A DNA stretch of 64,000 nucleotides from Halorarius litoreus (GTDB lineage: Archaea > Halobacteriota > Halobacteria > Halobacteriales > Haloarculaceae): assembly GCF_024362405.1 (NCBI RefSeq), contig NZ_CP101454.1:2666001-2730000 (forward strand). The letters are read 5' to 3'. The notes beneath the pieces are model-generated. The model had not been told where the DNA came from. It saw only the letters and a list, made by a program, of their open reading frames with translations, and searched no databases. A program made the translations under genes and the position numbers. The stretch's first letter is position 1. Each line of letters begins with the position of its first letter. This document shows, in pieces, positions 1-64,000 of the stretch.

Positions 1-1
1 C

Positions 2-1093
2 GGGACGCGCGGAGCTGGCGTGAACCCACTTCGGGGACAGAACAACGTGCAGGGCGCCGGTGACGTGGGAGCGCTCCCCGACCGACTCCCGGGTGGGCGC
101 ATCGACGACCCGGCTACGCACGAACGCTGCGCGACGGAGTGGGGGTTCGACGTGCCCACGACCCCAGGGCTGACGGAGGTGGAGGCGACCCACCGCTTCG
201 GTGAGGACGTGCGCGTGGCGTACGTGTTCGGGGAGAACCCAGCCGTCACCGAGCCGAACGTCTCTCGCGTGCGAGAGAAGTTGGCGAGTCTGGACTGTCT
301 CGTCGTCCACGACGTGGTGCGCTCGGAGACGGTCGAGTTTGCGGACGTCGTCCTGCCGGGAGGCACGTGGGCGGAGACGGACGGGACGGTGACCAACACC
401 GACCGACAGGTCCAGCGGATGCGGGCGATGGCCGACCCGCCCGGCGACGCCCGGCGCGACCTCGACGTACTGGGTGCAGTCGCCGAGCGACTCGTGGGCG
501 AGGGATTTGCGTGCGACGGCCCCGAGGCAGTGTTCGAGGAGCTGACCCGAGTGTCCGCGACGTACGCCGGGATGAGCTACGACGGCATCGGGACCGGGAG
601 CCAGCGGTGGCCGTTTCCCGAGGGTGCCACCGAGGGGACGGCCGTGCTCCACGAGGGCACGTTCGCTTCGGGGTCGACCACGGCGGACCTCCGCATCGTC
701 GAGCACGTCGACCCGGTCGACCCCGTCGGCGACGACGAACTCGTGCTCACCACCGGTCGGATACTCGAACACTACAACAGCGGGGCGCTCACCCGCCGGT
801 CGGGGACGCTCGTCCGGCTTCGGGGCACAGACGCGCTCCAGATACACCCGGGGGATGCGGCACGACGAGGTATCGAGGACGGCGACCGCGTCCGGGTGGC
901 AAACGACCGGGGCATGGTCGAACTGGCGGCCGAGGTGACGCCGGGGGTCCGCTCAGGCACCGTCTTCTGCACGTTCCACTTCGCCGACCCGCTGGTGAAC
1001 ACGCTCACGGGCGACACGCTCGACCCGGTGGCGAAGATTCCCCCGTTCAAACACAGCGCGGTCCGGGTGACCGTCGCCGCCGCCGACAACTGA
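2..1093 (+). CDS. fdhA: Formate dehydrogenase alpha subunit (molybdopterin oxidoreductase), 3' part
   Basis: C-terminal 363 residues of a molybdopterin-containing oxidoreductase that enters the window already open, so the N-terminal iron-sulfur and catalytic part lies to the left. The visible part begins with the family signature NPLRGQNNVQGAGDVGALP. It continues through the domain with GENPAVTEPN and VVLPGGTWAETDGTVTNTDR. It ends with the molybdopterin-dinucleotide-binding barrel (LTTGRILEHYNSGALTRRS, then HFADPLVNTLT and DPVAKIPPFKHSAVRV). These segments match formate dehydrogenases better than nitrate reductases. The expected role is formate oxidation with electron transfer to an unseen partner. 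The substrate is inferred from family resemblance only. Confidence 0.85.
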   Translation, partial: GTRGAGVNPLRGQNNVQGAGDVGALPDRLPGGRIDDPATHERCATEWGFDVPTTPGLTEVEATHRFGEDVRVAYVFGENPAVTEPNVSRVREKLASLDCLVVHDVVRSETVEFADVVLPGGTWAETDGTVTNTDRQVQRMRAMADPPGDARRDLDVLGAVAERLVGEGFACDGPEAVFEELTRVSATYAGMSYDGIGTGSQRWPFPEGATEGTAVLHEGTFASGSTTADLRIVEHVDPVDPVGDDELVLTTGRILEHYNSGALTRRSGTLVRLRGTDALQIHPGDAARRGIEDGDRVRVANDRGMVELAAEVTPGVRSGTVFCTFHFADPLVNTLTGDTLDPVAKIPPFKHSAVRVTVAAADN

Positions 1094-1158
1094 CAGTCCG
1101 TTTTCCGTTTGTGCCAACCGGAAGGCAAAAGCCCCTCCTCGATAATTCGTGACACACT

Positions 1159-2313
1159 ATGCAGGACGCGTACATCGTCGACGCCGTGCGCACGCCGTTC
1201 GGCAAGCGTGACGGCTCGTTCTCCGACACTCATCCGCAGGACCTCGCGGCCCAGCCGCTGCTCGCGTTGGAGGAGCGTAATGGCTTCGTCGGGAGCGAGG
1301 ACATCGAGGACGTCATCTACGGCTGTGTGACACCGACGGACGAGCAGGCGAACAACATCGCGCGGCTCGCCCCGATGGTCGCCGGCTGGGGCGACGACGT
1401 GCCCGGCGTTCAGCTCGACCGGATGTGTGGGTCGGGCCAGCAGGCCATCAACTTCGCGGCGGGCCAGATTCGCAGCGGCTTCCACGACGTCATCGTCGCC
1501 GGCGGCGTCGAACACATGACCCGCGTTCCGATGGGCTCGGCAGGGAGTTCCATCACGGACACCTACTTCGAGCACTTCTCGGAGCTGACGACGCAGGGCG
1601 AGGGTGCCGAGCGCATCGCCGAGCAGTGGGGGTTCTCCCGCGACGACGTCGACGAACTCGCCGTCGAGTCGCAGTCGCGCTGTGGCGAGGCGTGGGAGGC
1701 CGGCAAGTACGACGACCAGGTCGTCCCCGTCGAGACGGAACTCGACGGCGAGACGGTCACCGTCGAGACGGACGAACACCCGCGGCCCGGCACGGACACG
1801 GAGACGCTGTCGAAGCTCCCGCTCGCGTTCCGCGGGCCGGACGACGGCGTCATCCACGCCGGCAACTCCTCGGGCATCGTCGACGGCTCGGCCGCGACGC
1901 TCATCGCCTCCGGCGAGGCGTGTGAGGAGCACGGCTGGGAGCCGATGGCCCGCATCGTCGACACGCACGTCGTCGGCGTCGATCCCCTGACGATGCTGAC
2001 GGGGCCGATTCCGGCGACGAACGAGATCCTCGAACAGAACGACTTGACGGTCGACGACATCGACCGCTTCGAGGTGAACGAGGCGTTCGCCTCCGTCGTG
2101 ACTGCGTGGCTCGAAGACACCGGTGCCGACTGGGAGAAGACGAACGTCTGGGGCGGCGCCATCGCCCACGGCCACCCGCTCGGTGCGACCGGCGCGGCGC
2201 TCATGGGCAAGCTCCCCTACCAGCTCGAGGAGTGCGACGGAAAGTACGGCCTCTCGACGATGTGTATCGGCTTCGGGCAGGGTATCGCGACCATCATCGA
2301 GCGCGTCGAGTAA
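1159..2313 (+). CDS. Thiolase (acetyl-CoA C-acyltransferase)
   Basis: A 384-residue thiolase, full length for the family, which makes or cleaves beta-ketoacyl-CoA. The nucleophilic cysteine is C90 in LDRMCGSGQQ. The His loop appears as HGHPLGATGAALMG, and the second catalytic Cys is in CIGFGQG near the C-terminus. The N-terminal signature DAVRTPFGKRDG is intact. It could serve beta-oxidation or acetoacetyl-CoA formation, and the sequence does not decide between them. The gene starts 65 bp after the formate dehydrogenase stop. Its end overlaps the convergent membrane-protein gene by 20 bp. Confidence 0.93.
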   Translation: MQDAYIVDAVRTPFGKRDGSFSDTHPQDLAAQPLLALEERNGFVGSEDIEDVIYGCVTPTDEQANNIARLAPMVAGWGDDVPGVQLDRMCGSGQQAINFAAGQIRSGFHDVIVAGGVEHMTRVPMGSAGSSITDTYFEHFSELTTQGEGAERIAEQWGFSRDDVDELAVESQSRCGEAWEAGKYDDQVVPVETELDGETVTVETDEHPRPGTDTETLSKLPLAFRGPDDGVIHAGNSSGIVDGSAATLIASGEACEEHGWEPMARIVDTHVVGVDPLTMLTGPIPATNEILEQNDLTVDDIDRFEVNEAFASVVTAWLEDTGADWEKTNVWGGAIAHGHPLGATGAALMGKLPYQLEECDGKYGLSTMCIGFGQGIATIIERVE

Positions 2314-2836
2314 GCCGCCGACCGACCGCTGTTCGTTCGAGCGCCACCGCGAGCGCGACCGGGAGGAGTACGACCGCCGCGAGGAACGCTGACCACGCGA
2401 GCCACGCCGCCGGCCCGGTGAGGAACGTGATGTTGTAGCGGTAGAACCCGCCGGGTGCGAGGAACACGAGAAACGAGAGGGCGAGCCCGACCGGGAGCCC
2501 GATGGCCGCGAGGAGCGCGGCTGCTTGGGGGGCGGTGCCCCGGCGGTCCAGCAGTCCGACGCCGAGCCCCAGCGGGAGACCCCACAGCACGAGCAACCCG
2601 ACGAGCAGTTGGCCTGCGACGTCGAGGGCGAATCGGGCCGAGAGGACGAGAAGCCCGGCCCCGAGGAGGAGGCTCAGGGCGGCGGGAACGACGACCCACG
2701 CGGCGAGGGTGCGTCGCTGGGACCGGCCGAAGCGTCCCGCGGTCCAGACGGTGAAGGGGACGAGCGGTGAGAGCCCTAGCAACCCGAGGTAGACGAACAG
2801 GAGGAGGCCCGCAGTGACGTGGTCGCTCACGTCCAC
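2294..2836 (-). CDS. Hypothetical membrane protein, about five membrane segments
   Basis: A 180-residue, very hydrophobic protein with roughly five membrane helices. Segments include the stretch around LLLFVYLGLLGLSPLVPFTV, one around LLLGAGLLVLSARF, and a C-terminal pair around GLPVGLALSFLVFLAP and WSAFLAAVVLLPVALAVAL. I chose the GTG start of VDVSDHV. A longer reading exists upstream on this strand, but it runs antisense through the cobalamin adenosyltransferase gene and loses hydrophobicity, so it is not real. The 3' end overlaps the thiolase gene convergently. I do not recognise a family; a haloarchaeal conserved membrane protein is the best description. Confidence 0.7.
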   Translation of the reverse strand: MDVSDHVTAGLLLFVYLGLLGLSPLVPFTVWTAGRFGRSQRRTLAAWVVVPAALSLLLGAGLLVLSARFALDVAGQLLVGLLVLWGLPLGLGVGLLDRRGTAPQAAALLAAIGLPVGLALSFLVFLAPGGFYRYNITFLTGPAAWLAWSAFLAAVVLLPVALAVALERTAVGRRLTRRAR

Positions 2837-2877
2837 CGACAGGTTCGCCGCGCGGATGAAGCTTCCTCCGGGGCCGC

Positions 2878-2884
2878 CTATAAG
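2878..2884 (+). promoter_or_regulatory. TATA-like box of the cobalamin adenosyltransferase gene
   Basis: CTATAAG lies about 30 bases before the ATG at 2909. This is the usual spacing for a haloarchaeal leaderless promoter, and it supports the ATG at 2909 rather than the in-frame GTG at 2900. Confidence 0.6.
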
Positions 2885-2908
2885 GCGTGTCGGCTCTGAG
2901 TGTGTGAC

Positions 2909-3445
2909 ATGAAGATCTACACCGGTCGCGGTGACGAGGGGATGACCGACCTCCGTGACATGTCGCGGGTGTCGAAGACGAGTCCACGCATCGAGGCGTA
3001 CGGCACCGTCGACGAGGTGAACTCGGCCATCGGCGTGCTCCGGCCGTCCGGATACGACGACGTGGATGCCGACCTCAAGCGCATCCAGAACCACCTCCAC
3101 ATCGTCCAGGCGGACCTCGCCACTCCAGATTCGGAGGACGAGGACACACCCCACATCGAATCGCGGCACGTCGACGAACTGGAGGCGATGATGGACGGCT
3201 ACGACGAGGAGCTCGACCCGCTCGACCACTTCATCCTCCCCGGTGGGAGCGACGTCGGTGCAAAGCTCCACCAGGCGCGGGCGGTGTGCCGACGGGCCGA
3301 GCGCCGCACCGTCGACCTCGCGAAGGACGACCCCATCAACGCGGAGGTCGTCGCCTACCTCAACCGGCTGTCCGACGGGCTGTTCACGCTCGCACGCGTG
3401 GTGAACAAGCGCGACGGCGTCCCCGAAGAAGCGCCCGAGTACTGA
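2909..3445 (+). CDS. Cob(I)yrinic acid a,c-diamide adenosyltransferase, PduO type
   Basis: A 178-residue ATP:cob(I)alamin adenosyltransferase that attaches the adenosyl group of coenzyme B12. The nucleotide-binding N-terminus is clear (KIYTGRGDEGMTDL), followed by RIEAYGTVDEVNSAIG. The helical core ends in RRAERRTVDL and the family-typical YLNRLSDGLFTLARVVN. Length is normal for the family. It stands alone between convergent neighbours, with no other cobalamin gene in the window. The propionyl-CoA carboxylase genes 16 kb away would feed methylmalonyl-CoA to an adenosylcobalamin-dependent mutase, which offers a plausible use for the product; that link is inference. Confidence 0.92.
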   Translation: MKIYTGRGDEGMTDLRDMSRVSKTSPRIEAYGTVDEVNSAIGVLRPSGYDDVDADLKRIQNHLHIVQADLATPDSEDEDTPHIESRHVDELEAMMDGYDEELDPLDHFILPGGSDVGAKLHQARAVCRRAERRTVDLAKDDPINAEVVAYLNRLSDGLFTLARVVNKRDGVPEEAPEY

Positions 3446-3460
3446 CGACTGGTTACTGAC

Positions 3461-4336
3461 TCAGGCCGCGGGGGCGGTCGGCTGCCAGATGTCGCTCTCG
3501 GCGAGGAACTCCGCGAGCGTCGTGCAGTCGATACCGTACTCGCGGGCCTCGTCGGTCACGTGGTCGCCGTAGCCCTCGCGCTCGAACCAGGCGTACATGT
3601 CGGCCATCTCGTCGCCGGCGACCGTCCGGTACTCCGTGACGTCGAGCGAGTAGGGCGTGATCTCGGTGCCGAGTGCCTCGGAGAAGGCCGTCACCATCTC
3701 GGGGAGCGTCAGGTTGTCGCCCGCGAGGGTGATGGTCTCGCCGACGAACGTCTCGGGGTCGGCGAGCGCCATCGCGACGGTCTTGCCGATGTCGTCGGCG
3801 TCGAGGAGCGCGAGCGTCGTGTCCATGCGCAGCGGCATCGCGAGCTGGCCGCCCGCCAGTTCCTCGCGGTGCAGATACGCGAAGTTCTGCATGAAGTAGA
3901 CGGGGCGGACGATGGTGTAGTCGAAGCCAAGTTTCTGGATGCGCTTCTCGACGCGGGCCTTCGACTCGAAGTGCTTCAGGCCCGCGGTGTCGGCGTCCCC
4001 GACCGACGAGTAGACGAATCGCTTGACGCTGGCGGCGTTGGCGGCGTCCGCCAGCGAGACGCCCTGGTCGGTCTCGGCGTCGGTGCCGCGTTCGTAGAAC
4101 GTCGTCACGGCGAAGACGGCGTCCATCCCGTCACAGAGCGTTGTCATGCGGTCGATGTCGGTGAGGTCGCCCTCGACGACGGTGACCCCGCGTTCCGCGA
4201 GCGCCTGTGCCCGGTCGCCGTCGGCGTCGCGAGTCAGGCCGAACACCCGGTACTCGCCGTAATCACCCGAGAGGAGATGGTCGATGACGCTGCCGCCCTG
4301 GTTACCGGTCGCTCCGGCGACGAGTACTTTCATCAT
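3461..4336 (-). CDS. NmrA-like NAD(P)-binding protein
   Basis: A 291-residue atypical short-chain dehydrogenase of the NmrA/HSCARG group. The dinucleotide-binding motif is at the N-terminus (KVLVAGATGNQGGSVIDHLL), followed by RVFGLTRDADGD and VVEGDLTD. The central YTIVRPVYFMQNF is typical of the group. There is no Tyr-x-x-x-Lys catalytic pair, so it is probably an NAD(P) sensor or an isomerase/reductase of unknown substrate. Two consecutive ATG codons (4336 and 4333) are possible starts. A TATA-like CATAAA (read on the minus strand as TTTATG) at 4366-4371 fits either. Confidence 0.85.
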   Translation of the reverse strand: MMKVLVAGATGNQGGSVIDHLLSGDYGEYRVFGLTRDADGDRAQALAERGVTVVEGDLTDIDRMTTLCDGMDAVFAVTTFYERGTDAETDQGVSLADAANAASVKRFVYSSVGDADTAGLKHFESKARVEKRIQKLGFDYTIVRPVYFMQNFAYLHREELAGGQLAMPLRMDTTLALLDADDIGKTVAMALADPETFVGETITLAGDNLTLPEMVTAFSEALGTEITPYSLDVTEYRTVAGDEMADMYAWFEREGYGDHVTDEAREYGIDCTTLAEFLAESDIWQPTAPAA

Positions 4337-4652
4337 GATACCTGTGTCATGAGGGCGGGACGGAGCATAAACTGGCCATGACCTGTGCTGGCACACGCTC
4401 GAAAAGCCGGTCGGGACAGACCGGTGCCCACGGAGACCGGTCGACGCACGCGCAACCGCGTCCAGCGGGAACGACGGCGACTGCTCGCACGCGACCGTGG
4501 TTTTAGGCTGGCCTAAACCATAATCAATCTTTGGCTCCTGTCCTCGGCGGGATGGAATGAGAACCTGCTCGGTTTTCTCCCGACTGGATGCCCGAACGTG
4601 TGCCATTCGTGATAATGGTTTTATCTTCTGTCGACGTAGTGGCGTACTGAAC
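4337..4652. other. 316-bp divergent intergenic region
   Basis: It holds the leftward promoter of the NmrA-type gene (TATA-like 4366-4371), an interrupted palindrome at 4502-4517, and a rightward TATA-like TTTTAT near 4618-4624 for the gene starting at 4653. An upstream in-frame ATG at 4557 could extend that gene, but the extra 32 residues resemble non-coding sequence. Confidence 0.5.
4502..4517. promoter_or_regulatory. Interrupted palindrome TTTAGGC-TG-GCCTAAA, candidate metal-regulator operator
   Basis: Two perfect 7-bp arms separated by two bases. The core TTAGGCTGGCCTAA resembles the TTAGG...CCTAA half-sites known for bacterial DtxR/IdeR iron regulators. It is followed at once by an AT-rich CATAATCAATC that could be a TATA element for a transcript starting near 4550. 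Function is inferred from symmetry only. A DtxR-family regulator is encoded at 52751-53431. Confidence 0.4.
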
Positions 4653-4913
4653 ATGAACAAACACTTCGAAGACTCGACGTACTACATGAAGCGCGCCGGT
4701 GAGACTGCGCGAGCTGGCGTCGCGGAGGAACTGGAGACCATCGAGGCTCGGATCCGCGAGATGACCGGCCGCGAGAAGGAGGTCGAACAGGGCCGACTCG
4801 ACGAACTGAAGGCCGAACTGAAGGAGCTTCAGGAGCGCGCGGAGGGGGATGCCCGCGAGGCCATCGCCGAAGCCCGCGAGCGCCTGGAGGCGTACCGCGC
4901 CCAGGAAGCGTAG
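4653..4913 (+). CDS. Small helical coiled-coil protein (DUF7553-like)
   Basis: An 86-residue acidic protein that is almost entirely predicted helix. It opens with MNKHFEDSTYYMKRAGETA, then has charged heptad-like repeats (EELETIEARIREM, DELKAELKELQERAE, EAIAEARERLEAY). This small family is common in haloarchaea and has no known function. The ATG at 4653 is chosen because the conserved MNKHFEDS opening starts there and a TATA-like TTTTAT lies about 30 bases upstream. It has no signal peptide or membrane segment, so it is presumably cytoplasmic. The tRNA-Val gene follows 35 bp downstream. Confidence 0.75.
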   Translation: MNKHFEDSTYYMKRAGETARAGVAEELETIEARIREMTGREKEVEQGRLDELKAELKELQERAEGDAREAIAEARERLEAYRAQEA

Positions 4914-4948
4914 TGCTTAAGCGTGGGCCCGCGGTACGATTGTTCGCA

Positions 4949-5023
4949 GGGTCGGTGGTCTAGTCCGGTTATGACACCTCCTTCACACGGAGGAAGCCGG
5001 CGGTTCAAATCCGCCCCGACCCA
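4949..5023 (+). tRNA. tRNA-Val, anticodon CAC
   Basis: A complete cloverleaf. Acceptor arms GGGTCGG (4949-4955) and CCGACCC (5016-5022) pair perfectly, with discriminator A at 5023. The anticodon stem CCTCC/GGAGG encloses the loop TTCACAC, giving anticodon CAC at 4984-4986, which reads GUG valine codons. The T arm is GGCGG-TTCAAAT-CCGCC. No intron and no encoded CCA is seen. Confidence 0.97.
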
Positions 5024-5295
5024 CTAACTCACTTCCTCTCGCTGCAGGAGCGCCCTGGCGTCCACCAACAGTGGCGACGCGGGTCCTGCCGTCGGGCGCT
5101 ACCTGTCGTCTCACGACCGAAGCGGCTCGCCGTCCGGTTCGCGTGAACCTACGCATAGCAGCGATGTACCCCTTGGTGAGCCCGTGCAGTCGTGTCCACG
5201 TTCGGCAGCCGGAACCGGCACGTCTGACGGGTTTATCAGCCGATGAGAAGACGGCTCTGTGTTTATACCGTAGTCGTCCATAGAGTGGATAACGA

Positions 5296-5937
5296 ATGAA
5301 CTCGACGTGCGGTGAGACACAGGCCGGTGACGCTGGGACGCCACCGCTCCCCGACGAAGGGGGGAGCGTGCTGGTGTTAGCCCCGGCCATGGACTCTCGC
5401 GTGGACGAGTGCTGTGTGCGCCTCGCGTGTCCGGACGACCCGGTGGACGTGGACCTGCTCGCGGTGGCGCTCGACGGCGGGGTCGACGACGTGCTCGACC
5501 GCTGGACGCGGTACGCCGGGGCGACGCCTGGCCGGACGGCGGTCGTAACCGCGGGCGAGAGTGTCCGGGGTGCGGCAGCCGCCAGTTCGGAGGGCGTGTC
5601 GATGCTCGGCAGCGACGTCTCGCTCGCGTCGGTCTCCGACCCGGGCGACCTGACGGGCCTCGGCATCAAGATCAGCCAGTGTCTCTCCTCGTGGGAGGAC
5701 GACGACAACGACCTGATGCTCTGTTTCGACTCGTTGACGACGCTGTTGCAGTTCACCGAACTGCGACAGGTGTTCCAGTTCGTCCACGTGCTGACCCAGC
5801 GTATCGAGTCCGCGGGGGCGCGTGCGCACTTCCACATGAACCAGCACGCGCACGACGAGCAGACGGTCGCGACGGTTCGGAGCCTGTTCGACCACGTCTA
5901 CGAACTGGACGCCGACGGGGCCTGGCGTCAGCGGTAA
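5296..5937 (+). CDS. RecA/KaiC-like haloarchaeal protein (DUF7504 type)
   Basis: A 213-residue protein with the shape of the haloarchaeal DUF7504 family, a degenerate RecA/KaiC-type fold. The N-terminal strand SVLVLAPAMDS stands where a Walker A loop would be, but has no GxxxxGK[ST], so ATP binding is doubtful. A Walker-B-like strand NDLMLCFDSLTTLLQF is present, followed by FQFVHVLTQRIESAGARAHF. Families of this type often sit near haloarchaeal signalling genes. A TATA-like TTTATA lies at about 5260-5265. The 3' end overlaps the convergent P450 gene by 10 bp. Function unknown. Confidence 0.75.
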   Translation: MNSTCGETQAGDAGTPPLPDEGGSVLVLAPAMDSRVDECCVRLACPDDPVDVDLLAVALDGGVDDVLDRWTRYAGATPGRTAVVTAGESVRGAAAASSEGVSMLGSDVSLASVSDPGDLTGLGIKISQCLSSWEDDDNDLMLCFDSLTTLLQFTELRQVFQFVHVLTQRIESAGARAHFHMNQHAHDEQTVATVRSLFDHVYELDADGAWRQR

Positions 5938-7265
5938 CGCGCGCGAAGCTCCATCTCGACGGGGTCGCGGGGATGCATCGTGAGCGACGGCCGGAGCTGG
6001 AGTGGGGCGTCGCTCGTCCGGTGGAGGTCGAACTGCTGGAGCAGCACCCCGAGGATGAGCCGCGCCTCCAGCAGCGAGAACTGCTTGCCGATGCAGATGC
6101 GTGGGCCGCCACCGAAGGGGAAGAAGGCGTAGTTCGGGCGCTCGCGGACGCGCTCGGGCGCCCAGCGGTCCGGATCGAACGTCTCGGGGTCGTCGTAGAA
6201 GCGGGGGTCACGGTGGACGACCCACTGTGGCAGCATCACGAGTGCGTCCTCGGGGACGCGGTAGCCGCCGAGCTTCACGTCCGTGCGGGGCTGGCGGAAC
6301 ATGACGTACACCGGTGGGTAGAGGCGCATCGCCTCGTTCAGCACGCGGGAGGCGAACGCCATCTCGTGCACGTCGCTCGCAGTCGGCGGCCGGCCATCGA
6401 GCAGGTCGTCGACCTCGCTCGTCAGGCGGTCGCGGGCGGCGGGGTTCTCGTCGAGGAGGTAGAGCGCGTAGGTGAGCGTCAGCGCCGTGGTGTCGTGACC
6501 CGCGAGCAGCATCGTCATCAGCTCGTCCCGAAGCACGCGGTCGTCGATCTCGTTCGCCGCCGTCGCCCGGAGCATGATGGCGAGGAGGTCCTGTGCGTCG
6601 TCGTCGACGCCCCCGTCGCGGCGCTCGGCGACGATGTCGTCGAGGACGTCCTCGAGCGTGCCGACCGCATCGTGGAACTCGCGGTTCTCGCGGGTCGGCA
6701 CCCAGTTCGGCGTGAGGAACCGAACCGCGTCGGGCTCGAACCGGGCGCCGAGCGGTTCGAGCGCCGCCTGAATGCGCTCGGTGGTGTCGTCGTCGACGGT
6801 CGTCGCGAACATCGCGTCGACGATGATCTTCACGGTCAACTGCGCCATCTCCTCGCGGATGTCGACCACGTCGCCGTCGTCCCAGTCCGCGATGTGCGAT
6901 CGGGTGTGCTCGACCATGCGGTCAGCGAGCGACGTAATGCGCCGGGGGTCGAACGCCGGCTGGGCGCGCTTTCGCTGCTGTCGCCAGAACTCGCCTTCCG
7001 AGAGCAGCAGTCCGTTGCCGAGCAGCTCCTGGACGGCGTCGTCGCCGAACACGGGCTTGCGGAACTGTTTCTCGCCGGCGACGAGCACCTCCTCGATGTC
7101 CTCGGGGTTCGTCAGCATGAACGTCTCGCGGTCCGCGAGCTGGAACCGCGCGACGCCGCCGTACGCCCGGCCCACGGCCGTCATGAACGTGAACGGGTCG
7201 CGGGCGTACTGGTGGGTGTTGCCGATGAACGGCGCGCCCTTCGGCCCCGGTGGATGGGCTCCCAT
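5928..7265 (-). CDS. Cytochrome P450
   Basis: A 445-residue soluble P450 monooxygenase. The I-helix oxygen-activation motif AGHDTT, the K-helix ExxR (NEAMRLYPP) and the haem loop FFPFGGGPRICIG with the thiolate ligand C391 are all present. No membrane anchor is seen; the N-terminus starts directly with HPPGPKGAPFIGN, as in soluble class enzymes. No ferredoxin or reductase gene is adjacent, so the redox partner must be encoded elsewhere. The substrate cannot be told from sequence. Archaeal P450s of this type are known from halophiles (CYP174). Start is the ATG at 7265. Confidence 0.95.
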   Translation of the reverse strand: MGAHPPGPKGAPFIGNTHQYARDPFTFMTAVGRAYGGVARFQLADRETFMLTNPEDIEEVLVAGEKQFRKPVFGDDAVQELLGNGLLLSEGEFWRQQRKRAQPAFDPRRITSLADRMVEHTRSHIADWDDGDVVDIREEMAQLTVKIIVDAMFATTVDDDTTERIQAALEPLGARFEPDAVRFLTPNWVPTRENREFHDAVGTLEDVLDDIVAERRDGGVDDDAQDLLAIMLRATAANEIDDRVLRDELMTMLLAGHDTTALTLTYALYLLDENPAARDRLTSEVDDLLDGRPPTASDVHEMAFASRVLNEAMRLYPPVYVMFRQPRTDVKLGGYRVPEDALVMLPQWVVHRDPRFYDDPETFDPDRWAPERVRERPNYAFFPFGGGPRICIGKQFSLLEARLILGVLLQQFDLHRTSDAPLQLRPSLTMHPRDPVEMELRARYR

Positions 7266-7458
7266 GTGACACGAGAGGGCTCGCAGTCGGTAAAGCGTAC
7301 GGCTCCCCGGTCTCTCCCGCCGCTACCGCAGTTAAAGGCCCACGAGTACACGGCGTCAGACTGATAGTTGGGCCGGGAGCAACGCCAGTAGAGACACGCG
7401 AAACCATCTACGTGTTTATGCGTGTGGTTTCGAATGTGGAGCCAACTACGGGACGGAC

Positions 7459-8292
7459 ATGACTGACATACCAGAGTGGGACGACGACACCGACCAACCC
7501 GAGACGTCGGGGTCGGAGGGGACGCCCGAACGGGAGCGGGCGTTCGACTTCGACTCGTGGATATCGACCGGGGAGTCGGGGAGCGAGGCGAACCGGACGC
7601 CGGACGAGCCAGTCGACGCGGAGGGGGCCGACTTCTCGTCGGTCGGCTTCGACTTCGACGGGTGGCTCGCTGCCGGTGCGACTGACGAGGCGACGAGCGA
7701 ACCCTCGCCGGAGGCGGTCGAGGCCGCCGCCGAGGAGTTCGAACTCGAGGCCGGCGGCTTCGACTTCGCCGGCTGGCTCGGTGAGGGTGCCGCGGCCGAC
7801 TTCTTCGGCAGTGGTGCAGCAGCCGGCGCCGCCGCGACGGCCGACGACGAGCCGACCGAGAGCGGACCGGGCATCGCCCTCCCGACGCTCCAGTTCGGGT
7901 CGCCGAACCTGAAACTCGCGATGCTCGCGCTGTTCGCCGTCGGCATCGTCGCCGCCAGCATGTCCGTGGCGGCGACCGCCGGCCTGTTCGGGTTCGACGG
8001 CCCTCAGCGCGTCGAGCCCGCCGCGCCCGCTGGCACGCCGACACCCTCCCCATCGCCGACGCCGCAGCCGACGGCCTCGCCGACACCGTCGCCGACGCCG
8101 ACCGCGTCACCGACGGCCACGCCGACCGCGTCACCGACGCCAACACCGTCGCCGACGCCGACGGCGACTCCCACACCGACGCCCACGCCCACGCCGACGG
8201 CGACTCCCACGCCGACGCCCACGCCGGAACCGACGGCGACCGAATCGGGCGGTGACGACGACGGCGGGCTCGTCGGCGGCATCCTCGGCTGA
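7459..8292 (+). CDS. Thr/Pro-rich single-pass membrane protein with three FDFxxW motifs
   Basis: A 277-residue protein of unusual architecture. The acidic N-terminal half, without a signal peptide, carries three spaced copies of FDF[DA][SG]W[IL] at about residues 29-35, 64-70 and 101-107. One membrane helix follows at about 151-178. Then comes a roughly 70-residue tail built almost only of Thr-Pro and Ser-Pro dipeptides, ending in a short acidic patch and GGLVGGILG. The likely topology is an inside N-terminus with an outside, heavily O-glycosylatable stalk. I do not recognise a family. The FDFxxW units may be docking motifs; that is inference. Confidence 0.8.
8034..8240. repeat. Low-complexity CCGACG/CCCACG-type repeats encoding the Thr/Pro stalk
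   Basis: About 200 bp of degenerate hexamer-like repeats (ccgacg, cccacg, ccgtcg and variants) that encode the TP/SP tail of the membrane protein. Such tracts commonly vary in length between strains through slippage. They are not a CRISPR or origin repeat. Confidence 0.8.
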
Positions 8293-8511
8293 CCCGCTGG
8301 CTCACCGCTGACCCGTCGATTTTCCGTGTTGTACCCAGCTTTTCGTTATCCCACGGCAGCCAGTGGTACCGCTTCCGTCTCGGCTGGCTCTCTTGCCGTT
8401 CCGCGAGGTCACCCGGACGTTGCGTGAGGCGGGGGCGCTGGCGCACGCGCCGGTTCGGTGGCTAGTGTCGACCGGTGACCGACGACTGGTCCCGCTGTGC
8501 CCGACACATCG

Positions 8512-8517
8512 TTTATC
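8512..8517 (+). promoter_or_regulatory. TATA-like box of the first lipoprotein gene
   Basis: TTTATC is about 26 bases before the ATG at 8540, as expected for a leaderless transcript. It supports this start over the 59-codon in-frame upstream extension. Confidence 0.55.
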
Positions 8518-8539
8518 TCGGCTGGCCGTCGACTGCCGG

Positions 8540-9115
8540 ATGCTCAGTCGCCCCGAGCGGCGGACGGCCGCGTTCCTGGTCGCACTCGCGGTCCTGTCGC
8601 TCGCTGGCTGTTCGGCGCTGTCGCCGGGCGGTGCGCCGACCGCCTCCCCGACACCCGAGCCGCCAGACATCGCCGTCACGGTCGCGAACGACGGGACGGG
8701 TGCGGCGACCTACACCGTCACGTTCGGCCTCGTTCCCGGGCGCGTCGACGCAGTCCGCGAGACGACCGTCGGCGGCGAGACCCGACTCGTCGAGAACCTC
8801 ACGGCGCGGGCCGGGGCGAACCTGTTCCGCCCGACGGACGTGGTCGCGGTCGACCCGGTCGGCGACCTCGACGTCGAGGGCGAGTTCACGCTCCGGGCTG
8901 GCGACCGCGTGACCGGCACCATCGAGGACCCGCCGCGGGCAGCGACCCTGTTCGTCTACGCGCGCTCGGACGACCGCGTGGTCGCGTGGGGGAGCGCCGA
9001 CTGCGGCGACGACGAGTCGCTCACCGCGGTCGACTTCTCGGTGGACGACCGCGGCCCCGGGCTCTCCATCGGCTGTACGTTCCGGGGGCTGCCGGAGTCG
9101 GGCGGTCGCGGGTAG
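8540..9115 (+). CDS. Secreted lipoprotein, paralogue of the next gene
   Basis: A 191-residue protein with a signal peptide ending in the lipobox LAGC, so it is probably lipid-anchored outside the cell. A Ser/Thr/Pro linker (ASPTPEPP) leads to a beta-rich domain starting IAVTVANDGTGAATYTVTF. Near the C-terminus two cysteines frame a conserved segment (SADCGDDESLTAVDF ... IGCTF) that may form a disulfide. The next gene shares this layout, including a C-x-n-AVDF-n-GC pattern. The nearby leaderless promoter decides the ATG start. Function unknown. Confidence 0.78.
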   Translation: MLSRPERRTAAFLVALAVLSLAGCSALSPGGAPTASPTPEPPDIAVTVANDGTGAATYTVTFGLVPGRVDAVRETTVGGETRLVENLTARAGANLFRPTDVVAVDPVGDLDVEGEFTLRAGDRVTGTIEDPPRAATLFVYARSDDRVVAWGSADCGDDESLTAVDFSVDDRGPGLSIGCTFRGLPESGGRG

Positions 9116-9155
9116 CGCCCCCGGATACTTGTCCCTCGCCTGTGACGTCGGGGCC

Positions 9156-9716
9156 GTGCGCGTCTCCTCCCTCCTGTGTTGCTGTCTCGTGGTCCTCGCC
9201 GGCTGTTCGGTCGGGCAGGCTCCCACGACGCCCGTTCCCGAGACGAGTGATCCCCCCGAGCAGCCGACGGCCACCCAGCGGTCCCCCGAATCGACGCCGG
9301 GGCCGCTGCAGCTCAACGTCACGAACGGCGCGAGTTCGTCGTACACGTTCACCGTCGGCGTCGTGAATCGGAGCGTCGACCGCGTCAGGCTCACCTTCGA
9401 GAACGGCTCCACCCGAACGGTCGAGGTGCCGGTCGACGGCATCGCACGGGTGTACGGCTACGACAACCTCACCAAGGCCGTGCCGGTCGGCGGCCAGGAA
9501 ATCGTCCGAACCTACCAGCTCACACCCCGGAGCGGTGCCCGGGCCGATATCGCCCCGCCACCGGTCGGCGGCGCGGTGTTCCTCACCGCGGTCGGCGCGG
9601 ACGGCTCGGTCGACCACTTTGCGGTCCTGACCTGCGACCGGGGCGAACGGCTCCGGGCTGTCGACTTCTTCACGACGCAACAGGGCGTCGGGGCTGGCGT
9701 CGGCTGTTCGCGGTAG
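9156..9716 (+). CDS. Secreted lipoprotein, paralogue of the preceding gene
   Basis: A 186-residue protein starting at a GTG (VRVSSLLCC) with a hydrophobic signal and lipobox LAGC. A PETSDPPEQP linker is followed by a beta-rich domain beginning LNVTNGASSSYTFTVGV, parallel to the ANDGTGAATYTVTF stretch of the upstream protein. The end repeats the two-cysteine pattern (VLTCDRGERLRAVDFF ... GVGCSR). The pair lies head to tail with 40 bp between stop and start and probably arose by tandem duplication. A TTG codon at 9129 is another in-frame start, but it would put non-signal residues in front of the signal peptide. Confidence 0.75.
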   Translation: MRVSSLLCCCLVVLAGCSVGQAPTTPVPETSDPPEQPTATQRSPESTPGPLQLNVTNGASSSYTFTVGVVNRSVDRVRLTFENGSTRTVEVPVDGIARVYGYDNLTKAVPVGGQEIVRTYQLTPRSGARADIAPPPVGGAVFLTAVGADGSVDHFAVLTCDRGERLRAVDFFTTQQGVGAGVGCSR

Positions 9717-9740
9717 CGAGCCGAAAAACGAGCGGGAGAT

Positions 9741-10613
9741 TTAGAGGAAGCTCTCGATGTGGTCGGCGACCTCGTTCGGCGTGTCACCGACCGGGACGCC
9801 CGCGTCGTTGAGCGCGGAGATCTTCGATTCGGCAGTGCCCGTGCCGCCGCCACCGGAGACGATGGCGCCGGCGTGGCCCATCCGCTTGCCCGGGGGTGCG
9901 GTGCGGCCCGCGATGAAGCCCGCGACGGGCGTGTCCATGTACTCGGCGATGAACTGGGCGGCCTCCTCCTCGTCCTCGCCGCCGATCTCGCCGCACATGG
10001 CGACAGCCTTCGTGTCCGGGTCGTTCTCGAAGTACTCCAGCGCGTCGACGAAGTCCGTCCCGATGATGGGGTCGCCGCCGATTCCAATGGCGGTGGTCTG
10101 TCCGATGCCGCGCTGGGTGAGGTTGTCGACGACCTGGTACGTCAGGGTACCCGAGCGGGAGACAAGGCCGACGTCCCCCTCCGAGAAGATGTTGCCCGGG
10201 AGGATGCCGAGTTTCGCCTCGCCGGGGGTGATAATGCCGGGACAGTTCGGCCCGATGAGCACCGTGTCGGTCTCCTTCAGGCGCTTGTACACCTTGGCCA
10301 TGTCCTGCTGCGGGATGCCCTCGGTGATGGCGACGACGAGGTCGACGGACGAGTCGAGCGACTCCATCAGCGCATCAGCCGCGAAGGCGGGCGGGACGAA
10401 CACGACCGAGGCGTTGGCGTTCTCCTCGCGGGCGGCCTGCCGGACGGTGTCGTAGACGGGGATGCCGTCGACGTCCTGGCCACCGCGGCCGGGAACCGCA
10501 CCGGCGACGATGTTCGTGCCGTACTCCATCATCTGGCCGGTGTGGAACTTCCCTTCGCCACCCGTAATGCCCTGTACCACGACGCGCGTGTCGTTGTCGA
10601 CTAAGATGCTCAT
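9741..10613 (-). CDS. sucD: Succinate-CoA ligase (ADP-forming) alpha subunit
   Basis: A 290-residue subunit of succinyl-CoA synthetase of the citric acid cycle. The N-terminal CoA-binding Rossmann part includes [23 protein letters not shown]. The phosphorylated catalytic histidine is H247 in [25 protein letters not shown] and [16 protein letters not shown] are both intact. It is the second gene of a two-gene operon, overlapping the end of sucC by four bases. Confidence 0.97.
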
Positions 10614-11752
10614 TGTTCGTCCTCCGCGTATTCGACCGCACGCTGGACGGCGTCCTCCAGCGTCGACTCGACGGTCACGAGGTCGGTGTTGAGAATCTCC
10701 ATCCCCTCCTCGGCGTTCGTACCGGCGAGTCGGACGACGACCTTCTTGGGAATCTCGTCGAACGATTCGAGGGCTTCGTTGATGCCCTTCGCGACCTCGT
10801 CGCCGCGGGTGATGCCACCGAAGATGTTGAAGACGACGCTGTCGACGTTCTCGTCGGAGAACACCATGTCGAGCGCGTTCGCGACGCGCTCGGCCTTCGC
10901 GCCGCCCCCGATGTCGAGGAAGTTGGCGGGCTCACCGCCGAAGTAGTCCACGAGGTCGAGCGTCGTCATCACGAGCCCCGCGCCGTTGCCGATGATGCCG
11001 ACGTTGCCCGAGAGGCGGACGTAGTCGAAGCCGTACTCGTTGGCCTTCGCTTCGAGTTCGTCCCCGGCGGCCTCGTCTTCCATCTCCGCGAGGTCAGCGT
11101 GTCGGAACAGTGCGTCGTCGTCGATGTTCATGACGGCGTCCGCACAGACGACCTCGTCGTCGCTCGTGACCATCACGGGGTTGACCTCGATCTCCGTGGC
11201 GTCCTTGTCGTCCCAGAGGTTGTAGAGCGTCGTGAGGACGTTCGCGACGTCCATCGCGACGTCACGGTCGACGCCGGCGTCGAACACCGCGCGCCGCGCC
11301 TGATACGGCTGGAGCCCGAACGCGGGGTCGACGTGTTCGCGCGCGATGGCGTCGGGGTTCTCGGCGGCGACCTCCTCGATGTTGACCCCGCCCTGCGTCG
11401 AGACCATCGCGACGGGTTTGCCCTCGTTGCGGTCCATCGTGACACCCACGTAGAGCTCGTTGACGAAGTCGACGGCCTCCTCGACGAGCACGCGGTCGAC
11501 GTGCAGGCCCTTCAGGTCCATCCCGAGGATGGCGTCGGCGGCCTCGCGCGCTTCCTCGTCGTTCTCGACGAGCTTGATGCCACCGGCCTTCCCACGGCCT
11601 CCCACCTGTACCTGGGCCTTGATGGCGACGGGATAGCCGACCTCACTCGCAGCCTCCAGAACCTCGTCGGTGGTGGCGGCGAGCTTCGATTCCGGGACTG
11701 GCAGCCCGGCGTCGGCGAAGATTCCCTTCGCCTGATACTCGTGAAGCTTCAT
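10610..11752 (-). CDS. sucC: Succinate-CoA ligase (ADP-forming) beta subunit
   Basis: A 380-residue ATP-grasp subunit that binds nucleotide and succinate in the succinyl-CoA ligase heterotetramer. The N-terminus [20 protein letters not shown] is the family signature. [20 protein letters not shown] is the ATP-grasp segment, and the C-terminal ligase domain contains [22 protein letters not shown]-like TTTAAG (minus strand, 11780-11786) lies about 30 bases upstream of the ATG, so sucCD is probably transcribed as a leaderless bicistronic message. Confidence 0.97.
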
Positions 11753-12065
11753 TCCGTTTGGACCGACCTTCGCGGCCCGCTTAAATCCCGCTATATTTGT
11801 GTGGGAGGCTGTCGCACTCGAGCTGTCAGCCGGCGGGTTCGTCCCTGCGCGCCCGGCTAGGTGACCGCCATTCCGCCTAGACGGAGGACCGGCGTCGTAC
11901 GCAGTCGGGACAGCGACGACTCGTCTTCAGGACGCACCCGCGCCGAGTACCCAATGAAGGACCGACGTGACCGACCACGGTCGTGCCAACCGGTGTCATG
12001 GGGTTTCGCGGCCGTTTTGATGGTTTTGTCAGAATCCGTTTTAGGTGTCCATCGGACGGCGAACC
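11753..12065. other. 313-bp divergent intergenic region
   Basis: It carries the leftward sucC promoter near 11780-11786. A rightward TATA-like TTTTAGG at 12039-12045 lies about 25 bases before the subtilase ATG at 12066. Between them I see no gene, RNA or strong repeat. Confidence 0.5.
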
Positions 12066-14402
12066 ATGGACATGGATAGACGGACCGTCCTGAAGAGTAC
12101 CGGTGCGGCTGCGGGCGCGTCGCTGTTCGCGACGACGGGCGCGGCGGCCGGCGTGACCAACATCGACAGTTCGTTCGACCTCTCGAGCGACGACGTACTG
12201 GAGGCGCTCGTCGTCTTCGAACCGGATGCGGACTACGGCGTGTTAGACCGGTTCGACCTGCCGGTCGGCTACCACGCGATGGAGGCCGTCGACATCGTCT
12301 ACACGAAGGCCGTCGGGTCGGAACTCGAACGTATCGCGGGGCTCCAGCAGGTCCGCTACGTCGAGGCCAACAAGGAACTCGAGTACGAGAACGGGGACGC
12401 CCAGATCGCCACGGGCGCGGGCACGGTGCAGGACCGGTTCGACCTCGGCTACACTGGTGACGGCGTACACGTCGCGGTCATCGACTCCGGCGTCGACGCC
12501 TACCACCCGGACCTGCAGGACCGCCTGCGACACAACTACCAGTTCGTCGACCCGCTCGCCGCGAGTGGAAGCGCGATGTGGCAGGACGCCGGCACCGCCG
12601 ACACCGACGACATCGGCCACGGCACGCACTGTTCCGGCTCCATCGTGGGTGAGGGGAACCAGAACGCCACGTACGAGGGGATGGCCCCCGACGCGAACCT
12701 CACCGTCTACTCGACGGGCGCGGGGCTGTTCATTCTCAACGCCGTCGCGGCGTACAACCACCTGCTGGAGAACCACGCGCCCGGCGTCGCGGAGGGCGAC
12801 GAGGTCGTCCGTCTCACCTCGAACTCCTACGGTGGCTCCGGTGGCAACGACTTCAACCCCGCCGGTGCCCAGGAGACCGCGACGTTCCGCGCGTTCGACG
12901 CCGGCATCACCGTCGTCTCCTCGGCGGGCAACTCCGGGCCGGGAACGAACACGCTCGGTGGCGCGAAGACCGCCCCGCACATCCTCTGTATCGCCGCGAG
13001 CCACGACGGCCAGGGCGAGTCGGGGATGGACGCGACCACCCGCCCCACGGACTTCTCCTCGCGCGGCCGCACGGCCGACTACGACCAGGGGGAGGGCGCT
13101 CGCTGGGACGAGTTCCCGAACGGTAGCGGTGGCTACACCGCCGAGGACCGCGTCGCGGCGCTGGAGAACGTCAAGGCGTTCCACGAGGCTGACCTCTCGG
13201 CCGGTGCGGAGGTCACGACGAAGTCCGAGGACTTCACCGCAGGTCCGGGCGTTGACGGGAGCGTCGCCGCCGACGAGGCGCAGGCTGGTTCGCCCACCTA
13301 CGTCTCCATCACGACCGAGTCGGCGACCGGGTTCATCGAGGCGAGCATCTCGTGGACCCCGCCGGGACAGGACCTCGACATCAACCTCCGCGAGGGCGGC
13401 CAGGACGGCAACGTCGTCGGCTCGGCGGCCACGCTGAGCAACCCGGAACAGCTCAACGCGCAGGTTGAGCCCGACCAGCAGTACACGTTCGAAATCATCC
13501 CGTACGCAGCCGTGCAGGCGACGGGCACCATCGACATCACGGAGCGGGAGGCCCCCGACTCGGTTCCGACGGGGCCGTTCGGCGTCTACCGCCCGAGCGT
13601 CATCGCACCCGGAAGCGGCGTCATCTCGACGATGGGCGCCTCCGCGTTGAAGGCGCTGGAGGCGAGCTACGGTGCGACCCCCGACGAGACCGGTGCGTTC
13701 TACTCCGCGCTCTCGGGCACGTCGATGTCCTGCCCGATCACGTCGGGTGTCGTCTGTCAGGTCATCGAGGCGTACTACCGGAACCACCCCGAGGGCCAGT
13801 TCCCCTCGCCCGAGCAGGTCATCCGGTTCATCGAGGCTGGCGCGAGCCCCGACGCCGAGAAGGACTACACGCCGTACAACGCTGGCGCCGGTCTCGTGAA
13901 CGCCGTCGAGTCGGTGAACCACGCGATCACGGAGGCGCAGGGCGGAATCGCGCCGGCGTTCGCCGACATCGACCTCGCGACGCCTGGCGCGTTGGAGTTC
14001 CTCTCGGCAAGCGGCTCGCGGACGGACGACGGCCAGCTCTACACTGGCGGCCAGACGAACATGGTGACGGTCACCGTCGACTCGCTGAGCCACGAGGTCA
14101 CCGCCGCGCGCGAACTCATGCCCGACGGGTGGACGGTCGTCGGCACCGGCGAGGGCGTGACCGCCGAGGACGACGGGACGACGGTGACGTTCGACGTCCC
14201 GACGGTCAACGAGGCGACTGCCGACGACGAGTCGGCGTCCTTCACCTACTTCGTCGAGGCGCCGTCGGGTTCCCAGCAGACGAACTCCTACACGTTCGGG
14301 GGCGTTCAGGTCAAGTCCGACCAGACCGACGACGACGGGTTCGTCACGGTCGCGGGCACCTCCAGCACCGAGTACGTCGTCGGCCCGAGCACGAACCTCT
14401 GA
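12066..14402 (+). CDS. Tat-exported subtilisin-like serine protease
   Basis: A 778-residue extracellular S8 protease. A twin-arginine signal (MDMDRRTVLKSTGAAAGASL) is followed by a propeptide of about 90 residues. The catalytic triad is D140 (VIDSGVD), H185 (GHGTH) and S553 (SGTSMSCP), with the oxyanion asparagine N289 (SSAGNSGPG). More than 260 residues separate N289 and S553, far more than in simple halolysins. That span includes a beta-sandwich-like stretch (TGFIEASISWTPPGQDLDINL) resembling a pre-peptidase C-terminal domain. A further beta-rich C-terminal region follows. The leaderless promoter supports ATG 12066. Twin-arginine export of folded protein is usual for haloarchaeal proteases. 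Confidence 0.93.
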   Translation: MDMDRRTVLKSTGAAAGASLFATTGAAAGVTNIDSSFDLSSDDVLEALVVFEPDADYGVLDRFDLPVGYHAMEAVDIVYTKAVGSELERIAGLQQVRYVEANKELEYENGDAQIATGAGTVQDRFDLGYTGDGVHVAVIDSGVDAYHPDLQDRLRHNYQFVDPLAASGSAMWQDAGTADTDDIGHGTHCSGSIVGEGNQNATYEGMAPDANLTVYSTGAGLFILNAVAAYNHLLENHAPGVAEGDEVVRLTSNSYGGSGGNDFNPAGAQETATFRAFDAGITVVSSAGNSGPGTNTLGGAKTAPHILCIAASHDGQGESGMDATTRPTDFSSRGRTADYDQGEGARWDEFPNGSGGYTAEDRVAALENVKAFHEADLSAGAEVTTKSEDFTAGPGVDGSVAADEAQAGSPTYVSITTESATGFIEASISWTPPGQDLDINLREGGQDGNVVGSAATLSNPEQLNAQVEPDQQYTFEIIPYAAVQATGTIDITEREAPDSVPTGPFGVYRPSVIAPGSGVISTMGASALKALEASYGATPDETGAFYSALSGTSMSCPITSGVVCQVIEAYYRNHPEGQFPSPEQVIRFIEAGASPDAEKDYTPYNAGAGLVNAVESVNHAITEAQGGIAPAFADIDLATPGALEFLSASGSRTDDGQLYTGGQTNMVTVTVDSLSHEVTAARELMPDGWTVVGTGEGVTAEDDGTTVTFDVPTVNEATADDESASFTYFVEAPSGSQQTNSYTFGGVQVKSDQTDDDGFVTVAGTSSTEYVVGPSTNL

Positions 14403-14461
14403 GGCGACGCCACCGCCGTCTATCCGTTCACCGGTTTCACTGGTCGCCGTGAACGCGCCGC

Positions 14462-15133
14462 CTACAGCTCCAACTCGGGGAGCACGTCGGCGCGGTCGGC
14501 GATGACACCGTCGACACCCAGCTCGGGGAGCCGTTCGGCTTCCGCCCGCTCGCGGATCGTCCAGACGTTGACGCTCATGCCCGCAGCGTGGGCGTCGCCG
14601 ACGAGCCGCTCGTTACAGCAGTCCAAGCTCGGGTGGACGAAACAGCAGTCGAGGTCCCGGGCGAACTCCATCGCCTGCTTCGGGTCGTCCTCGAACAGAT
14701 AGGCTCGCGGGATGTCGGGGTCGGCGCCGCGACAGCCTTCGAGCTCGTTGGCGTGGAACGACGAGACCGTGATCTGCGGGTCGACCCGGTGGGCGAGCCG
14801 GACCACGTCGCCCGCCAGCCCCACGTCCTTCAACTCGACGTTGAGCCCGACCGTCGGCGGCACGAGGTCGACGACCTCTTCGAGGGTCGGGACGCCCTCG
14901 CCGGTGCCGAGCACGTCGAGCGCGCGGAGTTCGGCGAGACTGTGTCGACACACCGCGCCCGACCCATCCGTAACGCGGTCGACGGTGGGGTCGTGGATGA
15001 CGACCAGCTCCCCTGTGTCGCACCGCCGGACGTCGACCTCGACCTCGTCGGCGAACTCGACGGCGGCCTCGACGGCTTGGCGGGTGTTCTCCGGGTACTG
15101 ACCGGCGAAGCCGCGGTGTGCGATGAGCCGCAT
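14462..15133 (-). CDS. Glycerophosphodiester phosphodiesterase
   Basis: A 223-residue GDPD-family TIM barrel that would hydrolyse glycerophosphodiesters to an alcohol and glycerol phosphate. The N-terminal IAHRGFAGQYPENT contains the catalytic His-Arg and a metal-binding Glu. EVEVDVRRCDTGELVVIHDPTVDRVT supplies the remaining metal ligands and the second catalytic His. The C-terminal WTIRERAEAERLPELGVDGVIADRAD is typical of the family. No signal peptide is seen, so it acts in the cytoplasm, perhaps on lipid turnover products. It stands alone between the subtilase and the SDR gene. Confidence 0.92.
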   Translation of the reverse strand: MRLIAHRGFAGQYPENTRQAVEAAVEFADEVEVDVRRCDTGELVVIHDPTVDRVTDGSGAVCRHSLAELRALDVLGTGEGVPTLEEVVDLVPPTVGLNVELKDVGLAGDVVRLAHRVDPQITVSSFHANELEGCRGADPDIPRAYLFEDDPKQAMEFARDLDCCFVHPSLDCCNERLVGDAHAAGMSVNVWTIRERAEAERLPELGVDGVIADRADVLPELEL

Positions 15134-15302
15134 CTATCTCTCCACCATCGTCTCGCGGCTAAAGGGTTGTCGGACGTGACGGTCCGCGTGGACGTTCGAG
15201 CCTCGGGGTACGACCCTCGATCGTGGGCGAAGGTAGGTACCGACGGCCACCTCTGAGCTGTCGAGGTGGACATTTATCGGGCTCGCGACCCACCACCGTA
15301 GC

Positions 15303-16010
15303 ATGTCCGTTGAGTTCGACTTCTCGGAGCAGGTGGTACTGGTGACCGGCGTGAGCGGCGCGCTCGGGAGCGCGGTCGCCGCAGGGTTCGTCGACGCGGG
15401 CGCGACCGTCTGTGGGGTCGACGTGCGTGCGCCCGACGCCGAGGACGCGCTGCTCGACCCCGGCCTCGTCGACTCCTACGAGGCCGACCTCACCGACGAG
15501 TCGTCGGTCGAGGAGGCCGTCGCCGCGATCGTCGACGAACACGGGCGACTCGACGCGCTGTGTAACATCGCCGGCACGTGGAAAGGTGGGTCGCCGCTCG
15601 ACGAGACCGACGCCGGCCAGTTCGACCTCCTGATGAACGTGAACCTCAAGACGATGTTCCTCGCCTCCAAGCACGCCATCCCACACCTCCGCGAAACGGG
15701 GGGAAGCATCGTCTCGGTGTCCGCCCGCTCCTCGCTGGAGGGTGGCGAGGGCGACGGCATCTACCGCGCGTCGAAAGCGGGCGTTCGGCTCCTCACCGAG
15801 ACCATCGCCGAGGAGAACAGGGGTACGGTGCGGGCGAACGCGGTGATGCCGTCGGTCATCGACACGCCGATGAACCGCGAGATGATGTCGAGTTCCGACT
15901 TCTCGAAGTGGGTGAAGCCCGAGGAGATTGCCAAGGTGGCGATGTTCCTTTGCTCTGACGCCGCCAGCGTGACGAGTGGGGCAGCCGTGCCCGTGTATGG
16001 TGAGGCATGA
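15303..16010 (+). CDS. Short-chain dehydrogenase/reductase
   Basis: A 235-residue classical SDR. The cofactor motif VTGVSGALGSAV (TGxxxGxG-like) is followed by GVDVRAPD; the acid at the end of the second strand favours NAD(H). NIAGTWKGG matches the structural NAG motif. The catalytic Ser lies in SVSARSS and the Tyr-Lys pair in YRASKAG. The substrate is not evident. The last codons and the stop lie inside the first copy of the 56-bp tandem repeat, so the repeat duplication began within the end of this gene. Confidence 0.92.
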   Translation: MSVEFDFSEQVVLVTGVSGALGSAVAAGFVDAGATVCGVDVRAPDAEDALLDPGLVDSYEADLTDESSVEEAVAAIVDEHGRLDALCNIAGTWKGGSPLDETDAGQFDLLMNVNLKTMFLASKHAIPHLRETGGSIVSVSARSSLEGGEGDGIYRASKAGVRLLTETIAEENRGTVRANAVMPSVIDTPMNREMMSSSDFSKWVKPEEIAKVAMFLCSDAASVTSGAAVPVYGEA

Positions 16011-16125
16011 ACCACCCACGGCTGCCCTCGTGGTAGCCGCGTGGTGAGCGTCGAGTCGAGGCATGAACCACCCACGGCTGCCCTCGTGGCAGCCGCGTGG
16101 TGAGCGTCGAGTCGAGGTATGAACC
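16002..16125. repeat. Two tandem 56-bp repeats plus a partial third, each with a hairpin
   Basis: Copies at 16002-16057 and 16058-16113 differ at a single base (T at 16034, C at 16090). A third copy begins at 16114 but diverges after about 12 bases. Each copy contains an 8-bp stem: CGGCTGCC at 16019-16026 pairs with 16032-16039, and the same at 16075-16082 with 16088-16095. The one differing base keeps pairing possible (G-T in copy 1, G-C in copy 2). The first copy overlaps the SDR stop codon. It may act as a terminator or be the remnant of a mobile-element end. Confidence 0.9.
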
Positions 16126-16254
16126 CCCCGACGGGCGCTCACGTCACCTAGATGAATATTCGTCCAGTTTCTCACGTATAGGGCGTTAGATGTTACCAAT
16201 CGCTCGGTGTCTTCGAGTTGTTTATGAGTTGGTGTCCGGTACGCCGAGCCAGAA

Positions 16255-17577
16255 ATGGCGAACAGAGAGACGTGGGCGACTCGACTCGGGTTCATCCTCG
16301 CGTCGGTCGGAAGCGCAGTCGGTCTGGGGAACATCTGGCGGTTCCCGTTCCAGACCGCGACCAACGGCGGTGCCGCGTTCCTGCTGGTGTATCTCGTCGC
16401 GGTCGTCGTCATCGGCCTCCCGGCCATCCTCGCGGAGTTCGTGGTCGGTCGTCGCGCCGAGATAAGCGCCATCGGGGCGTTCGACAAACTCGGCCATCCG
16501 GGGTGGCGCGCCGTCGGGGCACTCGGCGTGTTCGGCGGCTTCTGGACGCTGTCGTACTACAGCGTCGTCGGCGGCTGGGTCGTTCGCTACGTCGGCGCGA
16601 GCGTCACGGGTGGCTACGTCGGCAACCCGGCGGAGTACTTCGGGGCCATCTCGGCCGGCCCGGAAGCCATCGTACTGCACGCGGTGTTCATGGCTATCAC
16701 CGTGGGTATCGTCGCGTACGGCATCGAGGGTGGCATCGAGAAGGCGACGCGGCTGATGGTGCCGAGCATCGTCGTCATCCTGCTCGGACTCGCGGCGTAC
16801 GGCGCGACGCTCCCCGCCGCGACCGAGGCATACGACTACTTCCTGAGCCCGAACCTCGGGGTCGTCATCGACAACGCCCCGAGCGTCATTCCGGCGGCGG
16901 TGGGGCAGGCGCTGTTCTCGCTGTCGCTCGGCTTCTCGGTGATGATCACGTACGCGTCGTACATCGGTGACGACCAGAGTCTCGGCGTGGACGGCGCGAC
17001 CATCGCGGCGACGAACACGTTCATCGGCGTGCTCGCCGGGCTGGTCGTCTTCCCGCTGCTGTTCGCGCAGGGCGTCTCCCCCGAGACGTCGGGGCCGGGT
17101 GCGGTGTTCATCGCCGTCCCGACCGCGCTGGCCGACGCCGGCATGCTCGGTCGGGTCATCGGGCTGGCGTTCTTCGTGGTCGTGCTCATCGCCGCGCTGT
17201 CGTCCGCCATCTCGCTGCTCGAGGTGGTCGTCTCGTATCTCGTCGACACCCACGGCTACGAGCGAAAGCGCACGGCCGTGTTCCTCGGCGGTGTCGTGTT
17301 CACCCTCGGCCTCCCGTCGGCGTGGAACACCGCGTGGCTCGGCTGGTTCGACAGCATCGCGGTCAACCTCCTGCTGCCCGTCTCCGTCATGCTGCTCGTC
17401 TTCTTCGTCGGCTGGGTGATGGCCGGCGACGCCGTCGACGAACTGCGGACGGGCGCGGCGGACTCGCTCTCCGACCTCGCGCCGGTCTGGCTGTGGGCGC
17501 TCCGTACGGTCGTCCTACTCGCGGTCGTCGGCACGGTCGCGCTCAGCCTGTTCGAGCTCACCGGCGCGCCGGTGTAA
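16255..17577 (+). CDS. Sodium-dependent transporter of the SNF (neurotransmitter:sodium symporter) family
   Basis: A 440-residue integral membrane protein with about 11 helices. The first helix carries the family signature LGFILASVGSAVGLGNIWRF, which forms the sodium and substrate site in LeuT-type transporters. Further landmarks are FFVVVLIAALSSAISLLEVV in the region of helix 8, and FSLSLGFSVMITYASYIGDD. Probable substrates are amino acids taken up with sodium, which fits life at high salt; the exact substrate cannot be read. A TATA-like TTTATG at about 16218 lies upstream of the ATG. It is the only transporter in this stretch. Confidence 0.94.
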   Translation: MANRETWATRLGFILASVGSAVGLGNIWRFPFQTATNGGAAFLLVYLVAVVVIGLPAILAEFVVGRRAEISAIGAFDKLGHPGWRAVGALGVFGGFWTLSYYSVVGGWVVRYVGASVTGGYVGNPAEYFGAISAGPEAIVLHAVFMAITVGIVAYGIEGGIEKATRLMVPSIVVILLGLAAYGATLPAATEAYDYFLSPNLGVVIDNAPSVIPAAVGQALFSLSLGFSVMITYASYIGDDQSLGVDGATIAATNTFIGVLAGLVVFPLLFAQGVSPETSGPGAVFIAVPTALADAGMLGRVIGLAFFVVVLIAALSSAISLLEVVVSYLVDTHGYERKRTAVFLGGVVFTLGLPSAWNTAWLGWFDSIAVNLLLPVSVMLLVFFVGWVMAGDAVDELRTGAADSLSDLAPVWLWALRTVVLLAVVGTVALSLFELTGAPV

Positions 17578-17699
17578 CTGTCGGCGGGTAGCTATCTCGT
17601 ACCACGGTCCGTAATCGACACCAGTCGTCCGGTTTCGACGTTCGTTTCTCCTGTCAGAGCGCTGCATACGTTTATTATCCTAGACCGCGAGTAGGGTGC

Positions 17700-18554
17700 A
17701 TGAAACGGAACAGTTCGATTACCGTGGTCCACCTCGACGACGACGGGGACATCCTCGAATTGACGCGCGAGTTCGTCGAGCGGAACAACGAGCGCATCAC
17801 GATGGAGGGGTATCTCGACCCCGAGAGCGCGCTCACCCGCATCTTCGAGGGCGACGTCGACTGTGTGGTCACCGACTACAAGATGTCCACCATGGACGGG
17901 CTCGGGTTCCTCCGCGAGGTCCGCGAAACCGACCCCGCGCTGCCGGTCATCTTCTTCACGGGGAAGGGGAGCGAGGAGATCGCGAGCGAGGCCATCTCAC
18001 TGGGCGTCACCGACTACCTCCAGAAGGGGACGGGGTCCGAGCAGTTCCAGATCCTGGGCAACCGCATCGACTCGCTGGTGACGCGCCGGCGTGCCGAGCA
18101 GCGCGCCGCCGAGGCCGACCAGCGCATCCGCCAGATCTACGAGCGTATCACCGTCGCGTTCCTCGGGCTCGACACCGACTACCGCATCACGTACATGAAC
18201 ACCCACGCCGAGTCGCTGTTCGAGGCGGACCACGGCGAGTTCGAGGGGGCACGACTCTGGGAGGCGGTGCCGTCGCTCGCCGACTCGCCGTTCGAGACCG
18301 AACTCCGTCGCTCGATGACCGACCAGGTCGACACCCACTGTGAGGGTGACGCCGACATCGGGACCGAGCACAAGCACCTCCACATGCACGCGTACCCCAG
18401 CGAGGACGGCATCAGCGTGTTCGTCGACGACGTGACCGAGGCCGTCCACCGCGAGGCCGAACTGGAAGACCTCCGGAACGAACTCGAAATCACCGAACAG
18501 CAGTTCCGAACGCTCCGACAGAAGCTCTCGCGACCGGTCAGCCCGTTCCGTTGA
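17700..18554 (+). CDS. Response regulator with REC and PAS domains and no output domain
   Basis: A 284-residue signalling protein. A receiver domain covers about residues 6-120, with acidic pocket DDDGD, phosphoacceptor D59 in CVVTDYKMS, Thr in FFTGKGS and Lys in YLQKGTG. A short helical linker leads to a PAS domain at about 140-245 ([19 protein letters not shown]). The C-terminus is a coiled coil ([19 protein letters not shown]) without a histidine-kinase or DNA-binding domain. It is therefore a sensor-relay type common in haloarchaea. No partner kinase is adjacent. A TATA-like TTATTA lies at about 17672-17677. Confidence 0.9.
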
Positions 18555-18621
18555 ATCCCGGAACGCCTTTTTGAGTCGCCCGCACAGTGCCACCAATGAA
18601 CGCGCGGTGGTCGGCGTGACG

Positions 18622-20163
18622 ATGGACGAGAAGACTGACAAGCTCCGCGAGCGGAAAGCCGAGGCCCGGAAGGGCGGCGGCGAGGAGCGAATCGAGAAAC
18701 AGCACGAGAAAGGCAAGCTCACGGCCCGCGAGCGCGTCGACTACTTCCTCGATGACGGGACGTTCCAGGAGTTCGACATGCTCCGCAAGCATCGGAGCAC
18801 GAACTTCGACATGGACGAGAACCGCCCCGCTGGCGACGGCGTCGTCACCGGCTACGGCGAGGTCGACGGCCGCAAAGTGTTCGTGTTCGCCCACGACTTC
18901 ACCGTTTTCGGCGGCTCCCTAGGCGAAGTGTTCGCCGAGAAAGTCTGCAAGGTGATGGACCGCGCCCTCGAGACGGGCGCGCCCATCATCGGGCTCAACG
19001 ATTCGGCCGGCGCGCGCATCCAGGAGGGTGTGAACTCCCTCGCCGGCTACGCCGACATCTTCCACCGCAACCAGAAAGCCTCGGGCGTGGTCCCACAGAT
19101 CAGCGCGATCATGGGCCCGTGTGCCGGCGGCGCGGTCTACTCGCCTGCCATCACCGACTTCATCTTCATGGTCGAGGAGACGAGCCACATGATGATTACC
19201 GGGCCGGAAGTCATCAAGACCGTCACGGGTGAGGAGGTCACCTTCGAGGAGCTCGGTGGCGCGAAGACCCACACCTCGAAGTCGGGCGTGGCGGACTTCG
19301 CGGAGCCCGCCGAGGAGCAGGCGCTCGACGACATCCGCCGCCTGCTGTCGTACCTGCCACAGAACAACGTCGAGGACCCGCCGCGCGTCGAGCCGTGGGA
19401 CGACCCCGAACGGGACTCGAACGTGGCGGACATCGTGCCGGACCAGCCGCAGAAACCGTACGACATCGTCGACGTCATCGACGGCGTCGTCGACGAGGGG
19501 TCGTTCTTCGAGTGCGCGGAGGGGTACGCGCGCAATCTCGTGACCGGGTTCGGCCGCCTAGACGGTCGCTCGGTGGGTGTGGTCGCGAACCAGCCCCGCG
19601 TGAACGCCGGGACGCTCGACATCGACGCCTCGTTGAAAGGCGCGCGGTTCGTCCGCTTCTGTGACGCGTTCAACATCCCCATCTTGACGTTCGTCGACGT
19701 CCCGGGGTTCATGCCCGGGAAGGACCAGGAGCACGGCGGCATCATCAAACACGGTGCGAAACTCCTCTACGCGTACTCGGAGGCGACGGTTCCGCTCATG
19801 ACGGTCATCACGCGGAAAGCGTACGGGGGTGCGTACGACGTGATGGCCTCCAAACATCTGGAGGCGGACGTGAACTACGCGTGGCCGACGGCCGAAATCG
19901 CCGTGATGGGCCCACAGGGCGCCGTCAACATCCTGTATCGGGACGAGTTGGCCGACGCGGACGACGTGGAGGCGCGGCGCCAGCAGCTCATCGACGAGTA
20001 TCGCGAGGCGTTCGCGAATCCCTATACGGCGGCCGAGCAGGGGTTCGTCGACGACGTGTTGGAGCCGGCGGACACGCGACGGCGGCTCATCGCGGACCTG
20101 GAGATGCTCGACTCGAAGCGTACCGACCAGCCGAGCCGCAAGCACGGCAACATCCCACTGTGA
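18622..20163 (+). CDS. pccB: Propionyl/acetyl-CoA carboxylase carboxyltransferase subunit
   Basis: A 513-residue carboxyltransferase subunit that moves the carboxyl group from carboxybiotin to propionyl-CoA or acetyl-CoA. The start is the ATG of [15 protein letters not shown], a typical opening before [21 protein letters not shown]. The two crotonase-like halves are clear: the first has [23 protein letters not shown] and [12 protein letters not shown], the second has [20 protein letters not shown] and [13 protein letters not shown]. It ends SRKHGNIPL. Its stop overlaps the start of the small subunit gene, followed by the biotin carboxylase gene, so this is the carboxylase operon. Confidence 0.96.
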
Positions 20164-20387
20164 TGCTGGTCCCGGACGACGCCGACGAGGAGGAGGCCGC
20201 CGCCATCGTCGCAGCACTGACCACGTACCTCAACGAGGCGGACGAGGAAGACGAGGTGCCCTCGTGGGAGGGCGCACGCTGGCAGTTCGCGGGGCGGGTG
20301 TCGGCGCTCCAGCGCCGCGAGGTTCGCGTTCCCTCGTCGGCTCCGAGAGACGCCTGGACCGCCAGCGGGCGCACCGACCGAATGTAG
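20163..20387 (+). CDS. pccX: Small carboxylase subunit PccX
   Basis: A 74-residue acidic protein whose ATG overlaps the pccB stop (TGATG). The opening [18 protein letters not shown] is followed by an acidic linker, then [12 protein letters not shown] and the ending [12 protein letters not shown]. This matches my recollection of the small third subunit of the haloarchaeal propionyl-CoA carboxylase, described in Haloferax mediterranei as required for activity, so the name comes from family knowledge. It lies exactly between the carboxyltransferase and biotin carboxylase genes, with 117 bp before pccA. It is related in role to the epsilon subunits of actinobacterial acyl-CoA carboxylases. Confidence 0.85.
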
Positions 20388-20504
20388 GCGCCCGGCAGCC
20401 CTCGGCCGCTGTCCTGCGACTCGTGCAAAAACGAAAAACGAGTTTCGAGTTTCTAATTCGCCGTAACCGATAGAATAAGGTGAGCGCCGGGGCCACATCG
20501 GCGT

Positions 20505-22334
20505 ATGTTTGACAAGGTACTCGTCGCAAATCGGGGCGAGATCGCCGTGCGCGTGATGCGCGCGTGCGAGGACCTCGATGTCGGGACCGTCGCTGTCTAT
20601 AGCGATGCGGACAAACACTCGGGACACGTCCGTCACGCGGACGAGGCGTACAACATCGGGCCCGCTCGGGCCGCGGACTCGTACCTCGACCACGAGGGGG
20701 TCATCGAGGCTGCCGAGAAGGCGGGTGCCGACGCCATCCACCCGGGCTACGGCTTCCTCGCGGAGAACGCCGAGTTCGCCGAGAAGGTCGAGAACACCGA
20801 GGGAATCACGTGGGTCGGCCCCGCCTCGCAGTCGATGGAACAGGCCGGCGAGAAGACGAAGGCCCGGAAGATCATGCAGGCCGCCGACGTACCCATCGTC
20901 CCCGGGACGACGGACCCCGTCACCACCGTCGAGGAGGTCCACGAGTTCGGCGAGGAACACGGCTACCCCATCGCCATCAAGGCAGAGGGTGGCGGTGGTG
21001 GCCGCGGGATGAAGGTCGTCCGCGGGCCCGAGGAGGCCGCGGAACTCCTCGAGACGGCCCAGCGCGAGGGTGAGGCATACTTCGACAACGACTCCGTCTA
21101 CCTCGAACGCTATCTCGAGAACCCGCGGCACATCGAGGTCCAGATTCTGGCCGATCAGCACGGCAACGTCCGCCACCTAGGGGAGCGCGACTGTTCGCTC
21201 CAGCGCCGTCACCAGAAGGTCATCGAGGAAGGGCCGTCGCCGGCGCTCACCGACGACCTCCGCGAGCAGATCGGCGAGGCCGCGCGCAGAGGGGCGGACG
21301 AGGCGAACTACTACAACGCCGGCACGTTCGAGTTCCTCGTCGAGGAAGACCCTGATCGGGAGCCCGGCGAGCTCCTGGGAGCGGACACGAACTTCTACTT
21401 CCTCGAAGTGAACACGCGGATTCAGGTCGAGCACACCGTCACCGAGGAGCTGACGGGCATCGACATCGTGAAGTGGCAGCTGAAGGTCGCCGCCGGCGAG
21501 GAGCTCGACTTCTCGCAGGACGACGTCGAACTCGAGGGACACGCCGTCGAGTACCGCATCAACGCGGAGAACGCCGCCAACGAGTTCGCGCCCGCGCAGG
21601 GCGGCGAACTCGAGACGTACGACCCGCCGGGCGGCATCGGCGTCCGGATGGACGACGCGCTCCGGCAGGGCGACGACCTCGTCACCGACTACGACTCGAT
21701 GATCGCGAAGCTCATCGTCCACGGCGGCGACCGCGAGGAGTGTCTCGCCCGCTCGAAGCGCGCGCTCCGCGAGTACGACATCGAGGGAATCCACACCATC
21801 ATCCCGTTCCACCTGATGATGCTGGAGAACGAGGAGTTCGTCGGTGGCACGCACACGACGAAGTACCTCGACGAGACCCTCGACGAGCTTCCGACTGCCG
21901 AGTACCAGGAGCAGTACGGCCCCGAGTCCGTCGGCGGCGCCGGCAAAGACGAGGAGACGGTCACCCGCGAGTTCACCATCGAGGTGAACGGCAAGCGGTT
22001 CCAGGTCGACTTGGAGGAGAGCGGCGTTCCCCAGCAGGCCGCCCAGCGGCCCGCCCCCAGCGGTGGTGGCGGCTCCTCGTCGTCGGGTGGCGGTGGTAGT
22101 TCCCCGTCGGTCTCCGCGGACGGTGAGGTCGTCACCGCCGAGATGCAGGGCACTATCCTCGAGGTGAACGTCGCGGAGGGCGACGAGGTCGCCTCGGGTG
22201 ACGTGCTGCTCGTCCTCGAAGCGATGAAGATGGAGAACGACGTGGTCGCGGAGTTCGGCGGTACCGTCACCGAGATCGCCGTCGAGGAAGGCCAGTCCGT
22301 CAATCAAGGCGACCCCCTGGTCGTCCTCGACTGA
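20505..22334 (+). CDS. pccA: Acyl-CoA carboxylase alpha subunit (biotin carboxylase plus biotin carrier domain)
   Basis: A 609-residue fusion. The biotin carboxylase part spans about residues 1-450: [33 protein letters not shown], the Gly-rich ATP loop [12 protein letters not shown], the ATP-grasp segment [18 protein letters not shown] and RINAEN. A Gly/Ser-rich linker (about 520-540) leads to the biotinyl domain, with the biotin-accepting lysine K575 in EAMKMEND, 34 residues from the end. Together with PccB and PccX it should form propionyl-CoA/acetyl-CoA carboxylase. BirA, which biotinylates K575, is encoded about 1.2 kb downstream. Confidence 0.96.
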
Positions 22335-22547
22335 GTCGGGCGCGGGCCCGCTCGTCGCCGCGCACGACACACTAGTTCTTCGGCTGATACACCAGCACCC
22401 AGTGATATCTCCCTGCTCGCAGGCAGACTGGACAGTAGCTGATAACTACTCGTCTCCGAGTGGTGGAAATCGCCATCAAATCCGCTGTATTCCGTAAGAA
22501 CGGTTAATCCGGTATGGTCGTCTTACTCGACTGTCGAACCTACCCAC

Positions 22548-22799
22548 ATGTCAGGAAACACACTCACACCATTCTGGCCCGACGTTCGGGCCGGGCTCAC
22601 GAAACGCCTCACGTCGGTCATCCGGGGGACGGCGTTCTGGATCGCCACCTTCCTCCCGCTGTCGTACATCAGCCTCGCGGTGCTCGACCCAATCAGGTTA
22701 CTCGACCCGCGGCTGTTCGGCACGCTCGTCTCCGTCAACATCCTCGCGCTCGTGCTCGGGCACGGCTACGGCGACGAGGAGTCGGAACCGTCGAACTGA
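22548..22799 (+). CDS. Small haloarchaeal membrane protein
   Basis: An 83-residue protein with two probable membrane helices (around GTAFWIATFLPLSYISLAVL and GTLVSVNILALVLGHGY), separated by a short polar turn (DPIRLLDPRL). The N-terminus is amphipathic and basic, and the C-terminus acidic. Similar unnamed small proteins are frequent in haloarchaea. It stands alone 213 bp after pccA, a gap in which I see no RNA or repeat. Function unknown. Confidence 0.65.
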   Translation: MSGNTLTPFWPDVRAGLTKRLTSVIRGTAFWIATFLPLSYISLAVLDPIRLLDPRLFGTLVSVNILALVLGHGYGDEESEPSN

Positions 22800-22946
22800 G
22801 CCCGGTAAGCGGAGATTACCCTCCAGAATCGCCAACTGGATCCCGCGCGTCACGGGGTCGCGAACGACTCACATCTTCCACCGGTGCCACGCGGCCGTGT
22901 GTGGTGGAACACGGTCGTTTTGTAGTCCGGTCGCCTCCGTCGCGGT

Positions 22947-23141
22947 ATGCGTGACCTCCTCGCGTCCGGGCCCGCGCGGGCTGGCGTGTTCTTCGTCGCA
23001 GCGTTCCTCGTCGCGTCGGTCGGTGGACTCGCCCTCGGTGACCTTCGACAGGGCGTGACGACGGGGCTGACGGTCGGGCTCGTCATGGCCGCCTTCGGCT
23101 ACTTGTTCGTCCGGCCGACCGAGGCAGCTGACGGGGAGTGA
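22947..23141 (+). CDS. Very small membrane protein
   Basis: A 64-residue protein with two membrane helices (AGVFFVAAFLVASVGGLAL and TTGLTVGLVMAAFGYLFV) and an acidic C-terminal tail. Codon use matches the neighbours (third-position G/C). It lies between the previous small membrane protein and the NifU-like gene, all on the same strand but with gaps of 70-150 bp, so separate promoters are likely. Function unknown. Confidence 0.6.
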   Translation: MRDLLASGPARAGVFFVAAFLVASVGGLALGDLRQGVTTGLTVGLVMAAFGYLFVRPTEAADGE

Positions 23142-23214
23142 GCGGTCAGGAGGGAAGGCACGAAGGGGGCGGCCGGGGCGCGAACGCTATATCTCCCGGC
23201 CACCAACCTCGCAC

Positions 23215-23523
23215 ATGAGTGTCGACACGGCCCCGACGGAAGACGAACTCCGCGAGCAGGTCTCCCGGTTCATCCAGCGCAACTTCCCGCAGATAGCGAT
23301 GCACGGCGGCAGCCACGCCATCCAGCACCTCGACGCCGAGGCGGGCGAGGTGACCATCGCACTCGGCGGGGCGTGCTCCGGTTGTGGCATCTCGCCGATG
23401 ACCGTGCAGGCGCTGAAGGTCCGGCTCACCCAGGAGATACCCGAAATCACGACCGTCCACGCCGAGACAGGCATGGGAGGCGACCCCGAACCCCGTCTCG
23501 GCGGGAGCGACGCCCCGTTCTGA
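23215..23523 (+). CDS. NifU C-terminal-domain (Nfu-like) iron-sulfur scaffold
   Basis: A 102-residue protein made of one NifU/Nfu domain. The iron-sulfur-binding C-x-x-C is C54/C57 in GGACSGCGISPMTVQALKVR. The preceding IAMHGGSHAIQHLDAEAGEV is the typical first strand-helix region. The likely role is assembly or carriage of Fe-S clusters in the cytoplasm. A TATA-like CTATATC at about 23187-23193 suggests a leaderless transcript beginning at the ATG. BirA follows 39 bp later on the same strand and could be cotranscribed. Confidence 0.88.
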   Translation: MSVDTAPTEDELREQVSRFIQRNFPQIAMHGGSHAIQHLDAEAGEVTIALGGACSGCGISPMTVQALKVRLTQEIPEITTVHAETGMGGDPEPRLGGSDAPF

Positions 23524-23562
23524 GGTGAGAACCCTCAAGGGCCGCGTGACCGAACCCCCGCC

Positions 23563-24495
23563 ATGCAGCCGACGCGACGCCGCGTGCTGGAGGCGCTCGC
23601 CGACGGGCCGGTGACGGGTCCGTCGCTGGCCGACGACCTCGGGGTCTCCCGGGCGGCGATATGGAAGCACGTCGAGGCGCTCCGCGAGGCGGGGTTCGCC
23701 ATCGAGGACTCGGGTGACGGCTACGTCCTCGAAGCCGTCCCCGAGTACGGGGGTGCCGCCATCGAGTACGGGCTCGACGCCGCCTTCGACGTGGAGTTTC
23801 ACGACGAGCTCGACTCGACGAACGCTCGGGCCCGCACCCTCGCTGGTGGGGGCGCCGAGAACGTGGTCGTCGTCGCTGCCCACCAAACCGGTGGCCGAGG
23901 ACGGCTCGACCGTGAGTGGTCGTCGCCGGAGGGCGGTATCTACGCCTCACTGGTGATTCGTCCAGACGTGCCGCCTGCGAGCGCGCCGGCGTACACGCTG
24001 GCGGCGGCGGTGGCGGTTGCCGAAACGGCACGGGAGTTCGGCGTCGACGCACGGATCAAGTGGCCGAACGACGTGCTGGTGGCGACCGAGGAGGGCGAGA
24101 AGAAACTCTGTGGCATCCTCACCGAGATGGAGGGTGAGGCCGACCGCGTCTCGTGGGTCGTCGTCGGCATCGGCATCAACGTGAACGTCGCGGCCGCCGA
24201 CCTCCCCGAGACGGCGACGAGCGTGCAGGAGCAGGCCGGGGCGGTCGAGCGCCGCGCGTTCCTGCAAGCGGTCGTCGAGCGGTTCGACGACCTCAGAGAC
24301 GACCTCGACGCCGTCCTGCCGGCGTGGCGCGAACTCGCCAGTACGCTCGGGCGGGACGTCCGCGTCGAGACGCCCGGTGGCGTGGTCGAGGGTATCGCGA
24401 CCGACGTGGAGTTCCCCGGTACGCTCCTCGTCGAGACCGACGACGGCACCCAACGGGTGACAACGGGCGACTGCGAGCACCTGCGGCCGCGCTAG
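23563..24495 (+). CDS. birA: Bifunctional biotin-protein ligase / biotin operon repressor
   Basis: A 310-residue BirA. The N-terminal winged helix (about residues 1-60; RRRVLEALADGP, SRAAIWKHVEALREAGF) should bind DNA. The catalytic domain shows FHDELDSTNARARTLA, the biotinyl-AMP loop QTGGRGRLDREWSSPEGGIY and KWPNDVLV. A C-terminal SH3-like domain follows (GRDVRVETPGGVVEGIA). It would attach biotin to K575 of PccA and, with its winged helix, may repress biotin genes. Its proximity to the carboxylase cluster supports this. Confidence 0.95.
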   Translation: MQPTRRRVLEALADGPVTGPSLADDLGVSRAAIWKHVEALREAGFAIEDSGDGYVLEAVPEYGGAAIEYGLDAAFDVEFHDELDSTNARARTLAGGGAENVVVVAAHQTGGRGRLDREWSSPEGGIYASLVIRPDVPPASAPAYTLAAAVAVAETAREFGVDARIKWPNDVLVATEEGEKKLCGILTEMEGEADRVSWVVVGIGINVNVAAADLPETATSVQEQAGAVERRAFLQAVVERFDDLRDDLDAVLPAWRELASTLGRDVRVETPGGVVEGIATDVEFPGTLLVETDDGTQRVTTGDCEHLRPR

Positions 24496-24632
24496 GCCCG
24501 GAGCACTTTGTAGCCGAACGGCACCGTCGCGACGAGTACGAGTACGCCGAGCCAGAGGTTGAAGAGCAGTGCGACGGCTCCGAGGACCAGGAGCGTGCCG
24601 AGGGCGGTGGCCTTGTTCTTGACCGTGAACAT
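24492..24632 (-). CDS. 46-residue membrane protein
   Basis: A short reading frame opening MFTVKNKATALGTLLVLG and closing VPFGYKVLRA, with one or two hydrophobic segments (ALGTLLVLGAVALLF, LWLGVLVLVATV). The stop overlaps the birA stop convergently by four bases. Third codon positions are strongly G/C and the hydrophobic pattern is clean, so it is probably translated, although short. Conserved haloarchaeal proteins of this size and style exist. Function unknown. Confidence 0.6.
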   Translation of the reverse strand: MFTVKNKATALGTLLVLGAVALLFNLWLGVLVLVATVPFGYKVLRA

Positions 24633-24686
24633 ACCCGTTCGTTCAATCGGACAGACAAAACTGTGCGCTCCGTGACGGCGGTCGAT

Positions 24687-25130
24687 TCACGCCTCGCCGA
24701 CGCGGACCGTGAGGACGGGTACCTCGGAGGCGCGGACGACGCGCTCGGCGACGCTCCCGAGGAGGAGCCGACTCACGCCGCCGCGGCCGTGCGTCCCCAT
24801 GCAGATAAGTGAACAGCCGCCGCGGTCGGCGTAGCTGACGATCTCGTGGGCGGGATTGCCTTCGAGCATCGCGCGGTCGACGTCGACGTCGGGGGCGGCC
24901 TCCCTCGCGGCGGATTCGGCGGCGTCGAGCGCCCCCTCCCCCTCCTCGCGGAGCATCTCGGAGACGCCCTCCCACGAGGTCTCCATCGGGAGGTTCGCCA
25001 CCGCGGCGGTGTTGACGACGTACACCAGTTCGAGCGAGGCCTCGTGGAGCTCGGCGAGCCGTGCGGCGTGCTCGACGACTCGGCGCATCCCCTCGGACCC
25101 GTCCGTCGGGACGAGTATCCGGTCGTACAT
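24687..25130 (-). CDS. Universal stress protein (UspA family)
   Basis: A 147-residue single-domain UspA protein. It opens MYDRILVPTDGSEGMRRVVE and carries the ATP-binding GxxGxxGx(9)GS-type motif as MGTHGRGGVSRLLLGSVAE, followed by VPVLTVRV. ATP binding is therefore likely. I chose the ATG at 25130; a GTG five codons earlier is also open. Its promoter would lie in the 140 bp shared with the divergent aminopeptidase gene. The specific stress role is unknown. Confidence 0.9.
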   Translation of the reverse strand: MYDRILVPTDGSEGMRRVVEHAARLAELHEASLELVYVVNTAAVANLPMETSWEGVSEMLREEGEGALDAAESAAREAAPDVDVDRAMLEGNPAHEIVSYADRGGCSLICMGTHGRGGVSRLLLGSVAERVVRASEVPVLTVRVGEA

Positions 25131-25270
25131 GCTATCGAGTGGCACGCGGAGGGGAGATTAACCTCTTTCGGGGGACTCCACCGTCGAAGCGACCGACCGG
25201 AGCGAAACTGGTTCCACTTTCACTCCGGTCGTGGCGGATCGTTATCACCTCTCCGGCAGTCGGTTTTTCC

Positions 25271-26362
25271 ATGGACCCCCGTGTTCACACCCACGCCGAG
25301 ACGCTCGTCGACCACTGCACCGACGTCGGCCCCGAGGACGACGTCCTCATCAAGGCCCCTGCGCTCGCCGAGGACCTCGTCGTCGCCCTCTACGAGCAAC
25401 TGGGCGAGCGCGGTGCCCGCCCGAAGACGACCCTCAGGAGTCGGCGGGCCGGTCGCGCGTACGCTCGGCAGATGGACGAGGCCGACTTCCGGACGAAGGA
25501 GCACGCGCTCGCCGAGATGGAAGCGACCGACGTGGTCATCATGGTGCAGGCGGGGAGCAATGCCGCCGAGACGAGCGATATCGACCCATCGAAGGCCGCC
25601 GCGTCCAACCGCGCGAACGGCCCCGTCCTCGAGGAGCGACTGGACTCGACCCGGTGGGTCATCACCCAACACCCGACGGCTGCGGACGCCCAGCGCGCCG
25701 AGTTGAGCACTGAGGCGTGGGCCGACACCGTCTACGACGCCATCGACCGCGACTGGGCGGCCCAGCGCGACCGCCAGCAACGGATGGCCGACCGCCTCGA
25801 CGCGGCCGACGAGGTCAGACTCAAAAGCGGCGAGCACACCGACGTCACGATGTCCGTCGCGGGGACGGTCGGCTGTAACGACTACGGCAAACAGAACCTC
25901 CCCGGCGGCGAGGCGTACACGTCGCCGGTGCCGGACTCCGTGGAGGGGACGGTCCTGTTCGACGTGCCCATCGTCCGCAACGGTCGCGAGATTCGGAACG
26001 CCCGGCTCACCTTCGAGGGCGGCGAAGTGGTCGACTACGCGGCCGAACGAGGCGAGGAAGTCCTCTCGAGCGTGCTGGAGACCGACGCGGGCGCCCGGCG
26101 CGTCGGGGAACTCGGCATCGGGATGAACCGCGGCATCGACGCGCCGACGGGGTATGTCCTGTTCGACGAGAAGATGGGTGATACCGTCCACCTCGCGCTC
26201 GGCAACGCCATCGAGGAAGGGGTCGGAGACGGCGCGTTCAACGAGAGCGCGACGCACGTCGACCTCATCGTCGACATGTCCGAGGACTCCGTCATCGAGG
26301 TCGACGGCGAGGTGATTCAGCGGGACGGCGTGTTCTGGTTCGAATCCGGTTTCGAGGCGTGA
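25271..26362 (+). CDS. M29-family metallo-aminopeptidase
   Basis: A 363-residue aminopeptidase of the thermophilic M29 (AmpS/AmpT) family, a cytoplasmic exopeptidase using two metal ions. The C-terminal domain supplies the ligands: Glu in PGGEAYTSPVPDSVEG, Glu in VGELGIGMNRGI, His in MGDTVHLALGNA, and His and Asp in THVDLIVDM. The length is slightly below the usual 400-410 residues. I chose the ATG at 25271, where homology-like sequence (MDPRVHTHAETLVDHC) begins. An in-frame extension to 25061 runs antisense through the stress protein gene. It ends head-to-head with the amidohydrolase gene, leaving no gap. Confidence 0.88.
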   Translation: MDPRVHTHAETLVDHCTDVGPEDDVLIKAPALAEDLVVALYEQLGERGARPKTTLRSRRAGRAYARQMDEADFRTKEHALAEMEATDVVIMVQAGSNAAETSDIDPSKAAASNRANGPVLEERLDSTRWVITQHPTAADAQRAELSTEAWADTVYDAIDRDWAAQRDRQQRMADRLDAADEVRLKSGEHTDVTMSVAGTVGCNDYGKQNLPGGEAYTSPVPDSVEGTVLFDVPIVRNGREIRNARLTFEGGEVVDYAAERGEEVLSSVLETDAGARRVGELGIGMNRGIDAPTGYVLFDEKMGDTVHLALGNAIEEGVGDGAFNESATHVDLIVDMSEDSVIEVDGEVIQRDGVFWFESGFEA

Positions 26363-27397
26363 TTACGACCCCGGCCGCTCCAGCACGACGTCTTTCACGT
26401 CACTGACGCCGGCACGCCGGACGACCGCCCTGACGGGCTCGCGCGCGCCGGTGAGGTTGTGCGAGTCGCCGTCGAGCACGAACAGGCACGCGTCTTTCCC
26501 CTCCTCGATGACGCCACAGTTCAGCCCCGCGATGTCCGCACCGTTCACCGTCGCCATCCGCAGCACCTCGTCGGCCGGGAGCTCGGCGTGTTTCGCGGTG
26601 AACTCCATCTCGCGGAACATCGACGGGGAGTTGAGCATGACGTTGTCCGTGCCGAGCGCGAGCGTCGTCACCTCGGACAGGCGCTCGAACGGCGGGAGCC
26701 CGACCTTCGTGACGAGGTTCGATCGTGGACAGCAGACGATGGGGGTTCCCCGGTCTGCAACCCGTTCCAGGTGCATCTCCTCGGGGTGGACCATGTGGAC
26801 GAGGAAGTCCGGGTCGAGGTCGAGCGCGCCGTCGATGTCGTGGGGGTCACGCTCGCCGGCGTGGATGCCGAACAGTTTGCCGGCGTTGCGCGTCGCGTTG
26901 CGCTCGCGGTCGAAGTCCGCGTCCCGCGCCCCGCTCGCACCGTAGCCGTCGCCGGCTTCCATCGCCGCCACGGAGCCCCGGCCGAAGACGACCGGGTCGA
27001 CTGGCACGTCGCTCGCGGCCTCCCGGAGCTGTTCGACGCCCTCGACGCCGCCCTCGCGGAACTCCAGAAAGGCGGCGGTCCCCGACTCCTGCATGAACTG
27101 AATCGAGCGACGCATCGCGCTCACGAGCTCGGTGTGGCTCGCCGCCCTGAGAAGTCGGTGTTTGAGTCCGTCCGGCGGCGCGACGAGTTCGTCGAGCGAG
27201 AGCCCGCCGCCGGCCTCCTTCGCGATGGAGTCGCCGATGTGGGTGTGGGCGTTGACGAACGCCGGGACGACGATGTCCGTCGACTCCGTATCGGTCTCCT
27301 CGACGGCGGTGATGCGGCCGTCCTCGACGACGACGCGGCCCGCTATCGGTTCCATCTCGCGGCCCCTGATGACGGTCCCTTCGAGTGTTCGGCTCAT
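26363..27397 (-). CDS. Amidohydrolase (chlorohydrolase / cytosine-deaminase-like)
   Basis: A 344-residue metal-dependent hydrolase of the amidohydrolase superfamily. An N-terminal beta segment (GTVIRGREMEPIAGRVVVED) leads to the metal site H51-x-H53 in FVNAHTHIGDS. Then come HAGE, a His-rich HMVHPEEMHLERV, and the Asp of LGTDNVMLNSPSMFREMEF. It probably hydrolyses an amide or an aminated ring; the substrate is unknown. The ATG at 27397 overlaps the stop of the upstream HD-domain gene by four bases, so the two are translationally coupled. Confidence 0.88.
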   Translation of the reverse strand: MSRTLEGTVIRGREMEPIAGRVVVEDGRITAVEETDTESTDIVVPAFVNAHTHIGDSIAKEAGGGLSLDELVAPPDGLKHRLLRAASHTELVSAMRRSIQFMQESGTAAFLEFREGGVEGVEQLREAASDVPVDPVVFGRGSVAAMEAGDGYGASGARDADFDRERNATRNAGKLFGIHAGERDPHDIDGALDLDPDFLVHMVHPEEMHLERVADRGTPIVCCPRSNLVTKVGLPPFERLSEVTTLALGTDNVMLNSPSMFREMEFTAKHAELPADEVLRMATVNGADIAGLNCGVIEEGKDACLFVLDGDSHNLTGAREPVRAVVRRAGVSDVKDVVLERPGS

Positions 27398-28620
27398 GCT
27401 CCGTACTCGTCGAGCGTCTGGTGAATGCCTTTTCGAACGTCGACGACGAGCGCGTCGAGGTCGAGCCCGAGGACGGTCTCGGCGGCCCCGCCGACCGCGT
27501 CGGTGGCGCCCTCGGGGGCGTACACGCCGAGTCGCCACTGTTCGTGCTGGGCCTTGCGGAGCGCGCCGACGAGCGTGGACTGCGAGCCCAGCCGTCGCAC
27601 CTCGCCGTTGACGACGACTTGCGTCGTCGACTCGGCCATCGCCGGTCGGCCCGGGATGTCGAGGATGACTTCGTCGGGCGCTACGTCGGCTGCCGCGGCG
27701 ATATCGCGTTCGAACTCGAGGACAGCGTCGTGGTCGGCGTCGATGAGCTCTTCGGGGACGTCCGGCCACTCGGCCCACACCGCGCGCTTGAACAGGTCGC
27801 GCTCGGTGAGCCGGCGAGCGTATTCGCTCGTGGGCTCGTGTGTGCGAAGGGCGACCAGCAGGTCGTGGTCGTCCATCCGGCGGAACTCGGTCGGGGCGAC
27901 CGCCCCGTCGGGACCGACGAGGGCGTCAGTCGCCCGCCGGAGCATCGCCTTCGAGATGCGCGCGACGTGGTGGGAGTAGACGGTGGGGTTCATGAGTGCC
28001 CGCGCGAGCAGGAGCGACTCGGCCGTCTGGACGTTCCCCTCTCCCAACACGAGCTCGCCGACGACGAACCGCAGTTCGCGGACGAGGCGGCCGTGGTCGA
28101 TGGTGCCGTAGGGGACGCCGGTGTGGTGGGCGTCGCGCACGAGGTAGTCCATGCGGTCGACGTCCAGCTCGCCCGAGACCAGCTGCCCGAGTTCACCCTC
28201 GCCGGCGATGAGGTCCGCGACCTTCGCGGGCTCGAGGTCGTGTTTGATGAGGACGCGCTCGACCTCGCCACCTTCGAGGAGGTCGTGGACGTCGTCGTGT
28301 TCCTTCCCGGTGTGGCGTTCGAGGACCTGTTCGGTGTTGTGCGAGAACGGGGTGTGGCCGACGTCGTGGAGGAGCGCGGCGGCTCCCACCCGCTCGGCCT
28401 GTCGCCCCTCGATGCCGAGGTGGTCGAGCGCCTCCGTCGCGAGGTGGTAGACGCCGAGCGAGTGTTCGAACCGGGTGTGGTTCGCGCTCGGATAGACGAG
28501 TTCCGCCGTCCCGAGCTGCTTGATGGCGCGGAGCCGCTGGACGGGCGGCGTGTCCAGCAGCTCCGCCGCGACGCCCTCGACCGAGATGTGGTCGTGGACG
28601 GAGTCCTTGATGGTCGGCAT
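27394..28620 (-). CDS. HD-domain phosphohydrolase (dNTPase-like), copy 1
   Basis: A 408-residue HD-superfamily protein like SAMHD1/YpgQ-type nucleotide phosphohydrolases. The opening MPTIKDSVHDHISVEG is typical. Metal ligands are H53 (RFEHSLGVYHL), H85-D86 (LLHDVGHTPFSH) and the Asp of ELDVDRMDYLVRDAHH. It is likely to hydrolyse (deoxy)nucleotides or a nucleotide signal in the cytoplasm. The end overlaps the amidohydrolase start. A second copy lies at 30161-31312, and 104 bp are identical between them. An upstream in-frame extension to 28905 is rejected because it runs antisense through the lipoprotein gene. Confidence 0.92.
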   Translation of the reverse strand: MPTIKDSVHDHISVEGVAAELLDTPPVQRLRAIKQLGTAELVYPSANHTRFEHSLGVYHLATEALDHLGIEGRQAERVGAAALLHDVGHTPFSHNTEQVLERHTGKEHDDVHDLLEGGEVERVLIKHDLEPAKVADLIAGEGELGQLVSGELDVDRMDYLVRDAHHTGVPYGTIDHGRLVRELRFVVGELVLGEGNVQTAESLLLARALMNPTVYSHHVARISKAMLRRATDALVGPDGAVAPTEFRRMDDHDLLVALRTHEPTSEYARRLTERDLFKRAVWAEWPDVPEELIDADHDAVLEFERDIAAAADVAPDEVILDIPGRPAMAESTTQVVVNGEVRRLGSQSTLVGALRKAQHEQWRLGVYAPEGATDAVGGAAETVLGLDLDALVVDVRKGIHQTLDEYGA

Positions 28621-28676
28621 TGGGGGGCCTTCGGCGGGATGTGGTAAAAACTCCGTGTCCAACCGCCTCGTGTCCC

Positions 28677-29123
28677 TCAGGCGTGGACGACGTCGATGCG
28701 GTAGTGGTCGAACGCGTCGACGTCCGTGTCGAGTTCCGCCGACCGGGTGGCGGTTCGCGTGGTGCCCGACGTGTTCGCCGGCACCTGTTTGTAGACGTCG
28801 TGTAACTGGTCGCCCTCGGCGTCGAAGAAGTAGACGAACAGGCCGATTGGATACGGGGTCGCGTCGCCGACCGGCTGCAGTTCGAGCGTCACCGTGACGA
28901 TCCACGCGGGCGGGTCGTCGCGGCGGTAGGTGTGGTGTGATTCGACCGCGACATCCGTGGTGCGGTGGTTCTCGACGTGGCCCGACGGCGTGCTGGGAGT
29001 CGACGACCTTGTCCGCGATTCCCTCGGCGAGGTCGTCCCCGCCCCGCCGTCGATGCCGGTGAGACAGCCGGCGAGGAGCCCACCGCTGCTCGCTGCGACC
29101 GCGAGGAGTGCTCTGCGGCGCAT
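28677..29123 (-). CDS. Small secreted lipoprotein
   Basis: A 148-residue protein with a signal peptide (MRRRALLAVAASSGG) and lipobox LLAGC, so it is probably anchored to the outer face of the membrane. A short Ser/Thr/Pro-rich linker leads to a beta-rich domain (AWIVTVTLELQPVG, PIGLFVYFFDAEGDQLHDVY). No family recognised. The gene is on the same strand as the HD gene downstream (56 bp apart) and the monooxygenase gene upstream (62 bp apart). The start was chosen at the signal peptide Met. Confidence 0.75.
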   Translation of the reverse strand: MRRRALLAVAASSGGLLAGCLTGIDGGAGTTSPRESRTRSSTPSTPSGHVENHRTTDVAVESHHTYRRDDPPAWIVTVTLELQPVGDATPYPIGLFVYFFDAEGDQLHDVYKQVPANTSGTTRTATRSAELDTDVDAFDHYRIDVVHA

Positions 29124-29185
29124 GTGCCCTCGTGCTGATCTCGACGGAAAATGTCTTCTGGTGGGTACAGGCAGCGTTTCACCGC

Positions 29186-30130
29186 TCACAGCCGGTCGAG
29201 CACCTGGTCGGCGAAGCGCGTCAGCCCGGCCTCGGGGTCGTCGCCGCCCGCGGAGACGAGCACGTGGTCGACGCCCCAGTCGTCGAGTCGTCGGAAGTAG
29301 TCGACGAACCACTCGCTGCCCGCGCGGTAGCCCTGGTGGACGGGTTCGGGGTCGGCCGTGGGGTCGTCGGCGAGGTCGGTGCGGACGACCATCGCGTACG
29401 GCTTCGCGCCTGCGACGTCGCGCCAGTCGTCGAGATACGAGTCGAGCGTCTCGTCGGGGAGGTGGTAGAACAGCCAGCCGTCGCCGTGCTCCCCGAGCCA
29501 GTCGAGCGACTGCCGGGAGTGGCCCGTCGGCAGGAGCGGTACGGTCTCTTCGGTCGGCTTCGGGACGAGGTCGAGGTCGCCCGAGAGTTCGCCCCACTCG
29601 CCGTCGCGCTCGGGGAACTCCTCGCGCCAGACGGCCCGGAGGGTCGCCACCGACTCACGGAACCGCGCACCCCTGTCGTCGCGGTCGACGCCGAACGCCG
29701 CGTACTCCGGGTCGCGGTCGCCGGTCGCGACGCCCATGACGAACCTCCCCTCCGAAAGCCGGTCGAGCGACGCCGCCTCTTTGGCGACGTGTAGCGGATG
29801 ACGAAGGGGAAGAACGACGCTGGCGGTGCCGAGCGCGATGTCGTCGGTGTGCGCCGCGGCGTAGCCGAGCCACGTCCACGGGTCGAACGTCTGCCCGGCG
29901 TCACCGAACCGCGGCCAGTACAGGGGCACGTCCCGCGCCCACAGGGCGTCGAATCCGAGTGATTCGGCGTGCGCCGCCAGTCGCATCTCCTCGGCGGGGT
30001 CCGGGCGTGCCGTGCGCGCGCCGGTGAGCGGGAAGCCGACGCCGACGGTGAGGTCGTCGCCGCCGAACAGCCGCTCGTAGCCCGCGTTCCGGTGGCCGGT
30101 GGTCACGGTCGGAGTCGGGCGGCCGGACAC
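29186..30130 (-). CDS. LLM-class (luciferase-like) oxidoreductase, probably F420- or FMN-dependent
   Basis: A 314-residue TIM-barrel protein of the bacterial luciferase superfamily. The opening LTVGVGFPLTGARTARPD is followed by LGFDALWARDVPL, ALGTASVVLPLRHPLHVAKEAASLDRLSEGRF and GVATGDRDPEYAAFGVDRD, all characteristic. The start is a GTG (VSGRPTPT); the ATG two bases upstream is out of frame. Many archaeal members use coenzyme F420, and cofD for F420 synthesis lies only 1.8 kb to the right, but FMN use is equally possible. The substrate is unknown. Confidence 0.88.
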   Translation of the reverse strand: MSGRPTPTVTTGHRNAGYERLFGGDDLTVGVGFPLTGARTARPDPAEEMRLAAHAESLGFDALWARDVPLYWPRFGDAGQTFDPWTWLGYAAAHTDDIALGTASVVLPLRHPLHVAKEAASLDRLSEGRFVMGVATGDRDPEYAAFGVDRDDRGARFRESVATLRAVWREEFPERDGEWGELSGDLDLVPKPTEETVPLLPTGHSRQSLDWLGEHGDGWLFYHLPDETLDSYLDDWRDVAGAKPYAMVVRTDLADDPTADPEPVHQGYRAGSEWFVDYFRRLDDWGVDHVLVSAGGDDPEAGLTRFADQVLDRL

Positions 30131-30160
30131 ATGGCTACTGCGGTCGCGCCGGGTCGAAGA

Positions 30161-31312
30161 CTACGGCAGTCCGAGGACGCCGCGTGCGGCCTCGTGGACC
30201 GCGTCGACCTCGTGCTCGGGCGCGTACACGCCCAGTCGCCACTGTGCGCGCCGCGTCGCGCGGAGTGCTCCCACCATCTCGGAGGCCTGTTCGAGCCGCT
30301 GGACGACGCCGTCGACCACCACGCGGGAGCGCGACTCCTTCAGTTCGGGCCGCGAGGGCACGTCCACGAGCACGGCCTCTCGGTCGACACCCGCCGCTTC
30401 GGCGATTTCGCGGGCGGCGGCGCGCTCGTCCTCGCGGTCGAGTTCGGTGACGGCGTCGGGGACGCGGTCGATACCGGCCCACACCGCCCGCTTGTAGAGG
30501 TCGCGGCGTTCGATGCGCCGGCCGAGGTCGGGCACCTCGCGGCGGAGCGCGACGAGCAGGTCGTGGTCGGCCATCCGGCGGAACTCGTCGACGGCGAGGT
30601 CGCCCACCAGCAGGCGCTCGCAGGCGCGTTCGAGCATGGCCCCCGCGATGCGCGAGACGTGGTGGCGGTAGACGATGCCGTCCATGAGCGCCCGCGCGAG
30701 TAGGAGCGACTCGGCGGTGGCGACGTTCCCCTCCGCGAGCACGAGGCGGCCGTCTCTGTATCTGAGTTCGCGGACGAGGCGGCCGTGGTCGATGGTGCCG
30801 TAGGGGACGCCGGTGTGGTGGGCGTCGCGCACGAGGTAGTCCATGCGGTCGACGTCCAGCTCGCCCGATACCAGCTGGCCGAGTTCGCCCTCGCCGCGGA
30901 CGAGTGCGGCCACGCGGTCGGGGTCGAGGTCGTGGCGGTCGAGGACGCCGACGAGGTCCGTCTCGTACAGCAGGTCGCCGAGTTCGTCGTGATCCGTGCC
31001 GGTGTGGCGGCGGATGACCTCTTCGGTCTGGTGGCCGTACGGGCCGTGTCCAACGTCGTGGAGGAGTGCAGCCGCGCGAACGTGCTCGGCTCGCTGGCCC
31101 TCGATACCTAGCGAGTCGAGCGCGTTCGCAGCGAGGTGATAGACGCCCAGCGAGTGCTCGAACCGGGTGTGTGAGGCCGAGGGGTAGACGAGGCGGACGG
31201 TGGAGAGCTGTTTGATGTGACGGAGTCGCTGGAACGCCTCGGTGTCCAGCAGGTCCGCAGCCACGGGATCGAGCGAGATCCAGTCGTGGACGGAGTCCTT
31301 GATGGCGTTCAT
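30161..31312 (-). CDS. HD-domain phosphohydrolase (dNTPase-like), copy 2
   Basis: A 383-residue paralogue of the HD protein at 27394-28620. It opens MNAIKDSVHDWISLDPVA and has the same metal-site motifs: H53 (RFEHSLGVYHL), H85-D86 (LLHDVGHGPYGH) and Asp in ELDVDRMDYLVRDAHH. The family ending YAPE followed by AARGVLGLP is similar but shorter. The paralogues diverge through most of their length, yet share 104 identical bases. The monooxygenase gene lies 30 bp downstream on the same strand, so the two may be cotranscribed. Nucleotide phosphohydrolase activity is inferred from the family. Confidence 0.92.
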   Translation of the reverse strand: MNAIKDSVHDWISLDPVAADLLDTEAFQRLRHIKQLSTVRLVYPSASHTRFEHSLGVYHLAANALDSLGIEGQRAEHVRAAALLHDVGHGPYGHQTEEVIRRHTGTDHDELGDLLYETDLVGVLDRHDLDPDRVAALVRGEGELGQLVSGELDVDRMDYLVRDAHHTGVPYGTIDHGRLVRELRYRDGRLVLAEGNVATAESLLLARALMDGIVYRHHVSRIAGAMLERACERLLVGDLAVDEFRRMADHDLLVALRREVPDLGRRIERRDLYKRAVWAGIDRVPDAVTELDREDERAAAREIAEAAGVDREAVLVDVPSRPELKESRSRVVVDGVVQRLEQASEMVGALRATRRAQWRLGVYAPEHEVDAVHEAARGVLGLP

Positions 31313-31526
31313 GGCCCCGCGTTCGGGTAGGGGTAGCAAGTGGGTTCGGGTTTGACGGGTCGCTCCGGGCCCACGGGCGTCGCGTCGGTAGTCCCATCTT
31401 ACGTGAGTCGTCGCTCCCTTCCGACCGTCGGTAGTCTGCCCGTTCTCTCTCAGGTCACCCATTACAATCGGGTCTCGGGAACTACACGGGAGTGGCTCGT
31501 ATCTGCGTCCAGCATCCGAGCCCCCC

Positions 31527-31796
31527 ATGTCCACCCACCCCTCTGCGACTCCGCCCGCGGTCGATCACGAGACGGTCTCGTACGCGGACGTTCGCGCCGT
31601 GATTTTACCGGAGGGACCGGACCACTACGAGGTGGATCTCGCCGACGAGACCACCACCGCCCATCACGCCGTCGAGCGGGTCGTTCTCAACAACACGGTC
31701 GTGCGGTTCGACGACCCGCTGTGGTTCATCGACGTCAACGTCGACGTGGGACTCCCGCTGTACGACCACGGCGACACCGTCTGGGTCTGGCTCTGA
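31527..31796 (+). CDS. Hypothetical protein, 89 residues
   Basis: A small acidic protein with alternating strand-like segments (YADVRAVILPEGPDHYEVDL, RVVLNNTVVRFDDPLWFIDV, PLYDHGDTVWVWL), suggesting a small beta fold. Haloarchaeal codon and amino-acid use supports translation. It lies divergently from the second HD gene (214-bp gap) and 99 bp before cofD on the same strand. No family recognised and no catalytic motif seen. Confidence 0.6.
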   Translation: MSTHPSATPPAVDHETVSYADVRAVILPEGPDHYEVDLADETTTAHHAVERVVLNNTVVRFDDPLWFIDVNVDVGLPLYDHGDTVWVWL

Positions 31797-31895
31797 GCCA
31801 GCGGCGACAGCTCTCCCCGGCACCGAGCGGCGCGGCGGTTGCTCGCCGACCGCCGGCGACGAAACCCACAAACCACGTCGGGTGCAGGGAGGGGT

Positions 31896-32888
31896 ATGGT
31901 CACGTTCCTCGCTGGCGGCACGGGGACGCCGAAGCTCCTGCAGGGAGCCGAGGCCGTCTTCCCACCCGCCGACACGCCGGTCGTGGGCAACACCGGTGAC
32001 GACGTCGAACTCGGGGGGCACCTCGTCTGTCCCGACCTCGACACCCAGCTGTTCCTCGACGCCGGCCGCATCGACCGGGAGACGTGGTGGGGTATCGCCG
32101 ACGACTCCCACGAGACACACGACGAACTCCACGCGCTGGCCGAGGGCGCACGGCTCGACACCACGCCCCGCTATCTCGACGACGACGCACAGACCTCGGG
32201 CCGCGACATCGCCCGGTGGCGGCGGTTCTCGGGCATCGGCGAGTTCATGCTCATCGGCGACCGCGACCGGGCCATCCACCTCACCCGGACCGGGCTCATC
32301 GACGAGGGGTACTCGCTGACGGAGGCGACCGCGACGCTCTGTCGCGCGCTCGACGTCGAGCGCGACCTCCTCCCGATGACCGACGACCCCGTGGCGAGCC
32401 TCATCCACACCCCGAGCGGCGTGATGCATTTCCAGGAGTGGTGGGTCCATCGGAACGGCAACCCCCCCGTCGAGAAGGTCGAGTTCCGCGGGTCGACCGA
32501 GGCCACCCCCACCGAGGCAGTTCTCGACGCCCTCACCGACCCCGTCGTCATCGGGCCGTCGAACCCCATCACCAGCCTCGGGCCGATGCTCGGCATGGAT
32601 GCCTTCCGGGAGACGCTGTCGCTGACACCCGTCGTCGTGGTCTCGCCGTTCGTCGAGGACCAGGTGTTCTCGGGCCCCGCGGCGACTCTGATGGAGGCCG
32701 TCGGCTACGAGCCCTCCACGGCGGGTGTGGCTAACGCCTACCCGTTCGCGGACGCGTTCGTGCTCGACATCGAGGACGGCACCGAGCTCGACTGCCCGGT
32801 CTTCCGGACCGACACGACGCTCGACACACCTGAGGACAGCGCCCGCGTGGCGAGCGCCGTCGACGAGGCGCTCGCGGAGGTCGTGTGA
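31896..32888 (+). CDS. cofD: 2-phospho-L-lactate transferase (coenzyme F420 synthesis)
   Basis: A 330-residue CofD, which joins the phospholactate moiety to the deazaflavin Fo to give F420-0. The N-terminal [16 protein letters not shown] is the family signature, followed by [12 protein letters not shown] and the CPDLDT segment. [16 protein letters not shown] is also diagnostic. It is the first of four genes with overlapping ends (cofD, DUS-like, CitG-like, DUF447), suggesting one message and a shared pathway. No other F420 gene is in the window. Confidence 0.95.
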
Positions 32889-33619
32889 TGTTCGAGCCAC
32901 GGCTCGCGCTCGCGTCGCTGTCGGGCGAGTCGGACGCCGACTGGGCGCTCGCGGCCGAGGAGTGGGCGGGTGCGGCGTTCCTCGGGGGCATCGCGCTCGA
33001 CGAGCCCACTCGCGAGGCGGCCCACGCGCTCGTCGCCCGCGACCGAACCGAGTTCCTCCCCGACGACCCCGTGGCGTTCGTGGACCGCGAACTCGCGGTA
33101 CTGGACGACAGTTCCCTCCGCGCAGGTATCAACGTCCGCACGACGACGGTCGCTCCGCTCCGCGAGGTCGCACGGGTCTGTGCCGACCACGACGCCATCC
33201 TCGAGGTGAACGCCCACTGCCGGCAGGCCGAGATGTGCGACGCTGGGGCCGGCCAGACGCTCCTGCGTGACGGGGACAGGCTCTGCGAGTACGCCCGTGC
33301 CGCCAGCGAGGCGGGCGCAGACGTGAGTGTGAAAGTCCGAACCGAAGTGACGGGCGTCGATCTGCCCGCGCTCGCCGCGCGGCTCGACGCTGCGGGCGCC
33401 GACTGTCTCCACGTCGACGCGATGGACTCCGAACACGTCGTCGCCGAGGTTCGCGAGCGGTTCGACGGCTGGCTCGTCGCGAACAACGGCGTCCGAGACC
33501 GCGCGACGGTCCGTGAGTATCTCGATTTCGGCGCGGACGCGGTCTCCGTGGGCCGGCCCTCCGACGACCCGCGGGTCCTGCAGCGCGTCCGGGCGGCACT
33601 CGAGGAGGCGGTGGCGTGA
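32888..33619 (+). CDS. DUS-like TIM-barrel protein
   Basis: A 243-residue TIM barrel related to tRNA-dihydrouridine synthases. Where DUS enzymes have N-x-G-C-P, this protein has the altered N-A-H-C-R-Q around C111 (EVNAHCRQAEMCDAGAGQTLL). The later strand ADCLHVDAMDS and the FMN-phosphate-like NNGVRDRATVREYLDFGADAVSVGR fit a flavin-binding barrel. It is shorter than true DUS enzymes and lacks their C-terminal tRNA-binding helical domain, so a small-molecule substrate is likelier. Its ATG overlaps the cofD stop. Confidence 0.82.
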   Translation: MFEPRLALASLSGESDADWALAAEEWAGAAFLGGIALDEPTREAAHALVARDRTEFLPDDPVAFVDRELAVLDDSSLRAGINVRTTTVAPLREVARVCADHDAILEVNAHCRQAEMCDAGAGQTLLRDGDRLCEYARAASEAGADVSVKVRTEVTGVDLPALAARLDAAGADCLHVDAMDSEHVVAEVRERFDGWLVANNGVRDRATVREYLDFGADAVSVGRPSDDPRVLQRVRAALEEAVA

Positions 33620-34446
33620 GGACGCCCGCCGAGAACGCCCAGCTCGCGCTGCTGCTGGAAGTCGCCGGGACCCCCAAGCCCGGCAACGTCGACCGGCACC
33701 GCGACCACGGCGACTTGCGGTTCGAGCACTTCCTCGCGGGGGCGGTCGGCTCGCTCGACGGGCTGGAACTGGCCGCGGGCGCTGGGCCGATGGGGGAAGC
33801 GTTCGAGACGGCCGTCGAGGGGATGGCCGACCAGCGCGGCGGCAACACGCAGTTCGGGTGCCTGCTGTTGCTCGTCCCGCTGGTGCGGGCGGCCGCGTCG
33901 GACGCGCTGACCCCCGACGGGCTCCGACTGATCTGTGCCAACTCGACGGTCGCGGACGCCGCGGGGTTCTACCGCGCGTTCGAGCACGTCGACGTGGCGG
34001 TCGCAGAGCCACCCGCGGAGATGGAAGACCTCGACGTGCGCCGTGGGGCCGATGCGGTGCCGACGCTCGAAGCCCGGGGGATCACCCTCCACGATGTGAT
34101 GGCCCGGTCCGAGGGTGACGGCAACGCCGCAGAGTGGGTCTCGGGGTTCCCGCGGGTGTTCCGCGAAGCCGAGGCCATCCTCGGCGACGATGGACCGGCG
34201 ACGGAGCGTGGAGCGCGGGCGTTTCTTCGCTTGCTAGCCGAACAGGAGGACGGCTTCGTGCGGGCCACCTCGGGGCCGGCGGCCGCGCGCGAGGCTCGCG
34301 AGCGGGCACAGGCCTGTCTCGACGGGGAGGAGGACCCCGAAGCGCTCGCCGAGGAGTTCGTCGAGCGCGGCATCAATCCGGGAACGACCGCGGACCTGAC
34401 GTGTGGCGCGCTGTTCGTCGCGCTCGAACGGGGGCTTCCTGTATGA
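33616..34446 (+). CDS. CitG-like triphosphoribosyl-dephospho-CoA synthase family protein
   Basis: A 276-residue helical protein of the CitG/MdcB family, beginning at a GTG that overlaps the previous stop. Signature motifs are TPKPGNVDRHRDHGDLRFEHF near the N-terminus and GGNTQFGCLLLLVPLV in the middle, with GINPGTTADLTCGALFV at the end. CitG proper makes the citrate lyase prosthetic group, but no citrate lyase gene is here. A related pterin- or cofactor-linked reaction in the cofD operon is more likely. The fold suggests ATP binding; the exact reaction is unknown. Confidence 0.83.
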   Translation: MRTPAENAQLALLLEVAGTPKPGNVDRHRDHGDLRFEHFLAGAVGSLDGLELAAGAGPMGEAFETAVEGMADQRGGNTQFGCLLLLVPLVRAAASDALTPDGLRLICANSTVADAAGFYRAFEHVDVAVAEPPAEMEDLDVRRGADAVPTLEARGITLHDVMARSEGDGNAAEWVSGFPRVFREAEAILGDDGPATERGARAFLRLLAEQEDGFVRATSGPAAAREARERAQACLDGEEDPEALAEEFVERGINPGTTADLTCGALFVALERGLPV

Positions 34447-35024
34447 GTTGGCCGGCCGAGTGGGACGGCGTCGCAGAGAGCGTCGTGACGACCCTGGGGC
34501 CGAACGACCGGTGGAACGTGGCGGCGCTCGGGTTGCGAGCCCCGGAGGAGCCCGGCGAGCCAGTTACGGCGCGGACGTGGGGCCGCACCCGGACGTGGCG
34601 CAACTTCGGCGAGCGCGGGTCGGGGTACGTCCAGTTCACCCGCAATCCGGTCGACTTCGTGGAGGCCGCGTGTTCGGTCCGTGAGGAGTCCGAGCCAGTA
34701 CTCGATTCGGCCGACGCGTGGGTCGACGTCTCGGCCGAGGAACGCGACTCGGGCGAGGAGGGCGGCACGCCGTGGACCGACTGGGCGCTCTACGCCGAGA
34801 ACGCGGTCGTCGAGCGCGAGGTCGTCCCCGTGGTCTCTCGCGGGCACGCCGCAGTCGTGGAAGCCACGGTCGCCGCCTCGCGGCTCGACGTGCCGGGGTA
34901 CGACACCGAGACGCTCCGCGAGCGCATCCGCTACTTCGCTGCGGTGGTCGAGACCGCCGGTGGCGAACGCGAGCGGGCGGCGTGGGAGCGCTTCGACGCG
35001 CTCACGGACTGGCGCGGGGACTGA
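34443..35024 (+). CDS. DUF447 (FMN-binding split-barrel-like) protein
   Basis: A 193-residue protein of the archaeal DUF447 family, with a flavin-reductase-like beta barrel. It opens [25 protein letters not shown], followed by [23 protein letters not shown] and [22 protein letters not shown]. The ATG overlaps the CitG-like stop, closing the four-gene operon. Relatives sit beside tetrahydromethanopterin genes in methanogens and methylotrophs, which hints at a pterin-linked role. That association is recalled from family knowledge, not shown here. Confidence 0.85.
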
Positions 35025-35089
35025 TACCGGGGGCGGACGGCGACCGATTCGAACGCTTTTTAGGTCGCGGCCAACAGCGTACAGGTAAC

Positions 35090-35278
35090 ATGGCTATCAA
35101 GCCGGCCTACGTCAAGAAGATCGCGCGAACCCTCATGGAGCGGTACGACGAAGCGTTCAGCACGGACTTCGAACACAACAAGGACGTCGTCTCCGAACTC
35201 ACCAACGTCGAATCGAAGGGCGTCCGCAACCGTATCGCGGGCTACATCACCCACAAGAAGCGCCGCCCGGTCGCGTAA
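35090..35278 (+). CDS. rps17e: Ribosomal protein S17e
   Basis: A 62-residue archaeal S17e of the small ribosomal subunit. [20 protein letters not shown] and [31 protein letters not shown]-like segments match the family throughout, with the basic tail KKRRPVA. Length is normal. A TATA-like CTTTTTAGG at about 35056-35064 lies 30 bases before the ATG, so it has its own promoter just after the DUF447 gene. Confidence 0.96.
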
Positions 35279-35346
35279 TCGACTCTCCTCTCTCCGTTCT
35301 CGCGTCGCCCAGCGACGGCGCCGTCGGCGAACCCGAAGCTACTTGA

Positions 35347-35362
35347 CTGACTGGTTAGTCAG
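35347..35362. promoter_or_regulatory. Palindromic operator CTGACT-GGTT-AGTCAG before the TetR gene
   Basis: Perfect 6-bp arms with a 4-bp centre end 12 bases before the TetR-family ATG. The left arm is preceded by another TGAC (35345-35348... overlapping direct TGACTGACT). Position and symmetry fit autorepression by the TetR protein, controlling the efflux operon that follows. Confidence 0.6.
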
Positions 35363-35374
35363 ATACGACAAGAA

Positions 35375-35944
35375 ATGGGAGACGCATCTGCCGACATCAT
35401 GTCGGCCACCTATCGCGCCCTCTGTGAACACGGCTACGCCGACCTGACGATGCAGCGCATCGCCGACGCGTCCGGCCGGTCCAAGGCCGCGCTCCACTAC
35501 CACTACGACACGAAAGAGGAGCTGTTGAACGCGTTCCTCGACGACATGCTCGACCAGTTCGAGGCACGGCTCGCCTGCGAGTCCGCGGACCCGGCCGAGC
35601 GGCTCGGCACCTTCCTCGACGCCGTGTTCGACCCCGCGGCGGAGGTGACCGGCGAGTTCCCGGTCGCCCTCCTCGAAATCAAGGCCCAGGCACCGTACCA
35701 CGAACCCTATCGCACCCGCCTCCGTGAGATGGACGAGCGGATGCGCGAACTCCTCGAGGCGACAGTCGCCGAGGGCGTCGAGTCCGGTGCGTTCGCCGAC
35801 TGCGACCCCGAGACGGTCGCGCGGTTCGTCGTCACGCTCATCAACGGCTCGCACGCCCGGAACGTGGCGCTCGGTGAGGCGCCCGAACAGGGTCGAACGC
35901 TCGTCGAGGCCTACCTCGAGCGCACACTGGGGGTGTCGGCCTGA
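35375..35944 (+). CDS. TetR/AcrR-family transcriptional regulator
   Basis: A 189-residue regulator. The N-terminal helix-turn-helix lies at about residues 10-50 (ALCEHGYADLTMQRIADAS, then AALHYHYDTKEELLNAFLD), the standard TetR layout. A ligand-binding helical domain follows. Its stop overlaps the ATG of the MATE gene (TGATG). The palindrome at 35347-35362 is its likely operator, so this is a drug-responsive efflux operon repressor. The ligand is unknown. Confidence 0.95.
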   Translation: MGDASADIMSATYRALCEHGYADLTMQRIADASGRSKAALHYHYDTKEELLNAFLDDMLDQFEARLACESADPAERLGTFLDAVFDPAAEVTGEFPVALLEIKAQAPYHEPYRTRLREMDERMRELLEATVAEGVESGAFADCDPETVARFVVTLINGSHARNVALGEAPEQGRTLVEAYLERTLGVSA

Positions 35945-37434
35945 TGTTCAAAGGCAAAGAGCAGCTCGAACTCACCGAGGGCGGCATCGCGAAGCCGCTG
36001 TTCTTCCTCTCGTTGCCCATCGTCGTCACGAACCTGCTGCAGACGGCGTACAACCTCGCGGACACGTTCTGGCTCGGCCAGTACTCGACCATCTCGCTCG
36101 CGGCCATCTCCTTCGCATTCCCGATGGTGTTTCTCCTGATTTCGCTGGGGCTCGGCCTCTCGGTGGCGGGCTCGGTGCTCGTCGCCCAGAACGTCGGTGC
36201 AGACGACGAACGGGCCGCCGAGTACGCCGCCTCCCAGACGGTGACCTTCTCGCTCGTCGGGGCCGTGTTCCTCGGGATCGCGGGCTACTTATTCGTCGAC
36301 GACCTGCTGGGGATTTTGGGTGCGAGCCCCGAGACGCTCGTGGCTGCGACCGCCTACATGCAGATCGTCTCGCTCGGCCTCCCGCTGATGTTCGGCTTCT
36401 TCATCTTCATCTCGCTGATGCGGGGCTACGGCGACACCATCACGCCGATGCTCGTGATGCTCGGGACCGTGATTCTGAACATCGCGCTCGACCCGTTCCT
36501 CATCTTCGGATGGTCGCTCGGCCCGATTTCGTTCCCCGAACTCGGTATCGCCGGGGCGGCGTACGCGACCGTCTTCTCGCGCGGGCTGGCGATGCTCGCC
36601 GGCCTCGGCATCATGTTCTCGGGGACACGCGGCGTGAAGATTCGTTTGCCCGACATGCGCCCGGACCCCGTCTACCTCCGGAAGATACTGCAGATCGGCG
36701 TGCCGGCATCCATCGAGGGGACCGGACGCGCCGTCTCCGTCAACCTCCTGCTCATCGTCGTCGGCACGTTCTCGACCACCGTCGTCGCCGGCTTCGGCAT
36801 CGGCATCCGCGTGTTCTCGGTCATCTTCCTCCCGGCTATCGCGGTCGCCCGCGGCGTCGAGACGATGGCCGGCCAGAACATCGGCGCGGAGAAACCGGAC
36901 CGTGCGGAGGCGAGCGCCGACTTCGCCGCGAAGGCGATGTTCCTGATTCTCGGCGGCGCCGGGGTGCTCATCTTCCTGTTCCCGACGCCCATCGTCGCGG
37001 TGTTCACCGACGACGCCGCGGTCGTGGAGACGGGCGCGGAGTTCCTCCGGTACGTCTCGCTCACCTTCGGCTTCATCGGCGTGCTGCGCGCGTACACCGG
37101 CGCGTTCAGAGGCGCGGGCCAGACGCTCGTCGCCGCCGCCATCGCCATCACGTTCCTCGGCGTCGTTCGTCTGCCCGTCGCCTGGTTCCTCTCGCAGGGT
37201 ATCGGGGGTGCGGTGACGTTGTTCGGCTACACCCTGGAGGTTCCAGCCTTGCTCGCACCGATGGGCCCACCGGGTATCTGGTGGGGGTTCATCGTCTCGA
37301 ACGTCGTCGGAGCGGTCATCGCCGTCGTGTGGTACAAGCGCGGGACGTGGCGCGACGCGGACGTGCGGGGCACGCCCGGACCCGGCCCGGGCGTCGACGC
37401 GGACGACGTGGAGTCGGCCGCGACCGATGACTGA
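35944..37434 (+). CDS. MATE-family efflux transporter
   Basis: A 496-residue, 12-helix MATE transporter. The first helix region LFFLSLPIVVTNLLQTAYNLADTF-type sequence is characteristic, as is MGPPGIWWGFIVSNVVGAV near the end. An acidic hydrophilic C-terminus follows. It exports cationic or organic compounds by sodium or proton antiport; sodium is plausible in a haloarchaeon. It is the second gene of the TetR-MATE-MFS operon, overlapping both neighbours (1 bp and 8 bp). Confidence 0.94.
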   Translation: MFKGKEQLELTEGGIAKPLFFLSLPIVVTNLLQTAYNLADTFWLGQYSTISLAAISFAFPMVFLLISLGLGLSVAGSVLVAQNVGADDERAAEYAASQTVTFSLVGAVFLGIAGYLFVDDLLGILGASPETLVAATAYMQIVSLGLPLMFGFFIFISLMRGYGDTITPMLVMLGTVILNIALDPFLIFGWSLGPISFPELGIAGAAYATVFSRGLAMLAGLGIMFSGTRGVKIRLPDMRPDPVYLRKILQIGVPASIEGTGRAVSVNLLLIVVGTFSTTVVAGFGIGIRVFSVIFLPAIAVARGVETMAGQNIGAEKPDRAEASADFAAKAMFLILGGAGVLIFLFPTPIVAVFTDDAAVVETGAEFLRYVSLTFGFIGVLRAYTGAFRGAGQTLVAAAIAITFLGVVRLPVAWFLSQGIGGAVTLFGYTLEVPALLAPMGPPGIWWGFIVSNVVGAVIAVVWYKRGTWRDADVRGTPGPGPGVDADDVESAATDD

Positions 37435-38761
37435 CGACGAGCACGAGTCGACGGTGGCGGGGATGACCCGCCGCCGCGTCGTCGGGACTCTCTTCCTCGT
37501 CGTGTTCATCGACCTGCTGGGGTTCGGCATCCTCATCCCCGTCATCCCGCTGTACGCGAAGTTCTTCGGCGCGAACGAGTTCGTCGGCAGTCTCCTCATC
37601 GCCACGTACTCGCTGTTCCAGTTCGTCGGCGCGCCGATACTCGGCCGCCTCTCGGACGAGCGCGGCCGCCGGCCGATCCTCCTCCTCTCGCTGCTCGGGA
37701 GCGTGCTCGCGTGGACGCTGTTCGGTCTCGCGGGCGAACTCGGCCCGTTACTCGGCGCGACGAACGGCCTCGTCGTCCTGTTCGTCGCCCGCGCGCTGGC
37801 CGGGGCGATGGGCGGGAACATCGCCACGGCGAACGCCTACATCGCGGACATCACGCCGCCGGAAGACCGCGCGAAGGGGCTGGGTATCCTCGGTGCGGCG
37901 TTCGGACTGGGGTTCGTCTTCGGCCCGGCAATCTCGGGGGTGGTCTCGAGTCCGTTCGCCCTCGCGTTCTTCCGGGACGTGCTTCCCGCCGCGATCCCGG
38001 TCTCCGAGTTCACGATGCCGTCGTTCACCGCGGCCGTGCTGTCGGCTGCGAACCTCGGGCTGGCGTACCTCGTCCTTCCGGAGCCGCGACGACGGTCGGC
38101 CTCGACCGAGACGTCCGCGGGGTCACGGCTCCGTGAACTGTACGAGGCGGCACGGTCGCCGGCCATCGGTGCCCTCGTCGTCTCCTTTTTCATCGCGTCG
38201 TTCGCCTTCTCCGCGTTCGAGAGCCAGTTCATCTTCCTGACGAACGACCGACTCGGCTACGGGACGGCAGAGAACGCCGTGCTGCTCACGTACATCGGCG
38301 TCCTCATCGCCATCGTGCAGGGTGGTCTCGTTGGACCGCTGACCGAGCGGTTCGGCGAGTACCGACTCGCGCTCTCCGGGGCCGGCATCCAGCTCGTGAC
38401 GCTCGCGCTCGTCCCGTTCTCGCTGTCGTGGTCGTTCGTCCCGTCGCTCGGACCGGTCGAGTCAGGTGCTGTCGCGCTCGCACTCGTCTCCACGCCGCTC
38501 GCGTTCGGGAACGCCCTGACGAACGTCTCGCTGAACGCGCTCGTCTCGCTCAACGCGGATGCCGACGAACAGGGCGGGGCGTTCGGACTCACCCAGTCGG
38601 CCGGGAGCCTCGCCCGCACGGTCGGTCCGGCCGGCGCGGGACTGCTGTACGTCGTCGTCGCCTACTGGTCGCCGTTCGTCGTCGCCGGGCTCCTGTTCCT
38701 CCCGGTGTTGTTCGTCCTCGGGAACGTGGCCCGGGAGCGGGTCCAGCCCACGACGGAGTAA
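37427..38761 (+). CDS. MFS transporter (tetracycline-resistance-like)
   Basis: A 444-residue, 12-helix major facilitator. The opening LFLVVFIDLLGFGILIPVIP and the loop 2-3 motif GRLSDERGRRPILLLSLLGS are typical of TetA/BCR-type drug:proton antiporters. YIADITPPEDRAKGLGILGA marks the fourth-fifth helix region. It starts inside the 3' end of the MATE gene, so it is almost certainly cotranscribed and under the same TetR control. The substrate is unknown. Confidence 0.93.
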   Translation: MTDDEHESTVAGMTRRRVVGTLFLVVFIDLLGFGILIPVIPLYAKFFGANEFVGSLLIATYSLFQFVGAPILGRLSDERGRRPILLLSLLGSVLAWTLFGLAGELGPLLGATNGLVVLFVARALAGAMGGNIATANAYIADITPPEDRAKGLGILGAAFGLGFVFGPAISGVVSSPFALAFFRDVLPAAIPVSEFTMPSFTAAVLSAANLGLAYLVLPEPRRRSASTETSAGSRLRELYEAARSPAIGALVVSFFIASFAFSAFESQFIFLTNDRLGYGTAENAVLLTYIGVLIAIVQGGLVGPLTERFGEYRLALSGAGIQLVTLALVPFSLSWSFVPSLGPVESGAVALALVSTPLAFGNALTNVSLNALVSLNADADEQGGAFGLTQSAGSLARTVGPAGAGLLYVVVAYWSPFVVAGLLFLPVLFVLGNVARERVQPTTE

Positions 38762-38833
38762 CGCGCAGGAGCGCGACCGGCGAACCGTGCCGTGGGCGAC
38801 ACCGTTTTCCACTATCCTCACGCAGTCCCGACA

Positions 38834-39865
38834 ATGGTACGAGTCGGCATCCTCGGCGCGACCGGTGCGGTCGGGCAGCGTCTCATTCAACTGCTGGAAC
38901 CGCACGACGACTTCGAAATCGCAGCACTCACCGCCTCCGAGTCCTCCGCGGGCAAGTCCTATCGCGAGGCCGCGAAGTGGCGCGTCGACAGCCCCATCCC
39001 CGAGTCGGTCGCCGGGATGGACGTCGTCGCGACGGATCCCGACGCCGTCGGCTCGGATGTCGACCTCATCTTCTCGTCGCTCCCGTCCTCCGTGGGCGAA
39101 GCGGTCGAACCCGCGTTCGTCGAGGCCGGCTACGTCGTCTCCTCGAACTCCTCGAACAGCCGGATGGCTGCGGACGTGCCGCTCGTCATCCCCGAGGTGA
39201 ACGCCGACCACCTCGACCTCATCGAGGTCCAGCGCGACGAGCGCGGCTGGGACGGCGCCCTCGTGAAGAACCCGAACTGCTCGACCATCACGTTCGTCCC
39301 GACGCTCGCGGCGCTCGTCGACTGGGACATCGAGACGGTCCACGTCGCCACCCTGCAGGCCGTCTCCGGTGCGGGCTACGACGGCGTCACGTCGATGGAG
39401 ATCATCGACAACGCCATCCCGCACATCGGCGGCGAGGCCGAGAAACTGGAGACCGAGTCCCGCAAGCTCCTCGGCGGCTTCGACGGTGCCGAGGTCGACC
39501 TCAACTCGATGGCCGTCTCCGCCTCCTGTAATCGGATTCCGACCCTGGATGGACATCTGGAGAACGTCTGGGTCGAGACCGCCGAAGAGCTCACCCCCGA
39601 GGAGGCGGCCGACGCGATGGCCGGCTACCCGAGCCTCGACCTCCCCTCCTCGCCCGACCCCCTCATCCACGTCTTCGACGAACCCGACCGACCGCAGCCC
39701 CGGCTCGACCGAACTCTCGGGAACGGGATGGCGGTCGCTGCCGGCGGCATCGAGACCACACCCTCCGGACTCCAGTACAACTGTCTCTCGCACAACACGA
39801 TTCGGGGCGCAGCGGGCGCGAGCGTCCTGAACGGTGAACTGCTGCTCGAACGCGGCTACGTCTGA
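38834..39865 (+). CDS. asd: Aspartate-semialdehyde dehydrogenase
   Basis: A 343-residue enzyme of lysine/threonine/methionine biosynthesis that reduces aspartyl phosphate to the semialdehyde with NADPH. The Rossmann motif VGILGATGAVGQRLIQLL is at the N-terminus and the catalytic cysteine is C149 in KNPNCSTITF. The active-site His region is PHIGGEAEKLETE, and SCNRIPTLDGH is also typical. It is an archaeal-type protein. The gene overlaps the convergent membrane protein gene by 10 bp. Confidence 0.96.
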   Translation: MVRVGILGATGAVGQRLIQLLEPHDDFEIAALTASESSAGKSYREAAKWRVDSPIPESVAGMDVVATDPDAVGSDVDLIFSSLPSSVGEAVEPAFVEAGYVVSSNSSNSRMAADVPLVIPEVNADHLDLIEVQRDERGWDGALVKNPNCSTITFVPTLAALVDWDIETVHVATLQAVSGAGYDGVTSMEIIDNAIPHIGGEAEKLETESRKLLGGFDGAEVDLNSMAVSASCNRIPTLDGHLENVWVETAEELTPEEAADAMAGYPSLDLPSSPDPLIHVFDEPDRPQPRLDRTLGNGMAVAAGGIETTPSGLQYNCLSHNTIRGAAGASVLNGELLLERGYV

Positions 39866-40680
39866 CCCGCCGCGGCCTGGAAGTCCACGTTCTCGAACTG
39901 CGGGGGCCGCTCGCCCTCGGTCGCATAGACGTAGAGTGCCGTCTTCGCCACCGCAGAGAGTGTCGTCCCGAACAGGTACGCCAGCAGCAGCACGATGACG
40001 CCGACGGCGATGGCGACGAGGATGCCCACGCCGGTGCCGCCGAGGAGGACGAACAGGACGACGGCGAGCGCGAGTCCGACGAGTGTGAACAGGATCGTGA
40101 CGATGCCGACGCCGAAGCTCGCCCCGGCGGTCTCACCCCACGTCCGCTTGAACGTCTCGCCGGAGCGCTCGAACATCTCTCTGGCTCCCACGTCCTCGAA
40201 GACGATGACGGGGACGACGAAGTACGTCAGGATGCTCCACGCGACGCTGAAGAGGACCGACGCGAGGTCGGCGAGCGGCGAGTCAGAACTCTCCAGTGCG
40301 TTCAGGACGAGACCGACGACCGCCGAGATGACGGCCCACACGAACAGCGGGCGGCGGTTCCGCCACGCCGCGCCCAGTCCCTCGCCGAGCGTTGGGTCGC
40401 GGCCGTGAAACACCTCGCGGGCGTTCCACATCAGCGCTGCCGAGAAGAACGACGCGATGAACGCGCTGCCGAGGTAGCCGACGAACAGCGCGGCGTACAT
40501 GAGGACGCCCGCGTTCGAGCCGAGGACGAGCGTGGCGCCGCCGAGGACGAGCACCAGATACACCGTGCCGGCGAGCCCGGCGATGACGGGAAACACCGTC
40601 AGGCTCGGCTCGTCACGGAGCACGTCGACGCTGTCCATCGACAGCGCCCACCCGGTCTTGAGTCGGTCGAATAAACCCAT
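39856..40680 (-). CDS. Six-helix membrane protein (DUF6159-like)
   Basis: A 274-residue membrane protein with about six helices. It opens MGLFDRLKTGWALSMDSVDVL, the signature of a family often labelled DUF6159, followed by TVFPVIAGLAGTVYLVLVLGG. A cytoplasmic segment ARREVFHGR-like (NAREVFHGRDPTLGEGLGAA) and VFEDVGAREMFERSGETFKR-like stretch follow. No transporter motif is seen. Function unknown. Confidence 0.78.
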   Translation of the reverse strand: MGLFDRLKTGWALSMDSVDVLRDEPSLTVFPVIAGLAGTVYLVLVLGGATLVLGSNAGVLMYAALFVGYLGSAFIASFFSAALMWNAREVFHGRDPTLGEGLGAAWRNRRPLFVWAVISAVVGLVLNALESSDSPLADLASVLFSVAWSILTYFVVPVIVFEDVGAREMFERSGETFKRTWGETAGASFGVGIVTILFTLVGLALAVVLFVLLGGTGVGILVAIAVGVIVLLLAYLFGTTLSAVAKTALYVYATEGERPPQFENVDFQAAAGQT

Positions 40681-40753
40681 TTCAGGCTACCAACACGTCC
40701 CGTGATGAAAACCTTCGCGGCCACCGGACCGTCAGCGGGAGACGGGGTGCCGG

Positions 40754-41506
40754 TCAGTCGTCCAGTTCCTCGCCGCCGTCTGGTTGGCCGAGCGGCGTCG
40801 ACTCACCAGGACCCGTCGTTCGGCCCGGCAGCCAGTCGCTGATGTTGGCGGCGACGTAGTCGCGGCCACCGAGCCCACCGGCGATGCCCACCGCCAGCGC
40901 GAGGCCGAGTGCCAGCCCGCCGGCGATCGCCGCCGAGAACAGGTAGAGTATCTGGACGTCGACGCCCATCGTATCGAGCCCGACGACGACCGCGATGAAG
41001 TAGAGGAACACCCGGAGCCCGTCGGCGAACAGCTCGGTGTACCGGACCGAGGTCATCGTCTCGGTGTTGCCGACGACGTCCGCGAGGAAGTCGGCGAGGA
41101 CGAACCCGAGGATGATGATGAGCGCCCCGGCGACGAACGCGGGCAGGTACGACACCGCCTCGGAGATCCACTCCGAGAGCAACTCGACGGCGAGCGCGTC
41201 GGCCGCCGCCAGGATGGCGAGCGCGTAGATGAAGTACGAGGTCACGCGGCCGAGGCTCCGCGAGATTGCCGCTTCTGTCCCACCGAGCATCCGGCCGATG
41301 GGTGTGTTCATCACGAGCCGGTCGAGCTCGACTCGGTCGACGACGCGGGCGACGATTCCGCCGACGATGCGGCCGACGATCCAGCCGACGATGAGGATGA
41401 GCAGCGCGCCGACGAGTTGCGGGAGGAAGTTTATCGCCTCGGCGATGGCGTTCGAGAACATCTCCGGGACGGTGGCCTGCAGCGGTGTGGTTGGAACGAG
41501 TACCAT
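40754..41506 (-). CDS. Membrane protein with MscS-like conserved TM helix repeats
   Basis: A 250-residue protein with about four to five membrane helices of the type that precede MscS channel domains: LVGALLILIVGWIVGRIVGG, VTSYFIYALAILAAADAL, FVAGALIIILGFVLADFLAD and a glycine-rich final helix SAAIAGGLALGLALAVGIAGG. The final helix is followed by GGRDYVAANISDWLPGR, without the usual MscS beta domain. It may be an osmotic channel or a channel accessory protein. The start codon lies inside the inverted repeat at 41505-41523. Confidence 0.8.
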   Translation of the reverse strand: MVLVPTTPLQATVPEMFSNAIAEAINFLPQLVGALLILIVGWIVGRIVGGIVARVVDRVELDRLVMNTPIGRMLGGTEAAISRSLGRVTSYFIYALAILAAADALAVELLSEWISEAVSYLPAFVAGALIIILGFVLADFLADVVGNTETMTSVRYTELFADGLRVFLYFIAVVVGLDTMGVDVQILYLFSAAIAGGLALGLALAVGIAGGLGGRDYVAANISDWLPGRTTGPGESTPLGQPDGGEELDD

Positions 41507-41523
41507 GCGATGTAGTGTCGCAT
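41505..41523. promoter_or_regulatory. Inverted repeat ATGCGA-N7-TCGCAT at a translation start
   Basis: Six-base perfect arms with a 7-base spacer that overlap the start codon of the leftward membrane-protein gene (41504-41506). In mRNA it could fold into a small hairpin near the 5' end, or in DNA serve as an operator. Short arms make chance possible. Confidence 0.3.
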
Positions 41524-41722
41524 CCTGGGAGTATTGTTACGAACTGCTTTGGTAAATCCACACACACCACTCGCTGCTATCGGTGCGGGTATCAGGACCT
41601 TTCTCGCCGCGGGGTGGTGACGCGCCCACCTGGCGTGCCCGCCCGTGTCGTTCAGCCGACCTTACCGGACGATGCAGACGGTACGTAGGTCGACTCGGGC
41701 TGTGGTCGGTGTCTCCGGCCCG

Positions 41723-42175
41723 CTACTCCTCGATGACGCCGTACGTCTCCCGCAGGGGGGCCTGTCGCCCCGCGAGGAGCCCGAGGGCGGCGATGGCGGC
41801 CCAGCCACCCCCGGCGATGCCGGCGACCACGGCGGGGCCGTGCGTGGCGACGACGGGGAAGCGGCCCGCGGAGACGGCGAGGACGTAGTTGAGGCCGTGG
41901 AACACGCCGAATGGGAGGTTCGACCAGAACACGGACACGAGCGTGACGGCGAACAGCGCCCCAGCGAGCGAGCCGGCGAGGAGGCCGTGCCATGCCCCCA
42001 CCTGCGGCCCGCGGTCCGCCCGGATCCCGGCCGCGGCACCCGCCACGAGTCCCGTGCCGAGGACGAGCGGCACGCCCTCCAGTCGGACGCCGGTGAGCCC
42101 GGGGAAGAAGGCGAGGAAGGCGAGATAGGCGGTCGCGGCACCGGTCCCGGTCACCACGGCGCGCCAGTCGGTCAT
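41723..42175 (-). CDS. Hypothetical four-helix membrane protein (DUF5518-like)
   Basis: A 150-residue hydrophobic protein with about four helices (TAYLAFLAFFPGLTGV, LVLGTGLVAGAAAGI, AGALFAVTLVSVFW, HGPAVVAGIAGGGWAAIAALGLL). The GTGLVAGAAAGIRADRG segment, with Gly-rich helices, resembles small haloarchaeal proteins of the DUF5518 kind. Function unknown. It stands 216 bp from the previous gene; that gap shows the inverted repeat at 41505-41523 and nothing else I can name. Confidence 0.7.
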   Translation of the reverse strand: MTDWRAVVTGTGAATAYLAFLAFFPGLTGVRLEGVPLVLGTGLVAGAAAGIRADRGPQVGAWHGLLAGSLAGALFAVTLVSVFWSNLPFGVFHGLNYVLAVSAGRFPVVATHGPAVVAGIAGGGWAAIAALGLLAGRQAPLRETYGVIEE

Positions 42176-42265
42176 ACCGGTTGTTCGCGACGCAGGCTCT
42201 TGGGCGTGCCGGGCGAATGTCGCCGGGGGCGTCGGCTACTTCCCGTCGCGGTGTGGGCATCCGAT

Positions 42266-42631
42266 ATGCACATCCTGCACATGTGTCTGAACGTGGCAGA
42301 CGTCGAGCAGTCCATCGCCTTCTACGAGCAGTTCGGCTTCGAGGAGTCGTGGGGCTTCGAGTCGGGCGACACCGTCAACCGCTACGTCGCGGACGACGAG
42401 GGTACGGAGCTCCAGCTCTCGCAGACCGAGGGGGAGACCGAGTTCGACAGCGGCACGGCGTGGGACCACATCGCGTTCCGCGTCGACGACGTGGACGCCA
42501 CCGTCGAGTCGGTCGACCACCACGGCATCGTGAAGGAGCCCGGCCCACAGCCAGCCGCGGGCGCGTACACCGCGTTCATCGAGGACCCCGACGGCCACCA
42601 CGTCGAACTCATCGAGCCCCTGGACGACTAG
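42266..42631 (+). CDS. VOC-family (glyoxalase/dioxygenase-like) protein
   Basis: A 121-residue protein with two beta-alpha-beta-beta-beta units. It opens MHILHMCLNVADVEQSIAFY, continues with RYVADDEGTELQLSQT and WDHIAFRVDDVDATVES, and ends FIEDPDGHHVELIEP. Candidate metal ligands are His near the N-terminus, Glu in TELQL, His in WDHIAF and Glu in VELIEP, which matches glyoxalase I. Lactoylglutathione itself is not expected in haloarchaea, so another alpha-hydroxythiol adduct is likelier. The ATG at 42266 is chosen as the domain start; upstream in-frame sequence is antisense to the previous gene. Confidence 0.85.
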   Translation: MHILHMCLNVADVEQSIAFYEQFGFEESWGFESGDTVNRYVADDEGTELQLSQTEGETEFDSGTAWDHIAFRVDDVDATVESVDHHGIVKEPGPQPAAGAYTAFIEDPDGHHVELIEPLDD

Positions 42632-42640
42632 CCGCGGCCG

Positions 42641-43003
42641 TCACATCGGGACGACGAACACCGGCACCTCGACCTTGTTGAGCACCGATCGGGTCGTCGA
42701 GCCGATCCCCGGCCCACCGTTGCGGTTGGGCCCGAGGACGATCTGGTCGACGTTCCGCTCCCGAGCGAACTGGACGATTTCCTTGTCCGGGATACCCTCC
42801 CGGCGGATGGTGCGGACGGTCGCACGGTCGGCGAGTCGCTCCTGTGCGATGCGCGAGACAGCCGCGCGGTCGTCGACCGGGCGCGCTTCTTCTGTGACCG
42901 TCAGCAGGAACACCTCGTCGCCAGCCTCGACCTTCTCGCCGAGGTAGTCACAGGCCGCCTCTGCCGTCTCGGGACTGGCGGCGGCGACGAGGTACCGAGT
43001 CAT
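42641..43003 (-). CDS. Universal stress protein (UspA family), short
   Basis: A 120-residue UspA-type domain. TRYLVAAASPETAEAACDYL opens the fold, and the ATP-loop position reads LGPNRNGGPGIGSTTRSVLNKV, retaining the G-x-G-x(n)-S-T pattern. The end is VEVPVFVVPM. It is shorter than the copy at 24687. An alternative start eight codons upstream (43027) would overlap the end of the 2-hydroxyacid dehydrogenase gene. Role inferred from the family only. Confidence 0.82.
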   Translation of the reverse strand: MTRYLVAAASPETAEAACDYLGEKVEAGDEVFLLTVTEEARPVDDRAAVSRIAQERLADRATVRTIRREGIPDKEIVQFARERNVDQIVLGPNRNGGPGIGSTTRSVLNKVEVPVFVVPM

Positions 43004-43027
43004 ACCAAGAGAGGAACGGTCGCTCAC

Positions 43028-43981
43028 TTAATCGCTTTCGGCTGGGGATACCCGGTTCTTCAGGGACTCGCCCGCAGCCAGCCGTGTGACGTTCCCGGCG
43101 ACGATGTCGGTCAGCCGGTCGTAGTACTTCGGGGTCGCGCCCGCGAGGTGTGGCGTTACCTGCACGTTCTCGAACCCCCACAGCGGATGTTCGGGGGGAA
43201 GGGGTTCGGGGTCGGTCACGTCGAGTGCGGCGCCGCGAATCTGGTTCCGTCGCAGGGCCGACACGAGGGCGTCAGTGTCGACGACCGCGCCGCGGGCGAC
43301 GTTCACGAGGACGGCGTCGGCGGGGAGCGTCAGGAACGCGTCGTGGTCGACGAGCCCTCGTGTCGCATCGGTCAGCGGACACGCCAGCACGAGGTAGTCG
43401 GTGTTGGCGAGCGCGTCGGGCAGCCCATCGGGACCGCGAACCGTGTCGGTGGGGCCGCCCGCCTCGGGGTTCGCACGAACCCCCACCGTCTCGACGCCGA
43501 ACGGCGCCAGTCGCTCGACGATGGCCGAGCCGATGCACCCGAGTCCGACCACGGTGACGGTCGAGCCCTGTAGTTCGCCGACGGCGTAGGGACGCCACTC
43601 GCGGTTCTGCTCGCGACGGTAGCCCTCGCGGAACTCGCGGGCGAACGCGAGCACCGAGCCGACGGCGTGCTCCGCGACGTTCGGCGCGTGGACGCCCACG
43701 GCGTTCGTCACGGCGACACCGCGGTCTGCGAGCGCATCTAGCGGGAGGTGGCTGTGCCCGGCGTACGCCCCCGCGAACAGGTCGAGTCGGCGGGCGTGGC
43801 CGAGCAGGTCCTCGTCGATACGGGGGCCGGTGACGACCTCGGCGTCGACGATCTCTCTCACTTCGGCCTCCCGCGTTCGTGCGTGGACGATCTCGTGGTC
43901 GGGGAGGCGCTCGCGGAGGCGCGTCGCGTAGCCGGTCGCGTTCTGTCCGTGGACCCCTTCGCGGAGCACGAGCAGTTTCAT
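43028..43981 (-). CDS. D-2-hydroxyacid dehydrogenase (NAD-dependent)
   Basis: A 317-residue enzyme of the D-isomer-specific 2-hydroxyacid dehydrogenase family. The NAD site is VTVVGLGCIGSAIVERL. The catalytic Arg is in VNVARGAVVD, Glu in VTDPEPLPPEHPLW and His in VTPHLAGATP. It reduces a 2-oxoacid or works in reverse; the substrate is not determinable. The ATG at 43981 opens MKLLVLREGVHGQ. The 24-bp gap to the next leftward gene suggests cotranscription with the stress protein. Confidence 0.93.
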   Translation of the reverse strand: MKLLVLREGVHGQNATGYATRLRERLPDHEIVHARTREAEVREIVDAEVVTGPRIDEDLLGHARRLDLFAGAYAGHSHLPLDALADRGVAVTNAVGVHAPNVAEHAVGSVLAFAREFREGYRREQNREWRPYAVGELQGSTVTVVGLGCIGSAIVERLAPFGVETVGVRANPEAGGPTDTVRGPDGLPDALANTDYLVLACPLTDATRGLVDHDAFLTLPADAVLVNVARGAVVDTDALVSALRRNQIRGAALDVTDPEPLPPEHPLWGFENVQVTPHLAGATPKYYDRLTDIVAGNVTRLAAGESLKNRVSPAESD

Positions 43982-44059
43982 ACCTCGCTCTCGTCGCGCC
44001 CGGGCAAAAACCCCGACCGCTATCGCACGGCTCAAGCCTCGCGACCGCACAGTCGAGAT

Positions 44060-45304
44060 GTGCGACGACAGTGGACGCTCATCGGGCTCGCCGCGGCCAC
44101 GCGGTTCTCCAGCGGCATGCTCATGGGGACGGCGCTGGCCGTCTACGTCGAGTCGCAGGGCTCGCCGCTGTTCGCCGGCGTGCTCGCCGCCGCCTACTTC
44201 GCGGGGCTGATGGTGTTCTCTCCTGTCTGGGGTGCCATCGCCGACGTGACTGGTCGAAGACGGGCGGTGATGGTCGCGACGGGGCTCCTGTCGGCGGTCG
44301 CGGTGATTCCCCTCCTGTTCGTCGACGGCGTGTGGGCTGCCATCGGTGCCCGCGCGCTGTTCTCGGTGTTCGCCGCCGGTTACGCCCCGGTCGTGCTCGC
44401 CATCGTCTCGCACCACGGGGGTGCGAGCGGTCGGGGTCGCTCCGTGGGCATCTACAACTCCGCGCGGTCGGGCGGGTCCGCGGCCGGCAATCTCGGCGCT
44501 GGCGTGCTCCTCGGGTTCGTCGCGCCGGCCTCGCCTGCCGTCCTCTTCGCCGTCGCCGGGCTCTCGATGGTCTGTGTGCTCGCCGCCGCGTACATCGACG
44601 ACCCGACGCCGACGCCGCCGGCGGCGTCGTGGCAGGCCGTCGGCGCCGAGGTGAAGCGCCGGCTGTTCCCCGCGCCCGACGACCGTGGCCACCTCCGGAC
44701 GAAGGGGCTCAGGTGGCTCTACGTCGGGCTCGCGGCGCGCAACCTCTGTGTGCTCGGCGTGATGGCGCTGATGGGGCCGTACCTCCTGCTGGAGGTCGGC
44801 GTCTCGGGGCCGGTGATGGGCGGGCTCCTGGCCGTGAACCACGGCTCGCAGGTCGCGTTCATGTTCCTGCTCGGCGTCGTGGCCGACCGAGTGGGTCGAA
44901 AACCCCTCATCGCGCTCGGGATGGCAGGCTCCGGGCTGTTCGCGGTCGTCGCGGCCGCGATGACCCTCCCGTCGCCCGGCATCGGGCGGGTGCTCGTCGC
45001 CGGCACGGGGTTCCTCTTGCTCGGCTTCGTCTTCTCCTCAATGACCACGGGTGCGGTCGCGTTCATCGGCGACGTCGCGCCCCCGGAGCGGGAGTCGGAA
45101 CTGATGGGGCTTCGAGGGACTGCGAAGGGGCTGGGGGGCGTGTTCGGCCCGCCGCTGGTCGGGCTCGCGGCGACCTACTACAGCTACGAGGCTGCGTTCG
45201 CCGCCGCTTCGACGCTCGCGTTCGCCGCGAGCGTGCTCGTCGCGTGGCGGCTCACGGAGTCGCGACCTGCGGCGACGGCCAGGGGGAGCCCCGCGGACGA
45301 CTGA
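44060..45304 (+). CDS. MFS transporter
   Basis: A 414-residue, 12-helix major facilitator. It starts with a GTG (VRRQWTLIGLAAATRFSSG); the ATG two bases earlier is out of frame. The loop 2-3 motif VWGAIADVTGRRRAVMVATG and its second-half counterpart VVADRVGRKPLIALGMAG are present, and GDVAPPERESELMGLRG ends the second repeat's loop. It resembles drug or sugar efflux members; the substrate is unknown. It is convergent with the MOSC gene (15 bp apart). Confidence 0.9.
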   Translation: MRRQWTLIGLAAATRFSSGMLMGTALAVYVESQGSPLFAGVLAAAYFAGLMVFSPVWGAIADVTGRRRAVMVATGLLSAVAVIPLLFVDGVWAAIGARALFSVFAAGYAPVVLAIVSHHGGASGRGRSVGIYNSARSGGSAAGNLGAGVLLGFVAPASPAVLFAVAGLSMVCVLAAAYIDDPTPTPPAASWQAVGAEVKRRLFPAPDDRGHLRTKGLRWLYVGLAARNLCVLGVMALMGPYLLLEVGVSGPVMGGLLAVNHGSQVAFMFLLGVVADRVGRKPLIALGMAGSGLFAVVAAAMTLPSPGIGRVLVAGTGFLLLGFVFSSMTTGAVAFIGDVAPPERESELMGLRGTAKGLGGVFGPPLVGLAATYYSYEAAFAAASTLAFAASVLVAWRLTESRPAATARGSPADD

Positions 45305-45319
45305 GCCAGTCTCGGGGGT

Positions 45320-45781
45320 CTATGCGAGCCGGACGGCGTCGCCAGGTTCGATGGTGCCACCCTCGACGATGGTCGCGCGGAGCCCGCCGCGGTGGACGAG
45401 CGCCTCCCTGATTCCCTCTTTCGCGAGGTGCCGTTCGAGGTACGAGCAGGGCTCACAGAGTTCGGTTCCTTCGCACAACACGTCGCCCACGAGGAACTCC
45501 CGGCCGACGAGGTGGTTGAGCGCGACGCCACGGGTGGTGACGTTCCGGCGGTGGAGGCCCGGTTCGAGCGTGATGCCGTAGTCCCGCTCCACGCCGTCGA
45601 GCGCCTCGGCCTCGATGAGACTGAGGTCGCTCCCAGAGCGGTCGGCGAACGTCCCCGCGTCGGCGAAGTACCGGTCACCGCGGAGGCCCCGTCTGGCGAC
45701 GGCCTCGGCGCGGTCAACCTCTTGTGGTGGGGCGCCCTCCTCGGGGGCGACGTGGACGTACTCGACGGTACCCTCGGTCAT
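45320..45781 (-). CDS. MOSC-domain protein
   Basis: A 153-residue MOSC-domain protein, a beta barrel that in other proteins binds molybdenum cofactor sulfur or acts in N-hydroxylated base reduction. VARRGLRGDRYFADAG is typical, followed by RRNVTTRGVALNHLVGREFLVGDV-type sequence. The conserved cysteine region is CEGTELCEPCSYLER. It stands alone and could serve a molybdoenzyme such as the formate dehydrogenase at the left edge, but that is inference. Confidence 0.88.
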   Translation of the reverse strand: MTEGTVEYVHVAPEEGAPPQEVDRAEAVARRGLRGDRYFADAGTFADRSGSDLSLIEAEALDGVERDYGITLEPGLHRRNVTTRGVALNHLVGREFLVGDVLCEGTELCEPCSYLERHLAKEGIREALVHRGGLRATIVEGGTIEPGDAVRLA

Positions 45782-45831
45782 GTCCCGTCCTGAGCGGCGT
45801 CGGAAAGTAGCGCTTCGGGTCGTTGGCCCCC

Positions 45832-46617
45832 TCAGTGGCCCTGGAAGTCGGGCTCGCCCTTCGCGAAGAACGCGTCGATGCCCTCGGCGAAGTCGTCGGT
45901 CGCGGTGAGGCCGGCGATGCGCTCGGCCTCCTCCGCGAGGTGGGATTCGAGCCCCCTGTCGAAACTCGTCCGCAGGAGCTCGCGCGTCTCGGCGTACGCC
46001 AGGGTGGGGCCGTTCGCGAGCCGCTCGGCCTCCGCCCAGAGCCGGTCGTCGAACTCGTCGTCCGGGACGACCTCGGTGGCGAGCCCCATGTCGGCGGCCT
46101 CCGCGGCGCCGACCGGCTCGTCGCGGAAGGCGATCTCCTGTGCCGTCCTGAGCCCCACGAGTCGGGGGAGGAAGTACGAGGAGCCGCCATCTGCAGACAG
46201 GCCGATGCGCGGGTAGGCGAACTCCCAGCGGGCCGACTCGCTCGCGAGGACGATGTCGCCACACAGCGACGGGCCGATGCCGCCGCCCGCGACGACGCCG
46301 TTGACGCCACAGACGACGGGCTTGTCGGCGCGCGCCAGCTGCGAGACGAACTCGTGAAGCCGCGCGGCGATGGTCCGGATGGTGGACTCGTCGCCGGCGT
46401 CGGCGTTCAGCGCCGAGAGGTCCGCGCCGGTGTTGAACGTCGCGCCGCTGCCCGTCAGGACGATACAGCGAACGTCGTCGTCCGAGGCGAGGTCGACGGC
46501 CGCCGCACGCAGTGCCTCGGCGGTCGCGGCGTCCATCGAGTTGTTCGTCTCCGGGCGGTCAAGCGTGATGGTGCCGACGCCCTCCTCGCGGTCGACGTGT
46601 ACGGGTTCGTCCGTCAT
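45832..46617 (-). CDS. Enoyl-CoA hydratase/isomerase family protein
   Basis: A 261-residue crotonase-fold enzyme. TGSGATFNTGADLSAL and KPVVCGVNGVVAGGGIGPSL form the CoA and oxyanion pocket. RIGLSADGGSSYFLPRLVG holds an Asp where one catalytic acid is expected, and the other Glu of dehydrating crotonases is replaced by Ile (GGGIG), so the reaction may not be classical hydration. PaaG-type isomerases are an alternative. I chose the Met of MTDEPVHVDREEGV; the longer in-frame start lies in the antisense of the next gene. Confidence 0.9.
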   Translation of the reverse strand: MTDEPVHVDREEGVGTITLDRPETNNSMDAATAEALRAAAVDLASDDDVRCIVLTGSGATFNTGADLSALNADAGDESTIRTIAARLHEFVSQLARADKPVVCGVNGVVAGGGIGPSLCGDIVLASESARWEFAYPRIGLSADGGSSYFLPRLVGLRTAQEIAFRDEPVGAAEAADMGLATEVVPDDEFDDRLWAEAERLANGPTLAYAETRELLRTSFDRGLESHLAEEAERIAGLTATDDFAEGIDAFFAKGEPDFQGH

Positions 46618-46642
46618 GGCCGGGGAGTGAACGGGGGCGACC

Positions 46643-48025
46643 TTAGCTGTACTTCTCGACCACGGCCTCCCAGATCGGCCCGAACTGGCCACACTCGGCC
46701 TCCCAGTACCGCTCGCCCTCCGGCGAGAGGTTGGCGGCCTTGATGGCCTGGTACTGCGTCTGGCCGACGAACACCCGGCAGGTCGGCGGCTCCGCGGCGG
46801 TCCAGAACAGGTGCTGGCGCTCGGTGGTGTTGTGGAGGAACTGGACCTCCATCTCGGTCGTCGTGTCGTACGTCGCGGGGTTGGTGAGCTGGGTGTTCCC
46901 CGTGCCGAACCCGCCCATCGTCACCGTCGAGAGCAGCACGAGCCCCAGAACGGCGGCGGTGAGCGTGCGCTTCGCGTCGCCGGTACCGCGGCTTACCGCG
47001 AGCCCGACACCCACGGCGACGACGGCGAACCAGACGAATACGTCGGGGACTGTGTCGAAGTCGACGAACAGCATGACGAACGTGAGGTACGCGAGGGTGA
47101 CGAGCAGCGGCCACTCTCGGCTGATGCGGTCGTGGTCGAACGAGCCGGCGAGTCCCACCACCCCAACGAGGACGACGGGGATGGTGATGCCGAGCACCCG
47201 AAGGATGAACTGGATACGGGACTGCAGCGAGTGGCTCTCGGTGACGAGCAGTGGGGTGAGGACGGCCTCGGCGAGCATCGCCGGGAACGAGCCCCACCAC
47301 ACCACCGGGAGGAGGACGACCAGGCCGGCCACGGTGCCCGCTGCGAGGTACCGTCGCACGCCGGCGCCACGCTGGACGAACAGCCCGAGCCCGACCAGCG
47401 GGAAGACGACCGAGAGCTGCCAGAATCCGATGCACGCGGCGGCCGTGACACCCGCCAGCAGCGGGCGGTCGCGGAGCGCGAGCCAGAGTACCAGGAGGCC
47501 GAGCACGACGACGGCGTACTTGCTCTTGAACCCGACGAGCGCGCGCCAGTAGAACATCGGGAGTGCAAAGACAGTGAGGCCGCCGGCCAGCGTGCCGAGC
47601 GTGTCCTCGGTGAGTTCGTGGACGACAGCGGCGACGACGACGCTGCTTCCGACGACTGCGCCCCCGGAAACCAGGAGCGCGAGCGTGTGGTACGTGGCGA
47701 CACTGTCGCCTGCGAGCGCGGCCAACACCGCAAGCAACTCGAACGCGAGCGGGGGTTTCACCTCCCAGATGCCCGTGTAGAGTTCGGTGCCGTGCGCGAC
47801 GTGCCAGCCGATGTACTCGAAGATGACCGAGTCCTTGAGGACGGGCCACTCGTTCGGGCCGAGCGGCGCGTACACGCGGTAGGCCACGTACGTTTCGAGC
47901 AGGAGCGCGACGAGCGCGACGAGCACGAGCGGGTGCCTGTGGAAGAACGCGCGCGCCTCGCGGCAGCGGTCGGTCACGGTCTCGCGGGTGGGGAGGGCGG
48001 CGAGACGGTCTGTTTCGGGGGCCAT
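46643..48025 (-). CDS. GT39/ArnT-like membrane glycosyltransferase
   Basis: A 460-residue integral membrane protein with about ten helices and a C-terminal soluble segment. The region after helix 1 contains LGPNEWPVLKDSVIFEYI and GTELYTGIWEVKPPLAFEL, which place acidic residues and a KPP motif as in PMT/ArnT lipid-linked sugar transferases. The extracellular C-terminal part carries two cysteines (CRVFVGQTQYQAIKA ... AECGQF). The likely role is transfer of sugars to proteins or lipids, using a dolichyl donor. The start at MAPETDRL avoids overlap with the divergent reductase promoter. Confidence 0.78.
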   Translation of the reverse strand: MAPETDRLAALPTRETVTDRCREARAFFHRHPLVLVALVALLLETYVAYRVYAPLGPNEWPVLKDSVIFEYIGWHVAHGTELYTGIWEVKPPLAFELLAVLAALAGDSVATYHTLALLVSGGAVVGSSVVVAAVVHELTEDTLGTLAGGLTVFALPMFYWRALVGFKSKYAVVVLGLLVLWLALRDRPLLAGVTAAACIGFWQLSVVFPLVGLGLFVQRGAGVRRYLAAGTVAGLVVLLPVVWWGSFPAMLAEAVLTPLLVTESHSLQSRIQFILRVLGITIPVVLVGVVGLAGSFDHDRISREWPLLVTLAYLTFVMLFVDFDTVPDVFVWFAVVAVGVGLAVSRGTGDAKRTLTAAVLGLVLLSTVTMGGFGTGNTQLTNPATYDTTTEMEVQFLHNTTERQHLFWTAAEPPTCRVFVGQTQYQAIKAANLSPEGERYWEAECGQFGPIWEAVVEKYS

Positions 48026-48143
48026 CTCGCTCGGGAGAGGTGTCGCCACGGGTATAAGTTTCGTCGTCTCGGGTCGGCCCGTCGACACGGCGTCCGCCGG
48101 CAAGGTCAAGCGATTTAAGACGGAGTGGGCCGCGACTCGTGGC

Positions 48144-49496
48144 ATGGACTACGACGTCGTCATCGTCGGTGGGGGGCCAGCCGGCTCTGCCGCCGGGCAG
48201 GCAGCCGCTGCGGCGGGTGCCGAGGCGGTCGTCGTCGAGAAGGGCGTCCCTCGTGCGGACCGCGAGGGGCTCGGCCCTGACTCGACGGACGCGGCCGGGA
48301 TTCTCGACTACTGGGTCGACATCATGGATCTCGACGAGCCCATCCCCGAGTGGGTGAAACACCGGGAGCTGTCGGGCACCGACTTCGTCGGGCCGAACGA
48401 GACCGTCCGGCTGAACTCGACGGGTATGGAGTCGTCGTACCCGAACTTCGGGTTCACGATGCACCGGGCGCGGTTCGACGACTGGCTCCGCGAGCGCGCA
48501 GAGGACGCGGGCGCAGAGTACCGCGTCGGCACGGGCGTCCGCGACGTGGAGTCGGACCTCGTCGGCGAGCCCGCTCACACCGTCGTCCTGAAGGACGGCA
48601 CCGAACTCTCCTGTCGGTATCTCGTGCTCGCGGACGGCCCGCAGCGGACGATTTCGGGGAAGGTGCTCGACCCGTTGCTCCCGAACGGCGACTTCGAGAA
48701 GATGGCCTCCACACGGGCCAACCACATCGCGTACCAGGAGTACCGCGAAATCCCCGATGACATCTACGAGCCCGACCGCCTGAAGTTCTGGTGGGGGTAC
48801 ATGCCCGGGCACACCGCCTACCCGTGGGTGTTCCCGAACGACGGCAACGTCGCGCGCGTCGGGCTCACCATGCCCATCAACCTCGACCTCGAGTCCATCG
48901 CGGACCGCGAGAAGTACTGCCTGCTCCGCCCGGACGACGAGCGCGTCCCCCAGGGCAAGGTCTACATCGAGCGGCTCATCGAGGAGGTGTACCCCGACTA
49001 CTCGCTGGACGACTTCCCGCTGCAGACCGACCGGGGGAAGGCGAACGGGACCGAGACCTATCCGATCTCCTCCACGCGACCCATCGAGTCGCCCACGGAC
49101 GCGAACATCGCGGTCGTCGGCGGGGCGATGGGTGCGACTTCGGCGTTCCACGAGGGCGGCGACCACGTCGCCGTCCGCACCGGCAAGCTCGCGGGGCGGC
49201 TCGCCGCGCTCGGCGCCCTGAAAGCCTACAACCGTGAGTGGCACCGTGCCATCGGTGACGAGGTGCTTCGCAACGTGGCGATGGCCGACATCGTCCACGA
49301 CTACGGTCCGGACGACTGGGACCGCGTGTTCGGCGTCGTCAACGCCATCATGCCCGAGGACGGCATGTACGACACGAAGGACGCGGCGTTCGCGGGGCTC
49401 GAAGGGCTCAAACTGTATCTCCAGTACCGGCGGACGAAGTTCGGCTACCGGAAGGGCCGCTACGCGCAGATTCGCGAGGACGACTACGCGGTGTAG
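48144..49496 (+). CDS. FAD-dependent geranylgeranyl reductase family protein
   Basis: A 450-residue flavoprotein. The FAD motif DYDVVIVGGGPAGSAAGQAA is at the N-terminus, VVVEKG after it, and a second dinucleotide-facing segment ANIAVVGGAMGATSAFHEGG near 320. YPWVFPNDGNVARVGLTMP is the family C-x(5)-like substrate region. Such enzymes saturate the geranylgeranyl chains of archaeal ether lipids. A TATA-like TTTAAG at 48113-48118 lies about 28 bases before the ATG, divergent from the glycosyltransferase gene. Confidence 0.9.
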   Translation: MDYDVVIVGGGPAGSAAGQAAAAAGAEAVVVEKGVPRADREGLGPDSTDAAGILDYWVDIMDLDEPIPEWVKHRELSGTDFVGPNETVRLNSTGMESSYPNFGFTMHRARFDDWLRERAEDAGAEYRVGTGVRDVESDLVGEPAHTVVLKDGTELSCRYLVLADGPQRTISGKVLDPLLPNGDFEKMASTRANHIAYQEYREIPDDIYEPDRLKFWWGYMPGHTAYPWVFPNDGNVARVGLTMPINLDLESIADREKYCLLRPDDERVPQGKVYIERLIEEVYPDYSLDDFPLQTDRGKANGTETYPISSTRPIESPTDANIAVVGGAMGATSAFHEGGDHVAVRTGKLAGRLAALGALKAYNREWHRAIGDEVLRNVAMADIVHDYGPDDWDRVFGVVNAIMPEDGMYDTKDAAFAGLEGLKLYLQYRRTKFGYRKGRYAQIREDDYAV

Positions 49497-49499
49497 GCG

Positions 49500-49910
49500 T
49501 CACGCCGACTGCGCGAGAAAGCGGCTCCGCAGTTCGTCGGTGGGCATCATACACTCGTCCTTCTTGCCGAACACCCGGTAGCGGATCGCGGCGAAGGCGT
49601 CGTAGGCGGCGTCACGGACGACTTTGGGCACGAACCGGGCGTGCCACGCCCACCGATAGGGTGCGTCGAGGTGTCGGGCGATGCGGACCGCGCCGTCGCT
49701 CTTCGCGTACGCGCCCGTCTCGTCGACGTAAACCAGCGAGTCGAAGTAGTCCTCGGAGAACCTGTGTTCGCGCAGGAGTTCACTACCCGCCGCAGACTGG
49801 AGCGGCGCGAACATGACCTGGCCGTCGTCGTGTTCGTGGATGAACTGCACCGACCACGAGCAGACGTTACAGACGCCGTCGAACAGCACGACTGGTCGGC
49901 CATCGTCCAT
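49500..49910 (-). CDS. DCC-family thiol-disulfide oxidoreductase-like protein (DUF393)
   Basis: A 136-residue DUF393 protein. The signature D-G-x-C-x-x-C is VLFDGVCNVCSWSVQFI, followed by the family stretch FAPLQSAAGSELL and LVYVDETGAYAKSDGAVRIA. A CxxC in a thioredoxin-like setting suggests redox chemistry, with no direct proof. The gene is convergent with the reductase gene, with only 3 bp between stops. Confidence 0.9.
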   Translation of the reverse strand: MDDGRPVVLFDGVCNVCSWSVQFIHEHDDGQVMFAPLQSAAGSELLREHRFSEDYFDSLVYVDETGAYAKSDGAVRIARHLDAPYRWAWHARFVPKVVRDAAYDAFAAIRYRVFGKKDECMMPTDELRSRFLAQSA

Positions 49911-50312
49911 GGGTTCGCTACGAACCGTGCGTCGAAAAGTGTTAGTTTCGGGGCGACCGAGTACGGGTGCGTACCTCTAGTCCCCGCCCCGAGGCCGCAC
50001 TAGCGCGCGATGAGGCGGCGGAGAACCCGGGTACGCGACATGTGTCACGCATCGCGTGACTACACAGGCAGACGGGTTTCGCCGACCCGACCCAACAGGA
50101 CCCGTTCGACGGCGCGGAACGCGCTGTCTCGCCAGGTCGTCGTATCCGTGACTCGTCACGCACGCGACGCGCGCCCCTCACGAGGGTTAGCCGACTGACA
50201 CGGCACGCCGCCAGGGATGAGGTCGGTCGTTAGTGTTGGGGGCGACATCTTCAGGCTGAGCGACGCAGGAGTCGCACGCAACTGTTTACTTCCTTGCTAG
50301 AGTATAACTAAC
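49911..50312. other. 402-bp intergenic region
   Basis: No convincing gene. A 62-residue reading frame at 50010-50198 is Arg/Thr-rich and looks non-coding. The region contains a 17-bp palindrome at 50044-50060 and a TATA-like TGTTTAC at about 50282-50288, about 28 bases before the regulator start at 50313. Confidence 0.5.
50044..50060. promoter_or_regulatory. Palindrome GTCACGC-ATC-GCGTGAC
   Basis: Perfect 7-bp arms with a 3-bp centre in the intergenic region, about 250 bp before the regulator gene. It could be an operator or an RNA hairpin; the distance from any promoter I see makes the role unclear. Confidence 0.35.
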
Positions 50313-51104
50313 ATGAATGGGTTCGACCTCGTCTCCTACCTCGCCCGCTCGGAGAACCGGGTGACCGTGCTCCTCGAACTCGCCACCGGCTCCCGGTCGC
50401 GTGCGGCGCTCCAGGACGAGACCGGGATTCCGCGGGCCACGCTGAGTCGGATCCTCGCGCAGTTACGCGACCGAGAACTCGTGGTGCGGGAGGGGCACGA
50501 CTACCGGTTGACGCCGCTCGGGACGTACCTCGCCCACGAACTCGGGTCGCTGCTCGACGCCACCGCGGCACTCCAGTCGCTCCAGCGGCTCCGCGAGTGG
50601 CTCCCGTTCGAGGAGGCGGACATCCCGCTCGCCCGGCTGGGTGACGCGGAGGTGCTCGAACCGAGCGAGACCGACCCACTGGCCCCGATTCGCCGGGCCG
50701 AGTCGCTGCTGGCGACTGGGGCGACCGTCCGGCTCACCGGCAACAGCGTCGTCCCCAGCTGTCTCGCCATCGTCTGTGACCGAGTCACCGCGGGGGAACA
50801 GGTGTTCGAGTGCGTCGTCTCACCAGGCGCGGTCGAGGTCATCGCCGCGGATCCGACGATGCGAGAGCAGTGTGAGACGCTCGTCGCTGCACCCGACGCG
50901 ACGCTCCTCGTCTACGACGGCCGCGTCCCGTCAGCGCTGTTCGTCGTCGACGACGTGACGTTCTTCGCCGTGACCGACGACACCGGCGCCATCCAGGGGC
51001 ACGTCCAGACTGCTGACCCCGCAGTTCACGAGTGGGCCACGGCCCGCATCGCCCGCTACGCCGAGGCCGCCGAACCGCTCGAACCGGGGGGTCTCACGGT
51101 GTGA
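50313..51104 (+). CDS. Haloarchaeal winged-helix transcriptional regulator
   Basis: A 263-residue regulator with an N-terminal winged helix (about residues 1-75): VSYLARSENRVTVLLELATG, RAALQDETGIPRATLSRILAQL and the wing VVREGHDYRLTPLGTYLA. The C-terminal half is a helical and beta domain (VRLTGNSVVPSCLAIVCDRV, TLLVYDGRVPSALFVVDD) typical of a large haloarchaeal family that may sense ligands. Its target is unknown; the membrane protein downstream is a candidate. The leaderless promoter supports ATG 50313. Confidence 0.85.
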   Translation: MNGFDLVSYLARSENRVTVLLELATGSRSRAALQDETGIPRATLSRILAQLRDRELVVREGHDYRLTPLGTYLAHELGSLLDATAALQSLQRLREWLPFEEADIPLARLGDAEVLEPSETDPLAPIRRAESLLATGATVRLTGNSVVPSCLAIVCDRVTAGEQVFECVVSPGAVEVIAADPTMREQCETLVAAPDATLLVYDGRVPSALFVVDDVTFFAVTDDTGAIQGHVQTADPAVHEWATARIARYAEAAEPLEPGGLTV

Positions 51105-51155
51105 GAACCCTCCCGGCCGGTGCGGCTATCGACGCACTCGTCCAAGGAGGGGCTG

Positions 51156-51443
51156 GTGAACGACATGAACGTCACCCAGTCACTCCGGCGGCGGTTCGCG
51201 GGACCGAGCTTCGAGAAGAACGTCGGCGGCATCGAGCGCGTCCTCCGCCTCGGGGTCGGTGCGGTCCTGGTGGCGGTTGGCGCGTCGGTTCTCGTCGGCG
51301 TCCTCCCGACGAGCGTCGACACCGTCCCCCGGCTGGGGGTCTCGGCGCTGGCGCTGCTGGCCGGAAGTCGGATGGCCTGGACCGGCTACACGCAGAAGTG
51401 CTATCTCAACCACCGGCTCGGCCGCAACAGTTGCCGACGCTGA
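51156..51443 (+). CDS. YgaP-like transmembrane protein (DUF2892 type)
   Basis: A 95-residue protein with two membrane helices (LGVGAVLVAVGASVLVGVL, RLGVSALALLAGSRMAWTGY), preceded by EKNVGGIERVLRLG, the start signature of YgaP-type domains. The end has CYLNHRLGRNSC. The Shine-Dalgarno-like AGGAGG at 51145-51150 is 5 bases before the GTG at 51156, whereas the ATG at 51165 is 14 bases away. The SD spacing therefore favours the GTG. Function unknown; related domains occur with rhodanese or redox proteins. Confidence 0.75.
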   Translation: MNDMNVTQSLRRRFAGPSFEKNVGGIERVLRLGVGAVLVAVGASVLVGVLPTSVDTVPRLGVSALALLAGSRMAWTGYTQKCYLNHRLGRNSCRR

Positions 51444-51522
51444 CACGTCGCTGCGGCACTTTAACCGACCCTGTAACACCGGCAGAACGCTCAACGTGCG
51501 TACTGTGCAAGCGGTGTGTGCT

Positions 51523-51777
51523 ATGGCAGACAAGGACGACCTCCGCCAGCAGTTCATCGACGCCTTCGAAGGCGCAGACTACCCCGTGAACAGCCCGATG
51601 GATCTCGTGCCCGCGCTCCCGAGCGGCCCGGCCACGAGCTTCGAGTCCGGCGACTTCTCGATGACCGCCATGGAGCTCAACACCAAGGGTGGCGGCAGCC
51701 AGGACTTCCCGTACGACAACGTCGAGGCCCTCGTCGACGACATCATGGAGGGCCTCGAAGAGCAGGGCCACATCTGA
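51523..51777 (+). CDS. MTH865-like small protein
   Basis: An 84-residue acidic protein of the MTH865-like family, a small EF-hand-like fold of unknown function. It begins ADKDDLRQQFIDAFEGADYP, followed by DLVPALPSGPATSFESGDFS and QDFPYDNVEALVDDIMEGL, matching that family throughout. The ATG at 51523 marks the start of the domain; the in-frame sequence upstream is antisense-like and not coding. It sits 79 bp after the YgaP-like gene. Confidence 0.82.
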   Translation: MADKDDLRQQFIDAFEGADYPVNSPMDLVPALPSGPATSFESGDFSMTAMELNTKGGGSQDFPYDNVEALVDDIMEGLEEQGHI

Positions 51778-51832
51778 GCCGGTCGCGAACGCACGACACA
51801 ACCCTTTTACTGCAGGTCGCGAACCGAGTAGC

Positions 51833-52045
51833 GTGCACCGCGATACGTTCGCGAAACTCGCGCTGGTGACGTTCGGTCTCATCCTCGTGAGCTTCGTCGT
51901 CATGGGGTTCTCGCGGATCGTCCTCCCGTACCGCACGGCGCGCCTGCTCGCTGCGCCCACGATGTCGCTTGCGGCTGTCGGCGTCGTGGTCCTCTTCGTC
52001 CAGTCGGTCCTCGCGGTCTCCGGACTCCGACCGCTCGAAGAGTGA
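51833..52045 (+). CDS. Two-helix membrane protein, 70 residues
   Basis: A GTG-started protein (VHRDTFAKLALVTFGLILVS) with two membrane helices (ALVTFGLILVSFVVMGF and LAAVGVVVLFVQSVLAVSG) and an acidic C-terminus. A TATA-like CTTTTAC at about 51803-51809 is about 25 bases before the GTG, which fits a leaderless start. No family recognised. Confidence 0.65.
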   Translation: MHRDTFAKLALVTFGLILVSFVVMGFSRIVLPYRTARLLAAPTMSLAAVGVVVLFVQSVLAVSGLRPLEE

Positions 52046-52061
52046 ACCGCAATAGCTCAAA

Positions 52062-52082
52062 TTCCGGTTTGATGTACCGGAA
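52062..52082. promoter_or_regulatory. Inverted repeat TTCCGGT-N7-ACCGGAA
   Basis: Perfect 7-bp arms separated by 7 bases (52062-52068 and 52076-52082), ending 34 bases before the ATG of the membrane-linked ArsR-type regulator. The spacing of about one and a half helical turns between arm centres and the promoter position fit binding by a dimeric winged-helix protein, possibly autoregulation. Confidence 0.5.
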
Positions 52083-52116
52083 AGGGCTTTCTGCCGGGCG
52101 ACCTTTGCTCGACTCG

Positions 52117-52743
52117 ATGGGACTGTTGCCGTCGCGCGTGTTCGCGAACCCCGACCCCGAGGCGCCCCGCGTCCTCGACATCGAGGGCGCCGATGCCGAC
52201 CGAGCGTTCGAAGCCCTCTCCTCTGAGACCGCTCGCCGTATCCTCGCCGTCATCTACGAACAGCCACGCACCCCGACAGAGGTGCGCGAAGAGGTCGGCA
52301 CGTCGCTCCAGAACGTCCACTACCATCTCGACAAACTCGAATCGGCGGAGCTCATCGAGCCCGCCGGCACCGGCTACTCGGAGAAGGGCAACGAGATGAC
52401 CGTCTACGCCCCGCGCAACGAGGCGCTCGTGCTGTTCGCGGGCCACGACCACGACCGGTCACGACTCGAATCGCTCCTCGGGCGCGTCCTCTCGCTGTTC
52501 GTCGTGCTCGTGACCGCGACGGCCGCCGTCGCGCTCCTGACGCGTGAGCAAGCTCGGGAGGCGGGCGGACAGGCGGTCTCGCTCGCTACGGAGTCGTCGG
52601 CCGACGGTGCTGGCGGCGCGAGTGCCGCCCCCACACAGCCGGGGCTCGTCGAATCGCTCGTCGCGGAGCCGGCGTTCCTGTTCTTCCTCGGCGGGGTGCT
52701 GATGCTCGCCGCCATCACGGCGTACTGGTACGTTCGGGAGTAA
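52117..52743 (+). CDS. ArsR-type winged-helix regulator with C-terminal membrane helices
   Basis: A 208-residue protein with an N-terminal ArsR-like winged helix (about 20-95): AFEALSSETARRILAVIYEQ, TPTEVREEVGTSLQNVHYHL and LDKLESAELIEPAG. Then LLGRVLSLFVVLVTATAAVALL, a polar external loop with small residues, and FLFFLGGVLMLAAITAYWYVRE. The two helices make it a membrane-bound DNA-binding protein, a form common in haloarchaea. The start at MGLLPSRVF was chosen because the longer in-frame region contains the inverted repeat at 52062-52082. Confidence 0.85.
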   Translation: MGLLPSRVFANPDPEAPRVLDIEGADADRAFEALSSETARRILAVIYEQPRTPTEVREEVGTSLQNVHYHLDKLESAELIEPAGTGYSEKGNEMTVYAPRNEALVLFAGHDHDRSRLESLLGRVLSLFVVLVTATAAVALLTREQAREAGGQAVSLATESSADGAGGASAAPTQPGLVESLVAEPAFLFFLGGVLMLAAITAYWYVRE

Positions 52744-52750
52744 ATCGGGG

Positions 52751-53431
52751 TTACGCGGGCGCTTCTTCGGTTTCTTCAGCGGGAACCGTCTCGATGAGGC
52801 GGGCGATCTCCTCGGGAAGCGACTGCTCGCCCGTCTTCGTCCGCACCGTCACCATGCCGAACGGCGCGACGTCGAGCACCAGCAGCTCCTCGCCGGGTTC
52901 GACCCCGGCGTCGGCGAGATACCGGAGTTCCTCGTCGCCCTGATGGCGAATCCGGCGGACGATCACCCGGTCGCCCTCGCTCGCGGTGGCGAGCCGGGTG
53001 GTCTCGGCGGCGTCGGGGAGCTTGAGGTCGCGGTCGGGAATCGGGTCGCCGTGGGGGTCCGAGACGGGGTGGCCGAGCACCTCCGCGATGCGGTCGGTGA
53101 GTTCGTCCGAGACGTGGTGTTCGAGCCGGTCGGCCTCCTCGTGGACGTCCGCCCAGTCGTAGTCGAGCGCCTCGGTGAGGAACGATTCGAGCAGGCGGTG
53201 GTGTCTGAGGATCTCGAGGGCGACGACCTCTCCCTCGTCGGTGAGCGTCACGCCGCGGTACTCCTCTCGGTCGACGAGCCCGCGCTCCTCGAGCTTCTTG
53301 ATCATGCTCGACACCGTGGGAGGCGTCACGTCGAGATAGTCGGCGATCTCCGAGGTCGAGACGCGCTCGCCCGTCTCGTTCTCGATGGAGTAAATGGCCT
53401 TGATGTAGTCCTCCATCACGGCGCTGAGCAT
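52751..53431 (-). CDS. DtxR/MntR-family metal-dependent repressor
   Basis: A 226-residue metalloregulator. The N-terminal winged helix (about 1-65) opens MEDYIKAIYSIENETGERVS and continues TPPTVSSMIKKLEERGLVD. Metal-site residues include D8, H78 and the D101-x-x-E104-H105 group (HEEADRLEHHVSDEL). Where iron-sensing DtxR has Cys, D101 stands, which favours manganese over iron. A C-terminal FeoA-like SH3 domain (RYLADAGVEPGEELLVLDV) is present. It is the last gene of the leftward metal-uptake operon and probably represses it through the palindrome at 56617-56636. Confidence 0.88.
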   Translation of the reverse strand: MLSAVMEDYIKAIYSIENETGERVSTSEIADYLDVTPPTVSSMIKKLEERGLVDREEYRGVTLTDEGEVVALEILRHHRLLESFLTEALDYDWADVHEEADRLEHHVSDELTDRIAEVLGHPVSDPHGDPIPDRDLKLPDAAETTRLATASEGDRVIVRRIRHQGDEELRYLADAGVEPGEELLVLDVAPFGMVTVRTKTGEQSLPEEIARLIETVPAEETEEAPA

Positions 53432-53467
53432 CGTTGCCCTCCGTAGTATCCGGGTGAGGATAGTTCT

Positions 53468-53767
53468 TTACACCGCGTCGTTCGGGTCGTACTCGGCCTG
53501 CATCCGAGCGACCTCGGTCGCGAACCGCTCCCGTGTCTCCGAATCCTCGACCGTATCGAGGTTCTGTGGCTCGGCCTCGACGGCGGCTTTCGTCTCCCGG
53601 GCCGGCCCTGTGAACGACGTGAGCGCCCGTTCCTTTCGCAACACGCGGGTCCCGTCGGGTGTCGCGTACAGCAGGATGACGATGTTCTGTTCGTCGTCGG
53701 AGAACGTTCGCTCGACGAGCCAGACGCGAACCGTCTCGCCCGCCGCCGACTGTCCGTGCGTGTCCAT
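53468..53767 (-). CDS. Hypothetical protein, 99 residues
   Basis: A small acidic protein (ETVRVWLVERTFSDDEQNIV, LLYATPDGTRVLRKERALT, VEDSETRERFATEVARMQAEYD) with a beta-rich first half and a helical end. It has no Cys or His cluster, and no membrane segment or signal. Two-strand-plus-helix proteins of this kind are common in haloarchaea, but I do not recognise the family. It lies between the permease gene (58 bp) and the repressor gene (36 bp) on the same strand, so it may belong to the metal-uptake operon. Confidence 0.7.
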   Translation of the reverse strand: MDTHGQSAAGETVRVWLVERTFSDDEQNIVILLYATPDGTRVLRKERALTSFTGPARETKAAVEAEPQNLDTVEDSETRERFATEVARMQAEYDPNDAV

Positions 53768-53825
53768 ACTGACCTATCGGTCGGCCGAACGGATAGCTGA
53801 TTCGTCGAACGCGGCGTCGACACCA

Positions 53826-54800
53826 TCAGTCGGCCGGCTCCGACACCGGGTCACGCTGTTCGGTCGCGGCGGTCGCGGCGGTCGGCCCGACCAGCCCGAG
53901 CTTGCTCACCACGACGGCGAGCAGATACACTCCCACAGCCACCAGAACTATGACGCCGCCCGCGGTCGCCTCGTAGGCGTACGAGAGCGTGATACCGACG
54001 AGCACTGCCACCTCGGCAAGGACGACCGACCAGGCGAGCGCGGCGCGGAACGACGTTGCGAGCTGGGTGGCGGCTGCGACCGGCACCACGAGCATCGCCG
54101 CGACGAGGATGACGCCCATGATCTGCATCGCGCCGACGACGACGAGCGCAGTCAGCACGACCATCATGCGGTTGTACCAGTCGACGGGGATGCCGGCAAC
54201 TTCGGCGGCGACCTCGTCGAACGTGACGAACAGCAGCTGTTTGTACGTCACGACCACCGTCCCGACGATGAGACCGAACAGCGCGAGCAGGATGGCCGCG
54301 TTCTCGACCGAGACCGTCGCGAGGTTGCCGAACAGGTACTGGTTGACGCCGACAGCCAGCCCACCTGCGTTCAGCGAGATGAGGACGGTCCCGAGCGCGA
54401 ACCCGGTCGACAGCACGATGGCCATCGACACGTCGTTGTAGGCGTCGGTCACCTCAGAGATGACCTCGATGAGCAGCGCCGCGAGCATCGCGACGACGAT
54501 AGCGGTCAGATACGGCGAGATACCGAACCCCCCGACGGCGTTCGCGAACAGGCCGACGGCGACGCCGGCGAACGCCGTGTGTGCCAGCGCGTCGCCGATG
54601 AGCGCGAGCTGTCGATGGACGAGGAACGTCCCGATGAGCGGGGCCATCACCCCGATACAGATGCCGACCAGGAACGCCCGTTGCATGAAGCCGTACGTCA
54701 GCATCTGGATACCGAACTCGTCGGCGACCGCACCCACGAACGCCATCCACGCCTCGACGAGCACGGCGAGCTGGTCGAACGGGACCACGAGCGGCATCAT
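53826..54800 (-). CDS. Metal ABC transporter permease (ZnuB/MntB type)
   Basis: A 324-residue membrane component with about eight to nine helices. It matches the ABC-3 family: GICIGVMAPLIGTFLVHRQL and ALIGDALAHTAFAGVAVG near the front. Further in are STGFALGTVLISLNAGGLAV and ALVVVGAMQIMGVILVAAMLVVP-type segments. It forms the channel for zinc or manganese import with the ATPase. The start overlaps the ATPase stop by four bases (ATGA). The metal is not decided by this subunit. Confidence 0.93.
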   Translation of the reverse strand: MMPLVVPFDQLAVLVEAWMAFVGAVADEFGIQMLTYGFMQRAFLVGICIGVMAPLIGTFLVHRQLALIGDALAHTAFAGVAVGLFANAVGGFGISPYLTAIVVAMLAALLIEVISEVTDAYNDVSMAIVLSTGFALGTVLISLNAGGLAVGVNQYLFGNLATVSVENAAILLALFGLIVGTVVVTYKQLLFVTFDEVAAEVAGIPVDWYNRMMVVLTALVVVGAMQIMGVILVAAMLVVPVAAATQLATSFRAALAWSVVLAEVAVLVGITLSYAYEATAGGVIVLVAVGVYLLAVVVSKLGLVGPTAATAATEQRDPVSEPAD

Positions 54801-55540
54801 CCGAGTGCCTCCGCGAACGCCGTCGGGTCGGTGCCGTAGGTCCGCGCGAGCGCGTCGCTGCCGACGAACTCCTCGGCCGGGCCGTCGAAGAACACCTTGC
54901 GGTTGAGACAGACGACGCGGTCGGCGTTCGTCGCCACCGCACCCAAATCGTGCTCGACGAGGAACACGGTGATGCCCTCCTCGTTGAGTTCGTTCACGAG
55001 GGCGTAGAACGCCTCGACGGACTCGGCGTCGACGCCGACGGTCGGCTCGTCGAGGACGAGCAGGTCCGCCTCCGCAGCGAGCGCCCGGGCGATGAACGCA
55101 CGCTGTCGCTGACCGCCCGACAGCTGCGTGATTCGGCGGCTGGCGAACGCCGTCATCCCCACACGCTCGAGCGCGGCCTCGACGACTTCTCGGTCCTCGC
55201 TCCCGACGCGGCCGTAGCCCGCGTGCGCGAACCGCCCCATCGTGACGACCTCGCGGACGGTGACGGGCATCGCCTTCGCGGCGGCGGCGTGCTGGCCGAC
55301 GTAGCCGATGCGGGTGCCGTCGTCGAACGCGGTCGCGGGCTGGCCGAACAGTCTGACCCCGCCGCTGTCGGGTCCGAGCAGCCCGAGCCCGAGCTTGACC
55401 AGTGTGGACTTCCCCGAGCCGTTCGGGCCGACGAGCGCGACGAACTCGCCAGACTCGACGCCGAACGTCACGTCCTCGACCACCGGGGTCGAGGTGTAGC
55501 CGAACGTGACACCGTCGTACGCGAGCACGGACTCGCTCAT
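54797..55540 (-). CDS. Metal ABC transporter ATP-binding protein (ZnuC/MntA type)
   Basis: A 247-residue ABC ATPase. Walker A is VGPNGSGKSTLVK, the Q-loop lies in RIGYVGQHAAAA, the signature LSGGQRQR, Walker B DLLVLDEPTVGVD, and the switch His in FLVEHDLG. The opening ESVLAYDGVTFGYTSTPVVE is typical. It energises the uptake complex with the permease and the binding protein. The stop overlaps the permease start, and the start overlaps the binding-protein stop, so all three are translationally coupled. Confidence 0.95.
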   Translation of the reverse strand: MSESVLAYDGVTFGYTSTPVVEDVTFGVESGEFVALVGPNGSGKSTLVKLGLGLLGPDSGGVRLFGQPATAFDDGTRIGYVGQHAAAAKAMPVTVREVVTMGRFAHAGYGRVGSEDREVVEAALERVGMTAFASRRITQLSGGQRQRAFIARALAAEADLLVLDEPTVGVDAESVEAFYALVNELNEEGITVFLVEHDLGAVATNADRVVCLNRKVFFDGPAEEFVGSDALARTYGTDPTAFAEALG

Positions 55541-56613
55541 TCGAAGTTCCTCCACTGCTCGGCCCAGCCGTCGGGGCCGACCTCCTTCGGGAGCTTGTTC
55601 CCGAGGACGACCTCGAACGTGGGCATGTTGATGTTGTAGGCTATCTCCTCGTACCCCCACTCGTTCTCGACCCAGTCCTCGCGGACACCGGCGTACGGCG
55701 TCACGGGGAAGTACGCCTCGACGCCGGTTTCGGTGACGAGCTGCTTGGCGGGCCGGCGGGTCTCGAAGACGCCCGCCCCCACGTACTTGATGTCGTTCTC
55801 GTCGATGACCTCCTTCGCCTCCGCGATGTCGGAGGGCTTCACGTCGCCGCTGGCCGCGAGGTTCGTCACGAGCGGCCGCATCTGCACCCCGTATCGGGTG
55901 CCGATGTACTGGAAGGCGTTGTGCGCCGCCAACTGGACCACGTCACGTTCGGCCGCGTCGAAGATGGCCTGATAGTCGGCGTCGATCCGCTCCAGAACCT
56001 CGGTCTTGTACGTCTCGGCGTTCTCGCGGACCGTCTCCTCGTGGTCGGGGACGAGGTCGACGAACCCCTCGGTGATGTTGTCGACTGATTGCTTGGCGCG
56101 CTGTGGGTCGAGCCAGAAGTGGGGGTCTCTCCCGCGGTTCTTCCCGACGCCCTCCTCGTCGGGGTCGAGACTCGCCGCGAGCGACTCCAGTTTCACGCCC
56201 TCGCGGACGTTGATGAGTCGGGTGTCCGCGTTATCGTCCTCGAGCGTCTGGATGGCGCGGTCGGCCCACGGCTGGAAGTCCTCACCGACGTGGACGAACG
56301 CATCCGCCTCGATGATGCGTCGCGTGATTGACGCGTTCGGCTCCCAGCCGTGGCCGTGAAGCCCCGTGGGCACGAGGTTCTCGACGGTCAGTGGCGTTCC
56401 GGCTGCGATTTTTCGTCCGAAGTCGAAGAAACTGAAGAACGATGCGACCGCAATCGGTCCTTCGCCGTCCGACCCGGTGTCGTCGCTGGCTCCACCGAGG
56501 GCTGTACAGCCAGCGAGCCCAGCAGCACAGGCTGCGCCACCGAGTTGGAGGAGGTTGCGACGGGAGAGCCGAGCAGTCGTACGTTCGCCGTGTTGCATGT
56601 GCGCCATCACCAT
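55537..56613 (-). CDS. Metal ABC transporter substrate-binding lipoprotein (ZnuA/MntC type)
   Basis: A 358-residue solute-binding protein of the A-I (cluster 9) type. A Tat-like signal (RLSRRNLLQLGG) is followed by the lipobox LAGC. Metal ligands include His in GLHGHGWEPN, His in RDPHFWLDP and a His in VQLAAHNAFQYIG. The long His-rich loop of many zinc-specific ZnuA proteins is absent, which leaves manganese open. First gene of the uptake operon. Of three nearby Met codons, I took the outermost (56613). The promoter has a TATA at 56655-56661 and an operator-like palindrome at 56617-56636. Confidence 0.9.
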   Translation of the reverse strand: MVMAHMQHGERTTARLSRRNLLQLGGAACAAGLAGCTALGGASDDTGSDGEGPIAVASFFSFFDFGRKIAAGTPLTVENLVPTGLHGHGWEPNASITRRIIEADAFVHVGEDFQPWADRAIQTLEDDNADTRLINVREGVKLESLAASLDPDEEGVGKNRGRDPHFWLDPQRAKQSVDNITEGFVDLVPDHEETVRENAETYKTEVLERIDADYQAIFDAAERDVVQLAAHNAFQYIGTRYGVQMRPLVTNLAASGDVKPSDIAEAKEVIDENDIKYVGAGVFETRRPAKQLVTETGVEAYFPVTPYAGVREDWVENEWGYEEIAYNINMPTFEVVLGNKLPKEVGPDGWAEQWRNFE

Positions 56614-56616
56614 ATG

Positions 56617-56636
56617 AGATTTGACGTGTCTAATCT
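56617..56636. promoter_or_regulatory. Near-perfect 20-bp palindrome at the metal-uptake promoter
   Basis: Arms AGATTTGAC (56617-56625) and GTCTAATCT (56628-56636) differ at one position around a 2-bp centre. It lies between the TATA box at 56655-56661 and the ATG at 56613, across the expected transcription start. This is where a repressor would block transcription, and a DtxR/MntR-type gene is the last gene of the same operon. Binding is inferred. Confidence 0.6.
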
Positions 56637-56654
56637 AATCTTTGCCAAGCTCCA

Positions 56655-56661
56655 ATTTATA
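56655..56661 (-). promoter_or_regulatory. TATA box of the metal-uptake operon
   Basis: Read leftward, TATAAAT lies about 45 bases before the ATG at 56613, so the message would have a leader of roughly 15-20 bases containing part of the palindrome. It is a good TATA match in an AT-rich island. Confidence 0.6.
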
Positions 56662-56736
56662 CGTTTGCAATTCGGCCAGCGGGGACGCAGCACACGGCAT
56701 GGAAACCGTTTTTCGCGGCGCGCCCGGAGACCGGGT

Positions 56737-58008
56737 ATGGAACTACGAGCCGTCGCGGACCTCGCGCCTGACGAGCGGACGGCGCTGTTCGAGCGGGACG
56801 CCGGGGTCGCGGACGCCCGGGACACCGCCCGGGACATCGTCGGCCGTGTCCGCGAGGAGGGCGACGTCGCGCTCCGCCAGCTCTCGAAGGAGTTCGACGA
56901 CGTCGACGTGGGGAACCTCGACATCACCGACGAGGCAGAACGCGCGTACGAGCGCCTCGACGCCGACCTGCGTGACCACGTCGAGACTGCCGCGGCGAAC
57001 ATCGAAGCGTTCCACGAGGCGCAACTGCCCGACGACTGGCGCCGCGAGTTCGACGACCGCGAACTCGGGCGGCGCTACCGCCCCCTCGAACGGGTGGGCG
57101 CGTACGTCCCCGGGGGGACTGCCGCGTACCCCTCCAGTGCGCTGATGGGGGTCATCCCGGCGAAGGTAGCGGGCGTCGACCACGTCGCCGTCGCCACTCC
57201 CCCCGCGGCGGACCTCAACGACACGACGCTCGCTGCCATTCACGTCGCCGGCGCCGACGCCGTCTACCAGGTCGGCGGCGCACAGGCCATCGCGGCGCTC
57301 GCGTACGGCACCGAGACCGTCGCTCGCGTCCAGAAGATCGTCGGCCCCGGCAACCGGTTCGTCACCGCCGCCAAAGCAGAAGTCCGCGAGGACTGCGAGA
57401 TCGACTTCCTGGCGGGTCCCTCCGAGGTGCTCGTGGTCGCGGACGACACGGCCGACCCCGAGCTCGTGGCCGCGGACCTCGTCGCCCAGGCCGAACACGA
57501 CCCGAACGCATCCGTCGTCGCCGTCACGGACGACGAGGCGACGGGCGAGGCAATCGTCGAGGCGGCCCACGAGCAGGCCGCCGACCGCGACCGCCGTGAG
57601 GTCATCGAGCAGGCGTTCGAGAACGACGCCTCGGGCGTGTTCGTCGCCCGGTCGATGTCCGAGGCCGTGCTCTTCGCGGCGGAGTACGCCGCCGAACACC
57701 TCTCGATTCAGGCCGACGAGGACGAAGAACTGCTGGAGCGCATCGACGTGGGTGGCAGCGTGTTCCTCGGGCCGTTCTCCCCCGTGGCGGCGGGTGACTA
57801 CGCCGCCGGCCCGAACCACGTCCTTCCCACGGGCGGGCTGGCGAAGACGCACGGCGGCCTGTCGGTCGACCACTTCCTGGTGTCCCAGACCGTCCAGCGG
57901 CTCGACCGCGACGCCCTCTCGGGCATCGCCGACACGGTCACGGCACTCGCGGAGGCCGAGGGGCTGGAAGCACACGCCGAGAGCGTCCGCAAGCGGTTCG
58001 AGGAGTAA
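56737..58008 (+). CDS. hisD: Histidinol dehydrogenase
   Basis: A 423-residue enzyme for the last two steps of histidine synthesis, from histidinol to histidine with [52 protein letters not shown] and the [12 protein letters not shown] segment with the catalytic Glu-His are present. Zinc ligands are spread through these motifs and [20 protein letters not shown]. Full length. No other his gene is near, as is common in haloarchaea. It is divergent from the metal-uptake operon; a TATA-like GTTTTTCG lies at about 56707-56714. Confidence 0.97.
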
Positions 58009-58051
58009 CGCTGGCGCCAACGTTTTACCGGAGTAGCCGAATCCAATACAC

Positions 58052-58405
58052 ATGAGCACCGTCGACACCTCGGACGTCGTCCGCGCCACCGAGGACGCGG
58101 CCTCGCAGGCCCTCGACCTCATGGAGGTCGAGGGGATGGACACGGAGACGGGTGGCCTCCGCCTGTTCGTCCAGCAGGGGGGCTGTGCCGGACTCTCCTA
58201 CGGGATGCGCTTCGAGCACGAGCCCGAGGAGGACGACCGCATCTTCGAGCACCACGGGCTCCGCCTCATCATCGACCCGTCGAGCATGAACTACATCGAG
58301 GGCTCGGTCCTGGAGTTCGAGGGCGGCCTGCAGGGCGCGGGGTTCCACGTCCAGAACCCGAACATCGAGAGCGAGTGTGGCTGCGGCGAGTCGTTCCGGA
58401 CGTAG
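58052..58405 (+). CDS. IscA/HesB-like iron-sulfur carrier
   Basis: A 117-residue A-type carrier protein. The three conserved cysteines are C45 (QQGGCAGLSYGMRF), C109 and C111 (ESECGCGESF). GLRLIIDPSSMNYIEGSVLEF is typical of the family. It would pass Fe-S clusters to target proteins. It lies 43 bp after hisD on the same strand and may be cotranscribed, though a functional link is not obvious. Full length. Confidence 0.93.
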   Translation: MSTVDTSDVVRATEDAASQALDLMEVEGMDTETGGLRLFVQQGGCAGLSYGMRFEHEPEEDDRIFEHHGLRLIIDPSSMNYIEGSVLEFEGGLQGAGFHVQNPNIESECGCGESFRT

Positions 58406-58430
58406 CCGCCGCTCGCTGGTCGTCGACGCC

Positions 58431-58450
58431 GCCGGGGCAGTCGCCCCGGC
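58431..58450. terminator. Hairpin between convergent genes
   Basis: GCCGGGGC (58431-58438) pairs perfectly with GCCCCGGC (58443-58450) around an AGTC loop, in the 60 bp between the IscA-like and dodecin stops. It has no T-tract, but its position suits a bidirectional transcription end or 3' mRNA stabiliser. Confidence 0.55.
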
Positions 58451-58465
58451 TCGCTGCTGCGCGCG

Positions 58466-58672
58466 TTACTGCGCGTCCGACAGTTCGAACGCGACTTTCA
58501 CTTCCGCCTGGTACTCCCGGCCGTCTACGGACGCGATTTCGACGCCCAGTTCCTCGACTTCGACCCACTTCACGTCGTCGATCGTCGCCTCCGCTCGGTC
58601 GATGGCGTCGTCGGCTGCGGCGTCGAAACTCTCCGGACTCGTCCCGATCAGGGTGATCTTCTTGAAGACCAT
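58466..58672 (-). CDS. Dodecin (flavin-binding/storage protein)
   Basis: A 68-residue dodecin, a small protein that assembles into a dodecamer and binds flavins. [20 protein letters not shown] opens the fold, followed by [21 protein letters not shown] and EVKVAFEL. The Trp in DVKWVEVEE is the residue that stacks on the flavin in the haloarchaeal protein. Full length. It stands alone. Halobacterium dodecin stores riboflavin/lumichrome; the same role is inferred. Confidence 0.93.
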
Positions 58673-58718
58673 CGCGTCCCCGGGTTGGCGGGGGTCGGTC
58701 GTAAAGCTATGCCCCGTG

Positions 58719-59417
58719 CTAGCTCGTGTCTGTTTCCAGTCGCGCGGCCAGCGCCCCGACCACGTCCGTGAGGTAGGCGGTGCCCCAGACGGCGACGAGT
58801 ATCGCACCGAGGGTGTTGAACACGAGGTCGAGCATCGTGTCGTCGAGGCCGTACTGGGTGAGCACCGAGTCGCTACCGAGTGCGGCTGCGGCCTCGCCGA
58901 TGATGAACTCTAACACCTCCCAGAACACGCCGAACGCGATCGTGACGAGCAGGATGAACACGAACATGAACTTCGGGGGGAGGCGGACGTCCTCGTTGTG
59001 GACGTCGACGGCGCGAGCCACCGAGTAGCCGACCGCAGCGACGACGCTCGCCGACAGCGCGTGGGTCATGTGGTCCCACCACCACGTGTTCTTGTAGAAC
59101 GAGCCGTTGGGAACGTCGAGCCCGGCGCTCTGGAGCACGACGACGACGGGTTCGGGAAAGCCGAGGGTGCCGAGCGAGTGGAGGAACACCGCCGCCGTGA
59201 TCCACAGCGTCAGGCCAGCGTCCATCGGAATCTCGTAGTCGCGTTCGAGTATCGGTGGGAGCTGCGCCACCGCGAGCGCGACGGCGGCGTTGACGACGAT
59301 GCCGGTGTTGCCCCGGTCGAGCCCGATGAAGAAGATGCCGATGAGCCCGACTTCCATGAGCCACGTGAGCTGGCGCTGTCTGCGGGCGCTCACGCCGAGT
59401 CGGTCGCGGAGCCTCAC
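58719..59417 (-). CDS. Membrane protein (YjdF/DUF2238-like)
   Basis: A 232-residue membrane protein with about six helices starting from a GTG. Segments include [39 protein letters not shown] and [20 protein letters not shown], with a His pair in a helix as in DUF2238. [20 protein letters not shown] and the aspartate-rich [19 protein letters not shown] end it. The D-x-x-x-D-x-x-x-N-T-x-G pattern is typical of that family, whose function is unknown. The start overlaps the stop of the upstream gene by four bases. Confidence 0.83.
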
Positions 59418-60064
59418 GGCGTCACCTCCTCGAGCCCGGGAATGCCGTCTTCGCTGCGACGCCGTCGCCGGAAGTAGAACTCGAAGACGACGCCGGCGCC
59501 GACGCCGGCGAGGAAGGAGGCCACGAACTCGAGCATGAGTCGGCGCTCGGCGTCCGCGAGTGCCGCTTCGGAGGCGTTCACGCCCTCAGGCGGCAACAGC
59601 AGGGCCGTCCCGAGGAACACGTCGGAGCCGTAGCGGACGACGGCCCAGACGCCCGCGGCGGCCATCGTGGCGATGACAACGAACGCGACGGCGAACCGGT
59701 AGTCCATCTCGACGGGCGTCAGCAGGTCGAGTTCGACGGCGACCACGAGCGCGAGCGCCGCGACCGAGAGGTACGCCGCGACGTTCCCACGGAAGGGCGT
59801 GAACTCGACGGTGAGGACGCGCGCGACCAGCGGGAGGACCGCCAGCAACAGCACCTCCCACGGGAGCATCGCGACCGCGTCGCGGTACTTCACCGGGGGG
59901 ATGAGTGCGAGCGCCGCTACAGCGACTGCGAACCCGGCCCACAACAGGTCGTTCGTCACGACGCTGGCGACGGCCACAGCCAGGACGAACAGGATCAGCG
60001 CCCACGCCAACACGGCGTTCAGTCGGGCCGCCTCGAGGACGGACCCGACCCCGGAATCTCTCAT
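59414..60064 (-). CDS. Hypothetical six-helix membrane protein
   Basis: A 216-residue membrane protein with about six helices (AVLAWALILFVLAVAVASVV, LWAGFAVAVAALALIPPV, AYLSVAALALVVAVELDLLT, FAVAFVVIATMAAAGVWAVV and a final pair before a basic patch RRRRRS). It is the first of a two-gene unit, overlapping the next gene. I do not recognise a family. The pair may form one complex, since the two membrane proteins are translationally coupled. Confidence 0.75.
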   Translation of the reverse strand: MRDSGVGSVLEAARLNAVLAWALILFVLAVAVASVVTNDLLWAGFAVAVAALALIPPVKYRDAVAMLPWEVLLLAVLPLVARVLTVEFTPFRGNVAAYLSVAALALVVAVELDLLTPVEMDYRFAVAFVVIATMAAAGVWAVVRYGSDVFLGTALLLPPEGVNASEAALADAERRLMLEFVASFLAGVGAGVVFEFYFRRRRRSEDGIPGLEEVTP

Positions 60065-60089
60065 GGCCGGTCGTAGGAACGGCCCGACC

Positions 60090-61031
60090 TTATGTCCACA
60101 GGCCGACGTAGACGAGCGTGTAGCCGATGACCGCGACCGACACCGCGGTCAGGCCGGTCACCACCGCCCGAAGCGGGTGGCTACGGAGGTCGGCGAGCGA
60201 CCGCACCTCGACCAGCGGTAGCGGGGCCGCCAGCAGCGCGCCGATGGCGAGCAGCGAGAACACGAAGTGGTACGAGACGTCGAGCGTTGGCGCCGGGAGC
60301 AACAGCGCCGCGCCGGCGAACCCGACGCCGAGGCTCGCGCGGCCCGCGAGGTAGTCGGCGGGGTCGACGCCGTCGAGCCAGAGGTAGACGCCGAGCGCGA
60401 GCCACGCCGTCGCCAGCTCCAGATACAGCGGCGCGAGGAGGTTCAGCGTCGGATCGGCGAACAGCTCGGGGCGGGTGGCGATGAGCGTCACGTCGAGCGG
60501 GTAGAGGAACGCCGGGGGTTCACCCGTCAGCAGGTCGCCGAACGGATGCGACAGCAGACCGAGCGCCGCCGCCAGCCCGACCGTCCGGGGGCGGAGCGCG
60601 AGCCGGTCACCGAGGCTCGTCAGCGCGAGGACGACAGTCCCGAACACGAGGAGGACGCCGGCAGCGACGACTCCCGAGACGGCAGCGGTGATGGCGACGG
60701 CGCCCGCCACGACGAGTATCGCGACCGCCTGCGTCGTGCGGGTGCTAAGCGCCCACGCCGTGGCCGCCACGGCCATCGCGCCCCCGACGAGCAGCGAGTG
60801 GGTCACCGCGCGGTGGACCTGGTTCCCGGTCGCCCAGAACCCCGTCGCGGCGTCGAACACGCCGTCCGCTCCGAGGAGGCCGAGGGGTGCGTACACCATG
60901 TCGGCGTCGGGTGCGAGGCCGAACGCGCCGGCCAGCAGGCCGACCGCGAGCGCCCGCTCCCGGGACCAGCCGGCGAGGTGTGCGACGGCTGCCGCTATCG
61001 CGAACGCGACGAGGCCGTGGCCCACGAACAT
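60090..61031 (-). CDS. Metal-dependent-hydrolase-like membrane protein (DUF457/YdjM type)
   Basis: A 313-residue membrane protein with about eight to nine helices. The N-terminal MFVGHGLVAFAIAAAVAHLA, GLAPDADMVYAPLG and HRAVTHSLLVGGA carry the His/Asp residues conserved in the membrane-bound metal-dependent hydrolase family (LexA-regulated YdjM relatives). LLSHPFGDLLTGEPPAFLYP is also typical. A phosphoesterase-like role on lipids is often proposed for the family and is inferred here. It begins 110 bp from the MscS gene. Confidence 0.85.
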   Translation of the reverse strand: MFVGHGLVAFAIAAAVAHLAGWSRERALAVGLLAGAFGLAPDADMVYAPLGLLGADGVFDAATGFWATGNQVHRAVTHSLLVGGAMAVAATAWALSTRTTQAVAILVVAGAVAITAAVSGVVAAGVLLVFGTVVLALTSLGDRLALRPRTVGLAAALGLLSHPFGDLLTGEPPAFLYPLDVTLIATRPELFADPTLNLLAPLYLELATAWLALGVYLWLDGVDPADYLAGRASLGVGFAGAALLLPAPTLDVSYHFVFSLLAIGALLAAPLPLVEVRSLADLRSHPLRAVVTGLTAVSVAVIGYTLVYVGLWT

Positions 61032-61141
61032 AGCTCGTCGTAGTCGACGTGCAGATAAATATTACGCGCCGTGCGGTGTGTCAGCGTGTCGGTTCCCGGT
61101 GCGTGGGTACTCAGTCTCACCGGTTGGCACGTTGGACTGCC

Positions 61142-61675
61142 CTAGTCCGCGTCGTCGAGTTTCGTCCACTTCTTCTCGATTTCGGCGTTCGCCCGGACCA
61201 CGGTGTCGTCCTCGACCGTGAGCCGCGTCTTTCTGAGTTCGATGGCCTTCACCGTCCCGACGGCGCCCCCGATGTCGACCTCGTCGCCGGGGTTGAAATC
61301 CGGGTCGCGAAGCAGATAGACCCCCGCGACGGCGTCGGCGATCATCCCCGAGAGCGCGTACGAAACCCCAAGCGCAAGGAAGCCGGTGGCAGTGCCGAGC
61401 GACGCGGCGATGCCCTCCAGCCCGACGATGGCGAGAAACGAGAGGACGACGCCGAACGTGAGGAACACGAGGACGATGGTCGCGAGGAACTGCCGGTAGA
61501 CGGGCGATTCACCCGGTAGCGCCCGCGAGAGGGCGTACCGGACGGTGGTCATGACGAGCTTGACGCCGATGACGGCGACGACGAGGAACACGAGCCCAGC
61601 GATGAGCTCGGGGAGCGCGTCGACGACGTCCGCGACGAACGTACCCAGCGCTTCGGCAACGACGTCCTGAACCAT
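61142..61675 (-). CDS. MscS-family mechanosensitive channel
   Basis: A 177-residue small-conductance channel subunit. Three helices are followed by the pore-lining helix and beta domain: LGTATGFLALGVSYALSGMI resembles TM3 of MscS. DPDFNPGDEVDIGGAVGTVKAIELRKTRLTVEDDT-type sequence forms the beta domain. The C-terminal vestibule is very short. It releases solutes after osmotic downshift. Start at ATG 61675. Confidence 0.9.
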   Translation of the reverse strand: MVQDVVAEALGTFVADVVDALPELIAGLVFLVVAVIGVKLVMTTVRYALSRALPGESPVYRQFLATIVLVFLTFGVVLSFLAIVGLEGIAASLGTATGFLALGVSYALSGMIADAVAGVYLLRDPDFNPGDEVDIGGAVGTVKAIELRKTRLTVEDDTVVRANAEIEKKWTKLDDAD

Positions 61676-61710
61676 GTGAGGGGGCTCTCACCCCTCGGTG
61701 AAAAGGCTAC

Positions 61711-62025
61711 TCAGGGTGCGGGCAGCACGTCGGGGTCCGGATGCAGCACCTCGTAGCCGGTGTCGGTCACCGACACCACCGCCCAGTCGTAGGGCGGTGT
61801 CGACTCGTGCAGTTCACGGTGGACCCGTTGCGCCCGTTCGGCGGGCGCAACGAAACACCGAAGTGTGCCGTCCTCTCGGGCGTTCTCGGGTTCGGCAGTC
61901 GTGACGTGGACGACACGCCACTTCCGCGTCGCACGGAGCTCCTCCCCATCGCGCTCGACTTCGTATCCCAGCTCGCGGAAGATGTCTCCCGCCTCGTCGA
62001 TGAGTGGTGTGCTAACAGCTCCCAT
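61711..62025 (-). CDS. DUF7116-like small protein
   Basis: A 104-residue soluble protein conserved in haloarchaea. PLIDEAGDIFRELGYEVERD is an amphipathic helix and turn. It is followed by ELRATRKWRVVHVTT, LRCFVAPAERAQRVHRELH and YDWAVVSVTDTGYEVLH, a small alpha/beta fold. I do not know the function. It is on the same strand as the MscS gene, separated by 35 bp. Confidence 0.75.
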   Translation of the reverse strand: MGAVSTPLIDEAGDIFRELGYEVERDGEELRATRKWRVVHVTTAEPENAREDGTLRCFVAPAERAQRVHRELHESTPPYDWAVVSVTDTGYEVLHPDPDVLPAP

Positions 62026-62223
62026 TCGTCCGTAAGTTCCACGCGGGAGGGAATAACCCTTTGCACCTGTCGTGTGGGTTATGTGTCGTCTCGGTGTCGC
62101 TCGCGGGGTCGTGCGGTCGCTCCCTGACTCGCGTGTCGCTCCCCATGGTCGGTTTCGCTGGTCATGGCTCGGTTCGCTCGCCCTCGCTGTTCACGGCTCC
62201 CTTCGGTCGCCGTTCACCATACC

Positions 62224-62248
62224 GTGCCGCTCGCTTCGCTCGCGGCAC
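62224..62248 (-). terminator. Hairpin downstream of the zinc-ribbon gene
   Basis: GTGCCGC (62224-62230) pairs with GCGGCAC (62242-62248) around an 11-base loop. It lies just past the stop of the leftward gene at 62252, a plausible 3' end structure. No T-tract is evident. Confidence 0.4.
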
Positions 62249-62251
62249 GCG

Positions 62252-62500
62252 CTACTCATGCGCAGCGTCCCACTCGTCCGCCCGCTTGAAGTTCTCACAG
62301 TTGTTGCACTGTACGCGCCCCATCGAGTCCATCGCGTTCTCCGCCGTCTCGCAGTTGCCACAGAAGTAACCCCACCGTCGCTCCCGGTCGGTGTCGACGT
62401 AGACGACGAAGAACGGGGCTTTCGACCCGCGCTCTGCCTCCTCGCGGTCGACGTACAGCGTCTGCCCCGTCGGGCCTTCGAGTTCCTCCAGCGCGCTCAT
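62252..62500 (-). CDS. Small zinc-ribbon protein (DUF5816-like)
   Basis: An 82-residue protein with two Cys pairs, C47/C50 (YFCGNCETAEN) and C65/C68 (VQCNNCENF), which should bind one zinc. The N-terminal half is a beta hairpin-like segment (GQTLYVDREEAERGSKAPFF, then VVYVDTDRERRWGY). Conserved haloarchaeal proteins of this form are labelled DUF5816. Function unknown; nucleic-acid or protein binding is a guess from the zinc ribbon. Confidence 0.8.
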   Translation of the reverse strand: MSALEELEGPTGQTLYVDREEAERGSKAPFFVVYVDTDRERRWGYFCGNCETAENAMDSMGRVQCNNCENFKRADEWDAAHE

Positions 62501-62582
62501 GCGCCGCCGTAGCCGCGTGGGCGACCAAAACCCTCCGGTTACGTCTCGACACCGTTTTTTCGCCCCCGGTCGACCACCGAGC

Positions 62583-63935
62583 GTGACCCTCCGACTCCTC
62601 CACTACTCGGACATCGAGAACGCCTACGACGACCCCGAGCGACTCGGGCGACTCGCCGGCACCATCGACGAGCGCCGGGACGACGACACGCTCGTGTTCG
62701 GTACCGGCGACAACACCTCTCCGGGCATCCTTCCACTCCTGACGCGCGGCGAGCAGGCGCTCGACTTCTTCGGCCGTGTCTCACCGCACGCCGACACGTT
62801 CGGCAACCACGACTTCGACTACGGCCCCGACCGCGCGCTCGACCTCGTGGACCGCGCGCCTCAGCCGTGGATTTGCGCGAACGTCGAGCGGAACGGCGGC
62901 CGATTCGGGGAGTCGGTCGACGTCCGTCCCTGGCGCGTCTTCGAGCAGAACGGCTCCCGAGTCGGCGTGTTCGGGCTCGTGACGCCGCGCACCGCCTCGA
63001 TAAATCCGAACACCGGCGACGTCCGGTTCACCGACCCGATTGCCGCCGCCGAGGACGCCGTCGACGCGCTCCGCGAGTCGGGCGTCGACCACGTGGTCTG
63101 TCTCTCGCATCTCGGTACCGGCGACGAGGAACTCGCCGCCACCGTCGACGTCGACCTCGTGCTCGGCGGGCACAACCACGCCGAGCGACTCGAGCGACTC
63201 GACGACACCCTGCTCACGCGCCCCGGCGTCAACGGCGAGGTCCTCCTCGAAATCTCGCTCCCCGAACGCGAGGTGACGCGCCACGTCGTCGCCGACGGGC
63301 CGCTCGACGAGACGGTTCGCGACCGATTCGAGGCGCGCATGGCCGAGGCGGGCGTCGACGAGGTGGTCGCGCACGTCGACGAGCCGATCGAGCGCACCGA
63401 GACCGCCTGCTTCCGCGGCGAATCGCGCATCGGGAACTTCGTCGCCGACGCCTACCGCTGGTTCGCGGACGCGGACGTCGGCCTCCAGAACTCCGGCGGC
63501 ATCCGCTCGGGATCGCCGCTCGACGGCGACGTGACGCTCGGCGACCTCATCAGCGTCGTCCCGTTCGACGAACCCCTTGCCGTCGCAGAGGTGACGGGCA
63601 CCGAGCTCACGACCGCGTTCGCGCAGGGTGAGGGCTCGCGGCTCTCGTTCGGCGAACCCGACTGGTGGCACGCGCACGTCTCGGGCGCGACCATCGAGTA
63701 CGACCGCGCGGCAAACGAACTCCGCTCGGCGACGGTCGGCGGCGACCCCATCGACCCCGACCGGCGCTACCGGGTCGCGCTCGCCGACTACCTGCTCCAC
63801 TCCGACGACGAGTTCCCGGTGCTCGACGAGGCCCACCGCGTTGACACCCTGACGACGCAGTACGAGGTGCTGGCGGCGTACGCCCGTGCAGTCGGCATCG
63901 ACCCGGTCGTGGAGGGGCGTATCACCCACACATAG
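62583..63935 (+). CDS. 5'-nucleotidase/UshA-like metallophosphoesterase
   Basis: A 450-residue two-domain phosphoesterase without a signal peptide, so it acts inside the cell. The catalytic domain carries GTGDNTSPG, TFGNHDFDYG, CLSHLGTGD and LGGHNHAERL. The first metal motif reads LHYSDIENAY (D10-x-E12), where 5'-nucleotidases normally have D-x-H. The C-terminal nucleotide-binding domain contains GNFVADAYRWF, NSGGIRSGSPLDGDVTLGDL and VVPFDEPL. The GTG start at 62583 is about 28 bases after a TATA-like GTTTTTTCG and begins at the domain boundary. Confidence 0.92.
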   Translation: MTLRLLHYSDIENAYDDPERLGRLAGTIDERRDDDTLVFGTGDNTSPGILPLLTRGEQALDFFGRVSPHADTFGNHDFDYGPDRALDLVDRAPQPWICANVERNGGRFGESVDVRPWRVFEQNGSRVGVFGLVTPRTASINPNTGDVRFTDPIAAAEDAVDALRESGVDHVVCLSHLGTGDEELAATVDVDLVLGGHNHAERLERLDDTLLTRPGVNGEVLLEISLPEREVTRHVVADGPLDETVRDRFEARMAEAGVDEVVAHVDEPIERTETACFRGESRIGNFVADAYRWFADADVGLQNSGGIRSGSPLDGDVTLGDLISVVPFDEPLAVAEVTGTELTTAFAQGEGSRLSFGEPDWWHAHVSGATIEYDRAANELRSATVGGDPIDPDRRYRVALADYLLHSDDEFPVLDEAHRVDTLTTQYEVLAAYARAVGIDPVVEGRITHT

Positions 63936-63971
63936 TAACATTGACCCGGCCGGCCCCGCCAGGAGTGGATA

Positions 63972-64000
63972 ATGACTCTCGTCGTCGTGCCGGTCCGGTA
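63972..64000 (+). CDS. Start of a gene cut by the window edge (possible stress-protein family)
   Basis: An ATG with the first nine codons MTLVVVPVR runs off the end of the window. Such an opening occurs in haloarchaeal universal-stress-like proteins, but nine residues cannot prove it. The preceding bases TGGATA could be part of a promoter or leader. Confidence 0.45.

Follow-up and report, generated by a model that had tools for sequence, protein, structure and literature searches.

A two-module haloarchaeal operon with a probable link to a methanopterin-like carrier for methionine synthesis

The cofD operon and its products

The stretch of DNA analysed here (the window) comprises 64,000 nucleotides of the Halorarius litoreus genome, corresponding to positions 2,666,001-2,730,000 of the forward strand of contig NZ_CP101454.1, and operon coordinates are given as positions within it. 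Its + strand carries a four-gene operon that begins with cofD (31896..32888), encoding the 2-phospho-L-lactate/enolpyruvyl transferase of F420 synthesis (PF01933), with the product scoring 357 bits against the TIGR01819 equivalog cut-off of 257. The operon continues with genes for a DUS-like FMN-type (beta/alpha)8 barrel of 243 aa (32888..33619, +), an archaeal-type CitG-like protein with the start codon GTG (33616..34446, +), and a DUF447 FMN split-barrel protein (34443..35024, +). Successive genes overlap at TGATG (cofD/DUS-like), GTGA (DUS-like/CitG-like) and ATGA (CitG-like/DUF447). The coordinates, junctions and family scores bear out the four overlapping genes described in the initial annotation.

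The CitG-like protein belongs to PF01874 (203 bits), the family of the triphosphoribosyl-dephospho-CoA synthases CitG and MdcB, but falls far under both equivalog cut-offs, with 26 bits against 272 for CitG and 34 bits against 282 for MdcB. These scores rule out an identity as the CitG of citrate lyase. An alignment revealed three invariant motifs, PxPGNxDR, GNTxFG and NPGxxAD, common to the haloarchaeal and methanogen proteins. The DUF447 protein contains both domains of its family (PF04289, 76 bits; PF20766, 65 bits), and its structural model (pLDDT 94.2) found its best PDB matches in 2iml, 2nr4 and 2ptf, the titles of which give riboflavin 5'-phosphate or FMN as ligand. The model and these matches together assign it the FMN split-barrel fold. 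Family and fold are common to haloarchaeal copies, MM1853 of Methanosarcina mazei (2nr4) and MTH_863 (2ptf), although haloarchaeal DUF447 proteins are just 21-31% identical to methanogen copies in the alignment made here.

Gene order, co-loss and co-duplication

Conservation was examined in 116 haloarchaeal genomes spread over one order. The complete order cofD-dus-citG-duf447 occurs in 93 of them, far beyond chance, and at 72 of 80 named haloarchaeal cofD loci all four genes lie inside the fetched stretch. The genes are tightly adjacent within two pairs, cofD-dus (112/113 genomes) and citG-duf447 (112/113, the sole exception, G212, having frame-split genes), but the pairs are separable from each other, with dus-citG adjacent in just 95/110 genomes and the pairs far apart in about 12; the operon therefore consists of two modules, cofD with the DUS-like gene and citG-like with duf447. 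Outside the haloarchaea, citG and duf447 are adjacent in the same order in 101/114 other Halobacteriota genomes (the exceptions are mostly fragmented assemblies). The cluster is thus order-wide and the citG-duf447 pair phylum-wide, and the possibility raised at the outset that the genes are neighbours in this genus only does not hold.

The second module is lost together with other genes. DUF447, the CitG-like protein and a homolog of RFAP synthase (TIGR00144) are each found in 113/116 haloarchaea and are absent from the identical three genomes, G008, G049 and G104 (two-family Fisher P 4e-6, calculated per pair of families and ignoring kinship among genomes). One of the three, G104, is Halobacterium salinarum (matching NZ_VRYN01000007.1), for which methionine is essential (PMC2674319). 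G008 and G049 belong to one genus (g4). The losses in the three genomes probably go back to no more than two events, both within a single family.

All three also lack an ortholog of Mer, the F420-dependent methylene-H4MPT reductase homolog: genome searches returned no luciferase-like matches in G008 and G049 and only distant paralogs (1e-38) in G104. Every other haloarchaeal genome has a Mer match with E <1e-80 save G159, where the match covers residues 142-320 only. The normal split MetE methionine synthase is missing from the three as well. A genome search found no PF01717 protein in G104, and G008 and G049 each have only a divergent catalytic protein that stands alone (47-49% identity), with no MetE N-component, the pterin-binding partner, found within the 12-13 kb around it.

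By comparison, the controls CofD and Mch are present in 116/116 haloarchaea, the losers included. The DUS-like gene is likewise retained in the three losers, whose cofD locus runs through dus to S17e and asd without citG-duf447; it is absent from three other genomes that have CitG and DUF447. The phylogenetic profiling proposed in the initial annotation thus found co-variation for CitG-like and DUF447, whereas cofD and the DUS-like gene stay where these are lost. These results cover a co-variation set of DUF447, CitG-like, RFAP synthase, Mer, PF01717, CofD, Mch and DUS-like. General genome reduction is an unlikely cause of the co-loss, with the set retained in the small genomes G200 (2.2 Mb), G216 (2.3 Mb), G064 (2.5 Mb) and G116 (1.9 Mb).

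The same genes are also duplicated together. For example, G221 has two mer-citG-duf447-rfaps operons, each with two split MetE genes beside it, as a divergent metE(N)-metE(C) at one locus (L073) and as both MetE components at the other (L074). Furthermore, a Halobellus limi plasmid (NZ_CP031312.1) bears npdG, for F420:NADPH reductase, and, divergent from it, mer-duf447-rfaps-metE(N)-metE(C), with no citG found in the 18.5 kb around this cassette. G017 has a cofE-mer pair close to rfaps. Both the losses and the duplications of CitG-like and DUF447 are, in sum, shared with RFAP synthase, Mer and split MetE.

In H. litoreus itself, the RFAP synthase homolog is encoded outside the window, at C1:2545816-2546766. 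It scores 145 bits against the TIGR00144 subfamily cut-off of 113.5, and its 162 bits against NF040726 are under the equivalog cut-off of 328. Aligned haloarchaeal RFAP synthases retain the HVGLGSGTQ-type loop and, in the pABA site, the equivalent of R26 (M. thermautotrophicus numbering), with N in place of D19; D19 is important in the M. thermautotrophicus enzyme, in which D19N is partly active (PMC6787355). The H. litoreus Mer scores at equivalog level with NF002619 (446 bits, cut-off 276) and shares with jMer (8qpl/8qpm) the equivalents of the catalytic Glu6 and of Asp96 and Phe233 (jMer residues: PMC11094777). It differs from jMer in having Glu for Gln178 and Thr for Val8, and in staying below the TIGR03555 cut-off (282 bits, cut-off 349).

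A probable methanopterin-type carrier for methionine

The same families accompany methanopterin genes in other organisms, as had been claimed for DUF447 relatives. In two Methanosarcina-like loci (L096 and L105), duf447 is followed by the gene for dihydromethanopterin reductase, whose products match TIGR02700 with 411 and 325 bits (cut-off 251). Directly upstream of citG at these loci lies the gene for the methanogenesis marker 9 protein (TIGR03277 + TIGR00736), a larger relative of the DUS-like protein. Additionally, about 14 kb of a Cupriavidus oxalaticus plasmid contain genes for RFAP synthase, ATP-grasp, Mch, CitG-like, Afp-like, DHPS-like, DUF447 and MfnB/E/F-like proteins, which form an H4MPT/methylofuran cluster. 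Mch, CitG, DUF447, ATP-grasp and the hydantoinase/MfnF-type protein are HMM matches here and RFAP synthase is a tblastn/GHMP match, while the Afp-, DHPS-, MfnB- and MfnE-like labels come from reading the translations. A set of 14 named control genomes gave DUF447 and RFAP synthase matches only in M. jannaschii, H. volcanii, S. acidocaldarius and M. acetivorans, with E. coli as a fifth genome for PF01874. Sulfolobus acidocaldarius has all three families, yet neither Mer nor Mch has a match in this control genome. Searches of the literature library found no paper joining DUF447 with methanopterin, and none joining triphosphoribosyl-dephospho-CoA synthase with tetrahydromethanopterin.

Beyond folate genes, a methanopterin-type side chain requires RFAP synthase, a reductase to convert the ribofuranose into open-chain ribitol, and a transferase that attaches a second, alpha-linked ribose. 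The module contains proteins of precisely these three kinds: an RFAP synthase homolog, an FMN split-barrel protein and a CitG-type protein. CitG enzymes form alpha-ribosyl bonds in a reaction in which adenine is displaced from ATP, and this chemistry is a reasonable model for how H4MPT acquires its second ribose. DUF447 and the CitG-like protein probably belong to a gene set making a methanopterin-like carrier for methionine synthesis. The whole reading, which we consider likely, is that haloarchaea make an H4MPT-type methyl carrier with RFAP synthase, DUF447 and the CitG-like protein, that Mer and split MetE use it for methionine, and that cofD and the DUS-like gene form an F420 module. The computations establish the family identities, the conserved residues, the joint losses and duplications, the operon structures and the methanogen and bacterial contexts; from these we infer what is made, in which sequence of steps, and by what reaction of each enzyme, as follows. 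The RFAP synthase homolog would join p-aminobenzoate (or a relative) with PRPP, DUF447 with FMN would reduce and open the ribofuranose, and the CitG-like enzyme, as a ribosyl/phosphoribosyl transferase, would use ATP or PRPP to add a second ribose in alpha linkage. The product would have a side chain of the aryl-ribitol/ribosyl type on a tetrahydromethanopterin-type pterin. Purines and thymidylate would still be served by folate, which fits the retention of Mch by the three losers. As the one-carbon carrier that Mch uses, the proposed compound is ruled out by the presence of Mch in those genomes; Mch is for this reason taken to be independent of it. Relative to known H4MPT biosynthesis in methanogens and in archaeal-like bacterial clusters, the haloarchaeal module shares the co-occurrence of the three families and the adjacency of citG and duf447, but its hosts use folate and are not methanogens, and its ties are to genes for methionine.

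Weighing against this proposal are the small number of probable loss events, the NF040726 score of the RFAP synthase homolog under its cut-off, the Halobellus cassette without a nearby citG, and the S. acidocaldarius genome with the three families but no Mer or Mch match. The proposal also departs from the published account, in which haloarchaea use folate and do without methanopterin, as concluded from older measurements, and in which HVO_1937 (Mer) is annotated as acting on folate and HVO_2628 as not making RFAP (PMC8305020, PMC4500146). On that account tetrahydrofolate would be the only carrier and Mer a methylene-THF reductase, the RFAP synthase homolog would have another function, and CitG and DUF447 would be unrelated or relics. 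Its statement in two publications, the Mch retained in genomes without the module and the three losers living without it all agree with this account. However, relics are not expected to persist in 113/116 genomes, to disappear together with Mer and split MetE, or to be duplicated within an operon that includes mer and lies next to metE. The genomic evidence therefore appears to speak against the folate-only account for those 113 genomes, and we regard it as improbable. If the proposed carrier exists, the statement that halophilic archaea lack methanopterin and that their Mer acts on folate would be wrong for nearly all of them, and two orphan families would be assigned to steps of H4MPT biosynthesis, open to testing in a genetically tractable aerobe rather than in a methanogen.

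A second alternative keeps the link to methionine and changes the product: RFAP synthase, the CitG-like protein and DUF447 would make an RFA-derived compound other than a pterin one-carbon carrier, such as a further cofactor for Mer or MetE. The co-loss data fit this equally well, but the same families lie in methanopterin clusters of methanogens and of a bacterium, and both Mer and the N-domain of MetE count as pterin enzymes, which makes such a compound quite improbable. That all four genes form one pathway with a single deazaflavin-pterin cofactor step is highly improbable and was rejected on reciprocal losses: the overlapping order seen in most genomes and the marker-9-type DUS-like gene that precedes citG in methanogens too speak for it, but the pairs split, cofD and the DUS-like gene outlast citG/duf447 in some genomes, and the DUS-like gene is lost elsewhere while citG/duf447 stay. 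Of the deazaflavin- or pterin-linked step first suggested for the operon, the pterin link stands for CitG-like/DUF447 and the deazaflavin link for cofD/DUS-like, whereas the single shared step, and with it one joint function for all four genes, does not.

The DUS-like barrel beside cofD

The DUS-like protein matches PF01207 with 28 bits and TIGR00736 with 112 bits, under the latter's cut-off of 219. As described in the initial annotation, it has NAHCRQ (residues 108-113) where DUS enzymes have N-x-G-C-P. Because A-H-C-x-Q is invariant in 13 haloarchaeal and methanogen relatives, the alignment identifies this motif as a hallmark of the family and not as decay. Structure prediction, suggested earlier for the FMN pocket, gave a confident model (pLDDT 95.6) with its best PDB folds in DusC, DusB and DHODB. 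The invariant residues C111, K149, H175, N200 and R223 align with the catalytic Cys and FMN-contact residues of DusC, indicating an FMN-type barrel.

Independently of the pterin question, the gene might encode a tRNA dihydrouridine synthase with no connection to F420, as the DUS fold and the aligned catalytic Cys and FMN residues would allow. The protein lacks the C-terminal helical tRNA-binding domain, however, its 243 aa forming the barrel alone in the model, and the replacement of NxGCP and the near-constant adjacency to cofD also count against this function, which is unlikely.

PEP was found to be the substrate of archaeal CofC, which would make dehydro-F420-0 the product of CofD, and an archaeal reductase, 'CofX', has been postulated (PMC6450877). 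Since an FMN-type barrel gene overlaps or adjoins cofD in nearly all haloarchaea, its product is a natural candidate for this missing enzyme and may act as an FMN ene-reductase of dehydro-F420-0. We advance this assignment tentatively, as possible though not probable; it would provide a concrete candidate for the postulated reductase. The combined proposal, in which haloarchaea have two one-carbon carriers (folate for purines and thymidylate, a methanopterin-type carrier for the F420-dependent methyl branch leading to methionine) and the DUS-like protein is the dehydro-F420-0 reductase, is doubtful as a whole. In common with the FbiB C-terminal domain and the postulated CofX, the DUS-like protein, whose gene lies beside cofD, would be an FMN-type ene-reductase acting where the CofD product would be dehydro-F420-0; unlike the nitroreductase fold of FbiB, it is a TIM barrel of the DUS/DHOD type, and a candidate only.

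Two observations go against the CofX assignment: three genomes have CofD and no DUS-like gene, and the methanogen relative adjoins citG, not cofD. That relative, methanogenesis marker 9, has the same barrel and an NAHC(R/K)Q-type motif, whereas the haloarchaeal protein has no Cys-rich marker-9 domain and its gene comes after cofD.

Split metE and the proposed pterin module

The mer-citG-duf447-rfaps operon occurs twice in one haloarchaeal genome, G221 (loci L073:5813-11394 and L074:3120-8746), with split metE adjoining both copies, and each of these loci is a compact methionine methyl-branch island. A cassette on Halobellus limi plasmid NZ_CP031312.1 joins npdG and mer-duf447-rfaps-metE(N)-metE(C) (L203:7167-12803); citG-duf447 was not found near cofD-dus at the other Halobellus loci L171, L179 and L180. 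Two genomes of a single genus that have lost the proposed pterin module (citG, duf447 and rfaps), G008 and G049, carry a divergent stand-alone MetE catalytic protein (L087:6373-7389 and L088:5652-6668; 47-49% identity), and no pterin-binding partner was found near its gene at these two loci.

The DUS-like protein

Of the methanogenesis marker 9 protein (Methanosarcina-like locus L096:9207-10346), the haloarchaeal DUS-like protein (window 32888-33619) represents the barrel half alone and lacks the Cys-rich C-terminal domain that the methanogen form carries. The DUS-like gene is missing while CofD is kept in three genomes (G017, G206 and G149) and at Halapricum hydrolyticum locus L163, where citG directly follows cofD in every case. 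Such genomes may use another reductase or possess a different F420 tail.

Genes flanking the cluster

Downstream of the cluster lie S17e (window 35090-35278) and asd (window 38792-39865), the latter encoding aspartate-semialdehyde dehydrogenase, a step upstream of methionine; both recur there in several genomes, including those without citG-duf447. Also nearby, a luciferase-like (LLM) gene (window 29186-30130) sits between two tandem HD-domain (HD_assoc_2) genes (window 27394-28905 and 30161-31534, both on the minus strand). The product of a cofD neighbour in G008/G049 (L071:8077-9369) resembles these HD-domain proteins in its N-terminal sequence.
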